Shown in pieces: positions 1 through 64,000 of a stretch of 64,000 nt of DNA (position 1 is its first letter; each line of letters starts with the position of its first letter). The stretch spans positions 62,001 to 126,000 of the forward strand of contig NZ_FOJW01000007.1 of NCBI RefSeq assembly GCF_900112045.1, given 5' to 3'. The DNA comes from Lentibacillus halodurans. Its GTDB lineage: Bacteria; Bacillota; Bacilli; Bacillales; Amphibacillaceae. The notes beneath the pieces were generated by a model. That model ran no database searches and had not been told where the DNA came from. It saw nothing but the letters and a program-made list of their open reading frames with translations. The position numbers and the translations under genes are program-made.

Positions 1-1
1 C

Positions 2-667
2 AATATTTTAAGTTACGATATCGCAAAAAAGTTCTCCAAGAACCCTTCTAAATTCGGTAAAGGAACGAAAGATGGTTTGATTGCAGCCGAATCAGCGAAT
101 AACTCATCCGTTGGCGGTGCACTGGTTCCAATGCTGGCGTTTGGTATTCCGGGCGATGCGGTAACTGCCATGATGCTGGGTGCTTTATTGATTCATGGTA
201 TTCAGCCTGGCCCATTACTGATGGAAAATCAGCCGGTTTTGGTTAATGGTGTATTCATTTCGTTCTTTTTAGCTGCATTTTTAATGCTAATCGTTCAAAG
301 TTTAGGAATTAAAGTATTTCTGAAAATTAATCAGATCCCATTTCATTATCTGGTCCCCATTGTGCTGCTATTATGTGTACTTGGCAGTTTTGCTGTTAAT
401 AACCGTATATTTGATGTGTGGGTTCTCTTATTATTTGGGTTAATCGGATACTGGATGAAAGCTAATAAATTTCCTTTACCTCCGTTTATACTGGGGATCA
501 TCCTTGGGCCGATGATTGAATCGAACTTTCGGCAGGCCATTTCATTAGGAGCTGTCTCGACATTTTTTACAAGACCATTATCTGCAGTATTGATTATTCT
601 TGCTGTTTTATCAATGATATATGGCGTATATAGCAATAATAAAAGTAATCAACAGGAAAACTATTAA
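2..667 (+). CDS. tctA: Tripartite tricarboxylate transporter permease, TctA family (5' truncated by window edge)
   Basis: This is the C-terminal part of the large membrane permease of a tripartite tricarboxylate (TTT) transporter, which imports citrate-like acids with a periplasmic-type binding protein and a small TctB subunit. The reading frame is open from base 2, so the gene starts outside the window. The family-typical stretch AAESANNSSVGGALVPMLAF followed by GIPGDAVTAMMLGAL is present near the left edge, and at least five hydrophobic segments follow. The hydrophilic tail ends at TAA. Partner genes, if present, lie to the left. Substrate cannot be told from this part. Confidence 0.9.
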   Translation, partial: NILSYDIAKKFSKNPSKFGKGTKDGLIAAESANNSSVGGALVPMLAFGIPGDAVTAMMLGALLIHGIQPGPLLMENQPVLVNGVFISFFLAAFLMLIVQSLGIKVFLKINQIPFHYLVPIVLLLCVLGSFAVNNRIFDVWVLLLFGLIGYWMKANKFPLPPFILGIILGPMIESNFRQAISLGAVSTFFTRPLSAVLIILAVLSMIYGVYSNNKSNQQENY

Positions 668-720
668 CGTTTATATTACAGGGAATCCCGCTTATTATAA
701 AGTTGCGGTGGATGGATGAC

Positions 721-766
721 TAATCCCTAACTGAGTCTATTCTCTCAGGCGGGGATTATTTTTATT
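721..766 (+). terminator. Rho-independent terminator after tctA
   Basis: TAATCCC (721-727) pairs with GGGATTA (752-758), and CTGAG (731-735) with CTCAG (744-748) inside. A run of T follows at 759-764. It lies about 55 bases after the tctA stop. Confidence 0.8.
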
Positions 767-941
767 ACTGCTATAAGTACAATATGTAATTTTATGCTTC
801 TCCAAGTGATACAAAAAAGCACGCCTCTCTGCACTTATATTCTTGACGATGTAGCGGGCACCTTCTGCTTTTATGGAAACATTCGGATTCGACAGTCTGC
901 ACTATTGCTGATAACCACATAATATTATTTTCAAATCACAC

Positions 942-972
942 TTACAAAATCAGTGATATTATGAGATAATAT
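942..972 (+). promoter_or_regulatory. Possible promoter and palindrome ahead of the LCP gene
   Basis: TTACAA (942-947) and GATAAT (965-970) have a 17-base spacer. A perfect palindrome, ATATTAT-GAG-ATAATAT (956-972), covers the -10 box and could bind a regulator. The rest of the 766-1052 gap is AT-rich and shows no gene. The call is tentative because AT-rich palindromes are common by chance. Confidence 0.35.
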
Positions 973-1052
973 GACAAAGTGTATCATTAGGTATAACGAC
1001 TCATAATAGAACACAATAAATTATTAGAATGTTTTATTGGGGGAAAGAAATC

Positions 1053-1982
1053 GTGGAAGAAAAGAGAGTGAATCGCAAAAAATCTAAAAAACGCTGGCTG
1101 AAAATAACATTGGCTGTAATTGGTTTACTGATACTTGGAATTGGGCTTTATGGCTTGTCGATTTATGGCAATGCCAGAGATACAGTCAATGAAAAAATGC
1201 ACGAACAAATTGATTCGATTGATCGTAATTTGACAAAGAAAAAAGTTGAAGCTTCTGAACAGCTGAACGTCCTCTTGCTTGGCGTGGACGAGCGTGAACA
1301 TGACAGTGGGCGGTCGGACGCGTTGATGGTGTTGTCTCTGGAGCCCAAAAATGAGGAAATGCAGCTGATCAGCATTCCACGGGATACAAGGACAACCATA
1401 GTCGGTGAAGGGGTGGAGGATAAAATCAATCATGCTTATGCATTTGGCGGCAGTGATATGTCCGTTGCGACGGTCGAAAATTTTTTAGACATTGAACTGG
1501 ATTATTACGTCCGTATGAACATGGAAGGGCTCCAGGAACTGGTTGATAGGCTTGGTACGATCACAGTGGATAACGAAATTGCCTGGAATGACGGGGAGTA
1601 TGATTTTAATGTCGGTCCTATGGAGATGGATGGGGATCAGACAATGGCCTATGTCCGCATGCGCAAACAGGATCCAAATGGTGATTTCGGCCGAACGGAA
1701 CGCCAGCGTAAAGTCATTCAAGGCATTATTGACCGTGGCGCTTCCGTTGGTTCTGTGACGAAAATCAATGATTACATCGACGTTCTCGGCAATAATATGG
1801 CAACAAATATGGATTTTGACGACATGAAGATGCTTTTCAATGGTTATCGTAATACGCGCAAAAACATTGACAGCTATCAAATACAAGGAAACGGAACAAA
1901 TATTGACGGCACCTATTACCTCATGGTGCCTGACGAAGAAGTGCAGAAAGTGCATGGTATGATCAGTAAGAGTGCATCTTAG
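1053..1982 (+). CDS. LytR-CpsA-Psr (LCP) family cell-wall glycopolymer ligase
   Basis: LCP proteins transfer teichoic acid or other polyprenyl-linked glycopolymers onto peptidoglycan on the outer face of the membrane. The protein has a basic N-terminus, one membrane helix (about residues 14-38) and an extracellular LCP domain starting at LNVLLLGVDERE. The conserved GRSDALMVLSL, ISIPRDTR and KINHAYAFGG blocks and the late R-T-E-R-Q-R motif are all present. I chose GTG at 1053 (309 residues) because GGGGGAAA sits seven bases upstream; an ATG at 1029 has no ribosome site. It stands alone. The length fits TagT/U/V-type proteins, but which member it is cannot be decided. Confidence 0.9.
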   Translation: MEEKRVNRKKSKKRWLKITLAVIGLLILGIGLYGLSIYGNARDTVNEKMHEQIDSIDRNLTKKKVEASEQLNVLLLGVDEREHDSGRSDALMVLSLEPKNEEMQLISIPRDTRTTIVGEGVEDKINHAYAFGGSDMSVATVENFLDIELDYYVRMNMEGLQELVDRLGTITVDNEIAWNDGEYDFNVGPMEMDGDQTMAYVRMRKQDPNGDFGRTERQRKVIQGIIDRGASVGSVTKINDYIDVLGNNMATNMDFDDMKMLFNGYRNTRKNIDSYQIQGNGTNIDGTYYLMVPDEEVQKVHGMISKSAS

Positions 1983-2022
1983 GTGTGTTGGATTGGGAGA
2001 AGGTATAGATCAGATTCATATA

Positions 2023-2512
2023 GATGCTGGTACACAATTAAAACTTTCCATGCTAAAGACGAACATTACAGGGCAGGAAGGGCAGCATTTTACTTTTTCA
2101 ACAGTCGCATCCTTATTCATCATTGATAACGACTGCGAACGCGTGACAATTTGTCTTGGTATAGCCTCCCTTCCATTCTGATGTTAGTTGCGTGCGATCA
2201 TTCGCTCCGGCAGCATACTGCGCTTTCCATGGGCACGGACTCAGCCTCCTCGGAAAGCAAAGACCTATTTCCTGCGGGTTTTCGGCTCGCGCTGTTCCCC
2301 GGAAAGGGCGTATTTTTCCGCAGCGACCATCATGCACTCACCAACAAAAGCATGGAAGCAAGCAAATCTAAGACCAAATGACTTCTCAGTTGATTTGATC
2401 ATGCGCAACAAATTTTCAAACATATCTCAAAAGATACATCCGAACTGTTCCCATCATAGTGGAATCATCGTTCGGATGTATCTTTGGCTTATATCCTTTT
2501 GTCTCGGCCTCG
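2023..2512 (-). repeat. Dispersed repeat, copy A (GGCTGGGACA family)
   Basis: On the minus strand this block begins near GAGGCCGAGACAAAAGG (2511 downward) and ends near GTACCAGCATC (about 2023), giving imperfect terminal inverted repeats. It aligns along nearly its whole length, in inverted orientation, with 34885-35585, which has about 210 extra bases in the middle. Short open frames inside it in several frames look like chance. It fills most of the 1983-2677 gap. I take it for a non-coding mobile or regulatory repeat. Confidence 0.8.
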
Positions 2513-2605
2513 TTTTTTGCACTAAAATAGGTTATATCTGAGAGGGAATCAGATCCTTCAGCCGAAATATAGGGTCAGCTACCTGTCTTCTTATAAGCAC
2601 ATATT

Positions 2606-2633
2606 TTGGATAGTATACAAACACTGCTATAAT
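2606..2633 (+). promoter_or_regulatory. Sigma-A promoter of the SDR gene
   Basis: TTGGAT (2606-2611), a 16-base spacer, and TATAAT (2628-2633) preceded by TG one base upstream (extended -10). It lies 45 bases before the SDR start codon, with an operator-like palindrome just downstream. Confidence 0.7.
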
Positions 2634-2637
2634 AGGA

Positions 2638-2661
2638 TTGTAAAGATTATAACCTTTACAA
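2638..2661 (+). promoter_or_regulatory. Palindromic operator before the SDR gene
   Basis: TTGTAAAG (2638-2645), eight bases, CTTTACAA (2654-2661) is a perfect inverted repeat placed at the expected transcription start and just ahead of the ribosome site AAGGGAGGGG. The position suits a repressor site. The regulator is unknown and is not encoded next to it. Confidence 0.65.
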
Positions 2662-2677
2662 AGGGAGGGGAAGAGAG

Positions 2678-3418
2678 ATGGAACTTAAAGGTAAAGTCGC
2701 AGTTGTCACAGGCGGGGCATCCGGAATCGGGTTGGCCACTGTCAAGGCGTTCACTGCAAAAGGTGCTAAAGTTGTTATTGCGGATTTTGATGAAGATGGC
2801 GGGAAGGCCACTGAGAGAGAATTGAAAGATCATGGTGCTGACGTATTTTTTGCCAAAACCGATGTTGCTGTTGAGAACCAGGTGAAAAGTCTTGTTAAAC
2901 AAACCGTGGATCATTATGGAAAAATTGATATAATGTTCAATAATGCTGGTGTTGGTGTACAAGGCCAAACCCATGAACTTTCTGATGAAGATTATCAAAA
3001 AGTAATTTCCATTAACCAAAACGGTGTCTTCTACGGTTCAAAATATGCTGTTCAGGAAATGCTGAAATCCGGCAGTGGTGTTATCGTGAACACATCTTCC
3101 ATTTTAGGAACTGTGGGCGAACCAAGTGCCTTTGCCTATAATGCATCAAAAGGTGCAGTCAATTTGATGACAAAGTCGCTGGCTCTGCAATATGCGGAGA
3201 AGAATATCCGCGTCAATGCCGTTGCGCCAGGATACATCGAGTCAGGTCTGGTCAATAAAGAAAAGCTGGGCGAGTTCTATAATGGACTGGTTGCCAAGCA
3301 TCCCATGGGGCGGATCGGTAATCCGGATGAAGTTGCCCATACTGTTGTATTTTTATGTGAGAATGATTTTATCACAGGTACTATTGTCCATGTTGATGGC
3401 GGGTATACAGCGCAGTGA
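2678..3418 (+). CDS. Short-chain dehydrogenase/reductase (SDR), classical type
   Basis: This is a 246-residue NAD(P)-dependent oxidoreductase with a full classical SDR plan. The cofactor motif TGGASGIG is at residues 11-18, NNAG at 88-91, the catalytic Ser at 141, and Tyr154/Lys158 in YNASK. The acidic residue in IADFD after the second strand suggests NAD preference. The C-terminal GTIVHVDGGYTAQ is typical. The start is fixed by AAGGGAGGGG eight bases upstream. It is monocistronic, with its own promoter, operator and terminator. The substrate (sugar alcohol, steroid-like or acyl compound) cannot be told from sequence. Confidence 0.93.
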   Translation: MELKGKVAVVTGGASGIGLATVKAFTAKGAKVVIADFDEDGGKATERELKDHGADVFFAKTDVAVENQVKSLVKQTVDHYGKIDIMFNNAGVGVQGQTHELSDEDYQKVISINQNGVFYGSKYAVQEMLKSGSGVIVNTSSILGTVGEPSAFAYNASKGAVNLMTKSLALQYAEKNIRVNAVAPGYIESGLVNKEKLGEFYNGLVAKHPMGRIGNPDEVAHTVVFLCENDFITGTIVHVDGGYTAQ

Positions 3419-3429
3419 TGTTATTCAGT

Positions 3430-3461
3430 CATCCTTCCTATTGAGGAGGGATGGCTTTTTT
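3430..3461 (+). terminator. Terminator of the SDR gene
   Basis: CATCCTTCC (3430-3438) pairs with GGAGGGATG (3445-3453), followed by GC and six T. It lies directly after the SDR stop codon. Confidence 0.85.
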
Positions 3462-3703
3462 GATAGGGAGAGAAGAGAACCTATCGTATTAAAGCTGTTG
3501 GGCCGGGTAAGATCTTTTCCAGTTTAACCCCATAATCATTCAGTATTATATCTTTAACAGATATACGATAAGGAAACGGCATTTAAAATAACAGCTTACT
3601 ATTGTAAAATAAAGTATAAAACTGGTGGGCAAAGGGTCCCCAAAGGCAGAATCGGGATAGAGTGTCTATCAATTTGTCCCAATGGACGAGGGGGGGAACG
3701 TGT

Positions 3704-4558
3704 ATGGTGTTTGGCGGAATTGAAGCGGGCGGCACGAAAATTGTCTGTGCAGTGGGCAATCGTTCCGGGGAGATAACATCTAAGAAGGTTATTCCAACCA
3801 GCGCGCCGGAAGAAACGCTCATGGAAGTGAAGGCATTTTTTTCACACTTCGATTTGGAAGCACTGGGTGTCGGAAGTTTTGGGCCGGTTGATTTGAATAA
3901 AGAAAGTGATACATATGGAACGATCCTGAATACACCTAAAACGGACTGGAAAAATTTTGATTTACTCGGGCGATTGAAGGGAGATTACCAGATTCCCGTT
4001 TACATCGATACGGACGTCAATGCAGCATGCCTGGGTGAATACCGGTATGGTGCCGGAAAATGTGTCAATAGCTGTTTATACATCACGGTAGGGACAGGTA
4101 TTGGGGCAGGTTTGGTACAGGATGGCTATACGTTTCAGGGGAAAATTCACCCGGAGATGGGGCATGTTATGGTTCCAAGGCATTCGGATGATTCGTTTGC
4201 AGGCTGCTGTCCGTATCATGGCAACTGTCTGGAGGGAATGGCTTCTGGTCCGGCAATTGAGAAGCGTCACGGCAATAAGGGGTACCTTCTTAGTCATGAT
4301 GCCGCCGTATGGGAAATCGAGGCGCACTATCTGGCACATGCCATTGTTAATTACACATTGATATTGTCTCCTGAACGCATTATTTTAGGCGGCGGGGTTA
4401 TGAAGCAGGAAATATTATATTCCCTGGTTCGGGAAAAGGTTTCGAAGCTCCTGAACAGCTATGTGGATGTGGGCAACTTGAATGATTTTATCAGTGCTCC
4501 TGCCCTGGATGATGAACAGGGGGTAAAAGGCGCCATTACTCTGGCTGCTGACAGGTAA
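3704..4558 (+). CDS. ROK-family fructokinase
   Basis: This cytoplasmic sugar kinase most likely phosphorylates fructose (or a related hexose) with ATP. The N-terminus MVFGGIEAGGTK carries the ROK phosphate-binding signature and closely resembles the B. subtilis fructokinase GmuE/YdhR. The zinc-binding stretch with its conserved His and three Cys (HPEMGH, then GCCPYHGNCLEG) and LGGGVM are present. I use ATG at 3704 (284 residues) because GAGGGGGG lies eight bases upstream; an in-frame GTG at 3662 has no ribosome site. It precedes manR and manP, so it probably serves mannose/fructose entry into glycolysis together with manA at 9.7 kb. Confidence 0.88.
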   Translation: MVFGGIEAGGTKIVCAVGNRSGEITSKKVIPTSAPEETLMEVKAFFSHFDLEALGVGSFGPVDLNKESDTYGTILNTPKTDWKNFDLLGRLKGDYQIPVYIDTDVNAACLGEYRYGAGKCVNSCLYITVGTGIGAGLVQDGYTFQGKIHPEMGHVMVPRHSDDSFAGCCPYHGNCLEGMASGPAIEKRHGNKGYLLSHDAAVWEIEAHYLAHAIVNYTLILSPERIILGGGVMKQEILYSLVREKVSKLLNSYVDVGNLNDFISAPALDDEQGVKGAITLAADR

Positions 4559-4743
4559 CGAGGTTTTTATAATTGTATCCCAATCAAAAAATCATTCCGC
4601 GGGACAAGTATTTTACTCATGACTTTTGGAGTCGATTGCTGTTAAAAGGAAGAGTACTGGGCACTGTGTCCCACTGATTGTCTTCAGCTGCAATATCCGC
4701 TATGATATATGATGGATTGATAGAACTTTGGACGGTGTCTTGG

Positions 4744-6667
4744 ATGAATAACAGGCAAAAAGAACTATTACGCATTTTACTGACTGGCTCATCTGATTTT
4801 TTCCATGTACAGGAACTGTCAAATGAATTGGGATGTTCAGAGAAAACAGTACGAAGCGATTTAAACAGAATTGAGACGTTTCTAAAAGAATATCCAGCTG
4901 TTGAACTGATCAGGAAACGTGGTACGGGTATACATCTTTCAATACATCATGCTGACAGGGTGAAGCTGTTTCATCATATCTATCAGACCGGAAAGATAGC
5001 AGCCGGGCATGAACGTGTGCTTGAAGTAGCATATCAGCTGCTGACAAGTGATAATCCCCTCACGTTGGCAAGTTTGGCTGAAAGCTATTTTACAAATCCG
5101 ACATCAATGAAACATGAATTGAACAGGATTGCCCATTGGCTTGAAGGTTATCATCTGACATTAATGTCAAAGCAGCGTCTTGGCCATATTGTGAAAGGTC
5201 GCGAGCTGGACAAACGCAATGCACTGGCTAATCTGTCTGAATTAATACCGTCTGAGAACCGAGAGAAGGACCGTATCTTGCAACTATTTCCGCAAAATGA
5301 AACAGCAACGGTAAGAAAGCTGCTGCGTGGTTTGCAGGTGGATTATCCGATTGATCTGACTGAAGGGGAATTTGAAAGTCTGCTGATTCATGTATTGATT
5401 ATGATTAAACGAACCCGTCAGCGTTCATCCATCGTGCTGGGCGAAATGGATGCTGGTGCAAATGTGAAGCTGGAAACCTATCATATGACAGCCTGGTTCC
5501 TAAAACGGCTGGGCGATGCACTTGGGGTGTCTTTCCCTGAAAATGAATATGTTTATTTTACATGGCATCTGGAAAGCTGCAGGAAAAAGAATGGTCTGAC
5601 AAACTTAAAAGCTGATGATTTATTGGCTGATGTCGTCCGGCAAATGACGTTACAGCTGCAGCACATGACGATGATCAGATTTCGGGAGGACAAGGTGCTT
5701 GGCCGATGGTCTTGTTACGCATCTTGCGTCAGCCTTGCATCGCATCAGGTATGGTCTTACAATTAGAAATCCAATGCTTTCCGACATTAAAAAGAAATAT
5801 CCTTATATGTTAAGCATGGTGATTCTGGCTGTCGAAAAAGTTAATGAAGCTTATGATCTGGACATCGCAGAAGATGAGGCTGCCTATCTGGTTCTACATT
5901 TTCAGGCCTCGATTGAGCGGATGCAACAAGAACGAACGCCGGTTAAACGTGCTGTTATTGTATGTGACCTGGGCGTTGGGATGTCCCATTTGCTTCAGGC
6001 GAAATTGGCACAATCTTATAAAAGCATCCATATTTTAGGTTGCATCAGTAAGGCAGCATTGAATGAATTTGTGGAGACTCATGAGATTGACTTAATTATT
6101 TCAACAACAGGCATCAACGATTGCGAGATTCCAAAAGTTGAGATTACACCTCTTCTGGAAACTGACGATAAAAAACGGCTGAACCAAGTTTTGCAGTTAA
6201 TGGAACGTGAATTGGCAGATAGAGGCGAGATGTTTTCAACGATCAAGCAATTGCTGAATGAAGATACAATTTATTTCGATATCGATTTAAAGCATCGTTT
6301 TGAAGTTGTCGAAATGCTTGCCAGCAATCTTGTTGGTAAAGGATTCGCTGAGACATCATTTGTACACAGTGCGATGCTGCGGGAACAGACATCTGCTACC
6401 GCAATCGGCGGGGGAATAGCTATCCCGCATGCCCATCCGGATCTAGTTAAAAAGTCTGTTGTATCCATAGCTGTTTTGCATGAACCGCTGGAATGGGGGA
6501 GTGAGGTGGTCTGGGTGGTGTTTATGCTGTCCATTGCCAAAGCGGATCAGCACATGACAAAATCGCTCATGCAGACCATTGCCTCCATCAGTGAAAAGCC
6601 TGCTGCTGTCGAACATCTAAAAAAAGCCAACAGCGTCTCAGATATTCTGACAGTTTTTGATCAATAA
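4744..6667 (+). pseudogene. manR: ManR-like PTS-regulated transcriptional activator, one-base frameshift
   Basis: This is a BglG/MtlR-type activator of the mannose operon. It has an N-terminal HTH (SEKTVRSDL), two PRD domains, an EIIB-like domain (VIVCDLGVGMSHLL) and a C-terminal EIIA-like domain with IPHAH. The chain is split. The first frame runs off at 5766, and the second, open from TTG at 5699, continues PRD2 exactly. One extra T at 5699-5700 (CTTG where CTG is expected) explains the break, and removing it would restore about 640 residues. All else is intact, so it may be a recent mutation or a sequence error. It directly precedes manP. The 185 bases before it show no clear promoter. Confidence 0.88.
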
Positions 6668-6708
6668 TTCATTTTTTTCCGGTGTTCCGGTAAAAATGAA
6701 TTATTTTT
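6666..6708 (+). terminator. Terminator between manR and manP
   Basis: AATTCATTTTT (6666-6676) pairs with AAAAATGAATT (6692-6702), with an inner CCGG-TGTT-CCGG stem-loop, then ATTTTTA. It closes manR and separates it from the manP promoter. Confidence 0.8.
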
Positions 6709-6731
6709 ATGGCTGAAAATGACTTTATAAT
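6703..6731 (+). promoter_or_regulatory. Probable activator-dependent manP promoter
   Basis: TATAAT at 6726-6731 has only a weak -35 (ATTTTT, around 6703-6708). A poor -35 fits a promoter that needs ManR. The transcript would start about 20 bases before the manP ribosome site. Confidence 0.55.
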
Positions 6732-6759
6732 GAAAGCAGATATTAATAAAGGGGGACAA

Positions 6760-8763
6760 ATGGATATGAGGATATTAGCTGTAACCGCATGTCCGGTTGG
6801 CATTGCCCACACGTATATGGCTGCCGAAAATCTGCAGAAAGCGGCTGATGAGCTGGGTGTGGATATGAAAGTCGAGACACAAGGATCTATTGGTGCTGAA
6901 AATGAGCTCACTCAAAAAGATATTGAAGAAGCGGATGGGATTATCATTGCAAGTGATAAAGATATATCCAAAGACCGCTTTGTCGGGAAGAAGCTGCTTG
7001 TGGCAGGAGTTCAGGAAGGAATACGTAACCCTGAAGAACTGATCAAACGCGTGCAAACCGGCGATGTGCCGGTTCATGGATCTGAGTTGAAGTCGGCCGG
7101 GCAAGTGAAAAAAGAACGCAAAGAAAAAGAGAGTCCCATATACCGGCACCTGATGAATGGTGTTTCGTACATGATTCCTTTTATCGTAGTAGGCGGATTG
7201 CTGATTGCGATATCGTTAGCAATCGGAGGAGAGCAGACTCCCGGAGGCATTGTCATACCTGAAGATTCATTCTGGAAGCAAATTGAAAATATAGGTAATG
7301 CCTCATTCAGTTTTATGGTACCTATTTTAGCCGGATTTATTGCTGTCAGTATAGCTGACCGTCCGGGCCTGGTGCCGGGTATGATTGGTGGCTATATTGC
7401 GACCACTGGAAGTTTTTATGGAAGTGAAGCCGGTGCTGGATTTATCGGCGGTATTATTGCTGGTTTTCTTGCAGGCTATGTTGTGCTTGGTATTAAAAAG
7501 ATTAAGGTACCTCAAGCGGTACAGCCGGTAATGCCGATTATATTTATCCCAATTATTGCATCGCTGGTTGTTGGTGCATTGTTTATATTTGTAATCGGTG
7601 CACCAGTTGCGGGCATTTTCGAATCATTAACGACTTGGCTTGAAGGTATGCAAGGCGCAAGCTCGATTGTCCTGGCGCTTATCCTTGGGGCAATGATTGC
7701 AGTCGATATGGGTGGTCCATTTAATAAAGTGGCCTTCCTGTTTGGGTCTGCCATGATCGCTGAAGGCAATTATGAAATTATGGGATCGATTGCGGTTGCG
7801 ATCTGTATCCCGCCGCTTGGTATGGGACTTGCTACATTTTTGAACAAACGCAAGTATCAGCCGGCTGAAAAAGAAACAGGAAAAGCGTCCTTTACCATGG
7901 GATTATTCGGTATTACAGAAGGAGCGATTCCGTTTGCGGCCCAGGATCCGATTCGTGTTATTCCAAGTATTATGACTGGCTCCATGGTTGGTGCGGTTAT
8001 TGCCATGATCACCAGTGTAGGAGATCGTGTCGCTCACGGTGGTCCAATTGTAGCCGTGTTGGGTGCGGTTGACAATGTCCTGATGTTTTTCATTGCAACG
8101 ATCATTGGTACCATTGTAACGGCTCTAGTGGTCAACCTTTTGAAGAAAGATGTGACCTCTGCTGCAACGCCTGAGGGGATCGAAGTGGCAGCGAATGAAT
8201 ATGGTGTAGCAGCTGACTCATCAGAACAGACTGATAAGGGTACTCGGACTTATGACGATGTGCATAATGGAGCAGGTCAGGAAGATCCGGAAGATGATGT
8301 TGCGATTAATAAACTGACGGATATCCTTAATCGAGATCTGATGACCATGAATGTGTCTGGTTCAACACAGGAAGAAGTGGTTGATGAATTTATTGAAATG
8401 CTGGATGCTGATCATTGCATATCTTCGAAAGAAACGGTTAAACAGGCTATTTTCGATCGTGAAAAGGAGAGTTCAACCGGTCTAGGCATGAATATTGCGA
8501 TCCCGCACGCAAAATCTGCCGCTGTCAAGAAGCCTGCTGTCGTCTTCGGTATCAGCCAGGATGGCATCGACTGGAAAAGTCTTGACGGAACAGATGCGAA
8601 ATTGATCTTCATGATTGCAATACCTGAAGAAAGAGCAGGCGATGATCACCTGAAGGTCCTGCAAATGCTCTCCCGCAAGCTAATGGACGATTCTTTCAGG
8701 GAACAATTGCTGTATGTTGAAACGAAGAAAGAAGCTTACGAACTTCTCGATACGATTCAGTAG
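6760..8763 (+). CDS. manP: PTS mannose (fructose-family) transporter EIIBCA
   Basis: This membrane protein imports and phosphorylates mannose to mannose-6-phosphate. The order is EIIB (phosphocysteine Cys11 in TACPVGIAHTYMA), then a multi-helix EIIC (about residues 125-470, with DMGGPFNKVAF and GITEGAIPFAAQDP), then EIIA (His583 in AIPHAKS). This B-C-A order and the N-terminal sequence match B. subtilis ManP rather than FruA, which is A-B-C. Start ATG 6760 lies four bases after GGGGG. ATG 6766, two codons on, is an equally plausible start. Upstream manR and downstream manA complete the pathway. Confidence 0.92.
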   Translation: MDMRILAVTACPVGIAHTYMAAENLQKAADELGVDMKVETQGSIGAENELTQKDIEEADGIIIASDKDISKDRFVGKKLLVAGVQEGIRNPEELIKRVQTGDVPVHGSELKSAGQVKKERKEKESPIYRHLMNGVSYMIPFIVVGGLLIAISLAIGGEQTPGGIVIPEDSFWKQIENIGNASFSFMVPILAGFIAVSIADRPGLVPGMIGGYIATTGSFYGSEAGAGFIGGIIAGFLAGYVVLGIKKIKVPQAVQPVMPIIFIPIIASLVVGALFIFVIGAPVAGIFESLTTWLEGMQGASSIVLALILGAMIAVDMGGPFNKVAFLFGSAMIAEGNYEIMGSIAVAICIPPLGMGLATFLNKRKYQPAEKETGKASFTMGLFGITEGAIPFAAQDPIRVIPSIMTGSMVGAVIAMITSVGDRVAHGGPIVAVLGAVDNVLMFFIATIIGTIVTALVVNLLKKDVTSAATPEGIEVAANEYGVAADSSEQTDKGTRTYDDVHNGAGQEDPEDDVAINKLTDILNRDLMTMNVSGSTQEEVVDEFIEMLDADHCISSKETVKQAIFDREKESSTGLGMNIAIPHAKSAAVKKPAVVFGISQDGIDWKSLDGTDAKLIFMIAIPEERAGDDHLKVLQMLSRKLMDDSFREQLLYVETKKEAYELLDTIQ

Positions 8764-8774
8764 GCGGGGAAGAA

Positions 8775-9004
8775 GCTGGGACAAAAGAACGTTTATAAAA
8801 CAATAGTCCGAACAAACAAGCCAAGTATACCTCGCTTCGGAAGTATACGCCGGTTTCCACGGACGGCTGGTGAGCCTCCGCGTGCATTCGCGCTGCGGAG
8901 GCCTACCCAGGCCTTTTTTTCCGCTGGAGTCTACGTATATTTCCACTGTTAAAACGGACTATTGATTGTCTTTTAAGCGCACTTAGTTTAGTTATGTCCC
9001 AGCC
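8775..9004. repeat. Dispersed repeat, copy C (GGCTGGGACA family)
   Basis: The block is bounded by GCTGGGACAAAAG (8775-8787) and TTATGTCCCAGCC (8992-9004), so its ends are inverted repeats. Nested inside are CAATAGTCCG (8801-8810) with CGGACTATTG (8955-8964) and a central hairpin GCCTCCGC/GCGGAGGC (8874-8902). The ends match copies A, B and D, but the interior differs. It lies between the convergent manP and GNAT genes and could serve as their terminator. Confidence 0.8.
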
Positions 9005-9028
9005 TTTTCTGTTGATTAAGGTTCGGTA

Positions 9029-9565
9029 TTAATTTTTGTTAAGTTGATTGAGTATATGATTCCAGGCAAGCTCTTCTCCAGTTGTTTGTGTGACGGGCTT
9101 GAAACCAATAGCAAGGTATATATGGATCGCTGTCAGACTGCTTGGCTGCGTTTTTAAATAAGCTTGATCATGATACTGGCTCAGCAATTTGAGGGCTTTT
9201 GTAATCAGAGGTCTGCCGAGTTTTTGACCCTGAAATTCAGGTATGATTTCCACCCAATGCAGCCTGCCGATCATGTCGTTATTCCATTTGCCAAACCATG
9301 CGGATGCAGTGCCGGCATATCTCCCGTCCGTTGTTTTAAGGAAAATGATGCGTTTTTTTGCTTCACTTAGGTGGGCCGCGAATTCGGTGCTGAATCGCTC
9401 GAGAGCCTGGCTTATATCTTGGAATTCACCAGTTGCTGCTGCGATTTCTGCCCAATGTTTTCCTTCTTCTTCACGTTCCAGCAGGCAGAACTCAAATCCG
9501 TCTGGAATCGGATGGCTGGAAAGTTGTTTCAGGTCGTGCATCATGTATATTGATGTATGTTCCAT
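9029..9565 (-). CDS. GNAT-family N-acetyltransferase
   Basis: This 178-residue acetyl-CoA-dependent acetyltransferase has the GNAT core in its second half: a central strand (LHWVEIIP), the pyrophosphate-binding loop EFQGQKLGRPL in place of the usual Q/RxxGxG/A, then a helix and the YLAIGFKPV C-terminal strand. The first 60 residues are not recognised. It is divergent from manA with about 130 bases between starts. A monocistronic unit is likely. The substrate is unknown. Confidence 0.8.
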   Translation of the reverse strand: MEHTSIYMMHDLKQLSSHPIPDGFEFCLLEREEEGKHWAEIAAATGEFQDISQALERFSTEFAAHLSEAKKRIIFLKTTDGRYAGTASAWFGKWNNDMIGRLHWVEIIPEFQGQKLGRPLITKALKLLSQYHDQAYLKTQPSSLTAIHIYLAIGFKPVTQTTGEELAWNHILNQLNKN

Positions 9566-9636
9566 AACATTACCTCACTTATTGTGGAATGGTGATGAAT
9601 GGGGCTATTATATCACAAGTCTATAATAAAAGATTT

Positions 9637-9645
9637 TGCTATAAT
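9637..9645 (+). promoter_or_regulatory. Possible manA promoter (-10 box)
   Basis: TG-C-TATAAT, an extended -10, lies 55 bases before the manA start. No good -35 is visible, which extended -10 promoters can tolerate. Confidence 0.45.
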
Positions 9646-9699
9646 CAAAGTGACATAGTTGGTTCATTAATTTAAACATCGTTGTAATGGAGGGTGAGA

Positions 9700-10656
9700 A
9701 TGTATAACGAACCGATTTTTTTGCAGCCTGCTTTCCAGGAAAAAATCTGGGGCGGGGATAAGTTAAAAATAGTTTATAATTATGATATTCCATCTGAGCG
9801 AACCGGGGAAGCTTGGGTGATTTCGGCACACCCGAATGGTCCAAGTGTTATTGAAAATGGGCCGTTAAAAGGAAAAACATTGGCGGATGCCTGGGAATCT
9901 CACGGAGAACTTTTCAATAAAACAGCAGATCATAAAGAAGCATATCCCCTGCTCGTTAAAATGTTGGATGCCAATGATGATCTGTCGGTCCAAGTGCATC
10001 CGGATGACCAGTTTGCCCAGAAAGTGGAAAGTGTGCCATATGGGAAAACCGAGTGCTGGTACGTATTGGATGCGGAACCGGAAGCTGAGATTGTTTTCGG
10101 TCACCATGCCGAGACAAAGGAACAGTTGACGCGGATGATGAACAATGGTGAATGGGACGAATTACTGCGGCGTGTAAGGGTTCAGTCTGGTGATTTTGTA
10201 TATGTGCCAAGCGGAACCATTCATGCAATTGGCGGGGGGATCGTCATTCTGGAAACACAGCAGAGTTCGGATACGACCTATCGTGTTTATGACTATGACC
10301 GGACAGACGTAGACGGCAACAAGCGGGGGCTGCATCTTGATAAGGCTGCTGCAGTGACAAATGTTCCGCATCAGATGCCCGAATTGAATCAGGAAGAGAG
10401 CGTTTCGGGCGGTTTAACGATGACAAAACTCGTTGAAAATGATTACTTTAGAGTCAGTCAATGGACATTGAATGGCGATGCCGAACAGATGATGGAAGCT
10501 GATTTTTTGCAGATCAGTGCTATCAAAGGTAACGCTACATTAACCACGAACGGTAAATCATTTGAAATCGAAAAAGGGACAAACTTTATATTACCGCATG
10601 GGGTTGGAAAATACGCGTTATCAGGTAAGGCTGAGTTTGTTGTGTCATGGGCTTAG
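9700..10656 (+). CDS. manA: Mannose-6-phosphate isomerase, class I
   Basis: This zinc enzyme converts mannose-6-phosphate, the product of ManP, to fructose-6-phosphate. The N-terminal FLQPAFQEKIWGGDKL, the metal ligands in LSVQVHPDD, the Glu in KTECWYVLDAEPEAE and the His in SGTIHAIGGG are present. The YDYDRTD block is that of the short Firmicute type. The 318-residue length is normal for Bacillus ManA. ATG 9700 follows GGAGGG by five bases. It has its own promoter and terminator, and is cut off from manP by the repeat and the GNAT gene. Confidence 0.95.
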   Translation: MYNEPIFLQPAFQEKIWGGDKLKIVYNYDIPSERTGEAWVISAHPNGPSVIENGPLKGKTLADAWESHGELFNKTADHKEAYPLLVKMLDANDDLSVQVHPDDQFAQKVESVPYGKTECWYVLDAEPEAEIVFGHHAETKEQLTRMMNNGEWDELLRRVRVQSGDFVYVPSGTIHAIGGGIVILETQQSSDTTYRVYDYDRTDVDGNKRGLHLDKAAAVTNVPHQMPELNQEESVSGGLTMTKLVENDYFRVSQWTLNGDAEQMMEADFLQISAIKGNATLTTNGKSFEIEKGTNFILPHGVGKYALSGKAEFVVSWA

Positions 10657-10731
10657 GCAATGAAAGCTTCTTTGTCATACATCTTCAGCGCGAGAGAAGG
10701 AACTTCAGCCGGAGAACAGAATATACATTTC

Positions 10732-10768
10732 AAAAAGCTGCTGGGGATCAAACTGGCGGCTTTTTTAT
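10732..10768 (+). terminator. Terminator of manA
   Basis: AAAAAGC-GC type stem (10732-10741) pairs with GGCGGCTTTTTT (10756-10766), and the T run is part of the 3' arm. It lies about 75 bases after the manA stop. Confidence 0.75.
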
Positions 10769-10812
10769 AAAGTAACGATTTCCTGCATTTGACGGAAATT
10801 TGTTGCGTCCAA

Positions 10813-10836
10813 ATGAAAGCGCTTTTATCTTATAAT
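10813..10836 (+). promoter_or_regulatory. CcpA cre box over the lic operon promoter
   Basis: TGAAAGCGCTTTTA (10814-10827) matches the Bacillus cre consensus almost perfectly. TATAAT follows at 10831-10836, so the site covers the region between the -35 and -10 positions, where CcpA binding blocks RNA polymerase. The -35 is weak, as expected if LicR activates. This implies repression of the lic genes when a preferred sugar is present. Confidence 0.85.
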
Positions 10837-10873
10837 GAATATAACTTCAAGAATAACGAGGGGGAAATAGACG

Positions 10874-11182
10874 ATGAAGCAAATTTTGCTGGCATGTTCA
10901 TCAGGAATGTCTACTAGTCTATTAGTCAAGAAAATGGAGGAGGAAGCGGAAAAAAGGGGGGTTGATGTAAAGATATGGGCTGTTGCTCAGGATAAAGCTG
11001 CGAAAGAACTGGAAAATGCAGATGCTCTTCTGATTGGCCCGCAAATGCGATTTATGAAGAAGAAGTATGCCAAAACAGCTGAGGAATTGGGTACATCATT
11101 GGATGTCATCGATTCGGTCGCTTATGGTCGTGTGGATGGAAAAGCCGTTCTTAATCATGCCCTTAAGCTGATTGACGGATAA
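10874..11182 (+). CDS. licB: PTS lichenan/cellobiose EIIB
   Basis: This small cytoplasmic subunit (102 residues) passes phosphate from EIIA to the incoming beta-1,4/1,3-gluco-oligosaccharide. The active-site Cys8 lies in the lactose/cellobiose-family motif LLACSSGMSTSLL. GPQMRFM and the C-terminal YGRVDGKAVLNHAL are typical of LicB/CelA. ATG is preceded by GAGGGGG. It is first in the operon licB-licC-licA-GH1-licH'-licR, whose order matches B. subtilis licRBCAH apart from the added GH1 gene and the position of licR. Confidence 0.93.
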   Translation: MKQILLACSSGMSTSLLVKKMEEEAEKRGVDVKIWAVAQDKAAKELENADALLIGPQMRFMKKKYAKTAEELGTSLDVIDSVAYGRVDGKAVLNHALKLIDG

Positions 11183-11206
11183 TCAAGTTAAAGGGGGAAC
11201 ATAAAA

Positions 11207-12502
11207 ATGAATACGTTTATGGACAAACTTGAGAGCGTTTTAATGCCAATTGCGGATAAATTGAATAACAATCGTTACTTAACCGCACTGCGTGATGGGT
11301 TTATGATAGCATTGCCATTAATTATTTTTGGTTCGATTTTTGTCGTACTTGCCAATCTCCCATTTTTGGACCAATTGATTGGTGAAGAAGCCTTTACTAC
11401 TTACCAGGAAGCATTGGGTCCTGCATCAGCAGCAACGCTAAGTATTATGGGAGCTTTTGTTATCATCGGAATAGGTACAAAACTAACGCAGTCTTATGAC
11501 ATAGAAGGTATATACGGTGGTGTAGCTGCATTTGCGGCATTTTTGATTCTGACGCCACAAACATTGGAAGAAGTATCGGGTGTTATTCCAACTTCAGTGC
11601 TTGGGGCAGAAGGCATGTTTGTTGGTATTTTTACAGCATTTATTGCCGCAGAGCTTTATCGATTTTTTGTCCAGAAAAATTTGACCATCAAAATGCCGGC
11701 GGGTGTGCCTGAAGCAGTATCACGGTCTTTTAGTGCCCTGATTCCTATTACATTGACGTTAAGTGTATTTTTAATCGTCCGGATCATATTCAGTTATTCG
11801 CCATTTGATACAGTACAGAACTTTATTTATACGATTATACAAGAACCGCTAACAGCGCTTGGAAGTGGATTACCGGCTACGCTTGTAGCAGTACTTCTGA
11901 TCCAGCTTTTTTGGTTTTTTGGACTGCATGGCCAAATTATTATCAATTCAGTGTTTGATCCGATCTGGTACGCCTTAAATGATGAGAATCTGCAGGCGTT
12001 TCAAGCGGGCGGCGAATTGCCAAATATTGTTACTAAGCAATTTATTGATACGTTTCTTGTCGGTATGGGTGGATCGGGCATGACGCTAGCTGTCGTCATT
12101 GGTATATTCCTGATCGGTCGAAGCAGGCAGCTGAAGGAATTGGGGAAGCTTGGCGGACCACCAGGTGTATTCAATGTCAACGAACCGATTATCTTCGGAC
12201 TTCCGATTATCATGAATCCGCTGGCACTGATTCCATGGCTATTGGCACCGGTTGTTGTCACAATGATCACTTACTTTGCAATGGCATCGGGGATTGTGCC
12301 CAAACCGGCCGGGATTATTGTACCATGGACAACACCAGTTGGATTGAGTGGCTTTTTAGCTACCGGGAATGCCTGGCAAGGAGCAGTTTTACAGTTCTTT
12401 AATATGGCGGTCGTGTTCCTGATATGGTGGCCATTCCTGAAAATTCTTGATAAGAGTTACTATGAATCTGAGAAAAAAGGAGAACAAACGCAAGCAAGTT
12501 AA
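11207..12502 (+). CDS. licC: PTS lichenan/cellobiose EIIC permease
   Basis: This integral membrane subunit (431 residues, about ten helices) forms the sugar channel for cellobiose-type disaccharides. The lactose/cellobiose-family pattern is visible: the N-terminal MDKLESVLMPIADKLNNNRY, WFFGLHGQIIINS, GKLGGPPGVFNVNEPIIFGL and IVPWTTPVGLSGFLAT. ATG 11207 follows AAAGGGGGAAC. It sits 24 bases after licB. The next PTS subunit, licA, is 206 bases downstream rather than adjacent, a gap that holds hairpins. Confidence 0.93.
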   Translation: MNTFMDKLESVLMPIADKLNNNRYLTALRDGFMIALPLIIFGSIFVVLANLPFLDQLIGEEAFTTYQEALGPASAATLSIMGAFVIIGIGTKLTQSYDIEGIYGGVAAFAAFLILTPQTLEEVSGVIPTSVLGAEGMFVGIFTAFIAAELYRFFVQKNLTIKMPAGVPEAVSRSFSALIPITLTLSVFLIVRIIFSYSPFDTVQNFIYTIIQEPLTALGSGLPATLVAVLLIQLFWFFGLHGQIIINSVFDPIWYALNDENLQAFQAGGELPNIVTKQFIDTFLVGMGGSGMTLAVVIGIFLIGRSRQLKELGKLGGPPGVFNVNEPIIFGLPIIMNPLALIPWLLAPVVVTMITYFAMASGIVPKPAGIIVPWTTPVGLSGFLATGNAWQGAVLQFFNMAVVFLIWWPFLKILDKSYYESEKKGEQTQAS

Positions 12503-12530
12503 ATATTATCGTGGCCTTTTTTCCTGCATT

Positions 12531-12652
12531 AACGGGCAGTTCGACGCCCTCTTCAGGATGTTAATCAAAGACCAGGAGATGAAGGCGGAAGATCAACTGC
12601 CCTTAAAGCCCAATTCTGTCCAACTAACCGTCGATGGGCGATAACAATCGCC
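12531..12652 (+). repeat. Hairpin-rich stretch in the licC-licA gap
   Basis: AACGGGCAGTT (12531-12541) faces AACTGCCCTT (12595-12604) as an inverted repeat about 53 bases apart, and GGCGAT-AACA-ATCGCC (12637-12652) is a second perfect hairpin. Neither is followed by a T run. The stretch may be an inserted repeat or an mRNA-processing/stabilising element that sets subunit ratios. Confidence 0.5.
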
Positions 12653-12708
12653 ACTCAGGCTATTATCTTAGTTACGGGAAATCTAACTTCTTTCAGAGGT
12701 GAATACAT

Positions 12709-13020
12709 GTGACAACGCAAAATATAACAGAAATCGCATTTCAAATAATCCTATACGCAGGCAATGGGAAGTCCAATGCAATGGAAGCCATACAGGAAGC
12801 CAAAGACGGAAATTTTATAAAATCAGATAAACTATTGGAGGCCGCGAGTGAAGAGCTTAATAAGGCACATGATTTTCAAACCCAATTACTGCAAGGGGAA
12901 GCAAATGGCGAAGAGTCTCCTTTAAATTTGATGCTGGTTCATTCCCAGGATCACCTTATGACTTCCATGACGGTCCGGGATCTTGCAGCAGAGCTCGTTG
13001 AAATTTACCGAAATAAATAG
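12709..13020 (+). CDS. licA: PTS lichenan/cellobiose EIIA
   Basis: This soluble phosphocarrier (103 residues) of the lactose/cellobiose PTS family takes phosphate from HPr and passes it to LicB. It is all-helical, with the phosphorylated His78 in the conserved VHSQDHLMTS. ITEIAFQIILYAGNGKSNAMEA near the N-terminus, a little longer than the usual signature, is also family-typical. The start is GTG at 12709 behind AGAGGTGA. The GH1 gene begins 15 bases after its stop, so the two are cotranscribed. Confidence 0.92.
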   Translation: MTTQNITEIAFQIILYAGNGKSNAMEAIQEAKDGNFIKSDKLLEAASEELNKAHDFQTQLLQGEANGEESPLNLMLVHSQDHLMTSMTVRDLAAELVEIYRNK

Positions 13021-13035
13021 AAAGGCGGCTATCAT

Positions 13036-14424
13036 ATGTCACGAACATATCCATTTCCGAAAGGTTTCTGGTGGGGAAGCGCCACATCAGCAACCCAAAT
13101 TGAAGGTGCTGCATCAGAAGGCGGTAAAGGGGAGAACATTTGGGATCATTGGTATAGAATAGAATCAAATCGTTTTTTTGACAATGTCGGACCTGAAACG
13201 ACGTCGGACTTTTATCATCGTTATCAAGAAGATATCAAACAAATGAAAGAAATCGGTCATAATACATTCCGTTTTTCAATTTCCTGGGCAAGACTGATGC
13301 CAGGCGGTCGAGGTGAAATCAATCCGGAAGCAGCCGTATTTTACAATAATGTGATTGACGAATTGTTAGCTCATGATATTGAACCATTCGTCAATCTCTT
13401 CCATTTTGATATGCCGCTGGAATTGCAGGAAGAAGGCGGATGGGAAAGCAGAGACGTTGTCGAAGCGTACACCAGGTATGCAGATGAATGTTTCCGGATA
13501 TTCGGTGATCGTGTGTCGAAATGGTTCACATTCAATGAACCGATTGTTCCAGTGGAAGGCGGCTATTTATATGATTTTCACTATCCGAATATCGTTGATG
13601 CCAAGCGTGCTTTTCAGGTCGCATATAATACCATGATTGCTCACGCAAAAGCTGTAGAAGCTTTTCGGAAGCATAACATAATGGATGGACAGATTGGAAT
13701 TATCCTTAATCTGACACCATCATATCCGAGAAGTCAGAACCCTGCTGATTTAAGGTCGTCCCAGATAGCAGATTTATTTTTCAATCGGAGTTTTCTGGAT
13801 CCGGCTGTTTTGGGTGAATACCCGCAGGAACTGATTGATCTATTGCAGGAACATGGGCAGCTGCCTGAAACAGAAAAAGGTGATTCGGACTTATTGAAGG
13901 TCAATACGGCGGATATTTTGGGTGTCAATTACTACCAGCCGCGTCGTGTCAAAGCGAAAGAAAGCCTGCCGAATCCATACGGGCTGTTTATGCCGGACTG
14001 GTTTTTCGATATGTATGAAATGCCCGGACGGAAAATGAATCCGTATCGCGGCTGGGAAATCTATGAAAAAGGTATCTATGATATTATGATCAATTTAAAA
14101 GAGAACTACGGCAATATTCCATCATTCATTTCTGAAAATGGCATGGGTGTGCAGAATGAAGAACGGTTTATGGAGAATGGGGAAATTCAGGATGATTACC
14201 GGATTGAATTCATCCGAGAACATTTGAAGTGGCTTCATCAGGCCATTGGAGAAGGATGCAATGCGAAAGGTTATCATCTGTGGTCGTTTATGGATAACTG
14301 GTCATGGATGAATGCGTATAAAAATCGTTATGGCTTTTTCTCGGTTAATCTGGAAACAAAAGAACGAACGCCGAAAAAAAGTGCGCATTGGTTCAAGTTT
14401 GTATCAGAAAATAACGGGTTTTAA
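13036..14424 (+). CDS. Glycoside hydrolase family 1, 6-phospho-beta-glucosidase
   Basis: This 462-residue cytoplasmic enzyme hydrolyses the phosphorylated disaccharides delivered by the lic PTS. GH1 landmarks are FPKGFWWGSATSATQIEG at the N-terminus, acid/base Glu168 in TFNEP, nucleophile Glu367 in SENG, and the C-terminal GYHLWSFMDNWSWMNAY with YGFFSVN. Its position inside a PTS operon makes a 6-phospho substrate more likely than a free glucoside. Because the GH4 gene next to it is dead, it is probably the only working hydrolase of the operon. The start follows AAAGGCGG. Confidence 0.92.
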   Translation: MSRTYPFPKGFWWGSATSATQIEGAASEGGKGENIWDHWYRIESNRFFDNVGPETTSDFYHRYQEDIKQMKEIGHNTFRFSISWARLMPGGRGEINPEAAVFYNNVIDELLAHDIEPFVNLFHFDMPLELQEEGGWESRDVVEAYTRYADECFRIFGDRVSKWFTFNEPIVPVEGGYLYDFHYPNIVDAKRAFQVAYNTMIAHAKAVEAFRKHNIMDGQIGIILNLTPSYPRSQNPADLRSSQIADLFFNRSFLDPAVLGEYPQELIDLLQEHGQLPETEKGDSDLLKVNTADILGVNYYQPRRVKAKESLPNPYGLFMPDWFFDMYEMPGRKMNPYRGWEIYEKGIYDIMINLKENYGNIPSFISENGMGVQNEERFMENGEIQDDYRIEFIREHLKWLHQAIGEGCNAKGYHLWSFMDNWSWMNAYKNRYGFFSVNLETKERTPKKSAHWFKFVSENNGF

Positions 14425-14443
14425 TCAAAAGGTGGGGAGTTAC

Positions 14444-15297
14444 ATGAATGGCATTAAAATTGGAACGATCGAATTAGGTTCGAGTTATATGCCCGAACTG
14501 GTTGAAGGATTCATCAAACTGTCGGGTTAATGTTCAACATTGGTATGCGGATGGGTGTTGCAGAGATGCTTGATGTTAACACCGAACGGGTATAAATTGA
14601 TTTTGCTGGTTTGAATCATATGGTGTATAGGTGAAATTATACCTGGATGGCGACAATATAATACAGGATGTACTGGATAAATTTGGTGTGTGGTGATGGG
14701 CTGACGATGAACAACATTGCTAATCTTGGCTGGGAAAAAGAATTCATGAAGGGATTAGGAGTCTTGTCATGCCCGTATCACGTTATTATAAGTAAAATGC
14801 TGGAAAAGGAACACGAGTTCAAGTTGTTCGGCAGCTTGAACAAGACCTGTTTGAACTTTATAAGAATCCGAATTTTTCCGGGAAGCCAAAGCAGCTGGAA
14901 CAGCGGGGCGGTGCTTATTACAGCAATGACTCCCTGCAATTTGATTCATTCCATTTATAATGACAAGCACGATATACAGCCGGCGAACACCCGGAATAAT
15001 GGTGCGATTGCAAGCATTCCGGATGACTAAGCGGTTGAAATCAATTGCGTCATTACGAAAGATGGGACAAGACCGAATGCTGCCAGAGGTTTTGTCGAGC
15101 AAATTAAGTCATTTGAGCGTGTTAGTGTAGAAACTGCTATTACGGGCGCTTATTATAAGGCGATGCTTGCAATGACCATTAATCCGCTGTTTCATCTAGA
15201 TGAAATGCTGGAATTCCATCGTGACCATTTGCCCAAATTTTTGATACTGCCATCATATCTTAAGAAAGCACCGGTGGAGTTATTTACCGGCGTATAA
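14444..15297 (+). pseudogene. licH: LicH-like GH4 6-phospho-beta-glucosidase, degraded
   Basis: The remains of a family-4 NAD- and Mn-dependent hydrolase can be followed across several frames. The N-terminal KIGTIELGSSYMPELVEGF (14444 on) stops after 28 codons. The sequence then jumps to IGMRMGVAEMLDV and IDFAGLNHMVY, then FMKGLGVLSCPYH, SIYNDKHDIQPANTRNNGA, AVEINCVITKDG and AMLAMTINPL, ending at TAA 15295-15297. Roughly 140 residues of the NAD/metal-binding core are missing, and stops and frameshifts are scattered through the rest. A good ribosome site (GGTGGGGAG) remains. It lies where B. subtilis has licH, between the hydrolase and licR. Confidence 0.9.
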
Positions 15298-15308
15298 GGA
15301 GAAGAAGC

Positions 15309-17249
15309 ATGATGCTGAATGACAGGATGAAAAATATATTGCGTGAATTAATGGCTTTAGAAGCACCAATAACCGGGGATTACCTGGCCACTTTCAATCA
15401 GGTAACATCACGGACGACACGAAATGATATAAAAAATCTGAACATGGTTATTTCAGAATATGGTGCGCACATTCATACGAAAATGGGAAAAGGCTATCAA
15501 TTGGAAATGACGAATGATAATACGTTCAGAAATTTTCTCGGATCTGTATTGAATGAAGAAATATCCGATAACCAACTCATACCAAGTCTGCCGGACGAAC
15601 GTACCGCTTATTTGATCAAACGCTTTTTACTGAGTAATTGCTATTTAAAACTTGACGATTTGGCTGATGAGATTTATGTGAGCAAATCGACCATTCAAAA
15701 CGATTTGAAAAATGTGAAGAATGTACTGGAGCATTATGATATTTATTTGGAGTCTAGGCCGAACCACGGTATCAAGGCAATTGGTGATGAGCTGAAGCTT
15801 CGGTTTTGCATGGCTGAATATGTGTTTGATCGAAGTGAAGAAATAGGCGACAGACTGCTGGATGAACTTTTTTCTTCTTTTAATAAAAAAGATATGGATG
15901 CGGTCGTAAACATCATTGTTGAGGAAATTGAGGCCAATAATATTACATTATCGGATATTGCGATTAACAATCTTCTTATTCATATCGTGATTGCCTATAA
16001 GCGAATTCGTGAAGGTCATCATGTTTCACTTTATGATGTGGACTTTGAAGAAATTATGGAGCAGAAAGAATTTCAGGTGGCCGAACGAATTGTAAAGAAG
16101 GTTGAGCTTACATTTGATGTGACGTTTCCGAAAGAAGAAATTGCCTATGTAGCGATTCATTTACTGGGAACAAAAATGATTTCAAAAACCGGCACGAGCG
16201 AGGAAAAAACAACTGGAAATCTGATTGATAAAGACTCGTATCATCTGGTATCAGCCATTCTTAAAAAAATAGAAGAAAAAATGAATTTGAAAATCAACGA
16301 GGATCAGGAATTGGTGGTTGCGCTTGCTTTACATCTGAAACCCGCCATCAATCGTTATAAATATGGCATGAATATCCGGAATCCCATGCTGGACGATATC
16401 AGGCGAAACTACCCATTGGCATATGAGGCGGGAATTCTAGCTGGACTTGCCATTGAAGAACATACTGGTTCGGAAATTGATGAAAATGAAATTGGTTATT
16501 TAGCTTTGCATATCGGTGCGGCGATGGAACGACAAAAACTAGAATCAGAATTGAAACGTTGTCTGATTGTTTGTGCATCCGGTCTTGGGAGTGCACGGCT
16601 GCTTTATTACAGGATTAAAGCCAAATTTGAAGGACACCTGGAAGTCGTCGGAACCACCGAATATTATAAATTGAACCAGTATGATTTCAATAAAATTGAT
16701 CTTATTATCAGTTCCATCCCCATACCGGAAGATATTTCGGTACCGGTTCTTGAAGTGAGCCCCATCCTTGGAAAAAAAGATATTGAGCATATCACATCGT
16801 TTATAATGGAAAAGGAACAATCGATTTATGATTATTTTCATCCGGAATTGTTGCATTTGAGGAAGGAATTTAGCACCAAAGAGGCTGTACTGCGTTTTAT
16901 GTGTGACCAATTGCAGAAACAGGCAATGGTTGATGAGGGATTTTTGGATGCCATCTTTGAACGGGAAAAAGTTGCTACGACGGCTTATGGGAATCTCGTG
17001 GCCGTTCCTCATCCCATTTCACCGTATTCGGATGAGACATTTTTGTCTGTTTGTACAGTGGAAAACCCTATTGCTTGGGGAGATCAGTCGGTTCAATTTG
17101 TTTGTGTTTTGAGTGTCAAACGAAACAGTACAGAAGATTTGCAGTCGATGTATGAACTGATCGGAAAAATCATTGACAGTCCGACCATTGTGCAGAAATT
17201 AATTAAAGCAGAAACATATGATGCGTTTGTTAAAGTGCTGCTGCAATGA
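15309..17249 (+). CDS. licR: LicR-type PRD transcriptional activator of the lic operon
   Basis: This is a 646-residue multidomain regulator. It has two N-terminal HTH segments (TSRTTRNDI and SKSTIQNDL), PRD1 and PRD2 (NPMLDDIRRNYPLAYEAGILA, with the phosphorylatable His residues in NNLLIHIV and YLALHIG), an EIIB-like domain (LIVCASGLGSARLL) and a C-terminal EIIA-like domain with AVPHPI. In B. subtilis LicR such domains sense EII phosphorylation and HPr and turn on licBCAH. AAGGAG lies seven bases before ATG 15309. It is last in the operon, so it should be autoregulated and under the same cre box. It is intact, unlike ManR. Confidence 0.93.
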   Translation: MMLNDRMKNILRELMALEAPITGDYLATFNQVTSRTTRNDIKNLNMVISEYGAHIHTKMGKGYQLEMTNDNTFRNFLGSVLNEEISDNQLIPSLPDERTAYLIKRFLLSNCYLKLDDLADEIYVSKSTIQNDLKNVKNVLEHYDIYLESRPNHGIKAIGDELKLRFCMAEYVFDRSEEIGDRLLDELFSSFNKKDMDAVVNIIVEEIEANNITLSDIAINNLLIHIVIAYKRIREGHHVSLYDVDFEEIMEQKEFQVAERIVKKVELTFDVTFPKEEIAYVAIHLLGTKMISKTGTSEEKTTGNLIDKDSYHLVSAILKKIEEKMNLKINEDQELVVALALHLKPAINRYKYGMNIRNPMLDDIRRNYPLAYEAGILAGLAIEEHTGSEIDENEIGYLALHIGAAMERQKLESELKRCLIVCASGLGSARLLYYRIKAKFEGHLEVVGTTEYYKLNQYDFNKIDLIISSIPIPEDISVPVLEVSPILGKKDIEHITSFIMEKEQSIYDYFHPELLHLRKEFSTKEAVLRFMCDQLQKQAMVDEGFLDAIFEREKVATTAYGNLVAVPHPISPYSDETFLSVCTVENPIAWGDQSVQFVCVLSVKRNSTEDLQSMYELIGKIIDSPTIVQKLIKAETYDAFVKVLLQ

Positions 17250-17278
17250 GGGATAAAGCAACCTTATGTTTTTGCTGC

Positions 17279-17330
17279 TAAAAAATTTGGCATTCGTTAT
17301 TTCATAAAAGTGAATGCCCAAATTTTTATA
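17279..17330. terminator. Bidirectional terminator after licR
   Basis: AAAAAATTTGGCATTC pairs with GAATGCCCAAATTTTT across a loop of about 18 bases, with A and T runs on the two flanks. It lies between the convergent licR and ylmA genes. Confidence 0.75.
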
Positions 17331-17444
17331 TTACCATCGTGTACTAAACTGGATGCAAATGGCTGGTATAGGGTAGCATTACAGTTTATTCGTGAAGAAC
17401 GAACTTGATATCGAAAGAAGGATTTGGGCGCCGATTGTCTTCAT

Positions 17445-18233
17445 TCATGAACCGCGCAACGATATCCACGGGCGCTGACTATGCCACTCGACGTGTACCG
17501 GCATATCAAATAAACGGGTTAAGTTATCCGTTGTCAGAACGTTTTCCCTCAGTCCTTTAGCAAATACAGCGCCGTTTTGAAGCAGCAGAGCACAGGAGAA
17601 TTCAGGCAGTATCTCCTCAATATGATGGGTTACAAAAATAATCGTCGGAGCGTTTTCTTGTTTAACCAGCTGTTGGATAGAGGCCAGTAAATCCTCCCTT
17701 GCAATGAAATCAAGGCCGCTTGTTGATTCATCCAGCAGCAGTAAATCGGGTGATGCCATCAAACCTCTGGCAATGAGCAGTTTTTGTTTTTCGCCCTGAG
17801 AGCATGTCTGGTAAGTTCGTCCGGCCAAATGACGGCATCGCATTTGCTCCATGATTTGGAATGCTTTGTCAAAGTCTTTTTCTTCTGGCTGCTCATACGC
17901 TAGCCCGATGGAAGCGTATTTTCCACTGACAACAATATCCTCAGCCCGTTCAGATTCGTTGATCCGTTCCTGGAAGGATGAACTCACCCAACCGATCGAT
18001 TTCCGAAGCTCGCGAATATCAACTTTGCCAAACGTATGGTTTAAAATTCGTGCATGGCCGGTTGTCGGCCAGGAGTAGCCTGTTACGATGTTTAATAATG
18101 ATGTTTTTCCGGATCCATTCAGCCCTAGAACGGCCCAGTGTTCACCTTTTTCGACACGCCAGTTTATATCAGATAGGATGTTTTCGTGTTGCCTTTTCCA
18201 TGAAACATTCTGAAGATCAATAACGCTTGTCAA
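17445..18233 (-). CDS. ylmA: ABC transporter ATP-binding protein, YlmA-like
   Basis: This 262-residue soluble ABC ATPase shows Walker A GLNGSGKTS, Q-loop WVSSSFQERI, signature TCSQGEKQK (Cys for the usual Leu), Walker B LLLLDES and switch His in FVTHHIEE. It closely resembles B. subtilis YlmA, a ModF/PhnC-like ATPase with no known permease. TTG 18233 is chosen because GGAGGAG sits six bases upstream. ATG 18248 is possible but lacks a ribosome site. The gene starts just after mtnE, so the two form an operon. No permease is nearby, so its transport partner, if any, is unknown. Confidence 0.85.
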   Translation of the reverse strand: MTSVIDLQNVSWKRQHENILSDINWRVEKGEHWAVLGLNGSGKTSLLNIVTGYSWPTTGHARILNHTFGKVDIRELRKSIGWVSSSFQERINESERAEDIVVSGKYASIGLAYEQPEEKDFDKAFQIMEQMRCRHLAGRTYQTCSQGEKQKLLIARGLMASPDLLLLDESTSGLDFIAREDLLASIQQLVKQENAPTIIFVTHHIEEILPEFSCALLLQNGAVFAKGLRENVLTTDNLTRLFDMPVHVEWHSQRPWISLRGS

Positions 18234-18255
18234 CTCTATCTCCTCCATTATACAA

Positions 18256-19431
18256 TTAAAAAATCCCCAGTCTGCCAATTCTCGCAGCAGCTTCTTCAAG
18301 ACGTTCAGCTGAATCAAGCAGTCCTGCCCGCACATATCCTTCTCCGTTTTGGCCAAAACCAGTTCCGGGTGCGACCACAACATGAGCTTTTTCCAATAGT
18401 AGATTGGTAAATTCCTCGGATGTATAGCCCGCCGGAACTGGAAGCCATGCGAAAAAAGAACCATCAGGCGTGTCAGCGTTCCATCCAATATCATGCAGAG
18501 CCTGAATGAAGCGGTCGCGCCGTTCAGTATATGTATGAACAAGCTTCTGAACAGCTCTTTGGTCACCGTTCAGGGCTTCAGCTGCTGCGCTTTGGACAGC
18601 GCCAAACAAACTGACATAAAGATGATCCTGAATAAGGTTCAGATGTTGAATAACTGATGGATTTCCCACGGCGAACGCTACCCGCCATCCGGCCATATTA
18701 TATGTCTTGGATAATGTATAAACCTCGACGCCGACATCCTTCGCGCCACTGGATTGAAGAAAACTTTGCGGTTTTTGGCCGTCAAAACCGAGCGCACCAT
18801 AGGCAAAATCCTGGATGACACAGATATGATGTTGTTTGGCAAGCTTAACAGTTTCATCGTAAAAAGCTTTGGTAGCGGTTGCGGCTGTGGGATTGTTCGG
18901 GTAATTTAAAAACATCAATTTTGTCTGGTCAAGCGTATGTTCCGGAATCGTGCTGTAATCCGGCAAAAAGTGATTTTCCCTTTGCAGCGCCATAAAATTG
19001 GGCCGTGCATCTGCCATGGCAATCCCCGACAGATAATCAGGATAGCCGGGGTCAGGCAAAAGTGCTGTGTCATTTGGATTCAGCAGGCACTGGCTAAGTT
19101 CAATCAGTCCTGCTTTTGCCCCGAATAAAACAGCAACTTCTTGATACGGATCAATGGAGACATCATATTCGCACTGATAGAAATCGGACACAGCTTGTTT
19201 TAAATAGTCAAATCCCTGGAATGGCGAGTATTTGTGGTTGATTGGGTCCTCAGCGGCTGCCTGCAATTTCCGGACTATATGCCCAGGTGTCGGCAAATCG
19301 GGATTCCCCTGACCAAGATTGATGACGTCATGTCCTTGCTGTTTAACCTCCTGAGTCCTTGCAACAAGCTTTGCAAAAAACTGCTCAGGCAGCCGTTTGA
19401 GCAGATCTGACTGTTCAAATGTCCGCTTCAT
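18256..19431 (-). CDS. mtnE: PLP-dependent class I/II aminotransferase, MtnE-like
   Basis: This is a 391-residue fold-type I aminotransferase. The N-terminus FEQSDLLKRLPEQFFAKLV, the block VINLGQGNPDLPTP and the PLP lysine in TLSKTYNMAGWRVAFAVGN strongly recall B. subtilis MtnE (YkrV), which transaminates ketomethylthiobutyrate to methionine in methionine salvage. No other salvage genes are in the window, so the role is inferred from resemblance. ATG 19431 follows GGGGGAG by five bases; a GTG two codons earlier overlaps that site. It is the first gene of a two-gene operon with ylmA. Confidence 0.82.
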   Translation of the reverse strand: MKRTFEQSDLLKRLPEQFFAKLVARTQEVKQQGHDVINLGQGNPDLPTPGHIVRKLQAAAEDPINHKYSPFQGFDYLKQAVSDFYQCEYDVSIDPYQEVAVLFGAKAGLIELSQCLLNPNDTALLPDPGYPDYLSGIAMADARPNFMALQRENHFLPDYSTIPEHTLDQTKLMFLNYPNNPTAATATKAFYDETVKLAKQHHICVIQDFAYGALGFDGQKPQSFLQSSGAKDVGVEVYTLSKTYNMAGWRVAFAVGNPSVIQHLNLIQDHLYVSLFGAVQSAAAEALNGDQRAVQKLVHTYTERRDRFIQALHDIGWNADTPDGSFFAWLPVPAGYTSEEFTNLLLEKAHVVVAPGTGFGQNGEGYVRAGLLDSAERLEEAAARIGRLGIF

Positions 19432-19643
19432 ATGCACTCCCCCAACGAAAATGAATTGTTTTATATGATAGCTGTGATCGGAGGTTTTGTAAAGGGGATA
19501 AAATTAGGTTAATGGGCTGCTGTTGTTAATTTCAAAAAGAGGATCCCAGCTTTTTATGTCGAATATATGTAATGAGTTGTTTTTCTGGTGAAATGACATC
19601 ATACGTCCATTTGTTTATAATTTAAGTTAAAGGAGAGCAAACC

Positions 19644-20432
19644 TTGATAGATGTTTCTAGTTGGGAAATCGATGTAAAAAGGCAGGCATCGGGTACACGG
19701 GCTAAATTTTGGATTATTGAGCCACTGATAAAACCCGCTTTTTGTTCAAAATTCCAAGACAAAATACGCGAGAGCACATTGCTGAATATATTGCGAGTGA
19801 CTAGGTCAATTTTTGGGATTTAATACGATGAAAGCTCAAATAGCTTCTTATAATAATACGATTGGAACAATTGCTGTAAACTTTGTAGAACAACACGAAG
19901 ATTTTAATGAGGGTGGCGATTTACTTTTTAGGTTATTTGGACACTTTGATCGCTATAAATTAAAACATTATAACTTTTATAGTATCATGAAGGTATTGTC
20001 TGAATATATTATAGAAAAGGAATTTGCTGCTATTCCCATATTTGATGCATTTATTGGAAATCAGGATAGACATTGTGATAATTGGGGTATAATTAGGAGT
20101 AATAATAGCTATAAACTTCCCCCATTTATGATAATGGATTGTCTATGGGATTTAATTTAAAAAATGAACGAATTCACAAGATGCTTACAGATGATCGAAT
20201 GTTTAAAGCATATTGTGACAGAGAATGGTCGTTAATTGGTTTACTTGAAAAAGGAAAGCCTAAGTATTTGATTTATTGGCAGTGTAAATAAATATTTTCC
20301 CTCTGAAACAAGGAACAGGATTGAAAAAATAGACCAGATAAGTAAATCTTTAATTATCAAAGTTCTCAATAAAGTTCCAGACGAAATGATGGATACAGTG
20401 TATAGAGAATTTGTTTTGAAATTTCAACCAAA
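19644..20432 (+). pseudogene. HipA-like kinase gene, frameshifted
   Basis: Open from a well-placed TTG (AAAGGAGAG upstream), the reading begins IDVSSWEIDVKRQASGTR. It shifts frame near 19750 and again near 19810 (GFNTMKAQIASYNNTIGTI). It runs through IPIFDAFIGNQDRHCDNWGI, which carries the catalytic N-x-D-R-H/D type motif of the HipA C-terminal/PI3K-like kinase fold. It breaks again after IMDCLWDLI, and GFNLKNERIHKMLTDDRM and KVLNKVPDEMMDTVYREF appear in other frames. At least four disruptions make it non-functional. The downstream HIRAN gene is equally damaged. Intact relatives sit next to HIRAN proteins in other Bacillaceae, as far as I recall. Confidence 0.75.
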
Positions 20433-20973
20433 ATGTTTGCGCCATTTTATCGCCAGGTTCCCGATAAGAGAAGGCCTGATTTTGAAAGTATTCTTCAAGA
20501 TTTAGGATTGCCACGGGATTATACAGTAATGGATTTATTACGTGCGACTGGCGGGCGTTTAGCAACTGATTCATATGAGTTTGTGCATCCATTATATGTC
20601 AATAACAATTTGACTTCGATTTTTATATCGCAGGATGGCGTTACTATGAAGGTGAATTAATTGTCAATCAGTTAAATCCTGGTGATGAAGTTAAGTTTAA
20701 TTTAGATTATGCAAATCCGAAAGATGATAATGCTGCAGTTGTGTTATCAGGGAATAATGGTTTTAAATTATGCTATATCCCAGTGTATTCAGCAGTTTTA
20801 TGTTTGAAGCAATTGAAAACAATTGTTCATATTCCGCTAAAGTTGAAAAAATCAATCCGAATGCGGTTCCACAAAGAAAAGTTAACATTTCTGTAGAAGA
20901 AAGGTTAAATACTAGTTTTAATTTGAATCATGTCTTTAATAATAATGATAAATTGCAGTTAATTAAACAATAA
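20433..20973 (+). pseudogene. HIRAN-domain protein gene, frameshifted
   Basis: From ATG 20433 the protein reads FAPFYRQVPDKRRPDFESIL, then LRATGGRLATDSYEFVHPL, and stops at 20660. The HIRAN-like part continues in another frame (GWRYYEGELIVNQLNPGDEV, LSGNNGFKLCYIP). The end is in a third frame (MFEAIENNCSYSAKVEKINP, then NHVFNNNDKLQLIKQ). HIRAN domains occur in DNA-repair helicases and next to kinase-like proteins, and bind DNA 3' ends in HLTF. The pair with the HipA-like remnant looks like one lost accessory module. Confidence 0.72.
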
Positions 20974-21051
20974 CTTCCTGATTAACTAACGCAGAGTGGA
21001 TTTAATAATGGATAAAGTGAATTCCAATGCTGTTGCGAATCCCAATAATAT

Positions 21052-21086
21052 CCCGTATCACCATAAAAGTGGTACGGGGTCTTTTA
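21052..21086 (+). terminator. Terminator after the HIRAN remnant
   Basis: CCCGTATCAC (21052-21061) pairs with GTGGTACGGG (21069-21078), followed by GTCTTTTATTT. Confidence 0.75.
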
Positions 21087-21213
21087 TTTCGTTCCGTTTT
21101 AACTACCAAAAGTGGGACTTGAAATTTTAGCTGCTCTAGAGTCAGCCCCTATATTGTCCTGAAAATTAAAAAACAGGACAGAGCGTATGAATCTTTGACC
21201 AAGGCTATTTATC

Positions 21214-22686
21214 TTACAAACTCTCTTCTTTTTTTGATGGCGGCTCCTTATCCTCATAGAACAACTTCAAGTTCGGATCAATCTGTCCGATCCCCATGTA
21301 ACGTGCCCTGTAGTCATGAAGAAGCGCAAAGAATTTTTTGCTTAAAATGAGGATCACGATAACGTTAACGAATGTAGGTATGGCTGATGCGATATCGGCA
21401 AAATACCAAACGATTTGCCCTGGAAGTCCGAGAATGACAGCATAAATAACCAGGGCAGTGCCTGGGATAGGGTAAAACAGGCTAAAGAGCGTCAAGAATC
21501 TTTGTTTTTGTTTTGCACTTTTGTTTCTGAATAAATGACGGAGAAGGACTTCGTAATAGACATACCAGCCGGTAAGGGTTGTTAAGCCAAACAAGAAAAC
21601 GGAAATGGTGATAATCATCCGTCCAGTGTCACCGACGCCGACTTCAAAAGCTGATAATGTCAGTTCTGCCCCGGACATACCCGTAGACCATTGACCGGTT
21701 ATAATAATAACAAATGCCGTGATAGAACTAACAATAATCGTGTCGATAAACACTTCAAAAGCACCCCATATTCCCTGTTTTAACGGATGATTAACCCTTG
21801 CAGTGGAGTGAACCATAGGTGAAGTTCCCCATCCTGCCTCATTACTATAGACGGATCTTGCCATCCCCATCTGAATCACCTGGGCAATTGCTGCCCCGGC
21901 AAAACCGCCCACTGCAGCTGTTCCTCCGAATGCACCCTGAACAATAGCAGCAAATACATCGCCGATCTGGGTAAAGTTGCTTAGAATAATATAAATACCT
22001 GCTAAAATATAAAACAGAACCATAAAAGGGACAAGTTTTGATGCTATTTTGCCGATGTGTTTAATGCCGCCATATATAACGTAATATGTCAGCAGCATGA
22101 GTGCTATGGAAACGGGAATCATTCCAATGTCGAAAGTTGTACTGACAGCTTCAGAAATCGTGTAGTTCTGCAGGGTAAAAAAGAACGTTATAAATATCCC
22201 AAACCCAAAAAGAACGGCAGGAATCATCCAATACTTAAACTTCTTTTCCTCCCCCAAGCCTTTTTCCATATAGTATGTTGGTCCACCATAAGGATCCCCG
22301 TTGCTATCTGTGTTTCGGTAATGGACAGAAAGGGTTACCTCAACAGTTTTGATGATCATGCCAAACAGCGCGCAAAGCCACATCCATAATACAGCTCCGG
22401 GACCGCCAACAGCAATTGCTGTAGAGACACCACCAATGTTGGCAACCCCAACTGAACCACCGATTGCTGTACTGACAGCCTGAAATGACGAAATAATGCC
22501 CTTTGAGCCATCATCGGTATCCTGTTTTTTAAATATGTTCGTAAACGCTACTTTTAGAATATGCGGCAGATGGATAACCTGAAATAGTCTGCTTTTTACC
22601 GTAAAGAATAATCCGGCAATTAAAATCGTAAGAATGAGGGGAAGTCCCCAAAGCAATGCAGCGATCGACTCCAGTATTCCTCCCAT
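21214..22686 (-). CDS. Sodium:alanine/glycine symporter, AGCS family
   Basis: This 490-residue membrane protein with about eleven helices imports a small amino acid with sodium. The AGCS blocks GGPGAVLWMWLCALFGM, YGGPTYYMEKGLG, YSNEAGWGTSPMVHSTA and TGWYVYYE are clear. It follows the amidohydrolase gene by 36 bases on the same strand, so they form one unit controlled by the leader at 24.4-24.6 kb. The hydrolase may release, or act on, a related amino-acid derivative. It differs clearly from the second AGCS protein at 49.6 kb. A hairpin (TGTCCTG/CAGGACA, 21155-21180) follows the gene. Confidence 0.93.
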   Translation of the reverse strand: MGGILESIAALLWGLPLILTILIAGLFFTVKSRLFQVIHLPHILKVAFTNIFKKQDTDDGSKGIISSFQAVSTAIGGSVGVANIGGVSTAIAVGGPGAVLWMWLCALFGMIIKTVEVTLSVHYRNTDSNGDPYGGPTYYMEKGLGEEKKFKYWMIPAVLFGFGIFITFFFTLQNYTISEAVSTTFDIGMIPVSIALMLLTYYVIYGGIKHIGKIASKLVPFMVLFYILAGIYIILSNFTQIGDVFAAIVQGAFGGTAAVGGFAGAAIAQVIQMGMARSVYSNEAGWGTSPMVHSTARVNHPLKQGIWGAFEVFIDTIIVSSITAFVIIITGQWSTGMSGAELTLSAFEVGVGDTGRMIITISVFLFGLTTLTGWYVYYEVLLRHLFRNKSAKQKQRFLTLFSLFYPIPGTALVIYAVILGLPGQIVWYFADIASAIPTFVNVIVILILSKKFFALLHDYRARYMGIGQIDPNLKLFYEDKEPPSKKEESL

Positions 22687-22722
22687 GTAAAAATAGCCCC
22701 CTTCTAAATTAATTTGAGACTG

Positions 22723-24318
22723 TCATATTTTTCGGTATTTCACTTCTCCGCCGATGATAGTCATTTTAATGTCGGTATCCAATAATTCATCCGGATCTTC
22801 CATCTTGAATGGGTCTTTGGAAAAAACGGTCATGTCACCCAGTTTCCCTCGTGAAATCGTTCCTTTTATTGTTTCTTCATTGGTTGGATAGGCACCAAAT
22901 TCAGTAAACAGCCGGAACGCTTCTGTCATAGATAGTTTTTCAGGGTTATTCCAGCCGCTGTGTGTTTTCCCGGGTGTTTTTCTTGTTACGGCAGCATGAA
23001 TACCGAGCAGCGGATCAATCGGTTCAACCGGAGAGTCCGAACCACCTGCACACGTAACACCGGATTCCATTAAGGTCTTCCATGCATACGAAAGTTCGGT
23101 GCGCTTTTCCCCCAGGCGTTCTTTTACCCAAGGGAAGTCGCTGGCAACAAACCGTGGCTGAACATCAGCAATTCGTCCCGGTACAGCGAGACGTTTAATC
23201 AGTTCCTCACGCAAGATCTGTACATGAATAATTCTGTCCCTGTATGAAGCAGCAGGGTATTTGTCCAGAATATCCAGGATGTTCTCAAGTGCCTGATCCC
23301 CGATTGCATGGACGGCAATAGGCATGGATAATTCCCTTGCATCCTGAACCATCCGATACAGTGTCTCCTGATCGAACATGGCTTCACCATGTGCTCCCGG
23401 TGCATCATGATAAGGAGCGGACAAAAGGGCCGTTCTTCTGCCCAGCGCACCGTCAGCAAATAGTTTGACAGCGCCAATCTGCAGCGTTTCATTGCCATAT
23501 CCGGCATACATGCCATTAGCCTTTAGATCATTCAAATATTCATGATCGATTAATAGGTTGCACCTGAGTCCCAGTTCCTCCTGATTCAACAGTTCATCAT
23601 AAAGCTGATACGTCTGATTGAATCCCCCTAAAAAGCGCGGGTCATTCGTATGAGCACTTGTCAGTCCTTTTGTCATCGCAAATTTAATTGTTTGGCGTAA
23701 GGCACGCTTGAGTTCATCATATGACTTTTCCGGTATGTGCCTGGTGATGAGTTCCGATGCCGATTCAAGCAGCAGCCCAGTCGGTTTCCTGTTTTCATCC
23801 AGTACAATTGATCCGCCTTCAGGAATGGACATCGATGGGTGATAATGGCTTACCTCCAATGCTTTGCTGTTTACCAGGCATGCATGATTGCATATGCGCG
23901 GTATAAATAATGGATGGTGGGGAGCGACGCTGTCCAGTTCATCAATCGTTGGAATCCCGCTGTCTGTAAAAAGATTTTCATCCCAGCCGCGTCCAAGCAC
24001 CCATTCACCTCTTTTCAATGTTTTGGCATGTGTGCGGACTTTTTCCAACATTTCCTGTTTCGATGTCACACCTGTCACATCCAGGTCAAGAAAGTGATGT
24101 GCAATTGCCGAAAGATGAAGGTGGCTGTCGGTTAACCCGGGTGTAACGGCTTTTCCGTATAAATTGATGATCTCACTGTCCGGAGATTCCCAGTATAGCA
24201 GCATATGATCAGTTGTACCCATATCAATGAACCGGCCATTTTCAACAACAACCGACTCGGCGGATGGTTTCACCAGATCAAACGTATAAAACTTCCCATT
24301 TATGTAGATCTTTCTCAT
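22723..24318 (-). CDS. Amidohydrolase family 3 protein (YtcJ-like)
   Basis: This 531-residue metal-dependent hydrolase of the amidohydrolase_3 group has an N-terminal strand domain, the metal motif TDSHLHL, GRGWDENLF, the carboxylated-lysine region GAVKLFADGALG, the metal His in AVHAIGDQALEN, IIHVQ and the final Asp in CAGGSDSPVEPIDP. These enzymes act on N-acyl amino acids, amides or similar compounds. The true substrate is unknown. ATG 24318 follows AAGGAGTGA. It is the first gene of the operon with the sodium symporter, behind a leader of about 230 bases that contains a terminator-like hairpin. Confidence 0.9.
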   Translation of the reverse strand: MRKIYINGKFYTFDLVKPSAESVVVENGRFIDMGTTDHMLLYWESPDSEIINLYGKAVTPGLTDSHLHLSAIAHHFLDLDVTGVTSKQEMLEKVRTHAKTLKRGEWVLGRGWDENLFTDSGIPTIDELDSVAPHHPLFIPRICNHACLVNSKALEVSHYHPSMSIPEGGSIVLDENRKPTGLLLESASELITRHIPEKSYDELKRALRQTIKFAMTKGLTSAHTNDPRFLGGFNQTYQLYDELLNQEELGLRCNLLIDHEYLNDLKANGMYAGYGNETLQIGAVKLFADGALGRRTALLSAPYHDAPGAHGEAMFDQETLYRMVQDARELSMPIAVHAIGDQALENILDILDKYPAASYRDRIIHVQILREELIKRLAVPGRIADVQPRFVASDFPWVKERLGEKRTELSYAWKTLMESGVTCAGGSDSPVEPIDPLLGIHAAVTRKTPGKTHSGWNNPEKLSMTEAFRLFTEFGAYPTNEETIKGTISRGKLGDMTVFSKDPFKMEDPDELLDTDIKMTIIGGEVKYRKI

Positions 24319-24431
24319 TTTGAAATCACTCCTTAGCAGCAGCTTGTCCTGTAATGTTGCTAATGCTATGACATTCTATTGTAGAATTAAATTTCTTTGT
24401 GGACACTCAAGGAATCCTGCAGCACATCAAT

Positions 24432-24518
24432 AAAAAAAGACCAAACATATCGGCAGAGCACTGTTCATACCGCTATAACTGGTCTTAATCCAAGCTTTGC
24501 TCTATTTCATCAATAGAG
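24432..24518 (-). promoter_or_regulatory. Attenuator-like leader of the amidohydrolase-symporter operon
   Basis: On the minus strand, a hairpin CTCTATT-GATG-type (24518-24500, loop on 24507-24511) is followed by a terminator: AAGACCA (24486-24480) pairs with TGGTCTT (24443-24437), then seven or eight T. AGAGCA from the first hairpin (24503-24498) can instead pair with TGCTCT (24460-24455) inside the terminator loop, giving mutually exclusive folds. It does not match a riboswitch class I can recall. The signal is unknown. Confidence 0.6.
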
Positions 24519-24558
24519 TCAATCAGATTGAGGCAGTTATTATTTTTTGATTATTTAA

Positions 24559-24587
24559 AATATAACAGAAAGATTCAGCAGCGTCAA
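24559..24587 (-). promoter_or_regulatory. Sigma-A promoter of the amidohydrolase operon
   Basis: On the minus strand, TTGACG (24587-24582), a 17-base spacer, and TATATT (24564-24559). Transcription would start near 24552, about 230 bases before the amidohydrolase start codon. Confidence 0.8.
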
Positions 24588-24682
24588 TTGAATTTATTTA
24601 AATATACAGCTAATGCCGGCGTACAAATCATTACCAATGGATTTTTTTATGCATTTTACCTGTTTTGAAAGGGTCTTATGAT

Positions 24683-24713
24683 TGTTTTTGAATGTTTTTG
24701 ATGGTATTATAAT
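24683..24713 (+). promoter_or_regulatory. fru operon promoter with direct repeats
   Basis: TATAAT (24708-24713) ends 20 bases before the fruR start codon. Two copies of TGTTTTTGA (24683-24691 and 24693-24701) are phased one helical turn apart at the -35 position, and TGTTTTGA (24661-24668) lies two turns further up. They suit a DeoR-type repressor site, probably for FruR itself. This is an inference from position. Confidence 0.55.
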
Positions 24714-24733
24714 GATGTAGGAGGGTTGATGTC

Positions 24734-25483
24734 ATGTTAACAGAGGAGCGGCATCATGTGATTTTAGATTGGCTGAAACAGGATGGCATTGTCAAATCAC
24801 AGCATCTGATGGAAGTCATCGGCTGTTCGGAATCGACCATCAGAAGAGATCTGGATCAGTTGGAAGAAGCCGGTGAACTAACTCGCATCCATGGCGGAGC
24901 AAAACGGTCTTACCATTTGGATGAAGAACTGACAGCTTCGGAAAAATCATTCAAAAACGTTCAATCCAAAGAATCAATTGGAAAATTGGCTGCACAACTT
25001 ATTGAAACCAACGATGTCATATTCATCGATGCCGGCACAACAACCCTTGCCATGCTATCGTATTTAAAAGATAAACATATAACGGTTGTAACAAATGGTA
25101 TTCAGCATGCTTCACTTCTTGCTGATCAGGGGATTGAGACGTTCCTGACGGGTGGAAAGATCAAACCTTCAACAAAAGCTATAATCGGATCGCAAAGTTT
25201 GAACGAACTTAAGAATTATCGCTTCGATAAAGCTTTTTTAGGCATGAATGGGGTTGATCTGGCATTTGGCTGTACGACACCGGATCCCGAGGAAGCAGCT
25301 TTAAAGCAAATGGGACACCAGCAGGCATCTGTTACCTTTCTTTTAGCAGATCAGACTAAATGGAATAAAGTGACGTTTGCAAAAGTATGTGAACTGGAGG
25401 ATGCAGCCATTGTCACGGACTATTTACACCCTAATTTCGGACATTACAGGGAAACAACCAACATCATGGAGGCGGCAAAATGA
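24734..25483 (+). CDS. fruR: DeoR-family transcriptional repressor of the fructose operon
   Basis: This is a 249-residue DeoR/GlpR-type repressor. The N-terminal winged HTH has VIGCSESTIRRDLDQLEEAG and RIHGGAKR. The C-terminal sugar-phosphate sensor domain has IFIDAGTTTLAMLSYL, VVTNGIQHA and DQTKWNKVTFAKV. Such proteins respond to fructose-1-phosphate. It is first in fruR-fruK-fruA, and its stop overlaps the fruK start (ATGA), so translation is coupled. AGGAGGG lies nine bases before ATG. Confidence 0.95.
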   Translation: MLTEERHHVILDWLKQDGIVKSQHLMEVIGCSESTIRRDLDQLEEAGELTRIHGGAKRSYHLDEELTASEKSFKNVQSKESIGKLAAQLIETNDVIFIDAGTTTLAMLSYLKDKHITVVTNGIQHASLLADQGIETFLTGGKIKPSTKAIIGSQSLNELKNYRFDKAFLGMNGVDLAFGCTTPDPEEAALKQMGHQQASVTFLLADQTKWNKVTFAKVCELEDAAIVTDYLHPNFGHYRETTNIMEAAK

Positions 25484-26415
25484 TTTATACAATTACCCTT
25501 AATCCTTCAATTGATTATGTCATTCATATCAATCAGCTGCATCTTGGGGAATTAAATAAAATGGAAAATGAGATGAAATTCCCGGGAGGTAAAGGGATTA
25601 ATGTGTCCCGTCTGCTGCATGAATTGAAATATGATACAACCGCCCTTGGATTCCTGGGAGGTTTTACAGGCGATTTTATTGTCGGTGAATTGAATAACAA
25701 GGGTATTCGAGCCAAATTCACGCCAATTCACGGTGAAACACGAATCAACATTAAATTGAAGTCGGAAACAGAAACTGAAATTAACGGTCTGGGACCGGAA
25801 ATTTTGCCGCACGAAGCAGATCATCTGTTGTGTCAGCTTGGAGACTTAACCAGACAGGACATGATTATTTTATCCGGCAGCACTCCGCCATCTTTAAACA
25901 ATGACTATCTTCAACAATTGATTGAACAAATTGCCAGCTCTGGTGCGTCATTTGTGACTGATACAACAGGAAATGCCCTTAAATCTGTATTGCCCTATCG
26001 ACCGCTGCTGGTCAAACCAAATATGGAAGAACTGGGTGGATTGTTTGGGGTCACCCTCAGCAGCCTAAATGAAGTCGTGTATTATGGAAAAAAACTACTG
26101 GATCTGGGTACTCAATATGCAATTGTTTCGATGGCTGGTGATGGCGCCCTGCTTTTTACTGAAGAAGGTATTTATCAGGGATCAACGCCTGCAGGTCATG
26201 TTAAAAACTCGGTCGGTGCCGGTGATTCTATGATTGCGGCTTTTGCTGGCAAATGGAAGGAAACGGGAGATGTGATGGAAGCATTTCGAATGGGTCTGGC
26301 ATCAGGAAGTGCGACCGCCTTTTCAGATGATTTAGCTAAAGCTGAAGATATTTATCCGTTACTGAACAAGATTGATATCACCCGTATAGAAGGGAAGAAG
26401 AAACATGAAGATTAA
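25480..26415 (+). CDS. fruK: 1-phosphofructokinase
   Basis: This 311-residue PfkB-family kinase converts fructose-1-phosphate, made by FruA, to fructose-1,6-bisphosphate. The N-terminal MIYTITLNPSIDYVIHI, the PfkB signature FPGGKGINVSRLL and catalytic Asp249 in NSVGAGDSMIAAF are present. It overlaps fruR by four bases and fruA by eleven, so all three are translated together. The length and order match Bacillus fruK. Confidence 0.96.
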   Translation: MIYTITLNPSIDYVIHINQLHLGELNKMENEMKFPGGKGINVSRLLHELKYDTTALGFLGGFTGDFIVGELNNKGIRAKFTPIHGETRINIKLKSETETEINGLGPEILPHEADHLLCQLGDLTRQDMIILSGSTPPSLNNDYLQQLIEQIASSGASFVTDTTGNALKSVLPYRPLLVKPNMEELGGLFGVTLSSLNEVVYYGKKLLDLGTQYAIVSMAGDGALLFTEEGIYQGSTPAGHVKNSVGAGDSMIAAFAGKWKETGDVMEAFRMGLASGSATAFSDDLAKAEDIYPLLNKIDITRIEGKKKHED

Positions 26416-28291
26416 TGATTTATTGCGCAAAGATATCATGGTCATGGATATGCAAGCTCAAAATAAGTCTGCCTCCATTGATGAAATGGTTCAAACCCTT
26501 GAAGCAAACAGTGTGATCAATGATGCGGACACATTTAAGGAAGCGATTTTAAAACGAGAAGAACAGACATCCACCGGTTTGGGTGACGGGATTGCCATGC
26601 CGCATGCCAAAACAGATGCAGTCAATGAGCCCGCTGTTCTATTCGCTAAAAGTGAGAACGGACTGGATTTTGAGGCATTGGACGGTCAGCCAACATATCT
26701 GTTTTTCATGATTGCGGTGCCGGATGGGGCAAATGATACGCATTTGCAGGCACTGGCTGAATTATCCAGGATACTGATTGACCAGGTGTTTGTTACCCAG
26801 TTAAAACAGGCTTCCACACCAGAGGAAGTTCAAGCACTTTTTCAGCACACGGAGCAGGAGGAGAGCTCATCTGATAAGAAGGAGACGGATGAGGAAAAAG
26901 CGCCCGATGCAGAGAAGGCGTATGAAAAGCCATTTGTAGTTGCGGTCACTGCTTGTCCTACCGGGATTGCACATACGTATATGGCTGAAGATACGTTGAA
27001 AAAACAAGCTGCTGAAATGGATGTTGATATCCGTGTGGAAACAAACGGCTCGGATGGTGCTTCAAATGAACTAAGTAAAGAAGAAATTGACAGGGCGTCT
27101 AGTGTGATTGTTGCTGCTGATAAAAATGTAGCAATGGCCCGTTTTGATCAGAAACCAGTGCTTGAAAGACCTGTCAGTGATGGGATTAATAAAGCAGAGG
27201 AATTGATTACGAAAGCAGTTAACCAGGATGCACCGATTTATCATGCGGATGAAGCGACCGATGAAGATGGTGAAGCAGCGCAGTCCTCGTCTGTCTGGCG
27301 GAAAATATATAAAGATTTGATGAATGGTATTTCCCACATGCTGCCATTTGTTGTGGGAGGCGGCATTCTGATGGCCATTTCTTTCTTGCTGGAAGGCTTT
27401 CTGGGAAGTGACCACGAGCTGTTTACGTTCTTTAATACCATCGGAAGTAACGCTTTTAGCTTCCTGATCCCGATCCTTGCGGGATATATTGCCATGAGTA
27501 TTGCCGATCGCCCCGGACTGATGCCTGGTCTTGTCGGCGGTTTTATGGCCGTTGAAAGTAATGCGGGTTTTCTCGGCGGATTAGTTGCCGGCTTTCTGGC
27601 CGGTTATCTCGTTCTGTTCGTGAAAAGATGGTTCCGTGGATTACCGCAATCATTGGATGGTTTAAAATCAATATTACTTTATCCGGTCTTTGGTCTTCTC
27701 CTGATTGGTTTTTTCATGTATTTTTTAATCGGCCCGATTTTTTCAGCCATTAATACCGGAATGATCAGTTTTCTGGAAAATCTCGGGACGGGCAATATAG
27801 TTATTCTTGGCGCTTTACTTGGCGGAATGATGGCCATTGATATGGGCGGTCCGTTTAACAAAGCCGCTTATACGTTTTCGATTGGAATCTTTACCGACAC
27901 TGGAGATGGCAGTTTGATGGCAGCCGTTATGGTTGGTGGTATGATTCCGCCGATTGCCATTGCGCTGGCGACTACATTCTTTAAAAATAAATTTACGGGG
28001 GAGGAGCGTAAATCAGGCAGTACGAACTATGTGATGGGACTTTCATTCATTACGGAAGGGGCCATCCCATTTGCTGCAGCCGATCCGGTTCGTGTTATTG
28101 GATCGTCTGTGCTGGGAGCCGTAATTGGCGGCGGTCTGACACAGCTTTGGGCGAGCTCAATACCAGCTCCCCACGGCGGTATTTTCGTCATTCCATTAGC
28201 TGAAAACGCACTTCTCTTCCTGGTGGCCCTGGCAATTGGGTCCGTCATTGCATCAATTGTTCTTGGTATCTGGAAGAAGCCTGTACAATAA
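26405..28291 (+). CDS. fruA: PTS fructose transporter EIIABC
   Basis: This 628-residue protein imports and phosphorylates fructose to fructose-1-phosphate. The domain order is EIIA (His67 in GIAMPHAKT), an acidic linker, EIIB (Cys184 in TACPTGIAHTYMAEDT) and a membrane EIIC (about residues 300-625, with DMGGPFNKAAYTF and ITEGAIPFAAADPVRV). The A-B-C order separates it from ManP, which is B-C-A, although the EIIB and EIIC parts are clearly related. It overlaps fruK by eleven bases and is the last gene of the operon. Confidence 0.95.
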   Translation: MKINDLLRKDIMVMDMQAQNKSASIDEMVQTLEANSVINDADTFKEAILKREEQTSTGLGDGIAMPHAKTDAVNEPAVLFAKSENGLDFEALDGQPTYLFFMIAVPDGANDTHLQALAELSRILIDQVFVTQLKQASTPEEVQALFQHTEQEESSSDKKETDEEKAPDAEKAYEKPFVVAVTACPTGIAHTYMAEDTLKKQAAEMDVDIRVETNGSDGASNELSKEEIDRASSVIVAADKNVAMARFDQKPVLERPVSDGINKAEELITKAVNQDAPIYHADEATDEDGEAAQSSSVWRKIYKDLMNGISHMLPFVVGGGILMAISFLLEGFLGSDHELFTFFNTIGSNAFSFLIPILAGYIAMSIADRPGLMPGLVGGFMAVESNAGFLGGLVAGFLAGYLVLFVKRWFRGLPQSLDGLKSILLYPVFGLLLIGFFMYFLIGPIFSAINTGMISFLENLGTGNIVILGALLGGMMAIDMGGPFNKAAYTFSIGIFTDTGDGSLMAAVMVGGMIPPIAIALATTFFKNKFTGEERKSGSTNYVMGLSFITEGAIPFAAADPVRVIGSSVLGAVIGGGLTQLWASSIPAPHGGIFVIPLAENALLFLVALAIGSVIASIVLGIWKKPVQ

Positions 28292-28299
28292 CGGGTTGG

Positions 28300-28328
28300 G
28301 TGGACACAGATGCTTCGTGCCCACTTTT
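28300..28328 (+). terminator. Possible terminator of the fru operon
   Basis: GTGG-A-CAC pairs with GTG-C-CCAC (one mismatch), followed by TTTTA. It starts nine bases after the fruA stop. Confidence 0.55.
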
Positions 28329-28817
28329 ATGACTAACATCTAAAATATGATCCGTCTTGTGGTCGGTCGGAGGTATGTGAAGCTGTCCTTTGTGATGAAC
28401 GTCATGATTCATCGCATTGGATAGCCCATTTATACAAGCAGTAAATCTCCACTGCCATCGACTGCTGTATAAGATAGCATGATTTATGCTGCAGCTTAAG
28501 CCCTCTTTACAACCATTAGCTTATTTTGAAGATAATGGTTATTTTCAGCATAGCCACCCATATTTGCTAGTGGCGATTTTCAGTCTCTGTCCCGATTTTT
28601 GGGGAGGGGGGCAGGCCAGCCACTATCCTCGTAATCGCTAGCAGGTTTTAAAACTGTTATATCCTGAATGGTCGAAGTAGATTTCTTTAGGTATTATATA
28701 CTATCTATCACTAGACTTTTGTCTCAATAATAGTCTGATTTTTTTATGATTTGGTACTTTTCGCATCTAGCAGGCTTTTTCAAAATTATTTATATTAAAT
28801 GTAACTGAAGTATAGGT

Positions 28818-28978
28818 TATCTTTTTGGAAAAGATAGGGCAAAGAAAAGATGATCTCGCCGTCAAGCGTGACGAATGATGCTGTCTGCTGACTTCTTACG
28901 TGACTACAGCCTTATGCGGATGTAAGAAAAGTGATAATGCCGAATAGAACTATCCTTGTCATTGCAGGATAGCGTTTT
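28818..28978 (+). ncRNA. Candidate structured RNA with terminator, unassigned
   Basis: In the 840-base gap between fruA and the sortase remnant, this stretch holds several good hairpins. They are TATCTTTT-TGG-AAAAGATA (28818-28836), CGTC/GACG near 28860-28873, TTCTTAC/GTAAGAA (28893-28928), and a terminator CTATCCT/AGGATAG (28950-28972) followed by CGTTTT. No open frame fits it. I do not recognise a known riboswitch or sRNA family. It could be a leader whose gene has decayed, or an independent sRNA. The rest of the gap (28329-28817 and 28979-29131) shows nothing I can name. Confidence 0.35.
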
Positions 28979-29131
28979 AAAAAATCTTCTAACTTTATAA
29001 TATTTTTACAATCTATTGATAGGAGATTAAAATTCATCCGTTATGATAGACAATACAGGAGAGGAAAGCGAATTCTGTATTTCACATAAGTAGCTGAACA
29101 TCTATTTTTAAAATAAGCTGGAGGTTGTCGT

Positions 29132-29734
29132 ATGAAATGGGTAAGTTATACGTTCATGTTACTTTGGAGTGGTGTAAATCACGATGTTCAGCCATGAATA
29201 TATTTCTCATAAACAAACCCAGAATCATTGCAATAGGCTCAACAAGCTATTTCCCAACAGACAGATGGCAACGGTGATGGTTTGAGCTCTGCATTTCCTG
29301 TTAACTTTATGGCTTCAGATGGCAACGCTTTCGCTATGCTGGAGATACCTAATTTGGACAAGATGCTGCCTGTGGTCGAAGGAACAAGTCCGAAATCCTT
29401 GGAGAAGGGAGTGGGTCATTTAGCATTTCAGCCTATCCGGGACGAAATGGTCAGATTTTTTTTTCTGGGCATCGGGATACCGTTTTTCGCCAATTTGATG
29501 GAATTGGGATTGGTGATGAATACAAAGTGACAACCCCTTACGGCACATATACATGAAATCAGACAAACGGAAATTGTTCCAGCTGACGATACATCTGTCA
29601 TAAGAGAAATGGAGAAGGAAATGATCGTTGTTACTACGTGCGATCCATTTGAGTATATTGGCGATGCGCCGGAACGATTTGTGACATATGCCTATCTGGT
29701 TGACGATGGTGAATATCAATTATTCAGTTCGTGA
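29132..29734 (+). pseudogene. srtD: Class D sortase gene, frameshifted
   Basis: A sortase can be read across frames. It has an N-terminal hydrophobic start (MKWVSYTFMLL), then AFAMLEIPNLDKMLPVVEGT and SLEKGVGHLAF. The catalytic His block GHRDTVF and GDEYKVTTPYGTYT are in another frame. EIVPADDTSVIREMEKEM and catalytic Cys in VVTTCDPFEYIGDAPERFV are in a further frame, ending at TGA 29732-29734. Several frameshifts and a stop interrupt it. It lies just upstream of a protein with an LPDTA sorting signal, the type used by B. subtilis YhcS (SrtD). A good ribosome site (CTGGAGG) remains. Confidence 0.85.
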
Positions 29735-29916
29735 AAGCTTTGTATGGATTGGCATTATTAGGCGGCAATGGCCAAATGCTGCATGTTGATCCTTGTCGTC
29801 ACCAAAAGGATCTCCAGATTGATAATGATGGCTGTTTTGAACAATGTGGGAAAGCTGACTCTATTAGACTATGAGTAAATGTTTATGGTCAAATTTACAA
29901 AAAAGGGGACAGAAGG

Positions 29917-32900
29917 ATGCGTGCAAGGATCAGGAAAAAATATTTCAGTATCATGATGGTTTTTGTACTGATGGTAAGTATGCTTACACCTGCAGCAGGC
30001 CCATTGGGTAACGATGCTTTGGCAGCGGACGGGACGTTGACTGTCGGGGAAGCGATTGAACAGGACAATGATGGCAGTGAACAGACCGTTAGAGGGCATG
30101 TTGTCGGGTATGTTCTTTCATCTGATAATGTGTCGCAAACTGATTTCAATGATGATTATAATGTTGCGCTGGCAGATGAAGCCGATGAAACCGATCCTGA
30201 TCAAATGCTGTATGTTCAAGTGACCGACGATTTCCGGTCAGAGTTCGGTCTGAAGACAAACCCTGATAATCTGGGGGAGGAGATTGTTGTCACCGGGACG
30301 TTGAACGAATATCACAGCCATAATGGTCTGAAGGAACCGAATGATATGAGATTCGCTTCCGAGGAGCCGGAAGAACCGGATGACCCGCTTGAAATCCAAA
30401 CAATCGCTGAAGTAAGAGATCAGGCCACAGGTGAAGCCAAAACGAAAGGCGTTGTAACGGCAAAATTAAACAATACAATTCAAATTCAGGATGATACCGC
30501 CGCAATTGCTGTGCGTCCGACGTCACTTGATGTGCAAATGGGAGACGAAATCACGGTGATAGGCAGTTTGGACGATTACCGGGGTTTACTCCAATTAAAT
30601 AATGCAACGATTGGGGATAAGGCAGAAGGTTCAGTGATTCCGGATCCTTTATCGATTACTGGTGGTGAGCTGGAAAACCATCAATCAAAACTGGCGGTGA
30701 TCGAAAATGTAACGCTCACGGATGTTCATGATGCTGGTGATTGGGCGAATTATACTGCTGAGGATGATGCCGGGAATACATTTGTTGTACGGGATGAGAC
30801 AGGAGAACTGACACTGAAAACAGATGTCACATATGATGCCATTACCGGGGTTGTGACACAATTTGATTCCGACCAGCAGATTATCCCACGCAGTCAGTCG
30901 GATATCGTTGGTGACACATCTGCGGTCCAGCCGGTTACAGCAAGCCCGGAGCCTGGCGTCATTCCGACGGGGACCGATGTGACGCTGGAAACAGCTACAG
31001 ATGGTGCTGACATTTTGTACACGACAGATGGCAGTGATCCTTCAGAAAATGGAGAACGATATGCGGGCGCTATTACGGTTGATGAGGATGTAACAATTAA
31101 AGCCATTGCCGAAAAAGAAGGATTGACAACAAACGAAACAGCTGAATTCAGCTATTCTGTCTATGATTCTGAAAACGGCGTTATGATACACGACATTCAA
31201 GGTAAAAGTCACGCATCACCTATGGATGGCAGCACTGTTCAAGACGTTGAAGGTATTGTCACATACGAATATGAAATCAGGGATTCGAACTACTTTCATA
31301 TGCAGACACCGGAAGAGGATTACGATGGGAATGAAAAAACATCGGAAGGCATCGTTGTCTATACGGGAAATTCGAATGATGTTGAAGTCGGTGATCTTGT
31401 CAGTGTTACGGGAGAAGTCGACGAATATCATATTGACGGGTATGAGGATCGAGCTGAGACGGATTTGTCGGTTACAGAACTTGTTGCACTGGATGATCAG
31501 GGCGGAGTTGTTGACGTGATGGAAAATGATGTTAATTTACCGTCTGCTGTTGAGATCACTTCAAGCGATATTCCGGAAGAAATTGTTGGTGAAGACGGTT
31601 TTGACAGTTTTGAACCAGCTAATTATGCGATTGATTACTGGGAAAGCATTGAAGGCATGCGAGTGGAAGTGGCACCATCCCGGGCAGTCGCACCACAGGA
31701 GCATGGTGATCTGGTTGTTGCGACAGAAGAGTTTATGCCGGAAAATAGTACCGAAAATGGCGGAATCCGTTTAACTGATGAAGGACCAAATGCCCAGACG
31801 ATCCAGTTTAAGCTGCATCCTAACGGGGATGCGAGGGATTTCGCTGTTAAGACAGGGGATAAATTTACTGAAACCGTTGATGGCGTTGTCAATTACGGTT
31901 ACGGAAATTACAAGGTTTATGCCGATTTGGAGGATGCTGAATCAGTATTTGAAGAAGGGGATACAAAGCCGGAACAAACAAGCATTGTTAAAGATGAGGA
32001 CAAGTTGACGGTTGCCACATATAATGTGGAAAACTTTTCGGCAAATGATCGTGAGACATCACCACAAAAAGCGGAAAGTATTGCCCGTGCCTTTGTAAGT
32101 GATATGAACATTCCGGATATAGTAGGGATTGTTGAAGTCCAGGATAACAATGGACAGGATGAAGGTCCTCAAGATGCGGATGCTTCTGAAAGTTATCAGC
32201 GGCTTATTGACGAAATTAAGAATCAGGGCGGACCAGATTATGACTACGCTAATATTGATCCCGCGTACAATCAGGATGGCGGGGCGCCGCATGGTAATAT
32301 TCGCGTCGGTTTTCTTTACAATCCGGAACGTGTATCACTGATGGATGGTGACGCCGGCACATCAACAGAGGCGACTGACTATGTGGATGAACAATTGACA
32401 TTGAATCCAGGACGCATTTCGCCTAATGCGGATGCACTCGAGGATACGCGAAAACCATTGGCGGCTCAGTTCAATTTTAATGGTGAAAGTGTTGTCGTAG
32501 TAGCGAATCACTTCAACTCCAAGAGCGGTGATGATGGTGCATTCGGCCAGAATCAGCCGCCTGAATTAAAAAGTGAACCGCAGCGTCGCGAACTGGCAAA
32601 AATCGTTCATGAATTTGTGACAGATATCAAGGCAGACAATCCGGATGAAAATGTCATGGTGCTGGGGGACATGAATGATTTTGAATTTTCCGAGCCACTG
32701 GATATTCTTGAAGGTGAAGAACTGACAAACAAAATCATGTCGGTTCCTGAGGATGAACGGTACACATATGTTTATCAGGGGAACTCACAGGTGCTTGATC
32801 ATGTTCTCGTATCCGATCACCTGGCTGAAGCCACTGAAGTTGACATTCTGCATGTGAATTCAGATTTCACGGATATGCATGGACGTGCGAGTGATCACGA

Positions 32901-34857
32901 CCCGATCATGACGCAAATTGATTTGCAGGATACTGAAGAGTCAGATACTCCATTTGACTTTTCCATCATGCATATGAACGATACCCACGCTCATGTCGAA
33001 TCACTGCCGAAAATGATAACAGCCATTAAGGATTTCAGAAAAGAAAATCCGGATTCACTGCTTCTTCATGGCGGGGATGTCTTTTCCGGAACCCTGTACT
33101 TCAATGAGTTCAATGGACAAGCTGATTTGGAACTGCTGAACATGATGGAAATGGATGCCATGGTTTTCGGTAATCACGAATTTGATCTTGGCGGTACAGA
33201 AGGAGGTCATGAATCGTTATCAAAATTCGTTGAAAATGCTGCGTTTCCGTTCCTTGGCACGAACATTGACTTTTCACAAGATCCGCATATGAAAGAGCTT
33301 GAAACCAATCAACCGCTGGTTGATAGTCCGGAAAACGGGCAAATTTACAATAGCATTGTCAAGAATATAGAGGGTGAACAAGTAGGGATCTTCGGCTTAA
33401 CGACCGAGGATACAGAAAATATTGCAAACCCTGAAGATGTAACCTTTGCAGATTACAAGGAAACGACTGAACAAACGGTGCAAGCCTTTGAAGATGCGGG
33501 GATCGATAAGATTGTCGCTCTCAATCACCTCGGTTTTGACAGTGCACCTGAAGTGGGCAACGATCTGCGCCTTGCCGAGGAAGTCGATGGCATTGATGTC
33601 ATTGTAGGCGGTCATTCCCACTCTGAACTTGACGAACCGGAAATAGTCCCACAGGAGCAAGCGTCATCTCAAGTCGTGATGCAGGATGAGGAAGGGGATG
33701 CCAAGGCCCCGACCGTGATTGTACAGGCAGGACAATATGCCGAGCACCTTGGTACACTCGATGTGACGTTTGATGACAATGGTGTGGTTACCGCGTATGA
33801 AGGTGAACTGCTTGATGTGGGGGAGTATGCCGAAGATCCCGAAGCCGCAGAGGTGCTCAAACCTTATAAAGAAGCGATTTTTGACAAAATGACTGAAGAA
33901 ATTGGCGCAGTAGCCAAGCAGGAATTGACAAACCCGCGACAGGATGAGCCGGGCGATGACAGTGTGAGAGCTAACGAAACCGAGCTGGGAAATTTGATTA
34001 CTGATGCGATGCTTGCCAAAGCACAAGAAAAATATCCTGAAACGGTTATAGCCTTTCAAAATGGCGGCGGAATTCGTGCTCCGATTGATGAAGGGCCGAT
34101 TACAACCGGAGAAGTCATGAGTGTCCTGCCATTTGGCAACAATCCGGTGATTGCAACATTAACCGGTCAGGAAATCAAAGATATCCTGGAACACAGTGTG
34201 CGTCAGGCACCTGCTGAAAATGGCGGGTTCCTCCATGTTTCCGGTATGCGTTTCTATTATGACAGTGAAAAAGAACCAGGAAGTCGTATCGTTCAGATGT
34301 ATGTTCAAAATGACGGGGAATGGGTAGAGATGCAGCCCGATAAGGAATATCATGTGACAACGAATGGGTTTACCGGTCAGGGCGGTGACGGCTTTGAAAC
34401 GTTTGCCCAGGCATATGACGAAGGACGCGTGAAAGATATTGGTGAAAGCGACTGGGGACAGTTGGTTGAATATATGGTCGAGGAAGAGTATCTGGATGGC
34501 ATTGTAGACCCTGAACGAGAAGGACGGATTGTTGATCTGAAGGGTGAAGATTTTACAGGGCTCCCGAACAATCCGGAAGATCCTGGTGAAAACGAGGACC
34601 CGGGTGATGACAACGGCAATAACGGGAGTGGAGATGATTCCGGTTCCAATCAGGATGGAATGCTGCCTGGAGAAGATGATGACCCGAGCGGCCATGGCAT
34701 GATACCAGGTGACCGTTCCGGAGATGGTGCAACATTACCGGATACAGCAACAAACATGTTTACGTTCTTGCTCATTGGTAGTATGTTGCTTGCAGCTGGT
34801 GGGATGATTCTCCTTTACAGACGTCGGCATTTCGGAAATACGTCTGATGAAACATAA
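29917..34857 (+). CDS. yhcR: Wall-anchored multidomain nuclease/5'-nucleotidase, YhcR-like, LPDTA sorting signal
   Basis: This secreted 1646-residue enzyme probably degrades extracellular nucleic acid and nucleotides. It has a signal peptide (residues 1-36, cut after NDALA) and two OB-fold-like regions (about 40-330). A chitobiase-type domain (about 341-420, ILYTTDGSDPSE) and another OB-like region (about 425-530) follow. An ExeM-type endonuclease domain (about 696-1010, TVATYNVENF, LGDMNDFEF, GRASDHDPIM) is next. Then comes a metallophosphatase (about 1013-1300, HMNDTHAH, GGDVFSGT, GNHEFD, GGHSHSE) and a 5'-nucleotidase C-domain (FQNGGGIRAPI, TTNGFTGQGGDGF). A Gly/Asp/Asn-rich spacer leads to LPDTA at 1607, a membrane segment and an RRRH tail. 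B. subtilis YhcR is the closest known relative. Its likely sortase, upstream, is broken. Confidence 0.92.
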   Translation: MRARIRKKYFSIMMVFVLMVSMLTPAAGPLGNDALAADGTLTVGEAIEQDNDGSEQTVRGHVVGYVLSSDNVSQTDFNDDYNVALADEADETDPDQMLYVQVTDDFRSEFGLKTNPDNLGEEIVVTGTLNEYHSHNGLKEPNDMRFASEEPEEPDDPLEIQTIAEVRDQATGEAKTKGVVTAKLNNTIQIQDDTAAIAVRPTSLDVQMGDEITVIGSLDDYRGLLQLNNATIGDKAEGSVIPDPLSITGGELENHQSKLAVIENVTLTDVHDAGDWANYTAEDDAGNTFVVRDETGELTLKTDVTYDAITGVVTQFDSDQQIIPRSQSDIVGDTSAVQPVTASPEPGVIPTGTDVTLETATDGADILYTTDGSDPSENGERYAGAITVDEDVTIKAIAEKEGLTTNETAEFSYSVYDSENGVMIHDIQGKSHASPMDGSTVQDVEGIVTYEYEIRDSNYFHMQTPEEDYDGNEKTSEGIVVYTGNSNDVEVGDLVSVTGEVDEYHIDGYEDRAETDLSVTELVALDDQGGVVDVMENDVNLPSAVEITSSDIPEEIVGEDGFDSFEPANYAIDYWESIEGMRVEVAPSRAVAPQEHGDLVVATEEFMPENSTENGGIRLTDEGPNAQTIQFKLHPNGDARDFAVKTGDKFTETVDGVVNYGYGNYKVYADLEDAESVFEEGDTKPEQTSIVKDEDKLTVATYNVENFSANDRETSPQKAESIARAFVSDMNIPDIVGIVEVQDNNGQDEGPQDADASESYQRLIDEIKNQGGPDYDYANIDPAYNQDGGAPHGNIRVGFLYNPERVSLMDGDAGTSTEATDYVDEQLTLNPGRISPNADALEDTRKPLAAQFNFNGESVVVVANHFNSKSGDDGAFGQNQPPELKSEPQRRELAKIVHEFVTDIKADNPDENVMVLGDMNDFEFSEPLDILEGEELTNKIMSVPEDERYTYVYQGNSQVLDHVLVSDHLAEATEVDILHVNSDFTDMHGRASDHDPIMTQIDLQDTEESDTPFDFSIMHMNDTHAHVESLPKMITAIKDFRKENPDSLLLHGGDVFSGTLYFNEFNGQADLELLNMMEMDAMVFGNHEFDLGGTEGGHESLSKFVENAAFPFLGTNIDFSQDPHMKELETNQPLVDSPENGQIYNSIVKNIEGEQVGIFGLTTEDTENIANPEDVTFADYKETTEQTVQAFEDAGIDKIVALNHLGFDSAPEVGNDLRLAEEVDGIDVIVGGHSHSELDEPEIVPQEQASSQVVMQDEEGDAKAPTVIVQAGQYAEHLGTLDVTFDDNGVVTAYEGELLDVGEYAEDPEAAEVLKPYKEAIFDKMTEEIGAVAKQELTNPRQDEPGDDSVRANETELGNLITDAMLAKAQEKYPETVIAFQNGGGIRAPIDEGPITTGEVMSVLPFGNNPVIATLTGQEIKDILEHSVRQAPAENGGFLHVSGMRFYYDSEKEPGSRIVQMYVQNDGEWVEMQPDKEYHVTTNGFTGQGGDGFETFAQAYDEGRVKDIGESDWGQLVEYMVEEEYLDGIVDPEREGRIVDLKGEDFTGLPNNPEDPGENEDPGDDNGNNGSGDDSGSNQDGMLPGEDDDPSGHGMIPGDRSGDGATLPDTATNMFTFLLIGSMLLAAGGMILLYRRRHFGNTSDET

Positions 34858-34884
34858 TAGACTTTAACTAGAAGTAAAGACAGA

Positions 34885-35585
34885 GAGGCTGGGACAAAAG
34901 GATATTAGCCAAAGATAAATCCGTACGATGATTCCACTATGATGGGAACAGTTCGGATTTATCTTTTGAGGGATGTTTGAACATTGGTTGCGCATGATCC
35001 ATCAACGGAGAAGTAACTTGGTCTTAGATTTGCTTGCTTCTATGCTTTTGTTGGTGAATGCATGATTATCGTTGCGGAAAAATACGCCCTTTCCTTGGCA
35101 CGACCTCAGCTAACTTTGCCAGGAAAACTACTTGGCAAAGTGGATCTTCGGCTCGCGCTGTTCCCCCAGGCGTGTTGCATTTTTCCGCGGTTTAGAATAG
35201 TGTTCTCATAAGGTGACAGCAAGTTCAATGAATATTGTTCTATAAGTTCTTTTCTTTCAACCATCAGCACCCCAACATGAGCGGAAGCAGCATACGGAGA
35301 CTCCTATGGGAACAGCACGAGCCGAAGCCCCCGCAGGAAAGAGGTCTTTGCTTTCCAAGGAGGCTGAGGCCGTGCCCAGGGAAAGCGCAGTATGCTGCCG
35401 GAGTGAATGATCGCACGCAACTAACATCAGAATGGAAGGAAGGCTGCACCAAGACAAATTGTCACGCTTTCGCAGTCGTTAACAACGATGAATATGGATG
35501 TGACTGTTGAAAAAGTCAAATGCTGCACTTCCTGCCCTGTCATCGTTCGTCTTTAGCGTGGAACGTTTTAACTGTGTTCCAGCCT
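34885..35585 (+). repeat. Dispersed repeat, copy B (GGCTGGGACA family, composite)
   Basis: It starts with GAGGCTGGGACAAAAG (34885-34900) and ends with GTTCCAGCCTC (35575-35585), an imperfect terminal inverted repeat. It matches copy A (2023-2512) in inverted orientation over both ends. About 210 extra bases sit in the middle (roughly 35095-35305). They carry a second, inverted copy of a core: CTTCGGCTCGCGCTGTTCCC (35146-35165) against GGGAACAGCACGAGCCGAAG (35308-35327), 19 of 20 complementary. Small open frames in it are chance. The 256 bases after it (35586-35841) show no gene. Confidence 0.82.
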
Positions 35586-35841
35586 CGTTTGTAAGTATAG
35601 AAAATATAAACTGAGATGTTCAGATCCGAGCGTCCGGCGATTCGTGAGACTTCCCTCGGCTCCGTACGATAAGTCAATATCAATTTGCTTAACAACTCAT
35701 TGCGTTTCCTTTATATCTTGCAGCTCAGTCCAGGTCATACGTTGCTGAACGGGTATTCTTTGCTTTTCTGAGGATAGACATGAATCATAATTTTAATGAT
35801 GTATTGTTCCTCACTGTTTTGTACAACGTGTCATAAACAAA

Positions 35842-36597
35842 TTATTCCAAAATATAATCTCCAAGGCTTACTTGTAATTGCGCCATTTCTGCAAAAAGTC
35901 GTTTATAAGTACTATGTGAAGTTTTCTCATCTCCTTTATGGTGTCCAATTAGAAAGTAACCTTCCTCCGTTTTAAAATAGGGATAACCTTTATTAGAGTT
36001 TGGCTGCAGCATGTACAAGTGGCTATAATTTGTGAATTCCCCTTTTTGTATTTGCTCTCGTTTCGTTAAATTGCCTATATGATAGTCTGTATCTAATTGT
36101 GATTCGTACAATTCATCGATAAAATCTACTAATACCTTAAAAAATTCACCATCTGAAATATTCTCGATATTTTTATTTAAATAAAAGGATTGTTTTGGTA
36201 ACTTTTTAGTGTGATTTGATCGAAATCCAGATCGACTGCTTTATTCATTAATTCAATTTGTGCATGATCATTCGCTCCTTCATTTCAATCGCCATACGCT
36301 GTTACACAATCTTTTCTTTCTGATGATGCATGATCGATAAATATTTTTCAGGTGACTTATTTACTACATAATGGCGAATATTATGTAATGACATACCAAG
36401 ATCCTTTAACAAATCAATCACCATAAAAAGCTCTAATTGATGAATCGAGTAATAGCGATAGCCTTTTTCATTCTTAAATTTAAAGGCCCGACTTGATCGT
36501 AGTAAAAAGGAGTCTGTTTATTTACTTTACATAGCTTTGCAAATTCGCCAGTTGTGAAATATTTTATATTCTTTTTCGCTATTTTGGATCGCTCCAC
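35842..36597 (-). pseudogene. MerR-family regulator gene with GyrI-like effector domain, broken
   Basis: Starting from GTG 36597 on the minus strand, KYFTTGEFAKLCKVNKQTPF and YYDQVG form the MerR HTH. The frame then shifts, and GYRYYSIHQLELFMVIDLLK and LHNIRHYVVNKSPEKYLSIM follow to a stop near 36300. The middle has several stops. The last part, open at 36111-35842, reads LTKREQIQKGEFTNYSHLYM and EEGYFLIGHHKG, like the effector domains of BltR/BmrR-type drug-sensing regulators. It is divergent from the MFS gene, the usual arrangement of such an activator and its exporter, so the exporter has probably lost its regulator. Confidence 0.75.
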
Positions 36598-36658
36598 GCT
36601 TGACTATATACCATAAGATAAATCAGTGTACACTGAAATGAAAGGAAAAAGGAGCAAA

Positions 36659-37870
36659 ATGATGAAACAATCTATCTTTCGTAATCGAACATATATGTTA
36701 CTGTTAGTTGCAGGTATTTTTGCGATTGTTGGCTTTAGTATGTTTTTGACAACGACTTCCTGGTATATCATTAACGTACTAAATTCACCTGGTGTCTTGG
36801 GAATTGCTTTAATTACTGCAACGGTTCCACGTTTAATATTGATCACTTTTGGTGGTGTTTTGGCAGATAAGTACAAAAAAACGACCATTATGTTTGGCAC
36901 TAACTTGGTTCAGGCATTGGTTCTGTTTTGTATTTATTGGCTTGTGGCAAGTGACACCATGACATTAGCTTTATTATTTGTTACGGTAGGCGTATTTGGT
37001 ATGCTGGATGCATTTTTGGGGCCTGCCAGCTCTTCTTTGATACCAAAAGTAGTGGAAAAATCGCAACTACAACAAGCAAACGCCTATTTTCAAGGTGTTG
37101 ATCAAATATCTTTTATTATCGGCCCAATTCTTGCGGGAGTTATCATGGAAACAAGTGATATAGCGACAAGTTATTTGGCTGCAACCATGTTGGTTCTGCT
37201 ATCTGCAGTGGTCGTTTTCCCACCTTTTATTAAGGAGGGCCCAGTTGAGCGTAATGGCGATCAGAGCACGCTGGAAGACTTACGTGAAGGTATTGCTTAT
37301 ATGAAATCTTCCCGTTTTTTATTAATCGGGATTCTTGTATTGATTACGTTAAACTTTTTTGTTTTTGGTGGACTGCAAATTGCAATGCCATTGTTAGTTG
37401 ATCTTCTTGGTGGGACTCCTATTAATTTAAGTTTTATGGAGGTCAGCTTAGGAGTTGGCATGGTAATCGGTACCGTGGTTATGAGTTTTGTCAAAGTGAA
37501 GCGTAAAGGGTTCACATCGTTAATGGGGCTTGTCGCTTCATTAATTTCATTAATTATCTTTAGCCTTGCTGCAAATTTAACGATCCTGACAGCCATCTTA
37601 TTCTTAATCGGATTTTCCATTGCATTTGTGTTTGTACCTTTTTTTACAGCGGCTCAGGAAAATACTGAGAATCGAATCATGGGACGTGTGATGAGTATTA
37701 TTTTCTTGGCTATGAATGGCTTTGATCCGATTGCATATGGTGTTGTCAGTGCGCTGTCTTCAGCAGGAATGGATATCCAATTAATTTTGTTTGCCGCTGG
37801 AGTGATTGGTATGGCTATAGCTGTTGGCGTGTGGTTGAAAGGAAAGGCCTTTGTTAGAGCTTATGAATAA
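36659..37870 (+). CDS. Major facilitator superfamily exporter (drug-efflux type)
   Basis: This 403-residue permease has about twelve hydrophobic helices. The MFS loop 2-3 motif appears as GGVLADKYKKTT, and ALLFVTVGVFGMLDAFLGPASS is typical of the MFS_3/enterobactin-exporter-like group that exports drugs or small peptides. ATG 36659 follows AAGGAG by six bases; the adjacent ATG 36662 is also possible. A MerR-type regulator remnant is divergent from it, which supports a multidrug role, but the substrate is not known. It has its own terminator. Confidence 0.88.
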   Translation: MMKQSIFRNRTYMLLLVAGIFAIVGFSMFLTTTSWYIINVLNSPGVLGIALITATVPRLILITFGGVLADKYKKTTIMFGTNLVQALVLFCIYWLVASDTMTLALLFVTVGVFGMLDAFLGPASSSLIPKVVEKSQLQQANAYFQGVDQISFIIGPILAGVIMETSDIATSYLAATMLVLLSAVVVFPPFIKEGPVERNGDQSTLEDLREGIAYMKSSRFLLIGILVLITLNFFVFGGLQIAMPLLVDLLGGTPINLSFMEVSLGVGMVIGTVVMSFVKVKRKGFTSLMGLVASLISLIIFSLAANLTILTAILFLIGFSIAFVFVPFFTAAQENTENRIMGRVMSIIFLAMNGFDPIAYGVVSALSSAGMDIQLILFAAGVIGMAIAVGVWLKGKAFVRAYE

Positions 37871-37897
37871 ACATGTGAATACGGGTTATGAAAATGA

Positions 37898-37945
37898 AAA
37901 AAGCATTATGGATTGACGTTAATCACAATTCATAATGCTTTTTCA
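37898..37945 (+). terminator. Terminator of the MFS gene
   Basis: AAAAAGCATTATG (37898-37910) and CATAATGCTTTTT (37931-37943) are perfectly complementary over 13 bases. The arms end in A and T runs, so it can act in both directions. Confidence 0.85.
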
Positions 37946-38356
37946 AGAATACTTAGTTCCTTTTATCATCAATTACACCCTAAATTAATACGAAAACCTG
38001 GGGGTTCCAAAAGTATTTCCTTTATCAGCAGTCTATTTTCCAGATGCTTGACGCTAATTATTTGGAACTATTTTTGATGATAGGACAGTATTAAGTTAAC
38101 AGGGGAAGGGGTGGGTTCAACAAGACATTCGATAAAATGATCAACGTTTTTGGTTTGAAAATTCAACCATTTATTCAGGATATAATGTTAGTATGGAAAT
38201 GTGTCGTTTTGACTTAACGTAGCAAATTGATTGAATCAGCGTATATTCATGGCAAATTATCTAGTAAGGGGATTACGGTGCTCCATATTCTTATTCAATC
38301 TTTATGCATCCCCAATGAACAAAAAAGCTTATTTCCAGTCTAAATCAGTCCTTTAG
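37946..38356. other. Intergenic stretch without a recognisable gene
   Basis: This stretch of about 410 bases is AT-rich. A short frame on the plus strand near 38220-38340 (LIESAYIHGKLSSKGITVLH) resembles no family I know and has no ribosome site, so it may be a remnant. AGGAGGTGA at 38356-38364 belongs to the next gene. No convincing promoter or repeat was seen. Confidence 0.4.
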
Positions 38357-38367
38357 GAGGTGACTAA

Positions 38368-39000
38368 ATGAAAAAAGAAAAGCTAATCAAAAAATATGAT
38401 AAACAGGTAAAAATATATGAAAATCATCGTTCTAATCAAAAGCTTGCTGGATGGAGAAATAAATTGATAAAAAACGCATACGGAAAAGTCTTAGAAGTGG
38501 GCGTTGGAGCTGGTGCGAACTTTCCTTACTATAATAGGAATAATATTGAGATTACAGGCGTTGATTTTAGTTCCGAAATGATTAAGAGTGCCAAAAGAAC
38601 AGCATCGCATTTTCAAGTGAAGGCGGAATTTATACAAGCAGATATTAATGAGCTGGTTTTAGAACACAACTCTTTTGATTGCATCGTATCAACCCTTTCG
38701 CTTTGCAGTTATCCCGATCCAATTGCAGCATTAAGTAAATTTAATAATTGGTGCCATCAGGATGGGATTATATTATTAATGGAACATGGTTTGAGCTCAA
38801 ATATATTGCTTTCCTTTGCCCAAAATGTGATTGATCCACTGCATACTAAAATATCTGGATGTCATTGTAACAGAAACATCAATAAGATCATTGAAAAATC
38901 TAATCTTCAGGTAGAATATATTGAAAGTTATTGGTCGGATATCATCTATTTAATTTGGGCAAAACCCTCTAAGGAATCGTTCGATTATAATAAAGCTTAG
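38368..39000 (+). CDS. Class I SAM-dependent methyltransferase
   Basis: This 210-residue protein has the Rossmann methyltransferase core: motif I VLEVGVGAGANFPYY (about residues 45-60), motif II ITGVDFSSEMIKSA, motif III FIQADINEL and motif IV FDCIVSTLSLCSYPDP. It resembles the UbiE/phospholipid-methyltransferase type. Two Cys in SGCHCNRNI near the C-terminus occur in many small Bacillus proteins of this group. AGGAGGTGA precedes ATG closely. The gene is more AT-rich than its neighbours and has no operon partner. The substrate is unknown. Confidence 0.85.
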   Translation: MKKEKLIKKYDKQVKIYENHRSNQKLAGWRNKLIKNAYGKVLEVGVGAGANFPYYNRNNIEITGVDFSSEMIKSAKRTASHFQVKAEFIQADINELVLEHNSFDCIVSTLSLCSYPDPIAALSKFNNWCHQDGIILLMEHGLSSNILLSFAQNVIDPLHTKISGCHCNRNINKIIEKSNLQVEYIESYWSDIIYLIWAKPSKESFDYNKA

Positions 39001-39082
39001 GGTATTATAGACAAGCTTTTAAACGTGAAAAACAAAAGCGTATATAAGATTAAACTTAATTTTAAAACTACCTAAGTGCAGC

Positions 39083-39215
39083 AGAGGCCGGGATTAAACG
39101 CATTTAAATTGAATCAAACGCATGAAACCTGATTTAAAAATCTTGATTTCATGCGTATTTTATTTTCATGACTTGAATTGAAGATCCGTTATTTGTCACT
39201 TATGTCACAGCCTCC
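39083..39215. repeat. Dispersed repeat, copy D (short form, GGCTGGGACA family)
   Basis: It begins with AGAGGCCGGGATTAAA (39083-39098) and ends with TTATGTCACAGCCTC (39200-39214), again inverted ends like copies A-C. Inside is a perfect hairpin, ACGCATGAAA (39118-39127) with TTTCATGCGT (39147-39156). It may act as terminator of the methyltransferase gene. Confidence 0.6.
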
Positions 39216-39272
39216 GGAGAGACGAAGCTACTAATCGCCCGTGATAACTTTCACACAACTGTCACAGCTAGG

Positions 39273-39305
39273 TGTGATTTGCATCACATTGTGACCAGCA
39301 TCACA
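39273..39305 (+). promoter_or_regulatory. Two tandem Fnr/Crp-type boxes before hmp
   Basis: TGTGA-TTTGCA-TCACA (39273-39288) and TGTGA-CCAGCA-TCACA (39290-39305) are two perfect matches to the Fnr consensus TGTGA-N6-TCACA, one base apart. TATATA (39320-39325) is a candidate -10, and GGGTTAACCC (39326-39335) is a further perfect palindrome at the expected start site. Fnr, or another Crp-family regulator, probably controls hmp in response to oxygen or nitric oxide. Confidence 0.8.
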
Positions 39306-39375
39306 CGATTAACATGATGTATATAGGGTTAACCCTCTGTGAACACAAAACATCAACTTATCTGGAGGGATCGAA

Positions 39376-40602
39376 TTGAGTCTTGATACTGAAAAACTGA
39401 CCATTGTGAAATCGAGTGCCCCTTTTTTGAAGGAGCACAGCACGGACATTGGTAAACATTTTTATGAACGTTTGTTTGCTAAAGCCCCTGAACTCCGCCA
39501 CATATTTAACCAGACGAATCAAGAGAGAGGTTTACAGCAGGAAGCGTTGGTCTACTCTGTTTACGCGGCAGGAGAGAACATAGATCGTTTGGAAAATATT
39601 CATCAGCTTGTTGACCGAATTGCCGAAAAGCATGTATCTCTCGGTGTCCAGCCTGAGCAATACCCGATCGCCGGCGAGGCACTGATTCAGGCAATCAAGG
39701 ATGTGCTCGGTGACCAGGCTGCCGATGAGATCATCGATGCATGGCGTGCGGCTTATGACTATATTGCCAATATTTTTATTGAATTGGAACAGAAAAAGTA
39801 CGAGGAAATAGAACAGCGGAAAGGCGGCTGGCAAGGGTTTCGGAATTTTATTGTTGAAACAAAAATCCAAGAAACACCTGATATCGTTACATTTTGTCTG
39901 AAACCTGAAGACGCTCAGCCCATCGCTTCGTATAAGGCGGGGCAATATTTGACACTTAAAGCAGACATCGCAGGCGAGCCTTATACGCATATGCGTCAAT
40001 ACAGTCTGTGCGGACTGCCCGGCAAAGATAATTACAAAATAAGTGTTAAGCGGGAAAAAGGCAATGGCGATCAGCCTGATGGCATCGTTTCCAATTATTT
40101 GCATGATCAGGTAACAGAAGGGGATATCTTGTCATTCTCCGCTCCTGCAGGCGATTTTACCATTACGAGTGAAGATGAGCCGCTTGTATTGCTATCTGGC
40201 GGGATCGGATTGACTCCACTTGTTGGGATGCTGGATACGATTGCTGAAAAAACGCCCCATCGCCAGGTTACATTCATTCATGCAACGCAAAACAGCTTAA
40301 CCCATGCCATGAAAGAACATGTTCAACAGATCGCCGCCGAGCATCCGAATATCATCTCGCTTGTCTGTTATGACCGACCGAGTGAAACGGATAGGATAAA
40401 CCAAAATTATGATAAGGAAGGTTATGTTGATCTTCCATGGCTGCAGTCAATTCTGACATGCGGCAAAGAGGCGGAATTTTTCTGCTGTGGTCCGGCTCCA
40501 TTCATGAAAGCTATTGACTGTTCTCTTAAGGATTGGGGTGTCCCGGGTGAAAGTAGACATTATGAAGTGTTCAATCCGATCAGTGTTTTAAACGAAGCAT
40601 AA
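39376..40602 (+). CDS. hmp: Flavohemoglobin, nitric oxide dioxygenase
   Basis: This 408-residue cytoplasmic enzyme turns nitric oxide and oxygen into nitrate using NAD(P)H. It has an N-terminal globin domain (about 1-140, distal-side Tyr30 in HFY, proximal His86 in EKHVSLG), an FAD domain (about 150-260, MRQYSLCG) and an NAD domain (LLSGGIGLTPLVGML, then FFCCGPAPFMKAI near the end). Start TTG 39376 follows GGAGGGATC. It is a single gene with Fnr-type boxes upstream and a hairpin downstream that also reaches into the next small gene. Confidence 0.95.
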   Translation: MSLDTEKLTIVKSSAPFLKEHSTDIGKHFYERLFAKAPELRHIFNQTNQERGLQQEALVYSVYAAGENIDRLENIHQLVDRIAEKHVSLGVQPEQYPIAGEALIQAIKDVLGDQAADEIIDAWRAAYDYIANIFIELEQKKYEEIEQRKGGWQGFRNFIVETKIQETPDIVTFCLKPEDAQPIASYKAGQYLTLKADIAGEPYTHMRQYSLCGLPGKDNYKISVKREKGNGDQPDGIVSNYLHDQVTEGDILSFSAPAGDFTITSEDEPLVLLSGGIGLTPLVGMLDTIAEKTPHRQVTFIHATQNSLTHAMKEHVQQIAAEHPNIISLVCYDRPSETDRINQNYDKEGYVDLPWLQSILTCGKEAEFFCCGPAPFMKAIDCSLKDWGVPGESRHYEVFNPISVLNEA

Positions 40603-40676
40603 AACCGTGAATATAACCAAGCAGCTTCGCGAAACAGTAATCGGATTTTTGTAGCGAAATTGTTTACTGGCAATCA

Positions 40677-40731
40677 TTAAAAACCCTCCACTTGCGCAAA
40701 ATAACAGAAAAGCGCAATGGAGGTTTTTTAA
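40677..40731 (+). terminator. Long hairpin after hmp that contains the next gene's ribosome site
   Basis: TTAAAAACCCTCCA (40677-40690) pairs with TGGAGGTTTTTTAA (40718-40731) with one mismatch, and TTGCGC (40692-40697) pairs with GCGCAA (40712-40717), leaving a 14-base A-rich loop. It has the form of a terminator for hmp, yet GGAGG in its 3' arm is the Shine-Dalgarno of the ORF that starts at 40732. Confidence 0.8.
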
Positions 40732-40926
40732 ATGAACAATCATAATGATATTACAGGAGCCGACAAAGCGGCAATAAGAGAACAAAGCAGGCGATCAGGG
40801 CTTTCTTATAATGAAGCAAAAGAATTCATTGCCAAGACAACAGGCGGTCGTGGTACGAATATTTATAGTGATACCGACGTGGAAGAAGTTAAACGGAGAA
40901 ATCAGCAATCTGACAAAAATAAATAA
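40732..40926 (+). CDS. Small hydrophilic protein, possibly gamma-SASP-like
   Basis: This 64-residue charged protein contains no Cys or Trp. The C-terminal TDVEEVKRRNQQSDKNK resembles the repeat unit of gamma-type small acid-soluble spore proteins (TNAQQVRKQNQQS), while the N-terminal half (ADKAAIREQSRRSGLSYNEA) does not. If it is spore-related it should be made late in the forespore. That is an inference from a short resemblance. GGAGG is eight bases upstream but lies within a strong hairpin, so translation from long transcripts reading through hmp would be blocked. Confidence 0.65.
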   Translation: MNNHNDITGADKAAIREQSRRSGLSYNEAKEFIAKTTGGRGTNIYSDTDVEEVKRRNQQSDKNK

Positions 40927-41026
40927 CAAATTGGAATTGATTGTGCGGGGGCGGATTCAAGACTTGCGTCAGTCGTTTTGTAAAGAGCAGCTAATCAATC
41001 TCAGAACTGCTGGTTATAGTCGTTCT

Positions 41027-41069
41027 TAAAAAACGCCACGGGCATCAAAGGCCTCGTGGCGAATTTTTC
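41027..41069. terminator. Bidirectional terminator
   Basis: CGCCACG (41034-41040) pairs with CGTGGCG (41055-41061), flanked by an A run on the left and a T run on the right. It serves the small gene on one side and the minus-strand htpX on the other. Confidence 0.75.
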
Positions 41070-41122
41070 ATATTAAACAAACGATTGCGTCCCCTTATTA
41101 AAATAATGATGTCATTAAATCG

Positions 41123-42040
41123 TTAACGCTGCTCTAAACGCGCAATTCGATCATCAATAGCGGGGTGGGACGAAAAGAGCGATACCATCCCACGTTTTCC
41201 ATTAATTTTCATTGTTTGAATAGCTGAGTCGTCGGTTCGATTATTTATCTGGGCAACTCCTGTATGACGTTTTAGTGAACGCAGCGCATGTGACATTTTG
41301 TCGCGTCCAGCTAAGTCTGCTCCGCCATAATCCGCCCGGTATTCCCGATGCCGTGAATAGGCACTGACAACAAGGCTTCCAAGTATCGAGAAAAGTATCT
41401 GGAAAATAATAATCGCGGCAAAACGGACGACGGTCTGCAGTTCGGCACGTACCAGGCGTGATACAAGAATGGCTGCAATCCTTGATAAAAAGACAACAAA
41501 TGTGTTGACGATACCTTGCAACAGTGTCATGGTAACCATATCACCATTTGCTACGTGGGCGATTTCATGGGCAATGACACCTTCAATTGCATCATCATCC
41601 ATTTCATCTACTAACCCCTGTGATACGGCAACGAGTGATCGTTTTTTGGTTGGACCTGTCGCAAATGCATTTACCTCACGAGATTGATAGATGCCAACTT
41701 CCGGCATATACATCAGGCCTGCTGCACGGGACAAACGGTGGACCTTTTCCACAACAACGCGTTCATTTGCAGACAACGAACCATTCGGATCCAGTACTTT
41801 CACTTTCATCATCTTCTTGGCTACCCAGCGTGAGATCGCCAGTGAGAAAAAAGAGCCTATGAAGCCGACAAGTAAACTGAATATCATTAATGAGCCATAA
41901 TTGATGCCTTCTAATCCGTCACTTCTATTTGTAAATGAACCGCTAATGCCTGTATATGTTACAATGAAAGACCAGACGATGACGATTGTTGTTAAAACTA
42001 GAATGTTAGTCAGTAAAAAAAGAAATAGCCGTTTAGCCAT
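41123..42040 (-). CDS. htpX: HtpX membrane metalloprotease (M48)
   Basis: This 305-residue zinc protease of the cytoplasmic membrane takes part in quality control of membrane proteins. There are two N-terminal helices, then NAFATGP, the zinc motif HEIAH (His158, His162) in [14 protein letters not shown], two more hydrophobic stretches, and the distal Glu region [18 protein letters not shown]. The end [18 protein letters not shown] is family-standard. ATG 42040 follows GAGGAGG. A longer in-frame start is not supported. It is monocistronic. Confidence 0.95.
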
Positions 42041-42222
42041 TTGTTTCCTCCTCAAAATCAAAAATATACAATACCAGTATAGCATGATTTCAAGGTAACA
42101 GGAAATATAGTATACGAGCTAGTATTTTTAAAGTATTTTCAAGCCTGCAGAGAAGAAAAATGAATCTTGTCCTGATACCATATTAAAATATAGTGCTTGT
42201 TAGAAACTAGGTGAATAGATTT

Positions 42223-43134
42223 ATGGTTAAAATTTATAGTCTTTTGTTATTGGTCATGCTCATGTGGGGGCTCAATGTATCGGCGATCAAAGTACTGGTG
42301 GATGCGATCGATCCGATGCTATTAACGGCGTTTCGTGTGATGACAGCAGGGGTTGCGGTTTTAGTGATTTGCGCTTTGATGGGGATATTCAGGCTCCCTT
42401 ATAAACATGAGTGGCTTGTCATTTTTTACATAGCCATTTTTAATGTCATTTTGCATCATTCGTTTGTTGCAGTTGGCCTGGAAGGGACGACAGGTATTAA
42501 TGGATCGTTAATTTTAGGAATGAATCCGCTTATCACTGTTATGATGGCATTTGTCATTTTGCGACAACGCATGACGTGGCTGAGGGTCATTGGATTTATT
42601 TTAGGATTTGTTGGAGTGGTTGTCACGACATTGACTGGAACCGGTGAGCTGACAGGTGTTTCAATGGGTGATCTCATTGTATTCTTAGGGGTTGCTGTAC
42701 AGGGGTTCAGTTTTGTATTGATCAGTAAACTGAAACCGACATTTGATCCAAGGCTGGCAACCGGTTATATGCTTATACTTGGGTCGGTATTTATCTTTTT
42801 GCTGAGCCAGACGTTTGGCTCGGGGATCAGTGAAATCACTCGCTTGATTGATTGGCAGCTCGGCTTTGTCTTTTTGTTCAGTGCTGTGCTGGCAACCGCG
42901 TTTGGTCATATGACTTATAATTACGCTATTAAAAAGGTAGGACCGGCTGAATCGGCTATTTTTATCAATTTGAATACCCTGTTTGCCGTCATCGGATCCT
43001 CAATATTTTTAAATGAAACCATTACGTTGAACCATGCCATTGGTTTTATCCTGATATTGTGCGGCGTGTTTATTGGAACTGGTGCTTTGGAACATATCAT
43101 TTGGAAGCGAAAGGAGAAACGTCATACAGGATGA
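42223..43134 (+). CDS. EamA/DMT-family transporter
   Basis: This 303-residue permease of the drug/metabolite superfamily has ten hydrophobic helices in two EamA halves. The first starts MWGLNVSAIKVLVDAIDPML, and the second contains ATAFGHMTYNYAIKKVGPAESA and FLNETITLNHAIGFILILCG. Members export amino acids or metabolites, but the cargo here is unknown. ATG 42223 follows AGGTGA by eight bases. It stands alone between htpX and the phosphatase. The C-terminus is basic. Confidence 0.88.
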   Translation: MVKIYSLLLLVMLMWGLNVSAIKVLVDAIDPMLLTAFRVMTAGVAVLVICALMGIFRLPYKHEWLVIFYIAIFNVILHHSFVAVGLEGTTGINGSLILGMNPLITVMMAFVILRQRMTWLRVIGFILGFVGVVVTTLTGTGELTGVSMGDLIVFLGVAVQGFSFVLISKLKPTFDPRLATGYMLILGSVFIFLLSQTFGSGISEITRLIDWQLGFVFLFSAVLATAFGHMTYNYAIKKVGPAESAIFINLNTLFAVIGSSIFLNETITLNHAIGFILILCGVFIGTGALEHIIWKRKEKRHTG

Positions 43135-43266
43135 CTGTATGTCTTTCGAGGACAACTGAATTTAAATATGCGACCAGTGCTCAAATATGTAGAGATGAAC
43201 CTGTTTGCCAGTGAGAGTCTAATCAATACACATGAAAAAAGTCATGGTTCCATCGTCTGCTGAAAT

Positions 43267-43309
43267 TTTACTGGATCTTTACTTGCTTTTAAATCTAGTA
43301 AAATAATAT
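43267..43309 (+). promoter_or_regulatory. PhoP (Pho) box and promoter of the alkaline phosphatase
   Basis: TTTACT (43267-43272), TTTACT (43278-43283) and TTAAAT (43289-43294) are spaced by exactly five bases, an 11-base period like the TT(A/T/C)ACA-N5 repeats bound by PhoP in B. subtilis. TAATAT (43304-43309) is a likely -10. The gene would be induced by phosphate starvation. Confidence 0.7.
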
Positions 43310-43350
43310 TCTGTTATGCTTGTACCAGAAAATCCAAAGGAGGGATTAGA

Positions 43351-44712
43351 TTGTTCAGAAAGCTCGTATGGGGTGTTCTGTGTATTGGTATTGTATTTGC
43401 TGGTTTGGGTATAGCAGTGGCAGATGCTTCCAAGCATAACAAGGGAGATAAAGGAAATAGTGTTGGCATGGGAAGTGGCAGCAGTCATAAAAAGGTGGAA
43501 AACGTGATTTATATGATACCGGATGGGTTCAGTTCCAACTATGCTGCCAACTACCGGGCATACAAAGGGGAAGAGGCTATTTGGGATCAACATTTGAAGG
43601 GCATGTTTACGACTCACGCAGCTGGCTCTGACATAACCGACTCTGCAGCTGCCGGTACTGCAATGGCAACCGGATACAAAACGAACAATGGTGTTATTGG
43701 CCTTGACCCTAAAGGCAATGAACTGAAAACAATTCTTGAAGCCTCCGAAGAAGAAGGAAGAGCATCCGGGCTGGTTGCGACATCTACAATCACCCATGCA
43801 ACACCGGCTTCATTTGCTGCACATGTGAATGATCGCAATAATGAAACTGAGATTGCCAGGCAACTTGTGGAGAGCGAAGTGGATGTTTTGCTGGGAGGCG
43901 GAAAAAATAACTTCCTGCCAAAATCTGAAAATGGTAATCAGGAAGAAGCTAATCTTATTGAACAGGCTAAAGAGCAAGGACTTAGATTTGTGGAGAATCG
44001 TGAGCAATTGATCGACGAAACAGATGTTAACGTTGAAGATGAGGAAGGATTGCTGGGATTGTTTGCTGATGAAGCCCTTTCACCTGAGCTGCATCGCGTC
44101 AATACTGAAGAACCAAGCCTGGCTGAGATGACCGAATCGGCTATTGATGTTTTAGAAGAGGATAAGGATGGTTTCTTCCTCGTTGTAGAGGGCAGTCAGA
44201 TTGATTGGGCAGGACATGACAATGATGCTGCATGGGCTATGTCAGATGTGGCCGCTTTTGAAGCAGCTGTTGAGGAAGCCATTAATTTTGCAAATAAAGA
44301 TGGAAAGACTTTGGTTGTTGTTGCGGGTGACCATGATACAGGCGGCATGACAACAGGAGCAAACGGATCAATGGAATTAAATGCGGACATCCTGCAAAAT
44401 GTAACGACTACCGGTGAATACATGGCATCTGAGCTGAATGATGACCGATCGAATGTCAGAAATGTGGTTCAATCATATGCCAATATTGAATTAACGGAAG
44501 GGGAAGTTCAAACCATTCGGGAGTCAGATGATGCTGCATCAGCGATTAATACTATTGTAAGTGACAGGGCATCGGTCGGCTGGACAAGTACCAATCACAC
44601 AGGTGCAGATATCCCGGTTTATGCATATGGTCCGCAAGCGAATCAATTTACCGGATTCCATAATAATACTGAACTTCCTAAAATCATAGCAGATACCATG
44701 AAACTGAAATAG
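43351..44712 (+). CDS. Secreted alkaline phosphatase
   Basis: This 453-residue exported metal-dependent phosphomonoesterase releases phosphate from organic esters. The signal peptide covers residues 1-26 (cut near AVADA-S). The metal Asp58 is in IPDGF, nucleophile Ser98 in TDSAAAGTAMATGYKT, and the metal sites are in EGSQIDWAGHDND and VAGDHDTGG. TNHTGADIPVYAYG at the end is standard. TTG 43351 follows AAAGGAGGG. The Pho box upstream agrees with the function. The many acidic residues fit a salt-tolerant secreted enzyme. Confidence 0.95.
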   Translation: MFRKLVWGVLCIGIVFAGLGIAVADASKHNKGDKGNSVGMGSGSSHKKVENVIYMIPDGFSSNYAANYRAYKGEEAIWDQHLKGMFTTHAAGSDITDSAAAGTAMATGYKTNNGVIGLDPKGNELKTILEASEEEGRASGLVATSTITHATPASFAAHVNDRNNETEIARQLVESEVDVLLGGGKNNFLPKSENGNQEEANLIEQAKEQGLRFVENREQLIDETDVNVEDEEGLLGLFADEALSPELHRVNTEEPSLAEMTESAIDVLEEDKDGFFLVVEGSQIDWAGHDNDAAWAMSDVAAFEAAVEEAINFANKDGKTLVVVAGDHDTGGMTTGANGSMELNADILQNVTTTGEYMASELNDDRSNVRNVVQSYANIELTEGEVQTIRESDDAASAINTIVSDRASVGWTSTNHTGADIPVYAYGPQANQFTGFHNNTELPKIIADTMKLK

Positions 44713-44735
44713 GCCTGTACAAGCAAAGGATGCTG

Positions 44736-44776
44736 AAAGGGACAGGGGGAATGGATGTCAGCCCCTGTCCTTTTAC
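44736..44776. terminator. Bidirectional terminator
   Basis: GGACAGGGG (44740-44748) and CCCCTGTCC (44762-44770) are perfectly complementary and flanked by AAAG and TTTT. It lies between the convergent phosphatase and yojO genes and just overlaps the yojO stop. Confidence 0.85.
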
Positions 44777-46689
44777 ATTGCTTTCAACAACAGTCTCTTC
44801 AGGAGCGGGGCAAAATGTTCAGGCAGTTGGCCGACAGATGGAATCATGATGCGTTCTCTGCCATAGATATTGTGCATCAGGTTGTCTTCCTGTTCACTGA
44901 TCTCATCTTCCGCAAGAAACATGCCGATGACGTCGATACCTTTTTTGCGGGCTTCAGAAACGGCCAGGTTCGTATCAATGATACCATTTTCATGGTAATT
45001 AGATGCGGCTGGCTCCCCGTCAGAGAAAACGAGCAAAAATCTGTTCTTCTCGCTCCTTGCTACCAGTTCTTCCGTGGCGACACGGATACTGAAACCGTCC
45101 CGGTTGTCTTCCTGTGCTTCCAGCTGCATGATCTTTGCTCCATGATGTTGATACAGTGAATCGCTGAACGAATGAATGACATGGAAATAATTAGGTTTGT
45201 ACTGGTCTTTTACTGCCGTTGCATCTTCCCAAAACCCGATGATGGAATGGGGAATGTTTAAGTTTTTTAGCACTTCATGAAATAGGACAATCCCTTTTTT
45301 GGTTTCTTCCATCTTGTTCAGCATTGAGGCGGAGCAATCCACAAGCAGCGTGAAGGCAGCGTCCATCTCATTGGATGCTTCATTTTTTTTATAAAAAATC
45401 CGAGGGTATTCCTCCGTCACAGCACTGATTAATTTTTTCGACAGACGGCCTGCAGTCAGATTGCGGCGAGGTGTTTGCCGCTTATGTTCCAGCATCTTGT
45501 CAATCGTTTTGGATAATCTTCGCTGTAACGGAGCAATTTCTTCAGTATATTGCAAGTATTGTGCCTTATCAGAATCGGTCGGTGTTTCGGCGTTTTTGAT
45601 TACTTTAACAGCGTATTGATTTTCCCGGCCATAAGCGCCGCCTGCAGATTCCTTATTTTGACTGTCTTGCTGTTTGTTCATGGCTTCCATGTCGGAATAG
45701 TTGTTTTGCTCACTTTTCCCGGAGGCGCCCTGGATTGATACAAGAGCTTGATCGCCTTCTTCCGTTTCCCGTGTGCCTTCTCCCATCAGGCTTGATCTGG
45801 TTCCCTGTTCGAGCTCAAACTGCAGGAAATTCTGCTTTCTGCCAGCATTTTCATTTTCTCCATGCCATGTGGGAAAATTCTGTTCAAATGTGTCGCTATT
45901 TTCTTTGCTTACATCTTCTTCCAGGCTGTCGTTGGCCAGCGGGTCGGTACGAGTGATCTCATCAAATACACTTTGTTCTGTATAGTTGGCAAGATCGCTT
46001 ATTGGAAATATGACATAATCATGGGTCATGTCTGAATAATGGTTTTCCAGCCGCAAGACGATTCGTTCTAAGATTTTTGTCACATCCACTGTGCTGTCTG
46101 CTTCAAAAAGCTCGAAAAGAACTGGTTTCAACCCATTCAGCTGATCTGTCTGCCGGTTATTTGCCGTGGAGAAGGAAGGGTCAGGTGAATCGGCTTGGAT
46201 CAACAGATAAATCAGGCAGTATAACTCATCAAGGGAGAGGCTTCTCGTAACGTTTGCCTCCAGCTGCTGCGTAAAATATTGTCTGAGATAATCCCGTCGA
46301 ATGGCGAATAAATTTGCTGTACCAGGCCGTTCCCTTTTAACGATTTCTTCCAGCCGGATATTTTCAAACAGTGTGAATAGCTGACCAGCGAATTTTGGGA
46401 GTGCCGATTTGGAGATGTGCTCCATAAATGCTTGCATCGTGTGGACGTTGGAATGATGGAGCGTTCCAATCGTTCTAAGCAAGATGTCGGTTTTGAATCC
46501 CGCATCCCTCGCTCTGGTGTTACCAATCCCCCAATTGGCGCTGGCTGTTATACGGTTGTTTTTTATATCAATGACTGATCCATAGGCATACTCGAATTTT
46601 AAATCAGAGATTCCCGATAAAACAGCGGCAAAGTCCTGTAGCTGCAGGAAAAGGCGGGTGTCGATATTGGTTTCTCGGAAACGAAACAT
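44773..46689 (-). CDS. yojO: VWA-domain protein, YojO/NorD-like
   Basis: This 638-residue protein is the partner of the AAA ATPase encoded just upstream. The C-terminal von Willebrand A domain has the metal-ion site at Asp451 in LLVDCSASM and FSDGEPAASNYH. The long N-terminal half is helical, and the centre (about 270-380) is rich in Glu, Gln and Asn and likely disordered. In NorQ/NorD and CbbQ/CbbO systems such pairs insert metals or remodel a client enzyme. In Bacillus (yojN-yojO) the client is unknown, and no nitric oxide reductase gene is nearby. It starts 57 bases after yojN stops. Confidence 0.87.
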   Translation of the reverse strand: MFRFRETNIDTRLFLQLQDFAAVLSGISDLKFEYAYGSVIDIKNNRITASANWGIGNTRARDAGFKTDILLRTIGTLHHSNVHTMQAFMEHISKSALPKFAGQLFTLFENIRLEEIVKRERPGTANLFAIRRDYLRQYFTQQLEANVTRSLSLDELYCLIYLLIQADSPDPSFSTANNRQTDQLNGLKPVLFELFEADSTVDVTKILERIVLRLENHYSDMTHDYVIFPISDLANYTEQSVFDEITRTDPLANDSLEEDVSKENSDTFEQNFPTWHGENENAGRKQNFLQFELEQGTRSSLMGEGTRETEEGDQALVSIQGASGKSEQNNYSDMEAMNKQQDSQNKESAGGAYGRENQYAVKVIKNAETPTDSDKAQYLQYTEEIAPLQRRLSKTIDKMLEHKRQTPRRNLTAGRLSKKLISAVTEEYPRIFYKKNEASNEMDAAFTLLVDCSASMLNKMEETKKGIVLFHEVLKNLNIPHSIIGFWEDATAVKDQYKPNYFHVIHSFSDSLYQHHGAKIMQLEAQEDNRDGFSIRVATEELVARSEKNRFLLVFSDGEPAASNYHENGIIDTNLAVSEARKKGIDVIGMFLAEDEISEQEDNLMHNIYGRERIMIPSVGQLPEHFAPLLKRLLLKAM

Positions 46690-46746
46690 GTTTATTCTCC
46701 TAATTGAATCTCATTTATTTTAAAAGGTCTTTATCATGGCATTGTT

Positions 46747-47628
46747 TCATCCGAATAACGTTTCTGCCATGGTGAGCACTAAATCTTTTTCGTTGCTTTC
46801 GTCCAGCTTATCAGCAATTGCACGGCGAATGGCCCGTTTTGGCGGGATCGTTTTGCTTAAGTCACAAGCATCAAGCAATGCACGGATGGATGCGGCATCT
46901 TCCGAGAGTTTTCCTTGTTGGACAGCTTGAATCAGATCATTCGACAGACGGACAAACAGATCAATTGTGTGTTCATGATCCAGCAAGCTGTTATCCTGAA
47001 TCAGCTTTTTCAGCTGCTCACCTTCCAAATATGGGATGTCAATGACAATGAAGCGGTTTTTCAACGCTTCGTTCAGGGGAACTGTGCCAACATAGCCTTC
47101 ATTGATGGCAGCCACCACACCAAACCCTTCTTTGGCGGTGATGATTTCTTCGGTGAATGGGTTTGTGATGGTCCGGCGATAATCGAGCACCCCGTTGATG
47201 AGCGGAAGGGTTTCCGGCTTGGCCATATTGATTTCATCGATGTAAAGGAAAGTTCCGTGTTTCATCGAATTGGTGACAGGACCTGGCACAAATTCGATCA
47301 TCTGTTTGTCACCTTCATATGCAATTGTTTTAAACCCCATTAAGCTTTCCGCATCCAGATCAACCGAACAATTTACATTGAACATCGGCTGGTTAAACAA
47401 GTTAGAAAGTGTTTCGGCAAATCGTGTTTTTCCCGAGCCAGTCGGACCTTTCAGAAGAACATTTTTCCCCATGCTTAAGGCAGTGATTGCATCGGTCAGC
47501 AGGTCTTGGTCAGGCGGCACATATCCGCCATTCCGGATTAAATCATTGAATCCATTGCTGCTTATATGGCTGCGGCTATTATCGATTAATTGCCTGATCG
47601 TCTCAGGCAGCTGATTGTATTGTGTCAT
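46747..47628 (-). CDS. yojN: MoxR/NorQ-type AAA ATPase, YojN-like
   Basis: This is a 293-residue AAA+ ATPase: Walker A GPTGSGKT (61-68), Walker B FLYIDEINMA, sensor 1 VVAAINEGYVGTVPLNEAL with the arginine-finger region NRF, and a helical lid ending MAETLFG. It forms a chaperone-like ring with the VWA protein encoded next. ATG 47628 follows AAAGGAGCA. The pair corresponds to B. subtilis yojN-yojO. The function as activator of a metalloenzyme is inferred from the CbbQ/NorQ family. Confidence 0.9.
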   Translation of the reverse strand: MTQYNQLPETIRQLIDNSRSHISSNGFNDLIRNGGYVPPDQDLLTDAITALSMGKNVLLKGPTGSGKTRFAETLSNLFNQPMFNVNCSVDLDAESLMGFKTIAYEGDKQMIEFVPGPVTNSMKHGTFLYIDEINMAKPETLPLINGVLDYRRTITNPFTEEIITAKEGFGVVAAINEGYVGTVPLNEALKNRFIVIDIPYLEGEQLKKLIQDNSLLDHEHTIDLFVRLSNDLIQAVQQGKLSEDAASIRALLDACDLSKTIPPKRAIRRAIADKLDESNEKDLVLTMAETLFG

Positions 47629-47707
47629 AGCTGTGCTCCTTTCATCAGCTATTGTAACCTTTGTGATGCAGGGAAGAAAGTTTTAGGCATGTGTGATATA
47701 GGATAAG

Positions 47708-47820
47708 TCGATTGCGCGATGGAACAACCTAATTCGCACGGCATTGTCACGATTTCGCGCGATGACCTTATTGAATCGCGCGGGCTTCATATCACACCGC
47801 GCGATTCCGCTTTTACGCAA
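47708..47820. repeat. Degenerate GCGCGAT-type repeat, copy 1
   Basis: Motifs such as ATTGCGCGAT, TTTCGCGCGAT, AATCGCGCGG and CCGCGCGATT recur about every 23-27 bases. Bases 47731-47765 match 53363-53397 at 27 of 35 positions, so this is the same family as the stretch after the proline dehydrogenase gene. Its role is unknown. Confidence 0.6.
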
Positions 47821-47865
47821 CACCTGACAGTAGCATATAAAGGGATTATCGAATCAATCACGACA

Positions 47866-47903
47866 AAATAAAAGCGCCCGCTCTTTATTCATCGAGACGC
47901 TTC
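47866..47903 (-). terminator. Terminator of nhaC
   Basis: On the minus strand AAGCGTCTC pairs with GAGCGGGCGCTT (with bulges), followed by TTATTTT. It lies 26 bases after the nhaC stop. Confidence 0.7.
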
Positions 47904-47928
47904 TTATGCCAACCTGTTTTGTTTCTGC

Positions 47929-49347
47929 CTATGTTGTTTGGGTACTTTCCGAATCTTGTTCAGTATACCAAATAAATTTATTGGTATAGCCATAAATAAT
48001 CACAAGGATAATCGCAGCAAAATTTAGCCACATATACGGCAAATATTGCAGTACGGGAACCCCGAACATAGCAGCCATGAATATACCATTGTCTGACCAT
48101 GGTACCATCCCTGACGTTAACGTGCCGCCAACTTCGGTATTCCGGGAAAGAATTCGTCTGTCAACTTTTAATCGATCGTAGTTTTTTTCCATAATCTTTG
48201 GTGTTAAGATTAACGACACATACATGGCACACCCAAAGATGTTGGATAAAAATCCTGTCATCAGTGTTGAAACGGATAAACGCCCGGTATTTTTAATGAA
48301 ATTTGTAAAGGATTCAACGAGGACCTGCAATGCGCCAATATAGTTTAATAAACCGCCGAATCCGAGTCCGAGAATAATGACCATGACTGATCCAACCATT
48401 CCGGTAATGCCGCCACGGTTCAACAGCTCATCCATAAATTCATTTCCGGATTGCAGACTAAACCCGTCATAAGCAGTATTCAAGGCTGATATGAAGTCCA
48501 TATTCTGAAAAACAGCAGCCCAGACGGCTCCGAGCAAAGCCCCGAAAGCAATTGTCGGTACAGCTGGTTTTTTCATGGCCAATAATAAAATGACTGCGAG
48601 AGCAGGCATCAGCATTATCCAGTTGATATTAAATATACCGTCGATAGCCGTCATAATGGAATCTACCCTGCTTAAGTCCACATTATTTGCTGTATATGTA
48701 AAACCTGCAATCGTAAAGGCGGTTCCGCTGATGATTAAAGCCGGAACACTTACGTAAAGTAAAGATTTGATATGCTCAACAATATTAACTTTAGTGATCG
48801 AAGCCGTCAACACTGTGCTGTCAGATAACGGTGATAGTTTGTCTCCAAAATAAGCACCTGATAATACGGCACCCACCACCATTGGCAAAGGAATGCCAAG
48901 CCCTTCACCAACACCAACCATAGCGATACCTGCTGTGCCCGCTGTTCCCCAGGAAGTTCCTGTTGCCAAAGATGTAATGGCACAGAGTATGACTGTGGCT
49001 AATAAAAATATACTGGGATGAATAAACTCCAATCCGTAATAAATGATGCTAGGTACAATACCGCCTGCAATCCACGTGCCAATCAATGCACCAACAGCAA
49101 TGAGAATCAGCACTGCTTCCAGACCATTGAATATCCCATTTTTAAGCGCTTCCTGCAAATCATTGTATTGGTATCCTAGCCTTAATCCCAAAATAATGAC
49201 CAAAAATAAAGCGATAAATAAAGCTAATTGAATAGAAAGATCAAAAATGCCAGTAAACGAAAAAGCAATAGCCAGGAATAAAACGAGTAATATAATGACT
49301 TCTACAATGGTTGGTTTTCTTTCGCTGTTTTCCTGATTTTCACTCAT
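47929..49347 (-). CDS. nhaC: Na+/H+ antiporter NhaC
   Basis: This 472-residue membrane antiporter with about eleven helices expels sodium in exchange for protons. NhaC blocks present are ALIGTWIAGGIVPSIIYYG, TGTSWGTAGTAGIAMVGVGE, LSGAYFGDKLSPLSDSTVLT and FGCAMYVSLILTPKIM. ATG 49347 is preferred because AGGAG lies seven bases upstream; the ATG two codons earlier is only one base from it. It is a single gene with its own terminator. It fits a sodium-rich or alkaline lifestyle, along with the sodium symporters nearby. Confidence 0.95.
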   Translation of the reverse strand: MSENQENSERKPTIVEVIILLVLFLAIAFSFTGIFDLSIQLALFIALFLVIILGLRLGYQYNDLQEALKNGIFNGLEAVLILIAVGALIGTWIAGGIVPSIIYYGLEFIHPSIFLLATVILCAITSLATGTSWGTAGTAGIAMVGVGEGLGIPLPMVVGAVLSGAYFGDKLSPLSDSTVLTASITKVNIVEHIKSLLYVSVPALIISGTAFTIAGFTYTANNVDLSRVDSIMTAIDGIFNINWIMLMPALAVILLLAMKKPAVPTIAFGALLGAVWAAVFQNMDFISALNTAYDGFSLQSGNEFMDELLNRGGITGMVGSVMVIILGLGFGGLLNYIGALQVLVESFTNFIKNTGRLSVSTLMTGFLSNIFGCAMYVSLILTPKIMEKNYDRLKVDRRILSRNTEVGGTLTSGMVPWSDNGIFMAAMFGVPVLQYLPYMWLNFAAIILVIIYGYTNKFIWYTEQDSESTQTT

Positions 49348-49552
49348 TTTCATACTCCTCTCTAAAAAATCATCATTTTCAATGATAAAGCTTTACGAAG
49401 GTTGATTATAACGTATGATAAAAGTCATACCAACATGTGCTTGATTTTTTTGATTGTGAAGGTGCAGCATGCTTGATGAGGTTTGAATGACGTCTTTTGA
49501 GCAAGCTGGAAGGAGATAAGGGTTAACAGGCATGGTTTGATTGGATCTGCGT

Positions 49553-49589
49553 AAAAAGCGCCCCACTCCACTTATGAACGGGGCACTTT
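49553..49589 (-). terminator. Terminator of the second AGCS gene
   Basis: On the minus strand AAAGTGCCCC (49589-49580) pairs with GGGGCGCTTT (49564-49555), followed by TTAC. It lies eight bases after the stop codon. The 49393-49552 stretch between here and nhaC shows no gene I can support. Confidence 0.75.
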
Positions 49590-49597
49590 CTTTTATT

Positions 49598-50947
49598 CTA
49601 GGCCGTCTTTTTCTTTTCGGTGGCGCGTAATTCATTAAATCGCTTCGTTTCCTTGACAATAACACCTGACAGGAATAACAGACCGATTAAGTTCGGTATG
49701 GCCATTAAGCCATTGAAAATATCTCCTAGATTCCATACCGTTTCCAGTGACAGGGTTGCTCCAGGTATGATCGCCAGTACAAAGATAACCCGATACAGCA
49801 TGGTTAAGTTGTCACCAACCAGGTATGTAAAACATTTTTCCCCGAAGTAGGCCCAGCCCAAAATAGTCGAAAAGATAAAGGATAATAGTGTCACAGCGAC
49901 GATTACATCTCCATATCCGGGCAGCAGTGCTTCAAATGACTGAGCTGTGAGTGCAGCACCTTCCGTACCGGTTGCGTATAAATTCGCCATTGTAAGGGTA
50001 AGACCTGTAACCGTACAAACGATAATGGTATCGATAAATACTTGTGTCATGGAAATGAGTGCCTGACGAGCAGGTACGTCTGTGCGGGCAGCCGCAGCAG
50101 CAATGCCGCCTGTACCCAAACCTGCCTCGTTCGAAAACAGCCCGCGCGCAACCCCCATTTGGATAACGGTTCCGATTGCACCGCCAGCAACGGCCTGTCC
50201 AGTAAATGCATCCCTGAAAATTAATCCGAAAGCTTCCGGTACTGCATCGATATTCAGAAAAATAATGATAAAACCAGCAATCAGATAAAAAACGACCATG
50301 ACAGGAACGATAATACTGGCCGTTCGTCCGATACTTTTGACACCGCCGATAATAACCAGTCCAACGAGAACAGCGAATACCAGACCAGTCACCCAGAGCG
50401 GAATATTAAACACATCATTGGCGACGTCTGACGCAGCATTCGCCTGGATCATATTGCCAATCCCGAAAATAGCTGCAAAAACAGCAAAAACAGCAAACAG
50501 CATGGCCAGCCATTTCTGTCCCAGGCCCTTTTCAATATAGTACATTGGCCCCCCGGACATTTCACCTTTGGCATTTTTTTGCCGGTATTTGACACCGAGA
50601 ACCCCCTCGGAATACTTTGTCGCCATCCCGACAAGTGCTGTAATCCACATCCAAAATACTGCACCGGGCCCCCCGGCTACAACAGCCGTCGCCACTCCAA
50701 CAACGTTACCGGTTCCAACCGTTGCTGCCAAGGCTGTCATCAGTGCCTGGAAGTGGGAAATATCCCCTGTAGATTCCTGATCATGTTTTTTAAAGGTGAT
50801 TCTTAGCGCGTAAGGCAGCATTCGAAAGGAGAAAAACGCCAACCGTACTGTTAAGTATAAACCTGTTCCAACTAATAGGATGATTAGCGGTAAGCCCCAA
50901 ATGAAACTGCTTATTTCACCACTTATGTTCGCAAGCCAATCTGCCAT
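49598..50947 (-). CDS. Sodium:alanine/glycine symporter, AGCS family (second copy)
   Basis: This 449-residue sodium-coupled amino-acid symporter has GGPGAVFWMWITALVGMATKY, GGPMYYIEKGLGQKW, LFSNEAGLGTGGIAAAAA and FSTILGWAYFGEKC. The last two motifs are closer to B. subtilis AlsT/YrbD-type proteins than to the 21.2 kb paralogue, which has SNEAGWGTS. ATG 50947 follows AAAGGAGGAAT. It is monocistronic. The substrate is probably alanine, glycine or glutamine, which sequence alone does not settle. Confidence 0.94.
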   Translation of the reverse strand: MADWLANISGEISSFIWGLPLIILLVGTGLYLTVRLAFFSFRMLPYALRITFKKHDQESTGDISHFQALMTALAATVGTGNVVGVATAVVAGGPGAVFWMWITALVGMATKYSEGVLGVKYRQKNAKGEMSGGPMYYIEKGLGQKWLAMLFAVFAVFAAIFGIGNMIQANAASDVANDVFNIPLWVTGLVFAVLVGLVIIGGVKSIGRTASIIVPVMVVFYLIAGFIIIFLNIDAVPEAFGLIFRDAFTGQAVAGGAIGTVIQMGVARGLFSNEAGLGTGGIAAAAARTDVPARQALISMTQVFIDTIIVCTVTGLTLTMANLYATGTEGAALTAQSFEALLPGYGDVIVAVTLLSFIFSTILGWAYFGEKCFTYLVGDNLTMLYRVIFVLAIIPGATLSLETVWNLGDIFNGLMAIPNLIGLLFLSGVIVKETKRFNELRATEKKKTA

Positions 50948-51116
50948 ATGATTCCTCCTTTGTAAAGCCAGATATAGTATAAAAGGTATATGAATATTTT
51001 AAAAATGTCAATAAGTCCGACGAGTGATACCGTCGACTCACATCGGATTTTGTCATAATGTGAGGGAAAGCGGTTAAAATAAACATAAATCAGGCAAGAA
51101 TAGGAGGGCGGAGCAA

Positions 51117-51269
51117 ATGTCAGAAGAAAATAAGAATCAAAATAAAGATAAGAACACACAAAATAATAAAAACAGGTTTGTTAAGCAAAAACCTGATCCT
51201 GATGTAGAGTTGCCTGAAGATCGAGCGTTTCTTAATTTGGATAATAAGCGGAATAAACGGAACCGTTAG
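51117..51269 (+). CDS. Very small hydrophilic protein
   Basis: This 50-residue ORF is backed by a strong ribosome site (TAGGAGGGCGG) and followed by its own terminator. It begins MSEENKNQNKDKNTQ, continues FVKQKPDPDVELPEDRAFLN and ends NKRNKRNR. It is rich in Asn, Lys and Asp, with no Cys or Trp, and is probably disordered. I do not recognise the family. Its signals make it a real gene rather than a chance frame. CATAAT (51054-51059), preceded by TG one base upstream, may be its -10. Confidence 0.65.
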   Translation: MSEENKNQNKDKNTQNNKNRFVKQKPDPDVELPEDRAFLNLDNKRNKRNR

Positions 51270-51313
51270 AGGGATTGTCGATTTTTGGAATTCGATTGCA
51301 GATGACGGGTGGG

Positions 51314-51346
51314 AGCTGCTGGTTCCATATGACCGGCAGCTTTTCA
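51314..51346 (+). terminator. Terminator of the small ORF
   Basis: AGCTGCTGGTT (51314-51324) pairs with ACCGGCAGCTTTT (51332-51344) with one mismatch and a T-rich 3' end. Confidence 0.7.
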
Positions 51347-51401
51347 TTTTCTGAAAGGGTGACCTTATGCGGGTGGGAAATTACTAAGGTGCAGGACACC
51401 G

Positions 51402-51474
51402 CTGATTTTCTGTTTTAGTAAAAAGGCGCACCACGATAAGAAAATCAGGTATGCATACTGTCAGGCATACGTCT
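51402..51474. repeat. Inverted repeats in the 51.4 kb gap
   Basis: CTGATTTTC (51402-51410) and GAAAATCAG (51440-51448) are a perfect 9-base inverted repeat. Just beyond, GTATGC and GCATAC form a smaller one (51449-51472). No T run or gene is attached. They lie in the 286-base gap before the convergent acetyltransferase gene. Confidence 0.45.
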
Positions 51475-51555
51475 ATTCGACCCTATGTTTTTCCACGCTA
51501 TGCTGCTTGTTTTGTATGCTAATGATGATCATCTCCCAAGGCTGTTATTTCGGAG

Positions 51556-52086
51556 TTACTGTTTCAGCATTTTCCAATAGTCCCAATAGTCCCGTTGAAA
51601 AAGACTCATCATAACACCATCATGATATTCTCCATTGATAAAGAAGTGTTCAATCATTTCTCCTTCAGCCTTGAAGCCGACTTTTTCATATATGTGACTG
51701 GCCTTTTCGTTCACTTTATCGACAACTAAATACAGCTTATGCAAATTAAGAACTGAAAAAGCATAATTCACCGCTAATTTAGTAGCTTTGCTGGCATAGC
51801 CATTTCCCTGATGATTAGGATCGATGATAATGGCAAATTCTGCATTACGGTGCCTTTGTTCAATCTCAAACAGGCCGATAAATCCCAAGCTTTCGTTGCC
51901 ATTGGTTAAAATGAATTCACGATTTCGTGGATTGTCATGATTTTTGTCATAGTTTTCTTTCAGTTTTTCCATGGACATATAAGCTTCACTGAACCAGTAA
52001 TTCATCACATCGGGATTATTGAACAGGTGGTGTAAAAATGATAAATCATCTTTTTCCAGCGTACGCAGTCGCAGATTAAGGGTCAT
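51556..52086 (-). CDS. GNAT acetyltransferase, SpeG-like (spermidine/spermine)
   Basis: This 176-residue acetyltransferase starts LNLRLRTLEKDDLSFLHHLF and has FIGLFEIEQRHRNAEFAIII, the acetyl-CoA loop HQGNGYASKAT and the end IYEKVGFKAEGEMIEHFF with INGEYHDGVMMSLFQRDYW. This layout matches SpeG spermidine N-acetyltransferases, which lower polyamine levels. Ribosomal-protein acetyltransferases of the RimJ/L type are related alternatives. ATG 52086 follows AAGGAGAG; an earlier in-frame ATG has no ribosome site. Single gene. Confidence 0.82.
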   Translation of the reverse strand: MTLNLRLRTLEKDDLSFLHHLFNNPDVMNYWFSEAYMSMEKLKENYDKNHDNPRNREFILTNGNESLGFIGLFEIEQRHRNAEFAIIIDPNHQGNGYASKATKLAVNYAFSVLNLHKLYLVVDKVNEKASHIYEKVGFKAEGEMIEHFFINGEYHDGVMMSLFQRDYWDYWKMLKQ

Positions 52087-52217
52087 GGGTGTACTCTCCT
52101 TCTGTCTTTTTAATTTAATTTTATCAGAATCCTCGGTGGTAATCATTCTTCATAGATTAATGCACACTATTCATTGCAAATGATAAAAACTGATGTTTTA
52201 TTTTTCTGTATGTTTTG

Positions 52218-52238
52218 TAGTATAATAGAATTATACTA
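52218..52238 (+). promoter_or_regulatory. Operator over the -10 box of the proline dehydrogenase gene
   Basis: TAGTATAA (52218-52225), five bases, TTATACTA (52231-52238) is a perfect palindrome. It contains the likely -10 box TATAAT (52221-52226). A repressor bound here would block transcription. The regulator is unknown. Confidence 0.65.
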
Positions 52239-52300
52239 GCGTAATTTGATACTGCTTATAGAATACATGGTGTTTAAATGAAGTCGAAGGAGTTTTCAAT

Positions 52301-53314
52301 ATGACGAATTTAACAAGGGATTTTTTCATTGGTCTATCAAACAATCAATTTTTAAATAGTCAGGCGAAAAAATGGGGCTTTTTTCTGGGTGCAGACAAAT
52401 TTGTTGCGGGTACAACTGTTCAAAGTGTTGTGAAAGCGGTTAAGGAATTAAACCAGTATGAGATCAGCTGTACTCTGGATAATCTGGGTGAGTTTGTTTC
52501 AGATAAATCAGAAGCCGGTCAGGCAAAGGATAAAATCATCACGCTGCTCGATATGATTGATCAGGAAAATGTCAATTGCCACATATCGGTTAAATTAACC
52601 CAGCTTGGACTGGATATCGATCAAAACTATTGTATTGAAAACATGAAAGACATTCTCGATACCGCCAAACAATATAATATTTTCGTTAATATAGATATGG
52701 AAGACTACTCGCATTATGAACAGACATTGGAAGTGCTCAACGTTCTCCGTAAGGACTATGACAATGTCGGGACAGTTATTCAGTCGTATCTATATCGCGC
52801 AGAAGACGATTTGGCAGACTTGAAAGATGTGCGGATCAGACTTGTCAAAGGTGCTTATAAAGAAAACGAAGAGGTTGCCTATACTGACAAACAGGATATT
52901 GACCGTAACTTTCTGAAACTTGCAAAACAAAGGCTGTTGGGCGATACGTTCACATCCATTGCAACCCATGATCATTATATTATTGATGAATTGAAAGCGT
53001 TTGTTCAAGAATATCATATTGATAACGATCAATTTGAATTTCAAATGCTTTATGGTTTCCGGAATGATATGCAGCATAAGCTGACAAATGAAGGCTATCA
53101 TTTCTGCACGTATATTCCGTTTGGCGATGACTGGTTTGGTTATTTCATGCGGCGTCTTGCAGAGCGGCCGCAAAATATGAATCTGATTGTAAAAGATACG
53201 CTCTACACAGAGGATAATAAATTGAAAAAAGCTCCAATTGTTGCCGGTGCTGCGGTAGTTTCCGCGTTAGCATTATGGCGGGTTAAGACAAAGCGTAATA
53301 GGGAAAATGATTAA
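52301..53314 (+). CDS. putB: Proline dehydrogenase (monofunctional)
   Basis: This 337-residue FAD enzyme oxidises proline to pyrroline-5-carboxylate, passing electrons to quinone at the membrane. The TIM-barrel motifs VRIRLVKGAYKENEEVAY, FEFQMLYGFRND and YIPFGDDWFGYFMRRLAERP are clear. Bacillus enzymes of this type usually end soon after the last motif. Here about 35 extra residues follow, including a hydrophobic segment (APIVAGAAVVSALALW) and a basic tail, which looks like a C-terminal membrane anchor. GAAGGAG precedes ATG. No P5C dehydrogenase gene is adjacent. Confidence 0.93.
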   Translation: MTNLTRDFFIGLSNNQFLNSQAKKWGFFLGADKFVAGTTVQSVVKAVKELNQYEISCTLDNLGEFVSDKSEAGQAKDKIITLLDMIDQENVNCHISVKLTQLGLDIDQNYCIENMKDILDTAKQYNIFVNIDMEDYSHYEQTLEVLNVLRKDYDNVGTVIQSYLYRAEDDLADLKDVRIRLVKGAYKENEEVAYTDKQDIDRNFLKLAKQRLLGDTFTSIATHDHYIIDELKAFVQEYHIDNDQFEFQMLYGFRNDMQHKLTNEGYHFCTYIPFGDDWFGYFMRRLAERPQNMNLIVKDTLYTEDNKLKKAPIVAGAAVVSALALWRVKTKRNREND

Positions 53315-53361
53315 TTAATGTACAGTGTCGTGAAGTGGGGCGCTGGAAGTGGGCGTATTGA

Positions 53362-53480
53362 AAATTCGTACGGCAGGTGTACGATTTCGTGCGATGCTTC
53401 CTTCAATTTGCACAACATAATGTGATTTTACGCCACGGTGTCCTTCAATTGCGCGATAACTTCTACATTCACGCAATCAA
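53362..53480. repeat. Degenerate GCGCGAT-type repeat, copy 2
   Basis: It contains ATTCGTACGG, TTTCGTGCGATG, ATTTGCACAAC, TTACGCCACGG, ATTGCGCGATAA and ATTCACGCAATC at roughly even spacing. It aligns with 47731-47765. It fills the gap between putB and the HAD gene. Confidence 0.55.
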
Positions 53481-53579
53481 TTGTTCAAATTGTGCAGTGG
53501 ATCAATTGATTCGTTTAATCGTCAAATATAATTTACTGTCTATATAGACTATCTTACAATGAAGCGAAGAGGTGATAAC

Positions 53580-54257
53580 ATGGGCGTTGTGACCGTTGAC
53601 TTTGATGGAACCCTTTATCAGGGCAATTCGTTTAACATGATGTTTCAGGTGGCGAATAAATCGTTTGGTCTGAAGCAATGGACTGTTGTCGGCACAGGCA
53701 TTGTTAAAGCGGCAGCTGCTGGTCTCGCGAAAGGTAAGAATGCACTCAGGGTGCAATTTTTCAAGACATTTGCCAAATCTTTCAAAGGCATGACACATAC
53801 AGAATTGAATGACTTTTTTTATAAATTGGTGGAAATGGGCAAGCAGGATGCCCATTATGACTTAATACATAAAATTCGTGAACATGAACGACAGGGTGAT
53901 CACATTATGGTTTTGTCCGGTGCGCTTAGCCCGTTTTTGAAAGTGTTCACAAAAGAAATGGGATTGGATGTCCATATTATCAGTACCGAATTGCAAGTGG
54001 ATGAAGATGGAATTTGTACAGGCACAGTCGGTTCTGTTATTAACGGCGATGAAAAGGTAAACAAGGTCCGTGAATGGATCGATCGCCAGAAGCAGCTTGG
54101 CAATCTGACTGAAGCTGAGGCGAACGAAACCTGGGCATATGCTGACAGCGAAAGTGATGTTCCATTGTTTCAATTTGTCAAACACCCGGTTGTTGTGAAC
54201 CCGGATGAGACGATGAAGGAGATAGCAGTAAGGCGGGGATGGATGCTGTTTGGTTAG
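53580..54257 (+). CDS. HAD-superfamily hydrolase, subfamily IB (SerB-like)
   Basis: This 225-residue phosphatase has nucleophile Asp7 and Asp9 in TVDFDGTLYQGNS, motif II VLSGAL, the IB-type VGSVINGDEKVNKVREW, and motif III/IV in WAYADSESDVPLF. It has the helical cap between motifs I and II. Such proteins hydrolyse phosphoserine-like or lipid phosphates. Which one is unknown here. ATG 53580 follows AGAGGTGAT. It is followed after 55 bases by the epimerase gene, possibly cotranscribed. Confidence 0.85.
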   Translation: MGVVTVDFDGTLYQGNSFNMMFQVANKSFGLKQWTVVGTGIVKAAAAGLAKGKNALRVQFFKTFAKSFKGMTHTELNDFFYKLVEMGKQDAHYDLIHKIREHERQGDHIMVLSGALSPFLKVFTKEMGLDVHIISTELQVDEDGICTGTVGSVINGDEKVNKVREWIDRQKQLGNLTEAEANETWAYADSESDVPLFQFVKHPVVVNPDETMKEIAVRRGWMLFG

Positions 54258-54312
54258 TGTTATGTCAGCATGTTGAGGTTTAGTTACTGACGTCGTCGGA
54301 GGGGGAAACGGT

Positions 54313-55374
54313 TTGAAAATTACTGAATTACAGACACAAAGATCTTCCATGCCATTGGAAAAAACATTTAAAACGGCTTTGAGAGAAGTAACGGAAATTG
54401 AAGTGATTGATGTTATGATTCGACTGGAAAATGGAGAGGCTGGTTTTGGCTCGGCTGCATCCACCTGGCAAATTACCGGTGAATCACTCGCAAGTATTCA
54501 GGCAGCTATTGAGGGACCTATTAAATCATTGATTCTCAATCAGGATATCGAGGAATTGGAAGATATTTTGACAAAGGTCGAGAGAAGCTGCGCAGGTAAT
54601 ACGAGTGCTAAGGCTGCGGTTGATATTGCCTTGCATGATGTCTATTGCCGATTGTTCCAATTGCCTCTGCATCAGTATCTCGGCGGTGGTTCAGATTTTC
54701 CTGAAACAGATATGACCATTAGCATTAACGCGCCGGATGTGATGCAAACAGATGCCAGACATCGTGTCAAGCAAGGATTTAATGTGCTGAAAATAAAAGT
54801 CGGTAACAACGAACAAACTGATATCAGCCGGATACAAAAGATTCGTGAGGCTGTTGGTTCAGATGTGCAGCTAAGGTTGGATGCCAATCAGGGATGGAAG
54901 CCTAAACAAGCAGTCAAAATCATCCGTTACCTGGAGGAAAATGCGGGGGTTGAATTAGTCGAACAGCCAGTACCGGCACATGACTTTGAAGGTCTAAAAT
55001 ACATCCGTGAACGTGTTGATACACCGATCATGGCAGATGAAAGTGTCTTTACCCCGTTTGATGCATTTCGTCTGATCAGCATGGGAGCGGTTGATCTGTT
55101 GAATATTAAGCTGATGAAAAGCGGTGGTATTCGGAGGGCAAGACAAATCGCTGACACGGCGCAAAGTGCTGGCATTGAATGCATGATTGGCAGTATGATG
55201 GAATCCAATTTTTCTATAACCGCTGCTGCCCATCTTGCCTATGCACACCGTAACATCACATATTATGACCTTGATGCAGCTTTATGGCTGAAAGAACAAG
55301 CTGCGGATAAAGCCATCACATGGCGTGGGCGTACAGCTGAACTGTCGAATAAACCAGGGCTTGGATTCAGCTGA
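54313..55374 (+). CDS. Dipeptide epimerase (L-Ala-D/L-Glu epimerase type), enolase superfamily
   Basis: This 353-residue Mg-dependent enzyme racemises the second residue of dipeptides such as L-Ala-D-Glu from murein recycling. All catalytic positions of the muconate-lactonising group are present: Lys160 and Lys162 (LKIKVG), Asp190 and Asn192 (RLDANQGW), Glu217 (VEQPVP), Asp242 (MADES) and Lys269 (LMKSGG). The start is TTG 54313 behind GGAGGGGGAAAC. B. subtilis YkfB is the model. No ykf-type peptidase genes are adjacent, so the exact dipeptide is open. Confidence 0.9.
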   Translation: MKITELQTQRSSMPLEKTFKTALREVTEIEVIDVMIRLENGEAGFGSAASTWQITGESLASIQAAIEGPIKSLILNQDIEELEDILTKVERSCAGNTSAKAAVDIALHDVYCRLFQLPLHQYLGGGSDFPETDMTISINAPDVMQTDARHRVKQGFNVLKIKVGNNEQTDISRIQKIREAVGSDVQLRLDANQGWKPKQAVKIIRYLEENAGVELVEQPVPAHDFEGLKYIRERVDTPIMADESVFTPFDAFRLISMGAVDLLNIKLMKSGGIRRARQIADTAQSAGIECMIGSMMESNFSITAAAHLAYAHRNITYYDLDAALWLKEQAADKAITWRGRTAELSNKPGLGFS

Positions 55375-55468
55375 ATGCTGGCGTTTCAATAGCCTGCAAT
55401 GATATTATGCTGACATAATGGGGACACTGATCAGAAGGAAGTCAAACATATTCAAAGGTGATACGATA

Positions 55469-56122
55469 ATGAATGTCAGGATTGCGTTATCTTATACAAC
55501 ACCCAAAGGGACTGAAACCTCATTCAGCTCAGAGGAAATGTCAGCAGCCAAAGCGCTTTTGCTGGCTGAGGATCTGGAAAAAACAGGCCGTTTAAAATAT
55601 ATCACGTTCATTGATAAACATGAAACGAAATGGACGATGAAGGAACTAACGAAACAACTGGAACAAATTCAGACCGAGCCACATGATGTCATCGTCTATT
55701 TTGATGGCGGCTTTGACAGATCAACGAAAAAATCCGGATTGGGCTGTGTGATTTACTATGAGCAGAACAGCAAGTCCTGGCGCCTGCGTAAAAATGCACT
55801 GGCCGAGGAACTTGAAACGAACAATGAAGCTGAGTATGCAGCCCTTCATCTTGCTGTTCAGGAATTGGATTTATTGGGTGTGCACCATTTGGCGGTCACT
55901 TTGAAGGGTGATTCCCAGGTTGTGATCAATCAGTTAAGGGGTAACTGGCCGTGTTATGAAGCGGAATTGAATCAATGGGCCGATCGGATTGAAAATCATC
56001 TTAAAAAGCTAGGAATTGACCCGGCGTATGCACTTGTTCCCCGGAAAGATAATCGGGAAGCGGACTGGCTGGCATCCCAAGCTTTGAACAATATTGATAT
56101 ATCAAGCACAAGTGAAATGTGA
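55469..56122 (+). CDS. RNase H-like protein (YpeP/YpdQ type)
   Basis: This 217-residue protein has a variable N-terminal 70 residues and a C-terminal RNase HI fold. The four acidic positions are kept: Asp79 (VYFDGG), Glu120 (TNNEAEY), Asp148 (LKGDSQ) and Asp199 (NREADW). It may cleave RNA in RNA-DNA hybrids, although B. subtilis YpeP/YpdQ activity is weak or unproven. ATG 55469 follows AAAGGTGAT. A second, decayed copy of the last 40 or so codons lies at 59.5 kb beyond the siderophore genes. Confidence 0.85.
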   Translation: MNVRIALSYTTPKGTETSFSSEEMSAAKALLLAEDLEKTGRLKYITFIDKHETKWTMKELTKQLEQIQTEPHDVIVYFDGGFDRSTKKSGLGCVIYYEQNSKSWRLRKNALAEELETNNEAEYAALHLAVQELDLLGVHHLAVTLKGDSQVVINQLRGNWPCYEAELNQWADRIENHLKKLGIDPAYALVPRKDNREADWLASQALNNIDISSTSEM

Positions 56123-56251
56123 GAGAAGATCCTTCTCGATTGATCCTTGTGCTTACTATTTCAATCCGATAAAATCATTCGCCTTATCATATAATAGATG
56201 CTCATCCCCTAGTCTATTGTATGGATGACAAATAAACGCATTAACCTATCT

Positions 56252-57247
56252 TTAAGACTTCATTAAAAGATAGATAAAATAACTTCCGCCTATTAGCGAG
56301 ACAATTAAACCTACAGGTATTTCAGAAGGTGCGAGTATATTTCGGCCGATTGTATCAGCAGCAAGTAACAGTAGTGCCCCTAACAGAGCAGAAATAATGA
56401 GCATGTGCCGATGATTTGCCCCAACTAATTTCCGTGCCAGGTGAGGAATCACGAGACCGAGAAAAGCGATGGCTCCTCCTACAGCTACGCTTGCACCGGC
56501 AAGTGCTACCGCAATAAAAAGCAATAATAATCGTTCTTTCTCAACCTGTGTTCCGAGACCTTGGGCTATTTCATCACCAAGGTGTAAGGTGTCTAATGTC
56601 CCTGCTTTATAAAATGTAATCGGAAGAAGAATAAGCAGCCACGGTAATAAAGCTAATGTATAAGTCCAATCTGTTCCTGCGATATTACCGGAAAGCCAGA
56701 CGGTTGCCTGGGTAAAATTATTGGGATCCATTTTCAATTGGTAGACAATAATTAAAGCTGAAAAAGCGGCATTAATACCAATACCTACTAATATCAACCG
56801 TATGGGAGATACGCCATTTTTCCAGGAGATCACATAGATTAATATAGCGGCTGTCATAGCTCCTGCAAGTGCAGCTAACGGAAGAATGAATACTTGGGAG
56901 GATGTGTTTTCTTGTGTGAAGTATATAAATAATACAACAGCAAACCCTGCCCCGCTATTAATCCCTAAAATACCAGGATCAGCTAGTTCATTATGAGTTA
57001 CCCCTTGTAAAATACCTCCTGATATCGCCATACCTGCCCCAATTAAAAGCGCAATTATCATCCGAGGCAAGCGGAAGTCAAATAAGACAAGCTGATTCTG
57101 GTCACTGCCCTGTCCAATTATCGTTTTCCATACATCTAAGGGGGCAATACGCATTGTGCCCATGTTAAGTGAGATTAATAGAGTTATTATAATTGCAAAA
57201 AGGAGTCCAGTCAGCAGCAGTCCGGTTTTTCTTTTTTGTGATACCAT
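56252..57247 (-). CDS. Iron-siderophore ABC permease, FecCD family (second subunit)
   Basis: This 331-residue permease with about nine helices is one half of a BtuC-type importer channel for ferric siderophores. FecCD signatures include FRLPRMIIALLIGAGMAISG, GILGINSGAGFA, IAFLGLVIPHLARKLVG and PSEIPVGLIVSLIGGSYFIYL. Its start overlaps the stop of the first permease, so they are translated together. It resembles B. subtilis YfhA. No ATPase gene is nearby, and a shared ATPase (YusV type) elsewhere is likely. Confidence 0.93.
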   Translation of the reverse strand: MVSQKRKTGLLLTGLLFAIIITLLISLNMGTMRIAPLDVWKTIIGQGSDQNQLVLFDFRLPRMIIALLIGAGMAISGGILQGVTHNELADPGILGINSGAGFAVVLFIYFTQENTSSQVFILPLAALAGAMTAAILIYVISWKNGVSPIRLILVGIGINAAFSALIIVYQLKMDPNNFTQATVWLSGNIAGTDWTYTLALLPWLLILLPITFYKAGTLDTLHLGDEIAQGLGTQVEKERLLLLFIAVALAGASVAVGGAIAFLGLVIPHLARKLVGANHRHMLIISALLGALLLLAADTIGRNILAPSEIPVGLIVSLIGGSYFIYLLMKS

Positions 57248-58281
57248 TACAACTCTCTCCCTTCACGTCTGGCAAGATAGAGGAAAAAAGGCACGCCAAC
57301 TAATGCCGTCATGGTACCTACTGGTGTTTCAAATGGAGGATTCACCATGCGGGAAGCTGTATCAGCCAGCACAAGCAATAGAGCACCTAAGACAGCAGCA
57401 GCAGGAATGATCCATTGATAATTAACACCTACAAGAAAACGTGTGATGTGTGGAATAACTAATCCGATAAATCCAATTGTTCCTGCTACAGCAACAGCGG
57501 CTCCTGTCAATAAGAGTACAACCATTATTGCTATGATTTTTAGGAGGACCGTTTGCTGCCCAAGTCCCTTTGCAACATCTTCGCCTAAGTTTAAAACGAT
57601 AATGGATTTTGATAATAAAAGCGCGATGATCAAACCCATCATGACGATTGGTGCCAGTAATTGGACGTGTATCCATTGAACACTGGCCACGCCACCTGCG
57701 TACCAGAAGCTCATATCCTTTGCAATATTAAAATGAATAGCAATACCTGAAGAAAGTGCGCTTAACATAGATGTCACAGCCGTACCAGCTAATGCTAATT
57801 TAACAGGCGTGAGACCACTTTTAGAAATAGATCCTACACCAAAGACAATACCAGCACCTAATCCTGCACCAGCAAATGCCCATACCATCATGCCTAATGA
57901 TGAAACGTGCGGTGTTATTGCCATTGCCACAGCTACCATAAAACTGGCACCAGCAGTCACTCCCATAATGGAGGGTGATGCCAAGGCGTTTCTGGTCATA
58001 CCTTGCATAATCGCACCGGATACAGCAAGTGCTGCTCCAATCAGTGCAGCAGCTAATCCACGCGGAAGACGCAAATTGCGGATAATCTGATGCGCCGTTT
58101 CATTTGAATCATATTGTGTAAGACTATCCCAAATCGTTGGCAAATCGACTTCTGCTGCTCCATATAAAATGGAGAGCACTAATGAAAGAAGAAGTATGAT
58201 GAAACCGCCAATAATCACGAAAGAAGCAATCAGTGGTCTTGATTGAGTGGGTGTTCGTTTTTTATTTTTAGCAAATGCCAT
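57247..58281 (-). CDS. Iron-siderophore ABC permease, FecCD family (first subunit)
   Basis: This 344-residue partner permease has RNLRLPRGLAAALIGAALAV, SPSIMGVTAGASFMVAVAM, GTIGFIGLVIPHITRFLVG and PFETPVGTMTALVGVPFFLY. The N-terminus is basic, followed by a helix. It resembles B. subtilis YfiZ. It is divergent from the binding-protein gene, and both sides carry a Fur-type box in the 183-base space between them. The TTA-rich codon use of this cassette differs from the neighbouring genes. Confidence 0.93.
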   Translation of the reverse strand: MAFAKNKKRTPTQSRPLIASFVIIGGFIILLLSLVLSILYGAAEVDLPTIWDSLTQYDSNETAHQIIRNLRLPRGLAAALIGAALAVSGAIMQGMTRNALASPSIMGVTAGASFMVAVAMAITPHVSSLGMMVWAFAGAGLGAGIVFGVGSISKSGLTPVKLALAGTAVTSMLSALSSGIAIHFNIAKDMSFWYAGGVASVQWIHVQLLAPIVMMGLIIALLLSKSIIVLNLGEDVAKGLGQQTVLLKIIAIMVVLLLTGAAVAVAGTIGFIGLVIPHITRFLVGVNYQWIIPAAAVLGALLLVLADTASRMVNPPFETPVGTMTALVGVPFFLYLARREGREL

Positions 58282-58303
58282 TGTTGCATACTCCTTAACA
58301 AAT

Positions 58304-58318
58304 TGAGAACTATTATCA
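58304..58318 (-). promoter_or_regulatory. Fur box for the permease operon
   Basis: TGAGAACTATTATCA resembles the 7-1-7 Fur consensus TGATAATNATTATCA, with differences confined to the left half. It lies 23 bases before the first permease start, over the expected promoter. Iron would repress. Confidence 0.65.
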
Positions 58319-58388
58319 TTCTAGTATAAGAGAAAAAAATAAAGATTGGTAGTATGGTGAATAATATTTTTCGTTTGAAGAATAATTT

Positions 58389-58417
58389 TTGTAATTGAAA
58401 ATGAAAATTGTTATCAT
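58389..58417 (+). promoter_or_regulatory. Promoter and Fur box of the siderophore-binding gene
   Basis: TTGTAA (58389-58394), a 17-base spacer and TATCAT (58412-58417) form a promoter. TGAAAATTGTTATCA (58402-58416), a Fur-like 7-1-7 site, covers the spacer and the -10 box. Confidence 0.75.
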
Positions 58418-58464
58418 TTAGAGAGGGAATCGTGCTACATAGTCTAAGGAGGAAATTATAAAAA

Positions 58465-59463
58465 ATGAAGGCATATAGAAAAGGTCTGTTGATATGTTTA
58501 GCTGTTGCTTTTCTATTTCTGTTTACAGCGTGTGGCAATGATGAAGATACAGATACAGCAGAATCTTCTGATGATAGCGAAGCAGCAGAGGATCAAAATG
58601 CTGACGATACAGGTGCAGAAGATGGAGAAACAAGAACACTAACAGATGCGATGGGTCATGAGGTGACGATTCCAGCAAATCCTGAACGAGTGATTGCATC
58701 TTATCTCGAAGATTATTTAGTCGCATTAGGCATTACACCAGTTGCACAATGGTCTGTTCGCGATGGAGAGGATATTCAGGATTATTTACAGGATGAGTTA
58801 GAGAATATCCCAACGATCCCGAGTGAATTACCATATGAAGCAGTTGCCTCATTTGAACCGGACTTGTTATTAATGGATTCAGCAGGCATGGTAGAAGATA
58901 ATAAATATGATCAATATAATAAAATTGCGCCTACTTTTGTTGTTGGAACGGAGCAGAATAATGACTGGCGCGAAGAATTACGAATTATTTCTGAGGTCTT
59001 TAATAATGAAGACAAAGTAGAGGAAGTATTAGCATCGTACGAGGCGAAAGCAGAAGATGCAAAAGAGCAAATTCAAGGGGCTATTGGTGACGAATCCGTT
59101 GCTGCGTTATGGCTAATTGCAGATACGTTTTACATTGTAAGTGAAAATCTATCCAGTGGGGACTTATTATATAATGATTTAGGTTTGACAGCTCCAAGTG
59201 TTGTATCTGAGATCTCGGAAACGACAAATTCGAATTGGACAGAAATCTCACTTGAAAAACTGGCAGAATTAAAAGCGGATCATATCATTTTGGTGAATAG
59301 TGATAATGGATCAAGTGTATTAGAAGATCCAATATGGGAAAATATCCCTGCCGTACAAAAAGGTAATATTTATGAATACGGTCAGGAGTCAAGCTGGCTA
59401 TATACCGGACCAATCGCTAACAGTCAAATGATCGATGACGCCCTGGAAAAACTGGTTGAATAA
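58465..59463 (+). CDS. Iron-siderophore-binding lipoprotein
   Basis: This 332-residue substrate-binding protein is attached to the outer face of the membrane by a lipid on Cys23 (lipobox LFTAC). A very acidic linker (about 26-50) follows. The fold is BtuF/FecB-like: TLTDAMGHEVTIPANPERVI, SYLEDYLVALGITPVAQWSV, SFEPDLLLMDS and ISLEKLAELKADHIILVN. It resembles YfiY-type hydroxamate (schizokinen/arthrobactin) receptors. AAGGAGG lies twelve bases before ATG. It works with the two divergent FecCD permeases. Confidence 0.92.
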   Translation: MKAYRKGLLICLAVAFLFLFTACGNDEDTDTAESSDDSEAAEDQNADDTGAEDGETRTLTDAMGHEVTIPANPERVIASYLEDYLVALGITPVAQWSVRDGEDIQDYLQDELENIPTIPSELPYEAVASFEPDLLLMDSAGMVEDNKYDQYNKIAPTFVVGTEQNNDWREELRIISEVFNNEDKVEEVLASYEAKAEDAKEQIQGAIGDESVAALWLIADTFYIVSENLSSGDLLYNDLGLTAPSVVSEISETTNSNWTEISLEKLAELKADHIILVNSDNGSSVLEDPIWENIPAVQKGNIYEYGQESSWLYTGPIANSQMIDDALEKLVE

Positions 59464-59488
59464 GGAAGAAACGGCGTGAATCATAGGC

Positions 59489-59613
59489 AGATTGGATTTA
59501 AAATCACTTTGAAAAGCTGGGAATTGACCCGGCGGTATGCATTTGTTACCCGGAAAGATAATCGAGAAGCGGATAAGCTGGCTTTAACCATGATAAGTAC
59601 ATGCGAGATATGA
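59489..59613 (+). pseudogene. Partial duplicate of the RNase H-like gene 3' end
   Basis: These bases repeat 55982-56122 (the last 45 or so codons of the RNase H-like gene) with many changes. The shared runs include GGAATTGACCCGGCG and CCGGAAAGATAATCG. An extra G after CCCGGCG shifts the frame, and the end is shortened before TGA 59611. No start or ribosome site is attached. The siderophore set lies exactly between the two copies. Confidence 0.8.
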
Positions 59614-59632
59614 GTTCTTTGATTTTATTTCA

Positions 59633-59662
59633 TTGACTGCCTGCTGTGTTACGCTATATAAT
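59633..59662 (+). promoter_or_regulatory. Sigma-A promoter of queF
   Basis: TTGACT (59633-59638), an 18-base spacer and TATAAT (59657-59662). The transcript would start about 40 bases before the preQ1 aptamer. Confidence 0.8.
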
Positions 59663-59707
59663 AGTGCAAGTGAAATGGATAATTGCATATCCGTTCTTGA
59701 TGATCGG

Positions 59708-59745
59708 AGAGGTTCTTAGCTTAAACCCTCTATAAAAAACTAAGG
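59708..59745 (+). promoter_or_regulatory. PreQ1-I riboswitch
   Basis: AGAGGTTCTTAGCTTAAACC, CTCTATAAAAAACTAAGG fits the preQ1-I aptamer: P1 stem AGAGG/CCTCT, the C-rich loop, the A-rich tail and the CTAA that forms the pseudoknot. CTAAGG (59740-59745) can also pair with CCTTAG (59774-59779) in the downstream terminator, which gives the off switch when preQ1 binds. Confidence 0.93.
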
Positions 59746-59762
59746 ACAGATGATTGAATTGT

Positions 59763-59793
59763 GAAACCATGTGCCTTAGGCCGTGGTTTTTTT
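59763..59793 (+). terminator. Riboswitch-controlled terminator
   Basis: AACCA-GCC (from 59765) pairs with GGC-TGGTT (to 59788), loop TTA, followed by a T run. Its loop side contains CCTTAG, the partner of the aptamer's 3' end. Confidence 0.85.
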
Positions 59794-59825
59794 ATTGGCT
59801 AATTTTTGGCAGAGGAGGTTTGAAT

Positions 59826-60314
59826 ATGGAAGGTCGGCGAGATGAAGATTTGCAGGATTTATCGCAACTGGGCAGTCAGGGAACAGCTTATCAGTTTGAT
59901 TACACACCGGATGTTCTCGAGACATTTGACAATAAGCATCCTGACAGGGATTATTTTGTCAAATTCAATTGCCCTGAATTTACAACTTTATGTCCGAAAA
60001 CCGGTCAGCCGGACTTTGGTATCGTCTATATCAGCTATATACCGGAACGTAAAATGGTTGAGAGCAAATCGTTAAAATTATATTTGTTCAGTTTCAGAAA
60101 CCATGGTGATTTTCATGAGGACAGCATGAACATTATTATGAATGATTTAATAGATTTGATGGATCCGCGTTATATTGAAGTGTGGGGAAAGTTTACACCA
60201 CGCGGTGGTATTTCCATTGATCCTTACTGCAATTACGGTAAGCCTGATACACGGTTTGAGGAGATGGCAGCCCATCGTCTGATGAACCATGATCTGTATC
60301 CCGCATATAACTAG
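59826..60314 (+). CDS. queF: NADPH-dependent preQ0 reductase QueF (7-cyano-7-deazaguanine reductase)
   Basis: This 162-residue unimodular QueF reduces preQ0 to preQ1 in queuosine biosynthesis. It has the catalytic Cys and QueF motif in [14 protein letters not shown], the substrate Glu in [20 protein letters not shown] and the C-terminal [19 protein letters not shown] 59826 follows GAGGAGG; upstream in-frame codons belong to the terminator. It is repressed by its product preQ1 through the riboswitch. A queuosine-precursor transporter gene follows. The rest of the que genes are not in the window. Confidence 0.97.
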
Positions 60315-60397
60315 CAGTAATCCCCCGCCTGAATTATGAGGACAAATCTAATGAGGCGCAGGGAAACTGCCAGTAAATGTCCGATTGGTTCGTCTAA

Positions 60398-60426
60398 CAA
60401 TCAGCGGGTAAAATGCCCGCTGATTG
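60398..60426. other. Perfect hairpin between queF and yhhQ
   Basis: CAATCAGCGGG (60398-60408), loop TAAAATG, CCCGCTGATTG (60416-60426). It is strong but has no T run, so an mRNA-end stabiliser or processing site is as likely as a terminator. Confidence 0.6.
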
Positions 60427-60519
60427 AAGATTCACTGTATCCGGAAAAAGTTGATAATCGTTAATAGAGGGTGGCTTTGAATCCTTTCCTTAATGATGAA
60501 AGGGAGGGGAGAGGATTGA

Positions 60520-61113
60520 ATGTTTGTTTATTTGAATGCACTATTTGTCGGATTGTTATTAATATCCAATATATTGGGTGTCAAGCTGTTCAGTCTCGGG
60601 GAAATTGTACTGCCGGCAGCGGTGATTGTGTATGTCGTGACGTACTTGATCACGGATGTGATCGGTGAAGTCTATGGCAGGGATGCCGCCCGGAAAACAG
60701 TTCAGGCAGGGTTTCTGACACAAGTGATTGCACTGTTATTTATTTTTATTGCGATAGAATTGCCTGCTGCACCTGATTTCGGTATGCAGCCAGAATTTGC
60801 AGCTATTTTGGGTGGAAGTTTCCGGGTAATGCTAGCGAGTCTAATTTCATATGTTGTGAGCCAAAATCTGGATGTGAGCATTTTTCATCGCCTGAAAGCA
60901 AGGCACGGGGAGTCAAAACTTTGGTTGCGTAACAATCTGTCAACGGTGACCAGTCAGCTCGTTGATACAACCGTGTTTATTGCCGTTGCCTTTTGGGGGA
61001 CTGTCCCGTTCAGTGTGCTAGTGGGGATGATTGTTTCCCAATATTTAGTTAAACTTGGCATCGCACTGCTTGACACACCAATCGTGTATTTGTTCGTGAA
61101 ATTTGCGAGATAA
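60520..61113 (+). CDS. yhhQ: Queuosine precursor transporter, YhhQ/VUT family
   Basis: This 197-residue membrane protein with six helices takes up preQ0, preQ1 or queuine-like bases. Family marks are LLISNILGVKLFSLG, VTYLITDVIGEVYGRDAAR, SYVVSQNLDVSIFHRLK and LSTVTSQLVDTTVFI. ATG 60520 follows GGGAGGGGAGAGG. It lies 205 bases after queF in the same direction, so the two probably serve the same pathway, though a hairpin lies between them and I see no second riboswitch. Confidence 0.92.
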   Translation: MFVYLNALFVGLLLISNILGVKLFSLGEIVLPAAVIVYVVTYLITDVIGEVYGRDAARKTVQAGFLTQVIALLFIFIAIELPAAPDFGMQPEFAAILGGSFRVMLASLISYVVSQNLDVSIFHRLKARHGESKLWLRNNLSTVTSQLVDTTVFIAVAFWGTVPFSVLVGMIVSQYLVKLGIALLDTPIVYLFVKFAR

Positions 61114-61137
61114 AGGAAATCGGTTTGTTCATGCTAA

Positions 61138-61174
61138 AACCCCCGGCACGATAGGTGCACCGGGGGTTATTTTT
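61138..61174. terminator. Bidirectional terminator between yhhQ and ilvE
   Basis: AACCCCCGG (61138-61146) pairs with CCGGGGGTT (61160-61168), with GCAC/GTGC inside. AAAA is on the left and ATTTTTAT on the right. Confidence 0.88.
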
Positions 61175-62279
61175 ATCCGGACGCTTTCAGATTGGTTTGC
61201 TTTACGTCTTCAATTTTTTCAACCCAGCCGAATGGGTCCTGAATTTTGCCATATTGGATTCCTGTCAGGGTGTCGTAAAGTCGTTTGGCAATGGCACCGG
61301 TTTTACCGTCGTTGATTTCAAGGTGGTCGCCCGCTTGTACCAGCTCGCCGATTGGGGAAATGACGGCAGCTGTCCCGGCGCCGAATGCTTCTTCAAGTGA
61401 GCCGTTTTTATGGGCTTGGTATACTTCCTCCATGGAAATTTTTCGTTCTTCAATTGGCACATGCCATTGCTTCAGCAGCTGAATGACTGAATTCCTGGTA
61501 ACCCCTTCCAGAATGCTTCCGTTCAGAGCAGGGGTGATAACGGTGCCGTTAATTTTGAAAAATACATTCATACTGCCGACTTCTTCGATATATTTCCGTT
61601 CAACGCCGTCAAGCCATAATACTTGAGCAATTCCCTCTTCGGCGACTTCCTGTGCTTTAAGGCTTGCCGCGTAGTTCCCGCCGGTTTTCGCCTCGCCGGT
61701 TCCGCCGGTTACGGTACGGACATATTCGTTTTCAACGGCGATTTTTATCGGATTGATACCTTCTTTGTAATAAGCACCGACCGGCGAAAGGATTATAATA
61801 AATTTATAATGGCGTGATGGTGCCACACCGAGATAAGGCTCGGTAGAAATGATAAATGGCCGAATATACAGTGATGTCCCCTCGGCTTTTGGGATCCAGT
61901 CTTTTTCCAGTGCGATGAGCTGTTTGACGGCCTTCAGTGCAAAAGTTTCATCAATTGACGGGATGCATAGTCGATTGTTGGAATGATTCATCCGCTGAAA
62001 GTTACGCTCGGGACGGAATAATTGCGCATCGCCATCAGGTGTCAGATATGCTTTCATTCCTTCAAACACGGATTGGCCATAATGGAAAACCATTGCTGAC
62101 GGGTCGACAGTCAGCGGCTCGTAAGGCACAATGCGCGGAGCATGCCATCCTTTTTCGCCCGTGTAATCCATCAAAAACATGTGATCTGTAAATTTTCGTC
62201 CGAATTCCAGTTGATCTGCTTGTGGTTTATCCTTGCCTGAAGAACAGGGATCCATTCGAATTGAATGTTCTTCCTCCAT
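61173..62279 (-). CDS. ilvE: Branched-chain amino acid aminotransferase
   Basis: This 368-residue fold-type IV PLP enzyme interconverts Val, Leu and Ile with their 2-keto acids. It carries FHYGQSVFEGMKAYLTPDGD, YIRPFIISTEPYLGV, the PLP lysine in EAKTGGNYAASL, EEVGSMNVFF and AFGAGTAAVISPIGE. The N-terminus is the usual one of Bacillus YbgE/YwaA (long form). ATG 62279 follows AAGGGGAT. A CodY box lies in the shared upstream region, and ilvD, another enzyme of the pathway, starts 1.3 kb away. Confidence 0.95.
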   Translation of the reverse strand: MEEEHSIRMDPCSSGKDKPQADQLEFGRKFTDHMFLMDYTGEKGWHAPRIVPYEPLTVDPSAMVFHYGQSVFEGMKAYLTPDGDAQLFRPERNFQRMNHSNNRLCIPSIDETFALKAVKQLIALEKDWIPKAEGTSLYIRPFIISTEPYLGVAPSRHYKFIIILSPVGAYYKEGINPIKIAVENEYVRTVTGGTGEAKTGGNYAASLKAQEVAEEGIAQVLWLDGVERKYIEEVGSMNVFFKINGTVITPALNGSILEGVTRNSVIQLLKQWHVPIEERKISMEEVYQAHKNGSLEEAFGAGTAAVISPIGELVQAGDHLEINDGKTGAIAKRLYDTLTGIQYGKIQDPFGWVEKIEDVKQTNLKASG

Positions 62280-62422
62280 GTCGCCATCCCCTTGTGTAAA
62301 AAGTTGTATACCATCATAAGATAATTTTTAAATAATAGCAAGCCCAAAATTTGATTTTTTACGCTTTATTAAAATATTTTAAAAATAATCTTCCAATACT
62401 TGAACAAGTGTGTTAAAATCTA

Positions 62423-62437
62423 AATTATCTGAATATT
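62423..62437. promoter_or_regulatory. CodY box between ilvE and the BASS symporter
   Basis: AATTATCTGAATATT matches the CodY consensus AATTTTCWGAAAATT at 13 of 15 positions. It lies 30 bases before the symporter start and about 145 before ilvE. CodY with isoleucine and GTP would repress one or both genes. Confidence 0.75.
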
Positions 62438-62466
62438 AAAATTCGATGAATGTGGGAGAGGATGGA

Positions 62467-63435
62467 GTGAAGACATTAGAGAAGATAAGCAGTTATGCGG
62501 GCAATACATTCGCGATCTGGGTAATCCTATTTGCTGTTCTAAGTTTAATTTTTCCCGGGGGTTTTGCGTGGATTGCCCCGCACGTATCACTGCTTTTGGG
62601 TATCATCATGTTTGGTATGGGACTGACATTGACCCTTGATGATTTTAAAGGCGTGTTCAAGTCGCCAGTTAGTGTTCTTGTCGCCGTTGCGGCACAGTAT
62701 ACGATCATGCCGCTTGTGGCGTTTGGCCTGGCGGTTATTTTTCAGCTTCCGCCGGAGATTGCCGCAGGTGTTATTTTGGTAGGCTGCTGTCCGGGTGGTA
62801 CGGCATCAAATGTTATGACGTTTCTGGCAAAGGGAAATACAGCATTGTCTGTATCGGTAACAGCTGTCTCAACGATTCTTGCGCCGATTCTGACGCCAGC
62901 ACTGACACTGCTTTTTGCTAGTCAATGGCTGCCAGTGTCCGCTGCTGATATGTTTATGTCGATTGTGCAAATTGTGCTGATTCCAATTATCTTGGGGATT
63001 GTCGTGCGCTTGTTGTTTAGCAGGCAAGTTGATAAAAGTGTTAAAGCATTGCCGCTCGTGTCTGTTGTCGGAATCGTCGCTGTAGCTTCTGCTGTTGTGG
63101 CGGTAAACAGGGAGGATATTCTGACAACCGGGCTGCTGATTTTCACGGTCGTTATTTTGCATAATGTACTGGGATTGGCCATTGGTTATGTAATTGGAAA
63201 GCTGTTCAAATTTGATTTTGCCGATCAAAAGGCAGTATCGGTTGAGGTCGGCATGCAGAATTCCGGGCTTGGATCGGCCCTGGCACTTGCACATTTTTCG
63301 CCCATAGCTGCTGTTCCAAGTGCTTTGTTCAGTGTCTGGCACAATATTTCCGGACCAGTTCTGGCAACATGGTGGGGCAAGAAGAGCAAGAAGAGTGATG
63401 ATTTACAATCTGATGCGTACGATGAAACAGGCTGA
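62467..63435 (+). CDS. Bile acid:sodium symporter (BASS) family transporter
   Basis: This 322-residue membrane protein with about nine helices uses sodium to import organic acids. BASS marks are GIIMFGMGLTLTLDDFKGVF, VGCCPGGTASNVMTFLAKGN, SVEVGMQNSGLGSALALAHF and SVWHNISGPVLATWW. GTG 62467 is preferred because GGGAGAGG lies five bases upstream; ATG 62446 has no site. Plant and bacterial members carry pyruvate, pantothenate or keto acids. The CodY box and the ilv neighbours suggest a branched-chain keto-acid-related cargo, which is inference only. Confidence 0.9.
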   Translation: MKTLEKISSYAGNTFAIWVILFAVLSLIFPGGFAWIAPHVSLLLGIIMFGMGLTLTLDDFKGVFKSPVSVLVAVAAQYTIMPLVAFGLAVIFQLPPEIAAGVILVGCCPGGTASNVMTFLAKGNTALSVSVTAVSTILAPILTPALTLLFASQWLPVSAADMFMSIVQIVLIPIILGIVVRLLFSRQVDKSVKALPLVSVVGIVAVASAVVAVNREDILTTGLLIFTVVILHNVLGLAIGYVIGKLFKFDFADQKAVSVEVGMQNSGLGSALALAHFSPIAAVPSALFSVWHNISGPVLATWWGKKSKKSDDLQSDAYDETG

Positions 63436-63566
63436 GCGGAAAAAGTGGTTGAATTCTGTGAACAGGTTAGCTTAAACGGACAAATTCAGATACGGGCGAG
63501 CGCTGTGGTGATTTGCTGATAGAGTCGTCAAAATTGCTGATAAAACAGTTAGAATTAAAAAAAACG

Positions 63567-63595
63567 TTGAATTATTTAAAAATGAGTCATATAAT
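63567..63595 (+). promoter_or_regulatory. Sigma-A promoter of ilvD
   Basis: TTGAAT (63567-63572), a 17-base spacer and TATAAT (63590-63595), 28 bases before the ilvD start. The leader is too short for a T-box. Confidence 0.8.
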
Positions 63596-63623
63596 GATTC
63601 GAAAATGAAAGGTGGACTGCTGG

Positions 63624-64000
63624 ATGGAGAAAGATTTACGCATTAAAAGCCATGTCTTCAGCGATGATACGATGCGGGCACCGAACCGTGCGATGCTGCG
63701 GGCAGTCGGTGTATCTGATGATGATTTTCAAAAGCCGATGATCGGTATTGCCAGTACATGGAGTGAGGTAACTCCATGCAATATTCATATCGATGATTTG
63801 GCCGTCAATGCAAAGAAAGGGGCGCGAGAGGCAGGTGCCACGCCACTCATTTTCAATACGATCACGGTTTCTGACGGTATTTCCATGGGGACACAGGGAA
63901 TGCGCTATTCGCTGCCAAGCCGTGATTTAATCGCCGATTCGATTGAGACGGTTGTCGGTGCGGAAAGTTTGGATGGATTTGTGGCGATCGGGGCCTGTGA
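63624..64000 (+). CDS. ilvD: Dihydroxy-acid dehydratase (3' truncated by window edge)
   Basis: This is the first 125 codons of the iron-sulfur dehydratase that makes 2-keto-isovalerate and 2-keto-3-methylvalerate for Val, Leu and Ile. Typical starts are [18 protein letters not shown] and [18 protein letters not shown], with a cluster-binding Cys, and [20 protein letters not shown]. The frame is open to the right edge at GAC. AAAGGTGGAC precedes ATG. It is probably the first gene of an ilv-leu operon continuing to the right. Confidence 0.95.

Follow-up and report, generated by a model that had tools for sequence, protein, structure and literature searches.

The class D sortase gene (srtD) directly upstream of an intact nuclease/5'-nucleotidase gene in Lentibacillus halodurans is broken, and the most probable reading of the locus (roughly 0.8) is that a srtD-yhcR pair has lost a redundant sortase half, with the enzyme being anchored in trans by an intact LPxTATN-type SrtD. 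In general sortase chemistry, cleavage takes place after the Thr of LPDT and is followed by linkage to the wall. The sortase half would have decayed in the ordinary way, having become redundant, and the enzyme would still be exported. An intact class D sortase would then cleave it between LPDT and A and attach it in trans to the wall; the likeliest candidate is the copy on contig C11 (for which L. populi provides a precedent), and the copy at C16:1970 is a possible one. Several SrtD copies are apparently interchangeable and one of them was lost; the biological consequence would most likely be small, the redundancy having absorbed the loss.

The broken sortase and its surroundings

The host genome (G000) is a draft of 3.67 Mb in 31 contigs, and the window, that is the whole 64-kb stretch of DNA that was analysed, corresponds to G000:C16:62001-126000. 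The gene order is fruA, a decayed stretch, the sortase relic and the intact gene for the enzyme (Table 1).

Table 1. Features of the locus (window positions) and of the rest of the genome (contig positions)
Feature	Position	Strand	Evidence or remark
fruA, fructose PTS transporter gene	26405..28291	+	upstream syntenic anchor; name read from product
DinB-family gene remnant	28368..28435	-	blastn 74-78% to four relatives; tblastn fragment 28424-28380, E 0.006
srtD pseudogene (class D sortase relic)	29132..29734	+	three-frame translation, DNA alignment to intact CBA3610 ortholog
Predicted secreted multidomain nuclease + 5'-nucleotidase (YhcR-like), 1646 aa, intact	29917..34857	+	ORF; Pfam domains
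Acidic/Gly linker	34548..34734	+	homology to FIMAH-type relatives ends ~34547
Predicted LPDTATN sorting signal, hydrophobic helix, basic tail	34735..34857	+	NF058670, 53 bits, residues 1607-1637
Intact SrtD, C11 copy	C11:43107-43667		247 bits, NF058671 cut-off 140; adjoins LytR and penicillin-binding-protein genes
Intact SrtD, second copy	C16:1970-2524		230-231 bits, NF058671 cut-off 140
LPxTATN protein, 211 aa	C23		weak camelysin match; downstream of strong camelysin homolog
LPxTATN protein, 2316 aa	C12		lamin-tail and metallophosphatase domains

The relic is homologous to an intact SrtD, the protein of Lentibacillus sp. CBA3610 matching it with an E value of 4e-40 in a tblastn search of the window. 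No single frame runs through it in a three-frame translation: SGHRDTVFRQFDGIGIGDEYKV is found in one frame, and LEIPNLDK... and VVTTCDPF...PERFVTYAY share another, so that the His block is out of frame with the Cys/Arg block; the first-pass annotation had stated this for His and Cys. Alignment at the DNA level to the intact CBA3610 ortholog adds two in-frame stop codons and five separate insertion/deletion sites, the fifth of which lies at the very 3' end, in a weakly aligned part. In a genome-wide scan with NF058671, NCBI's 'LPxTATN-specific' SrtD model with a curated cut-off of 140 bits, the relic appears at G000:C16:91228-91695 as a match with stops inside; its best piece reaches 99 bits and contains a TGA and a TAG, and a full-length open frame over the cut-off is absent. 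The relic is a pseudogene of this family of LPxTATN-specific class D sortases, not a member of it.

In two trees the relic groups with the enzyme-linked SrtD of CBA3610 (support 100/96 and 99/90), and its branch is long (0.75 vs 0.21 for the CBA3610 copy). Differences between the two by codon position are 0.231/0.171/0.449, and their dN/dS of 0.20 compares with 0.10 for the intact C11-type pair of G000 and L. salicampi (G008), in which dS is near saturation. When polarised with L. saliphilus over 191 codons, the relic branch carries 23 first-, 17 second- and 27 third-position changes, and the CBA3610 branch 13, 10 and 24. The relic is thus, as far as these patterns go, under relaxed constraint, though not over its whole branch, and its death would be placed fairly late, since codon-like substitution has been retained.

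The fruA-yhcR interval has evidently decayed as a whole, because the DinB-family gene has also been reduced to a fragment. An open frame lies at the same place in CBA3610 (G007; with a Pfam DinB match), L. kapialis (G005), L. salicampi and G011. A fruA homolog is found upstream of the enzyme in the first three of these and in L. jeotgali (G006), and none in the stretch examined for G011.

The enzyme and its sorting signal

According to Pfam, the enzyme contains DUF6359, CHB_HEX_C_1 (chitobiase-like), Exo_endo_phos, Metallophos (calcineurin-like), 5_nucleotid_C and Gram_pos_anchor domains, and it unites in one protein the endonuclease/exonuclease/phosphatase, metallophosphatase and 5'-nucleotidase C domains that define a YhcR-like enzyme. 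Its scores stay below the cut-offs that the NCBIfam nucleotidase and nuclease models set for a full-length match, and an exact name is therefore withheld. With its signal peptide judged by eye, it is a predicted secreted YhcR-like nuclease/5'-nucleotidase, whose catalytic activity and wall linkage are putative.

The C-terminus reads ...LPDTATNMFTFLLIGSMLLAAGGMILLYRRRHFGNTSDET, which corresponds to LPDTATN, a helix and RRRH, and it is matched by the LPxTATN model NF058670 above the cut-off of 32 bits (Table 1). The first-pass annotation had described an end of LPDTA, a membrane helix and RRRH in this 1646-residue protein; that description holds and can be refined, the predicted signal being LPDTATN, of the LPxTATN subtype, which is more specific than plain LPDTA. 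LPDTATN, helix and RRR are conserved between G000 and L. populi. The Nei-Gojobori dN/dS between the two is 0.10 for the enzyme core (1524 codons) and 0.13 for the signal, an imprecise value on 34 codons that covers the whole divergence rather than the period since sortase death; it argues for a tail probably kept by selection, and does not give the timing relative to that death.

Intact sortases and further substrates

The SrtD model marks four stretches of the genome, namely two intact copies and two relic pieces, and a generic sortase family model points to the same places. Both intact copies contain SGHRDTVFR, TCYPF and PER[YF] blocks, which we take to be the catalytic blocks of a sortase. 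A second class D sortase was what the first-pass annotation had named as counter-evidence to its own reading, and two were found. As to other LPDT(A/S) proteins, for which it had suggested a search, three proteins exceed the cut-off of the LPxTATN model, namely the enzyme and two others; TIGR01167 alone recovers just one of the three and so undercounts. The tally is one relic, two working-looking sortases and three substrates. The C16:1970 sortase has upstream of it a 607-aa protein without a Pfam or NCBIfam match, which gives no clue to the role of that copy.

Comparison with relatives

The enzyme was searched in 60 genomes, and a close ortholog (76-80% identity in the best stretch) was found in five genus mates, namely L. 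kapialis, L. jeotgali, CBA3610, L. salicampi and G011. Homology stops at about 34547 in all five (blastn of 34501-36600 against the five relatives), and direct reading of the sequences reveals a FIMAH-type tail in place of the sorting signal in each, the Pfam FIMAH model having been run, and matched, for the CBA3610 enzyme only. No sortase adjoins the enzyme gene in four of the five. The exception is CBA3610, where an intact SrtD lies 72 bp upstream of the FIMAH-ending enzyme. The C11-type locus of the same genome (between XRE and LytR genes) holds two sortase fragments, covering residues 1-60 and 52-89 (E 4e-15), a relic without the catalytic half. G000 and CBA3610 have thus lost opposite SrtD copies, which is reciprocal loss within one genus, since the enzyme-linked copy is intact and the C11-type copy a relic in CBA3610, and the reverse holds in G000.

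In the full-length enzyme tree, C-terminal columns included, the FIMAH forms of the genus cluster (96/97), as do the two LPDTATN forms (100/98). In a tree on residues 425-1535 only, the FIMAH enzyme of L. kapialis joins those of G000 and L. populi (90/99), and a good part of the other groupings has poor support. An ancestral sorting signal with FIMAH as the derived state was considered and dropped in view of this second tree and of a FIMAH tail in Virgibacillus sp. MSJ-26; swaps may have been several and in either direction. Overall the enzyme tail (34548-34857, set against L076, L077, L078, L079 and L080) varies among relatives, with the LPxTATN signal in G000 and L. populi, a FIMAH-type end in the five genus mates and in Virgibacillus sp. 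MSJ-26, and an SLH-like end, judged by eye, in G028.

Among 12 genomes of the genus, LPxTATN proteins occur in six (G000, G003 and G007-G010), and SrtD of the general clade occur in the same six, an agreement of 12/12 that leaves out, as a post hoc choice, the SrtD of L. kapialis and L. jeotgali, and that becomes 10/12 when any SrtD over the cut-off is counted; the genomes are related, and the agreement does not amount to a significance test. The SrtD left out belong to a separate clade and lie beside LPDTAT[VA] proteins. Members of this clade (L086, L094 and L095, from CBA3610, L. kapialis and L. jeotgali, respectively) adjoin small proteins ending in LPDT[AS]T[VA]LPLG, a variant that the LPxTATN model does not report at those loci.

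In a second genome collection, a single-protein query returned no relative and an alignment query returned relatives. L. populi has the same enzyme with LPDTATN and no SrtD ORF in the examined flanks of the enzyme. One SrtD was found in its genome (a draft whose completeness is not stated, and on which this single count rests), on another contig beside XRE and PBP genes and 69% identical to the C11 copy, which makes the C11 type the likeliest acting sortase; there are four LPxTATN proteins per one sortase found. Virgibacillus sp. YIM 98842 has an LPDTATS enzyme and one SrtD, also on another contig. In L. saliphilus (L129), an intact ortholog of the relic lies directly upstream of two LPETATN enzymes (srtD-yhcR-yhcR); it is 63% identical to the CBA3610 copy, and nothing else in its genome scores above the SrtD cut-off.

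Across 77 loci, the best of 240 relatives, an ORF of more than 500 aa ending in LPxT[AGS] is present in 34. The examined flanks of these span 655-4825 bases on the upstream side (median 2376) and 75-3000 on the downstream side (median 2988), one locus falling under 1 kb on each side, and they contain an SrtD ORF in two cases (L129 and L166) and none in 32. Sortase adjacency is the exception for an LPxT-ending enzyme in this sample.

Alternative explanations

A draft in 31 contigs could harbour a sequencing or assembly error that conceals a sortase ORF intact in the cell, but this is very improbable here: five indel sites and two stops fall within ~600 bp beside a clean 4.9-kb ORF, whose uninterrupted course makes scattered error unlikely, and the raised dN/dS, the long branch and the decay of the local DinB gene also speak against it. 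Even less credible is programmed frameshifting that joins the broken frames into a working sortase. All three blocks (His, Cys and Arg) can still be read, but such recoding would need several frame changes and the reading through of two stop codons in a gene of ~200 codons, and the relic appears to be under relaxed constraint. A dedicated one-to-one pair of sortase and substrate was rejected along with these two.

Loss of the linked sortase might instead leave the enzyme poorly sorted, with its C-terminal helix keeping it in the membrane and part of it being shed, which we consider unlikely. The neighbouring sortase is dead, and excerpts of PMC3222306 describe a B. subtilis reporter with the YhcR tail, much of which was cell-bound without either sortase, perhaps held in the membrane; they also cite an older finding that YhcR and YfkN escape into the medium from yhcS ywpE null cells. 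Against this stand two intact SrtD that exceed the cut-off of the LPxTATN-specific model, a signal conserved with respect to L. populi (which keeps it with one distant SrtD found) and the absence of a flanking SrtD as the common state. Together with the mirror image in CBA3610, the same points favour anchoring in trans, which would be consistent with the L. populi combination of a signal and a C11-type SrtD only. The first-pass annotation had left both fates standing; anchoring by another sortase is now the better supported, given two intact copies, and the membrane-held or shed enzyme is not favoured, given the signal shared with L. populi and the single SrtD of that species on another contig. 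Two counterpoints to anchoring in trans concern specificity. The C11 copy shares only 47% identity with the relic's intact ortholog, and the preferences of the two could differ; and the YfkN tail (LPDTA), which may be regarded as the motif nearest to that of the enzyme, was hardly displayed in a B. subtilis reporter, as opposed to the displayed YhcR tail (LPDTS), in the available text of PMC3222306.

Known systems and meaning

The YhcS (SrtD)/YhcR/YfkN system of B. subtilis likewise pairs a class D sortase with an adjacent nuclease/5'-nucleotidase whose signal is of the LPDT[SA] type, and YhcS, which in the same excerpts is needed for display of both YhcR and YfkN, offers a bench precedent for sorting beyond the linked protein (PMC3222306). 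Unlike in the yhcR-yhcS order of B. subtilis, the linked sortase here is dead and lies upstream of its substrate, and G000 has two other SrtD copies. In B. subtilis, yfkN is presumably unlinked to yhcS. The L. saliphilus arrangement resembles the present one in having the relic's ortholog directly upstream of LPETATN enzymes, and differs from it in that the sortase is intact and the sole SrtD over the cut-off in that genome. According to parts of PMC3617157, class D sortases often adjoin a postulated substrate, neighbourhoods that invite substrate guessing from adjacency, and Bacillus cellulosilyticus has four SrtD and 27 LPXTA proteins (LPXTATN/S/T being noted), with three of the four sortases not adjoining any LPXTA protein; these parts, unlike the case described here, do not mention a broken sortase.

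Three natural experiments (an intact sortase beside an enzyme without a signal, a dead sortase beside an enzyme with one, and a species in which one distant sortase was all that was found) argue that LPxTATN sorting may work in trans and that copies may substitute for each other. Sorting in trans fits what has already been demonstrated for YhcS, YhcR and YfkN of B. subtilis. The case, though real, is for the most part ordinary; what it adds, modestly, is reciprocal loss plus a swapped attachment end of the enzyme within one genus. A literature search over titles and the opening parts of abstracts returned nothing on reciprocal loss of class D sortases. We lean slightly towards the wider reading that two LPxTATN sortases are interchangeable within one genus and reciprocally lost, that the shared enzyme swaps its signal for a FIMAH end or the reverse, and that neighbourhood is a poor guide to substrates. 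If true, a linked sortase can outlive the signal of its substrate, a signal can outlive its linked sortase, and the substrates of class D sortases in general would be poorly predicted from genomic neighbourhood. The comparative pattern makes their interchangeability testable.

Other features of the loci

In L. salicampi, the LytR gene beside the C11-type sortase is a remnant (L089, 3300-3960), and in G011 a penicillin-binding protein near the C11-type sortase is split into two ORFs (G011:C1:3699321-3701344). The enzyme locus of L. jeotgali, fruA included, occurs twice (G006:C13:72717-76124 and G006:C14:289393-292800; L132 and L133), in two identical stretches of 9,579 bases in which both enzyme genes are without about residues 58-421; this is possibly an assembly duplicate. 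A dispersed repeat, composed of two conserved stretches of ~210 and ~250 bp with a similarity of 71-94%, is present at several sites of the genome, with copies in the window at 34885-35560 (just downstream of the enzyme gene) and 2049-2511, and in L081 at ~2826-3478 and ~5976-6390.
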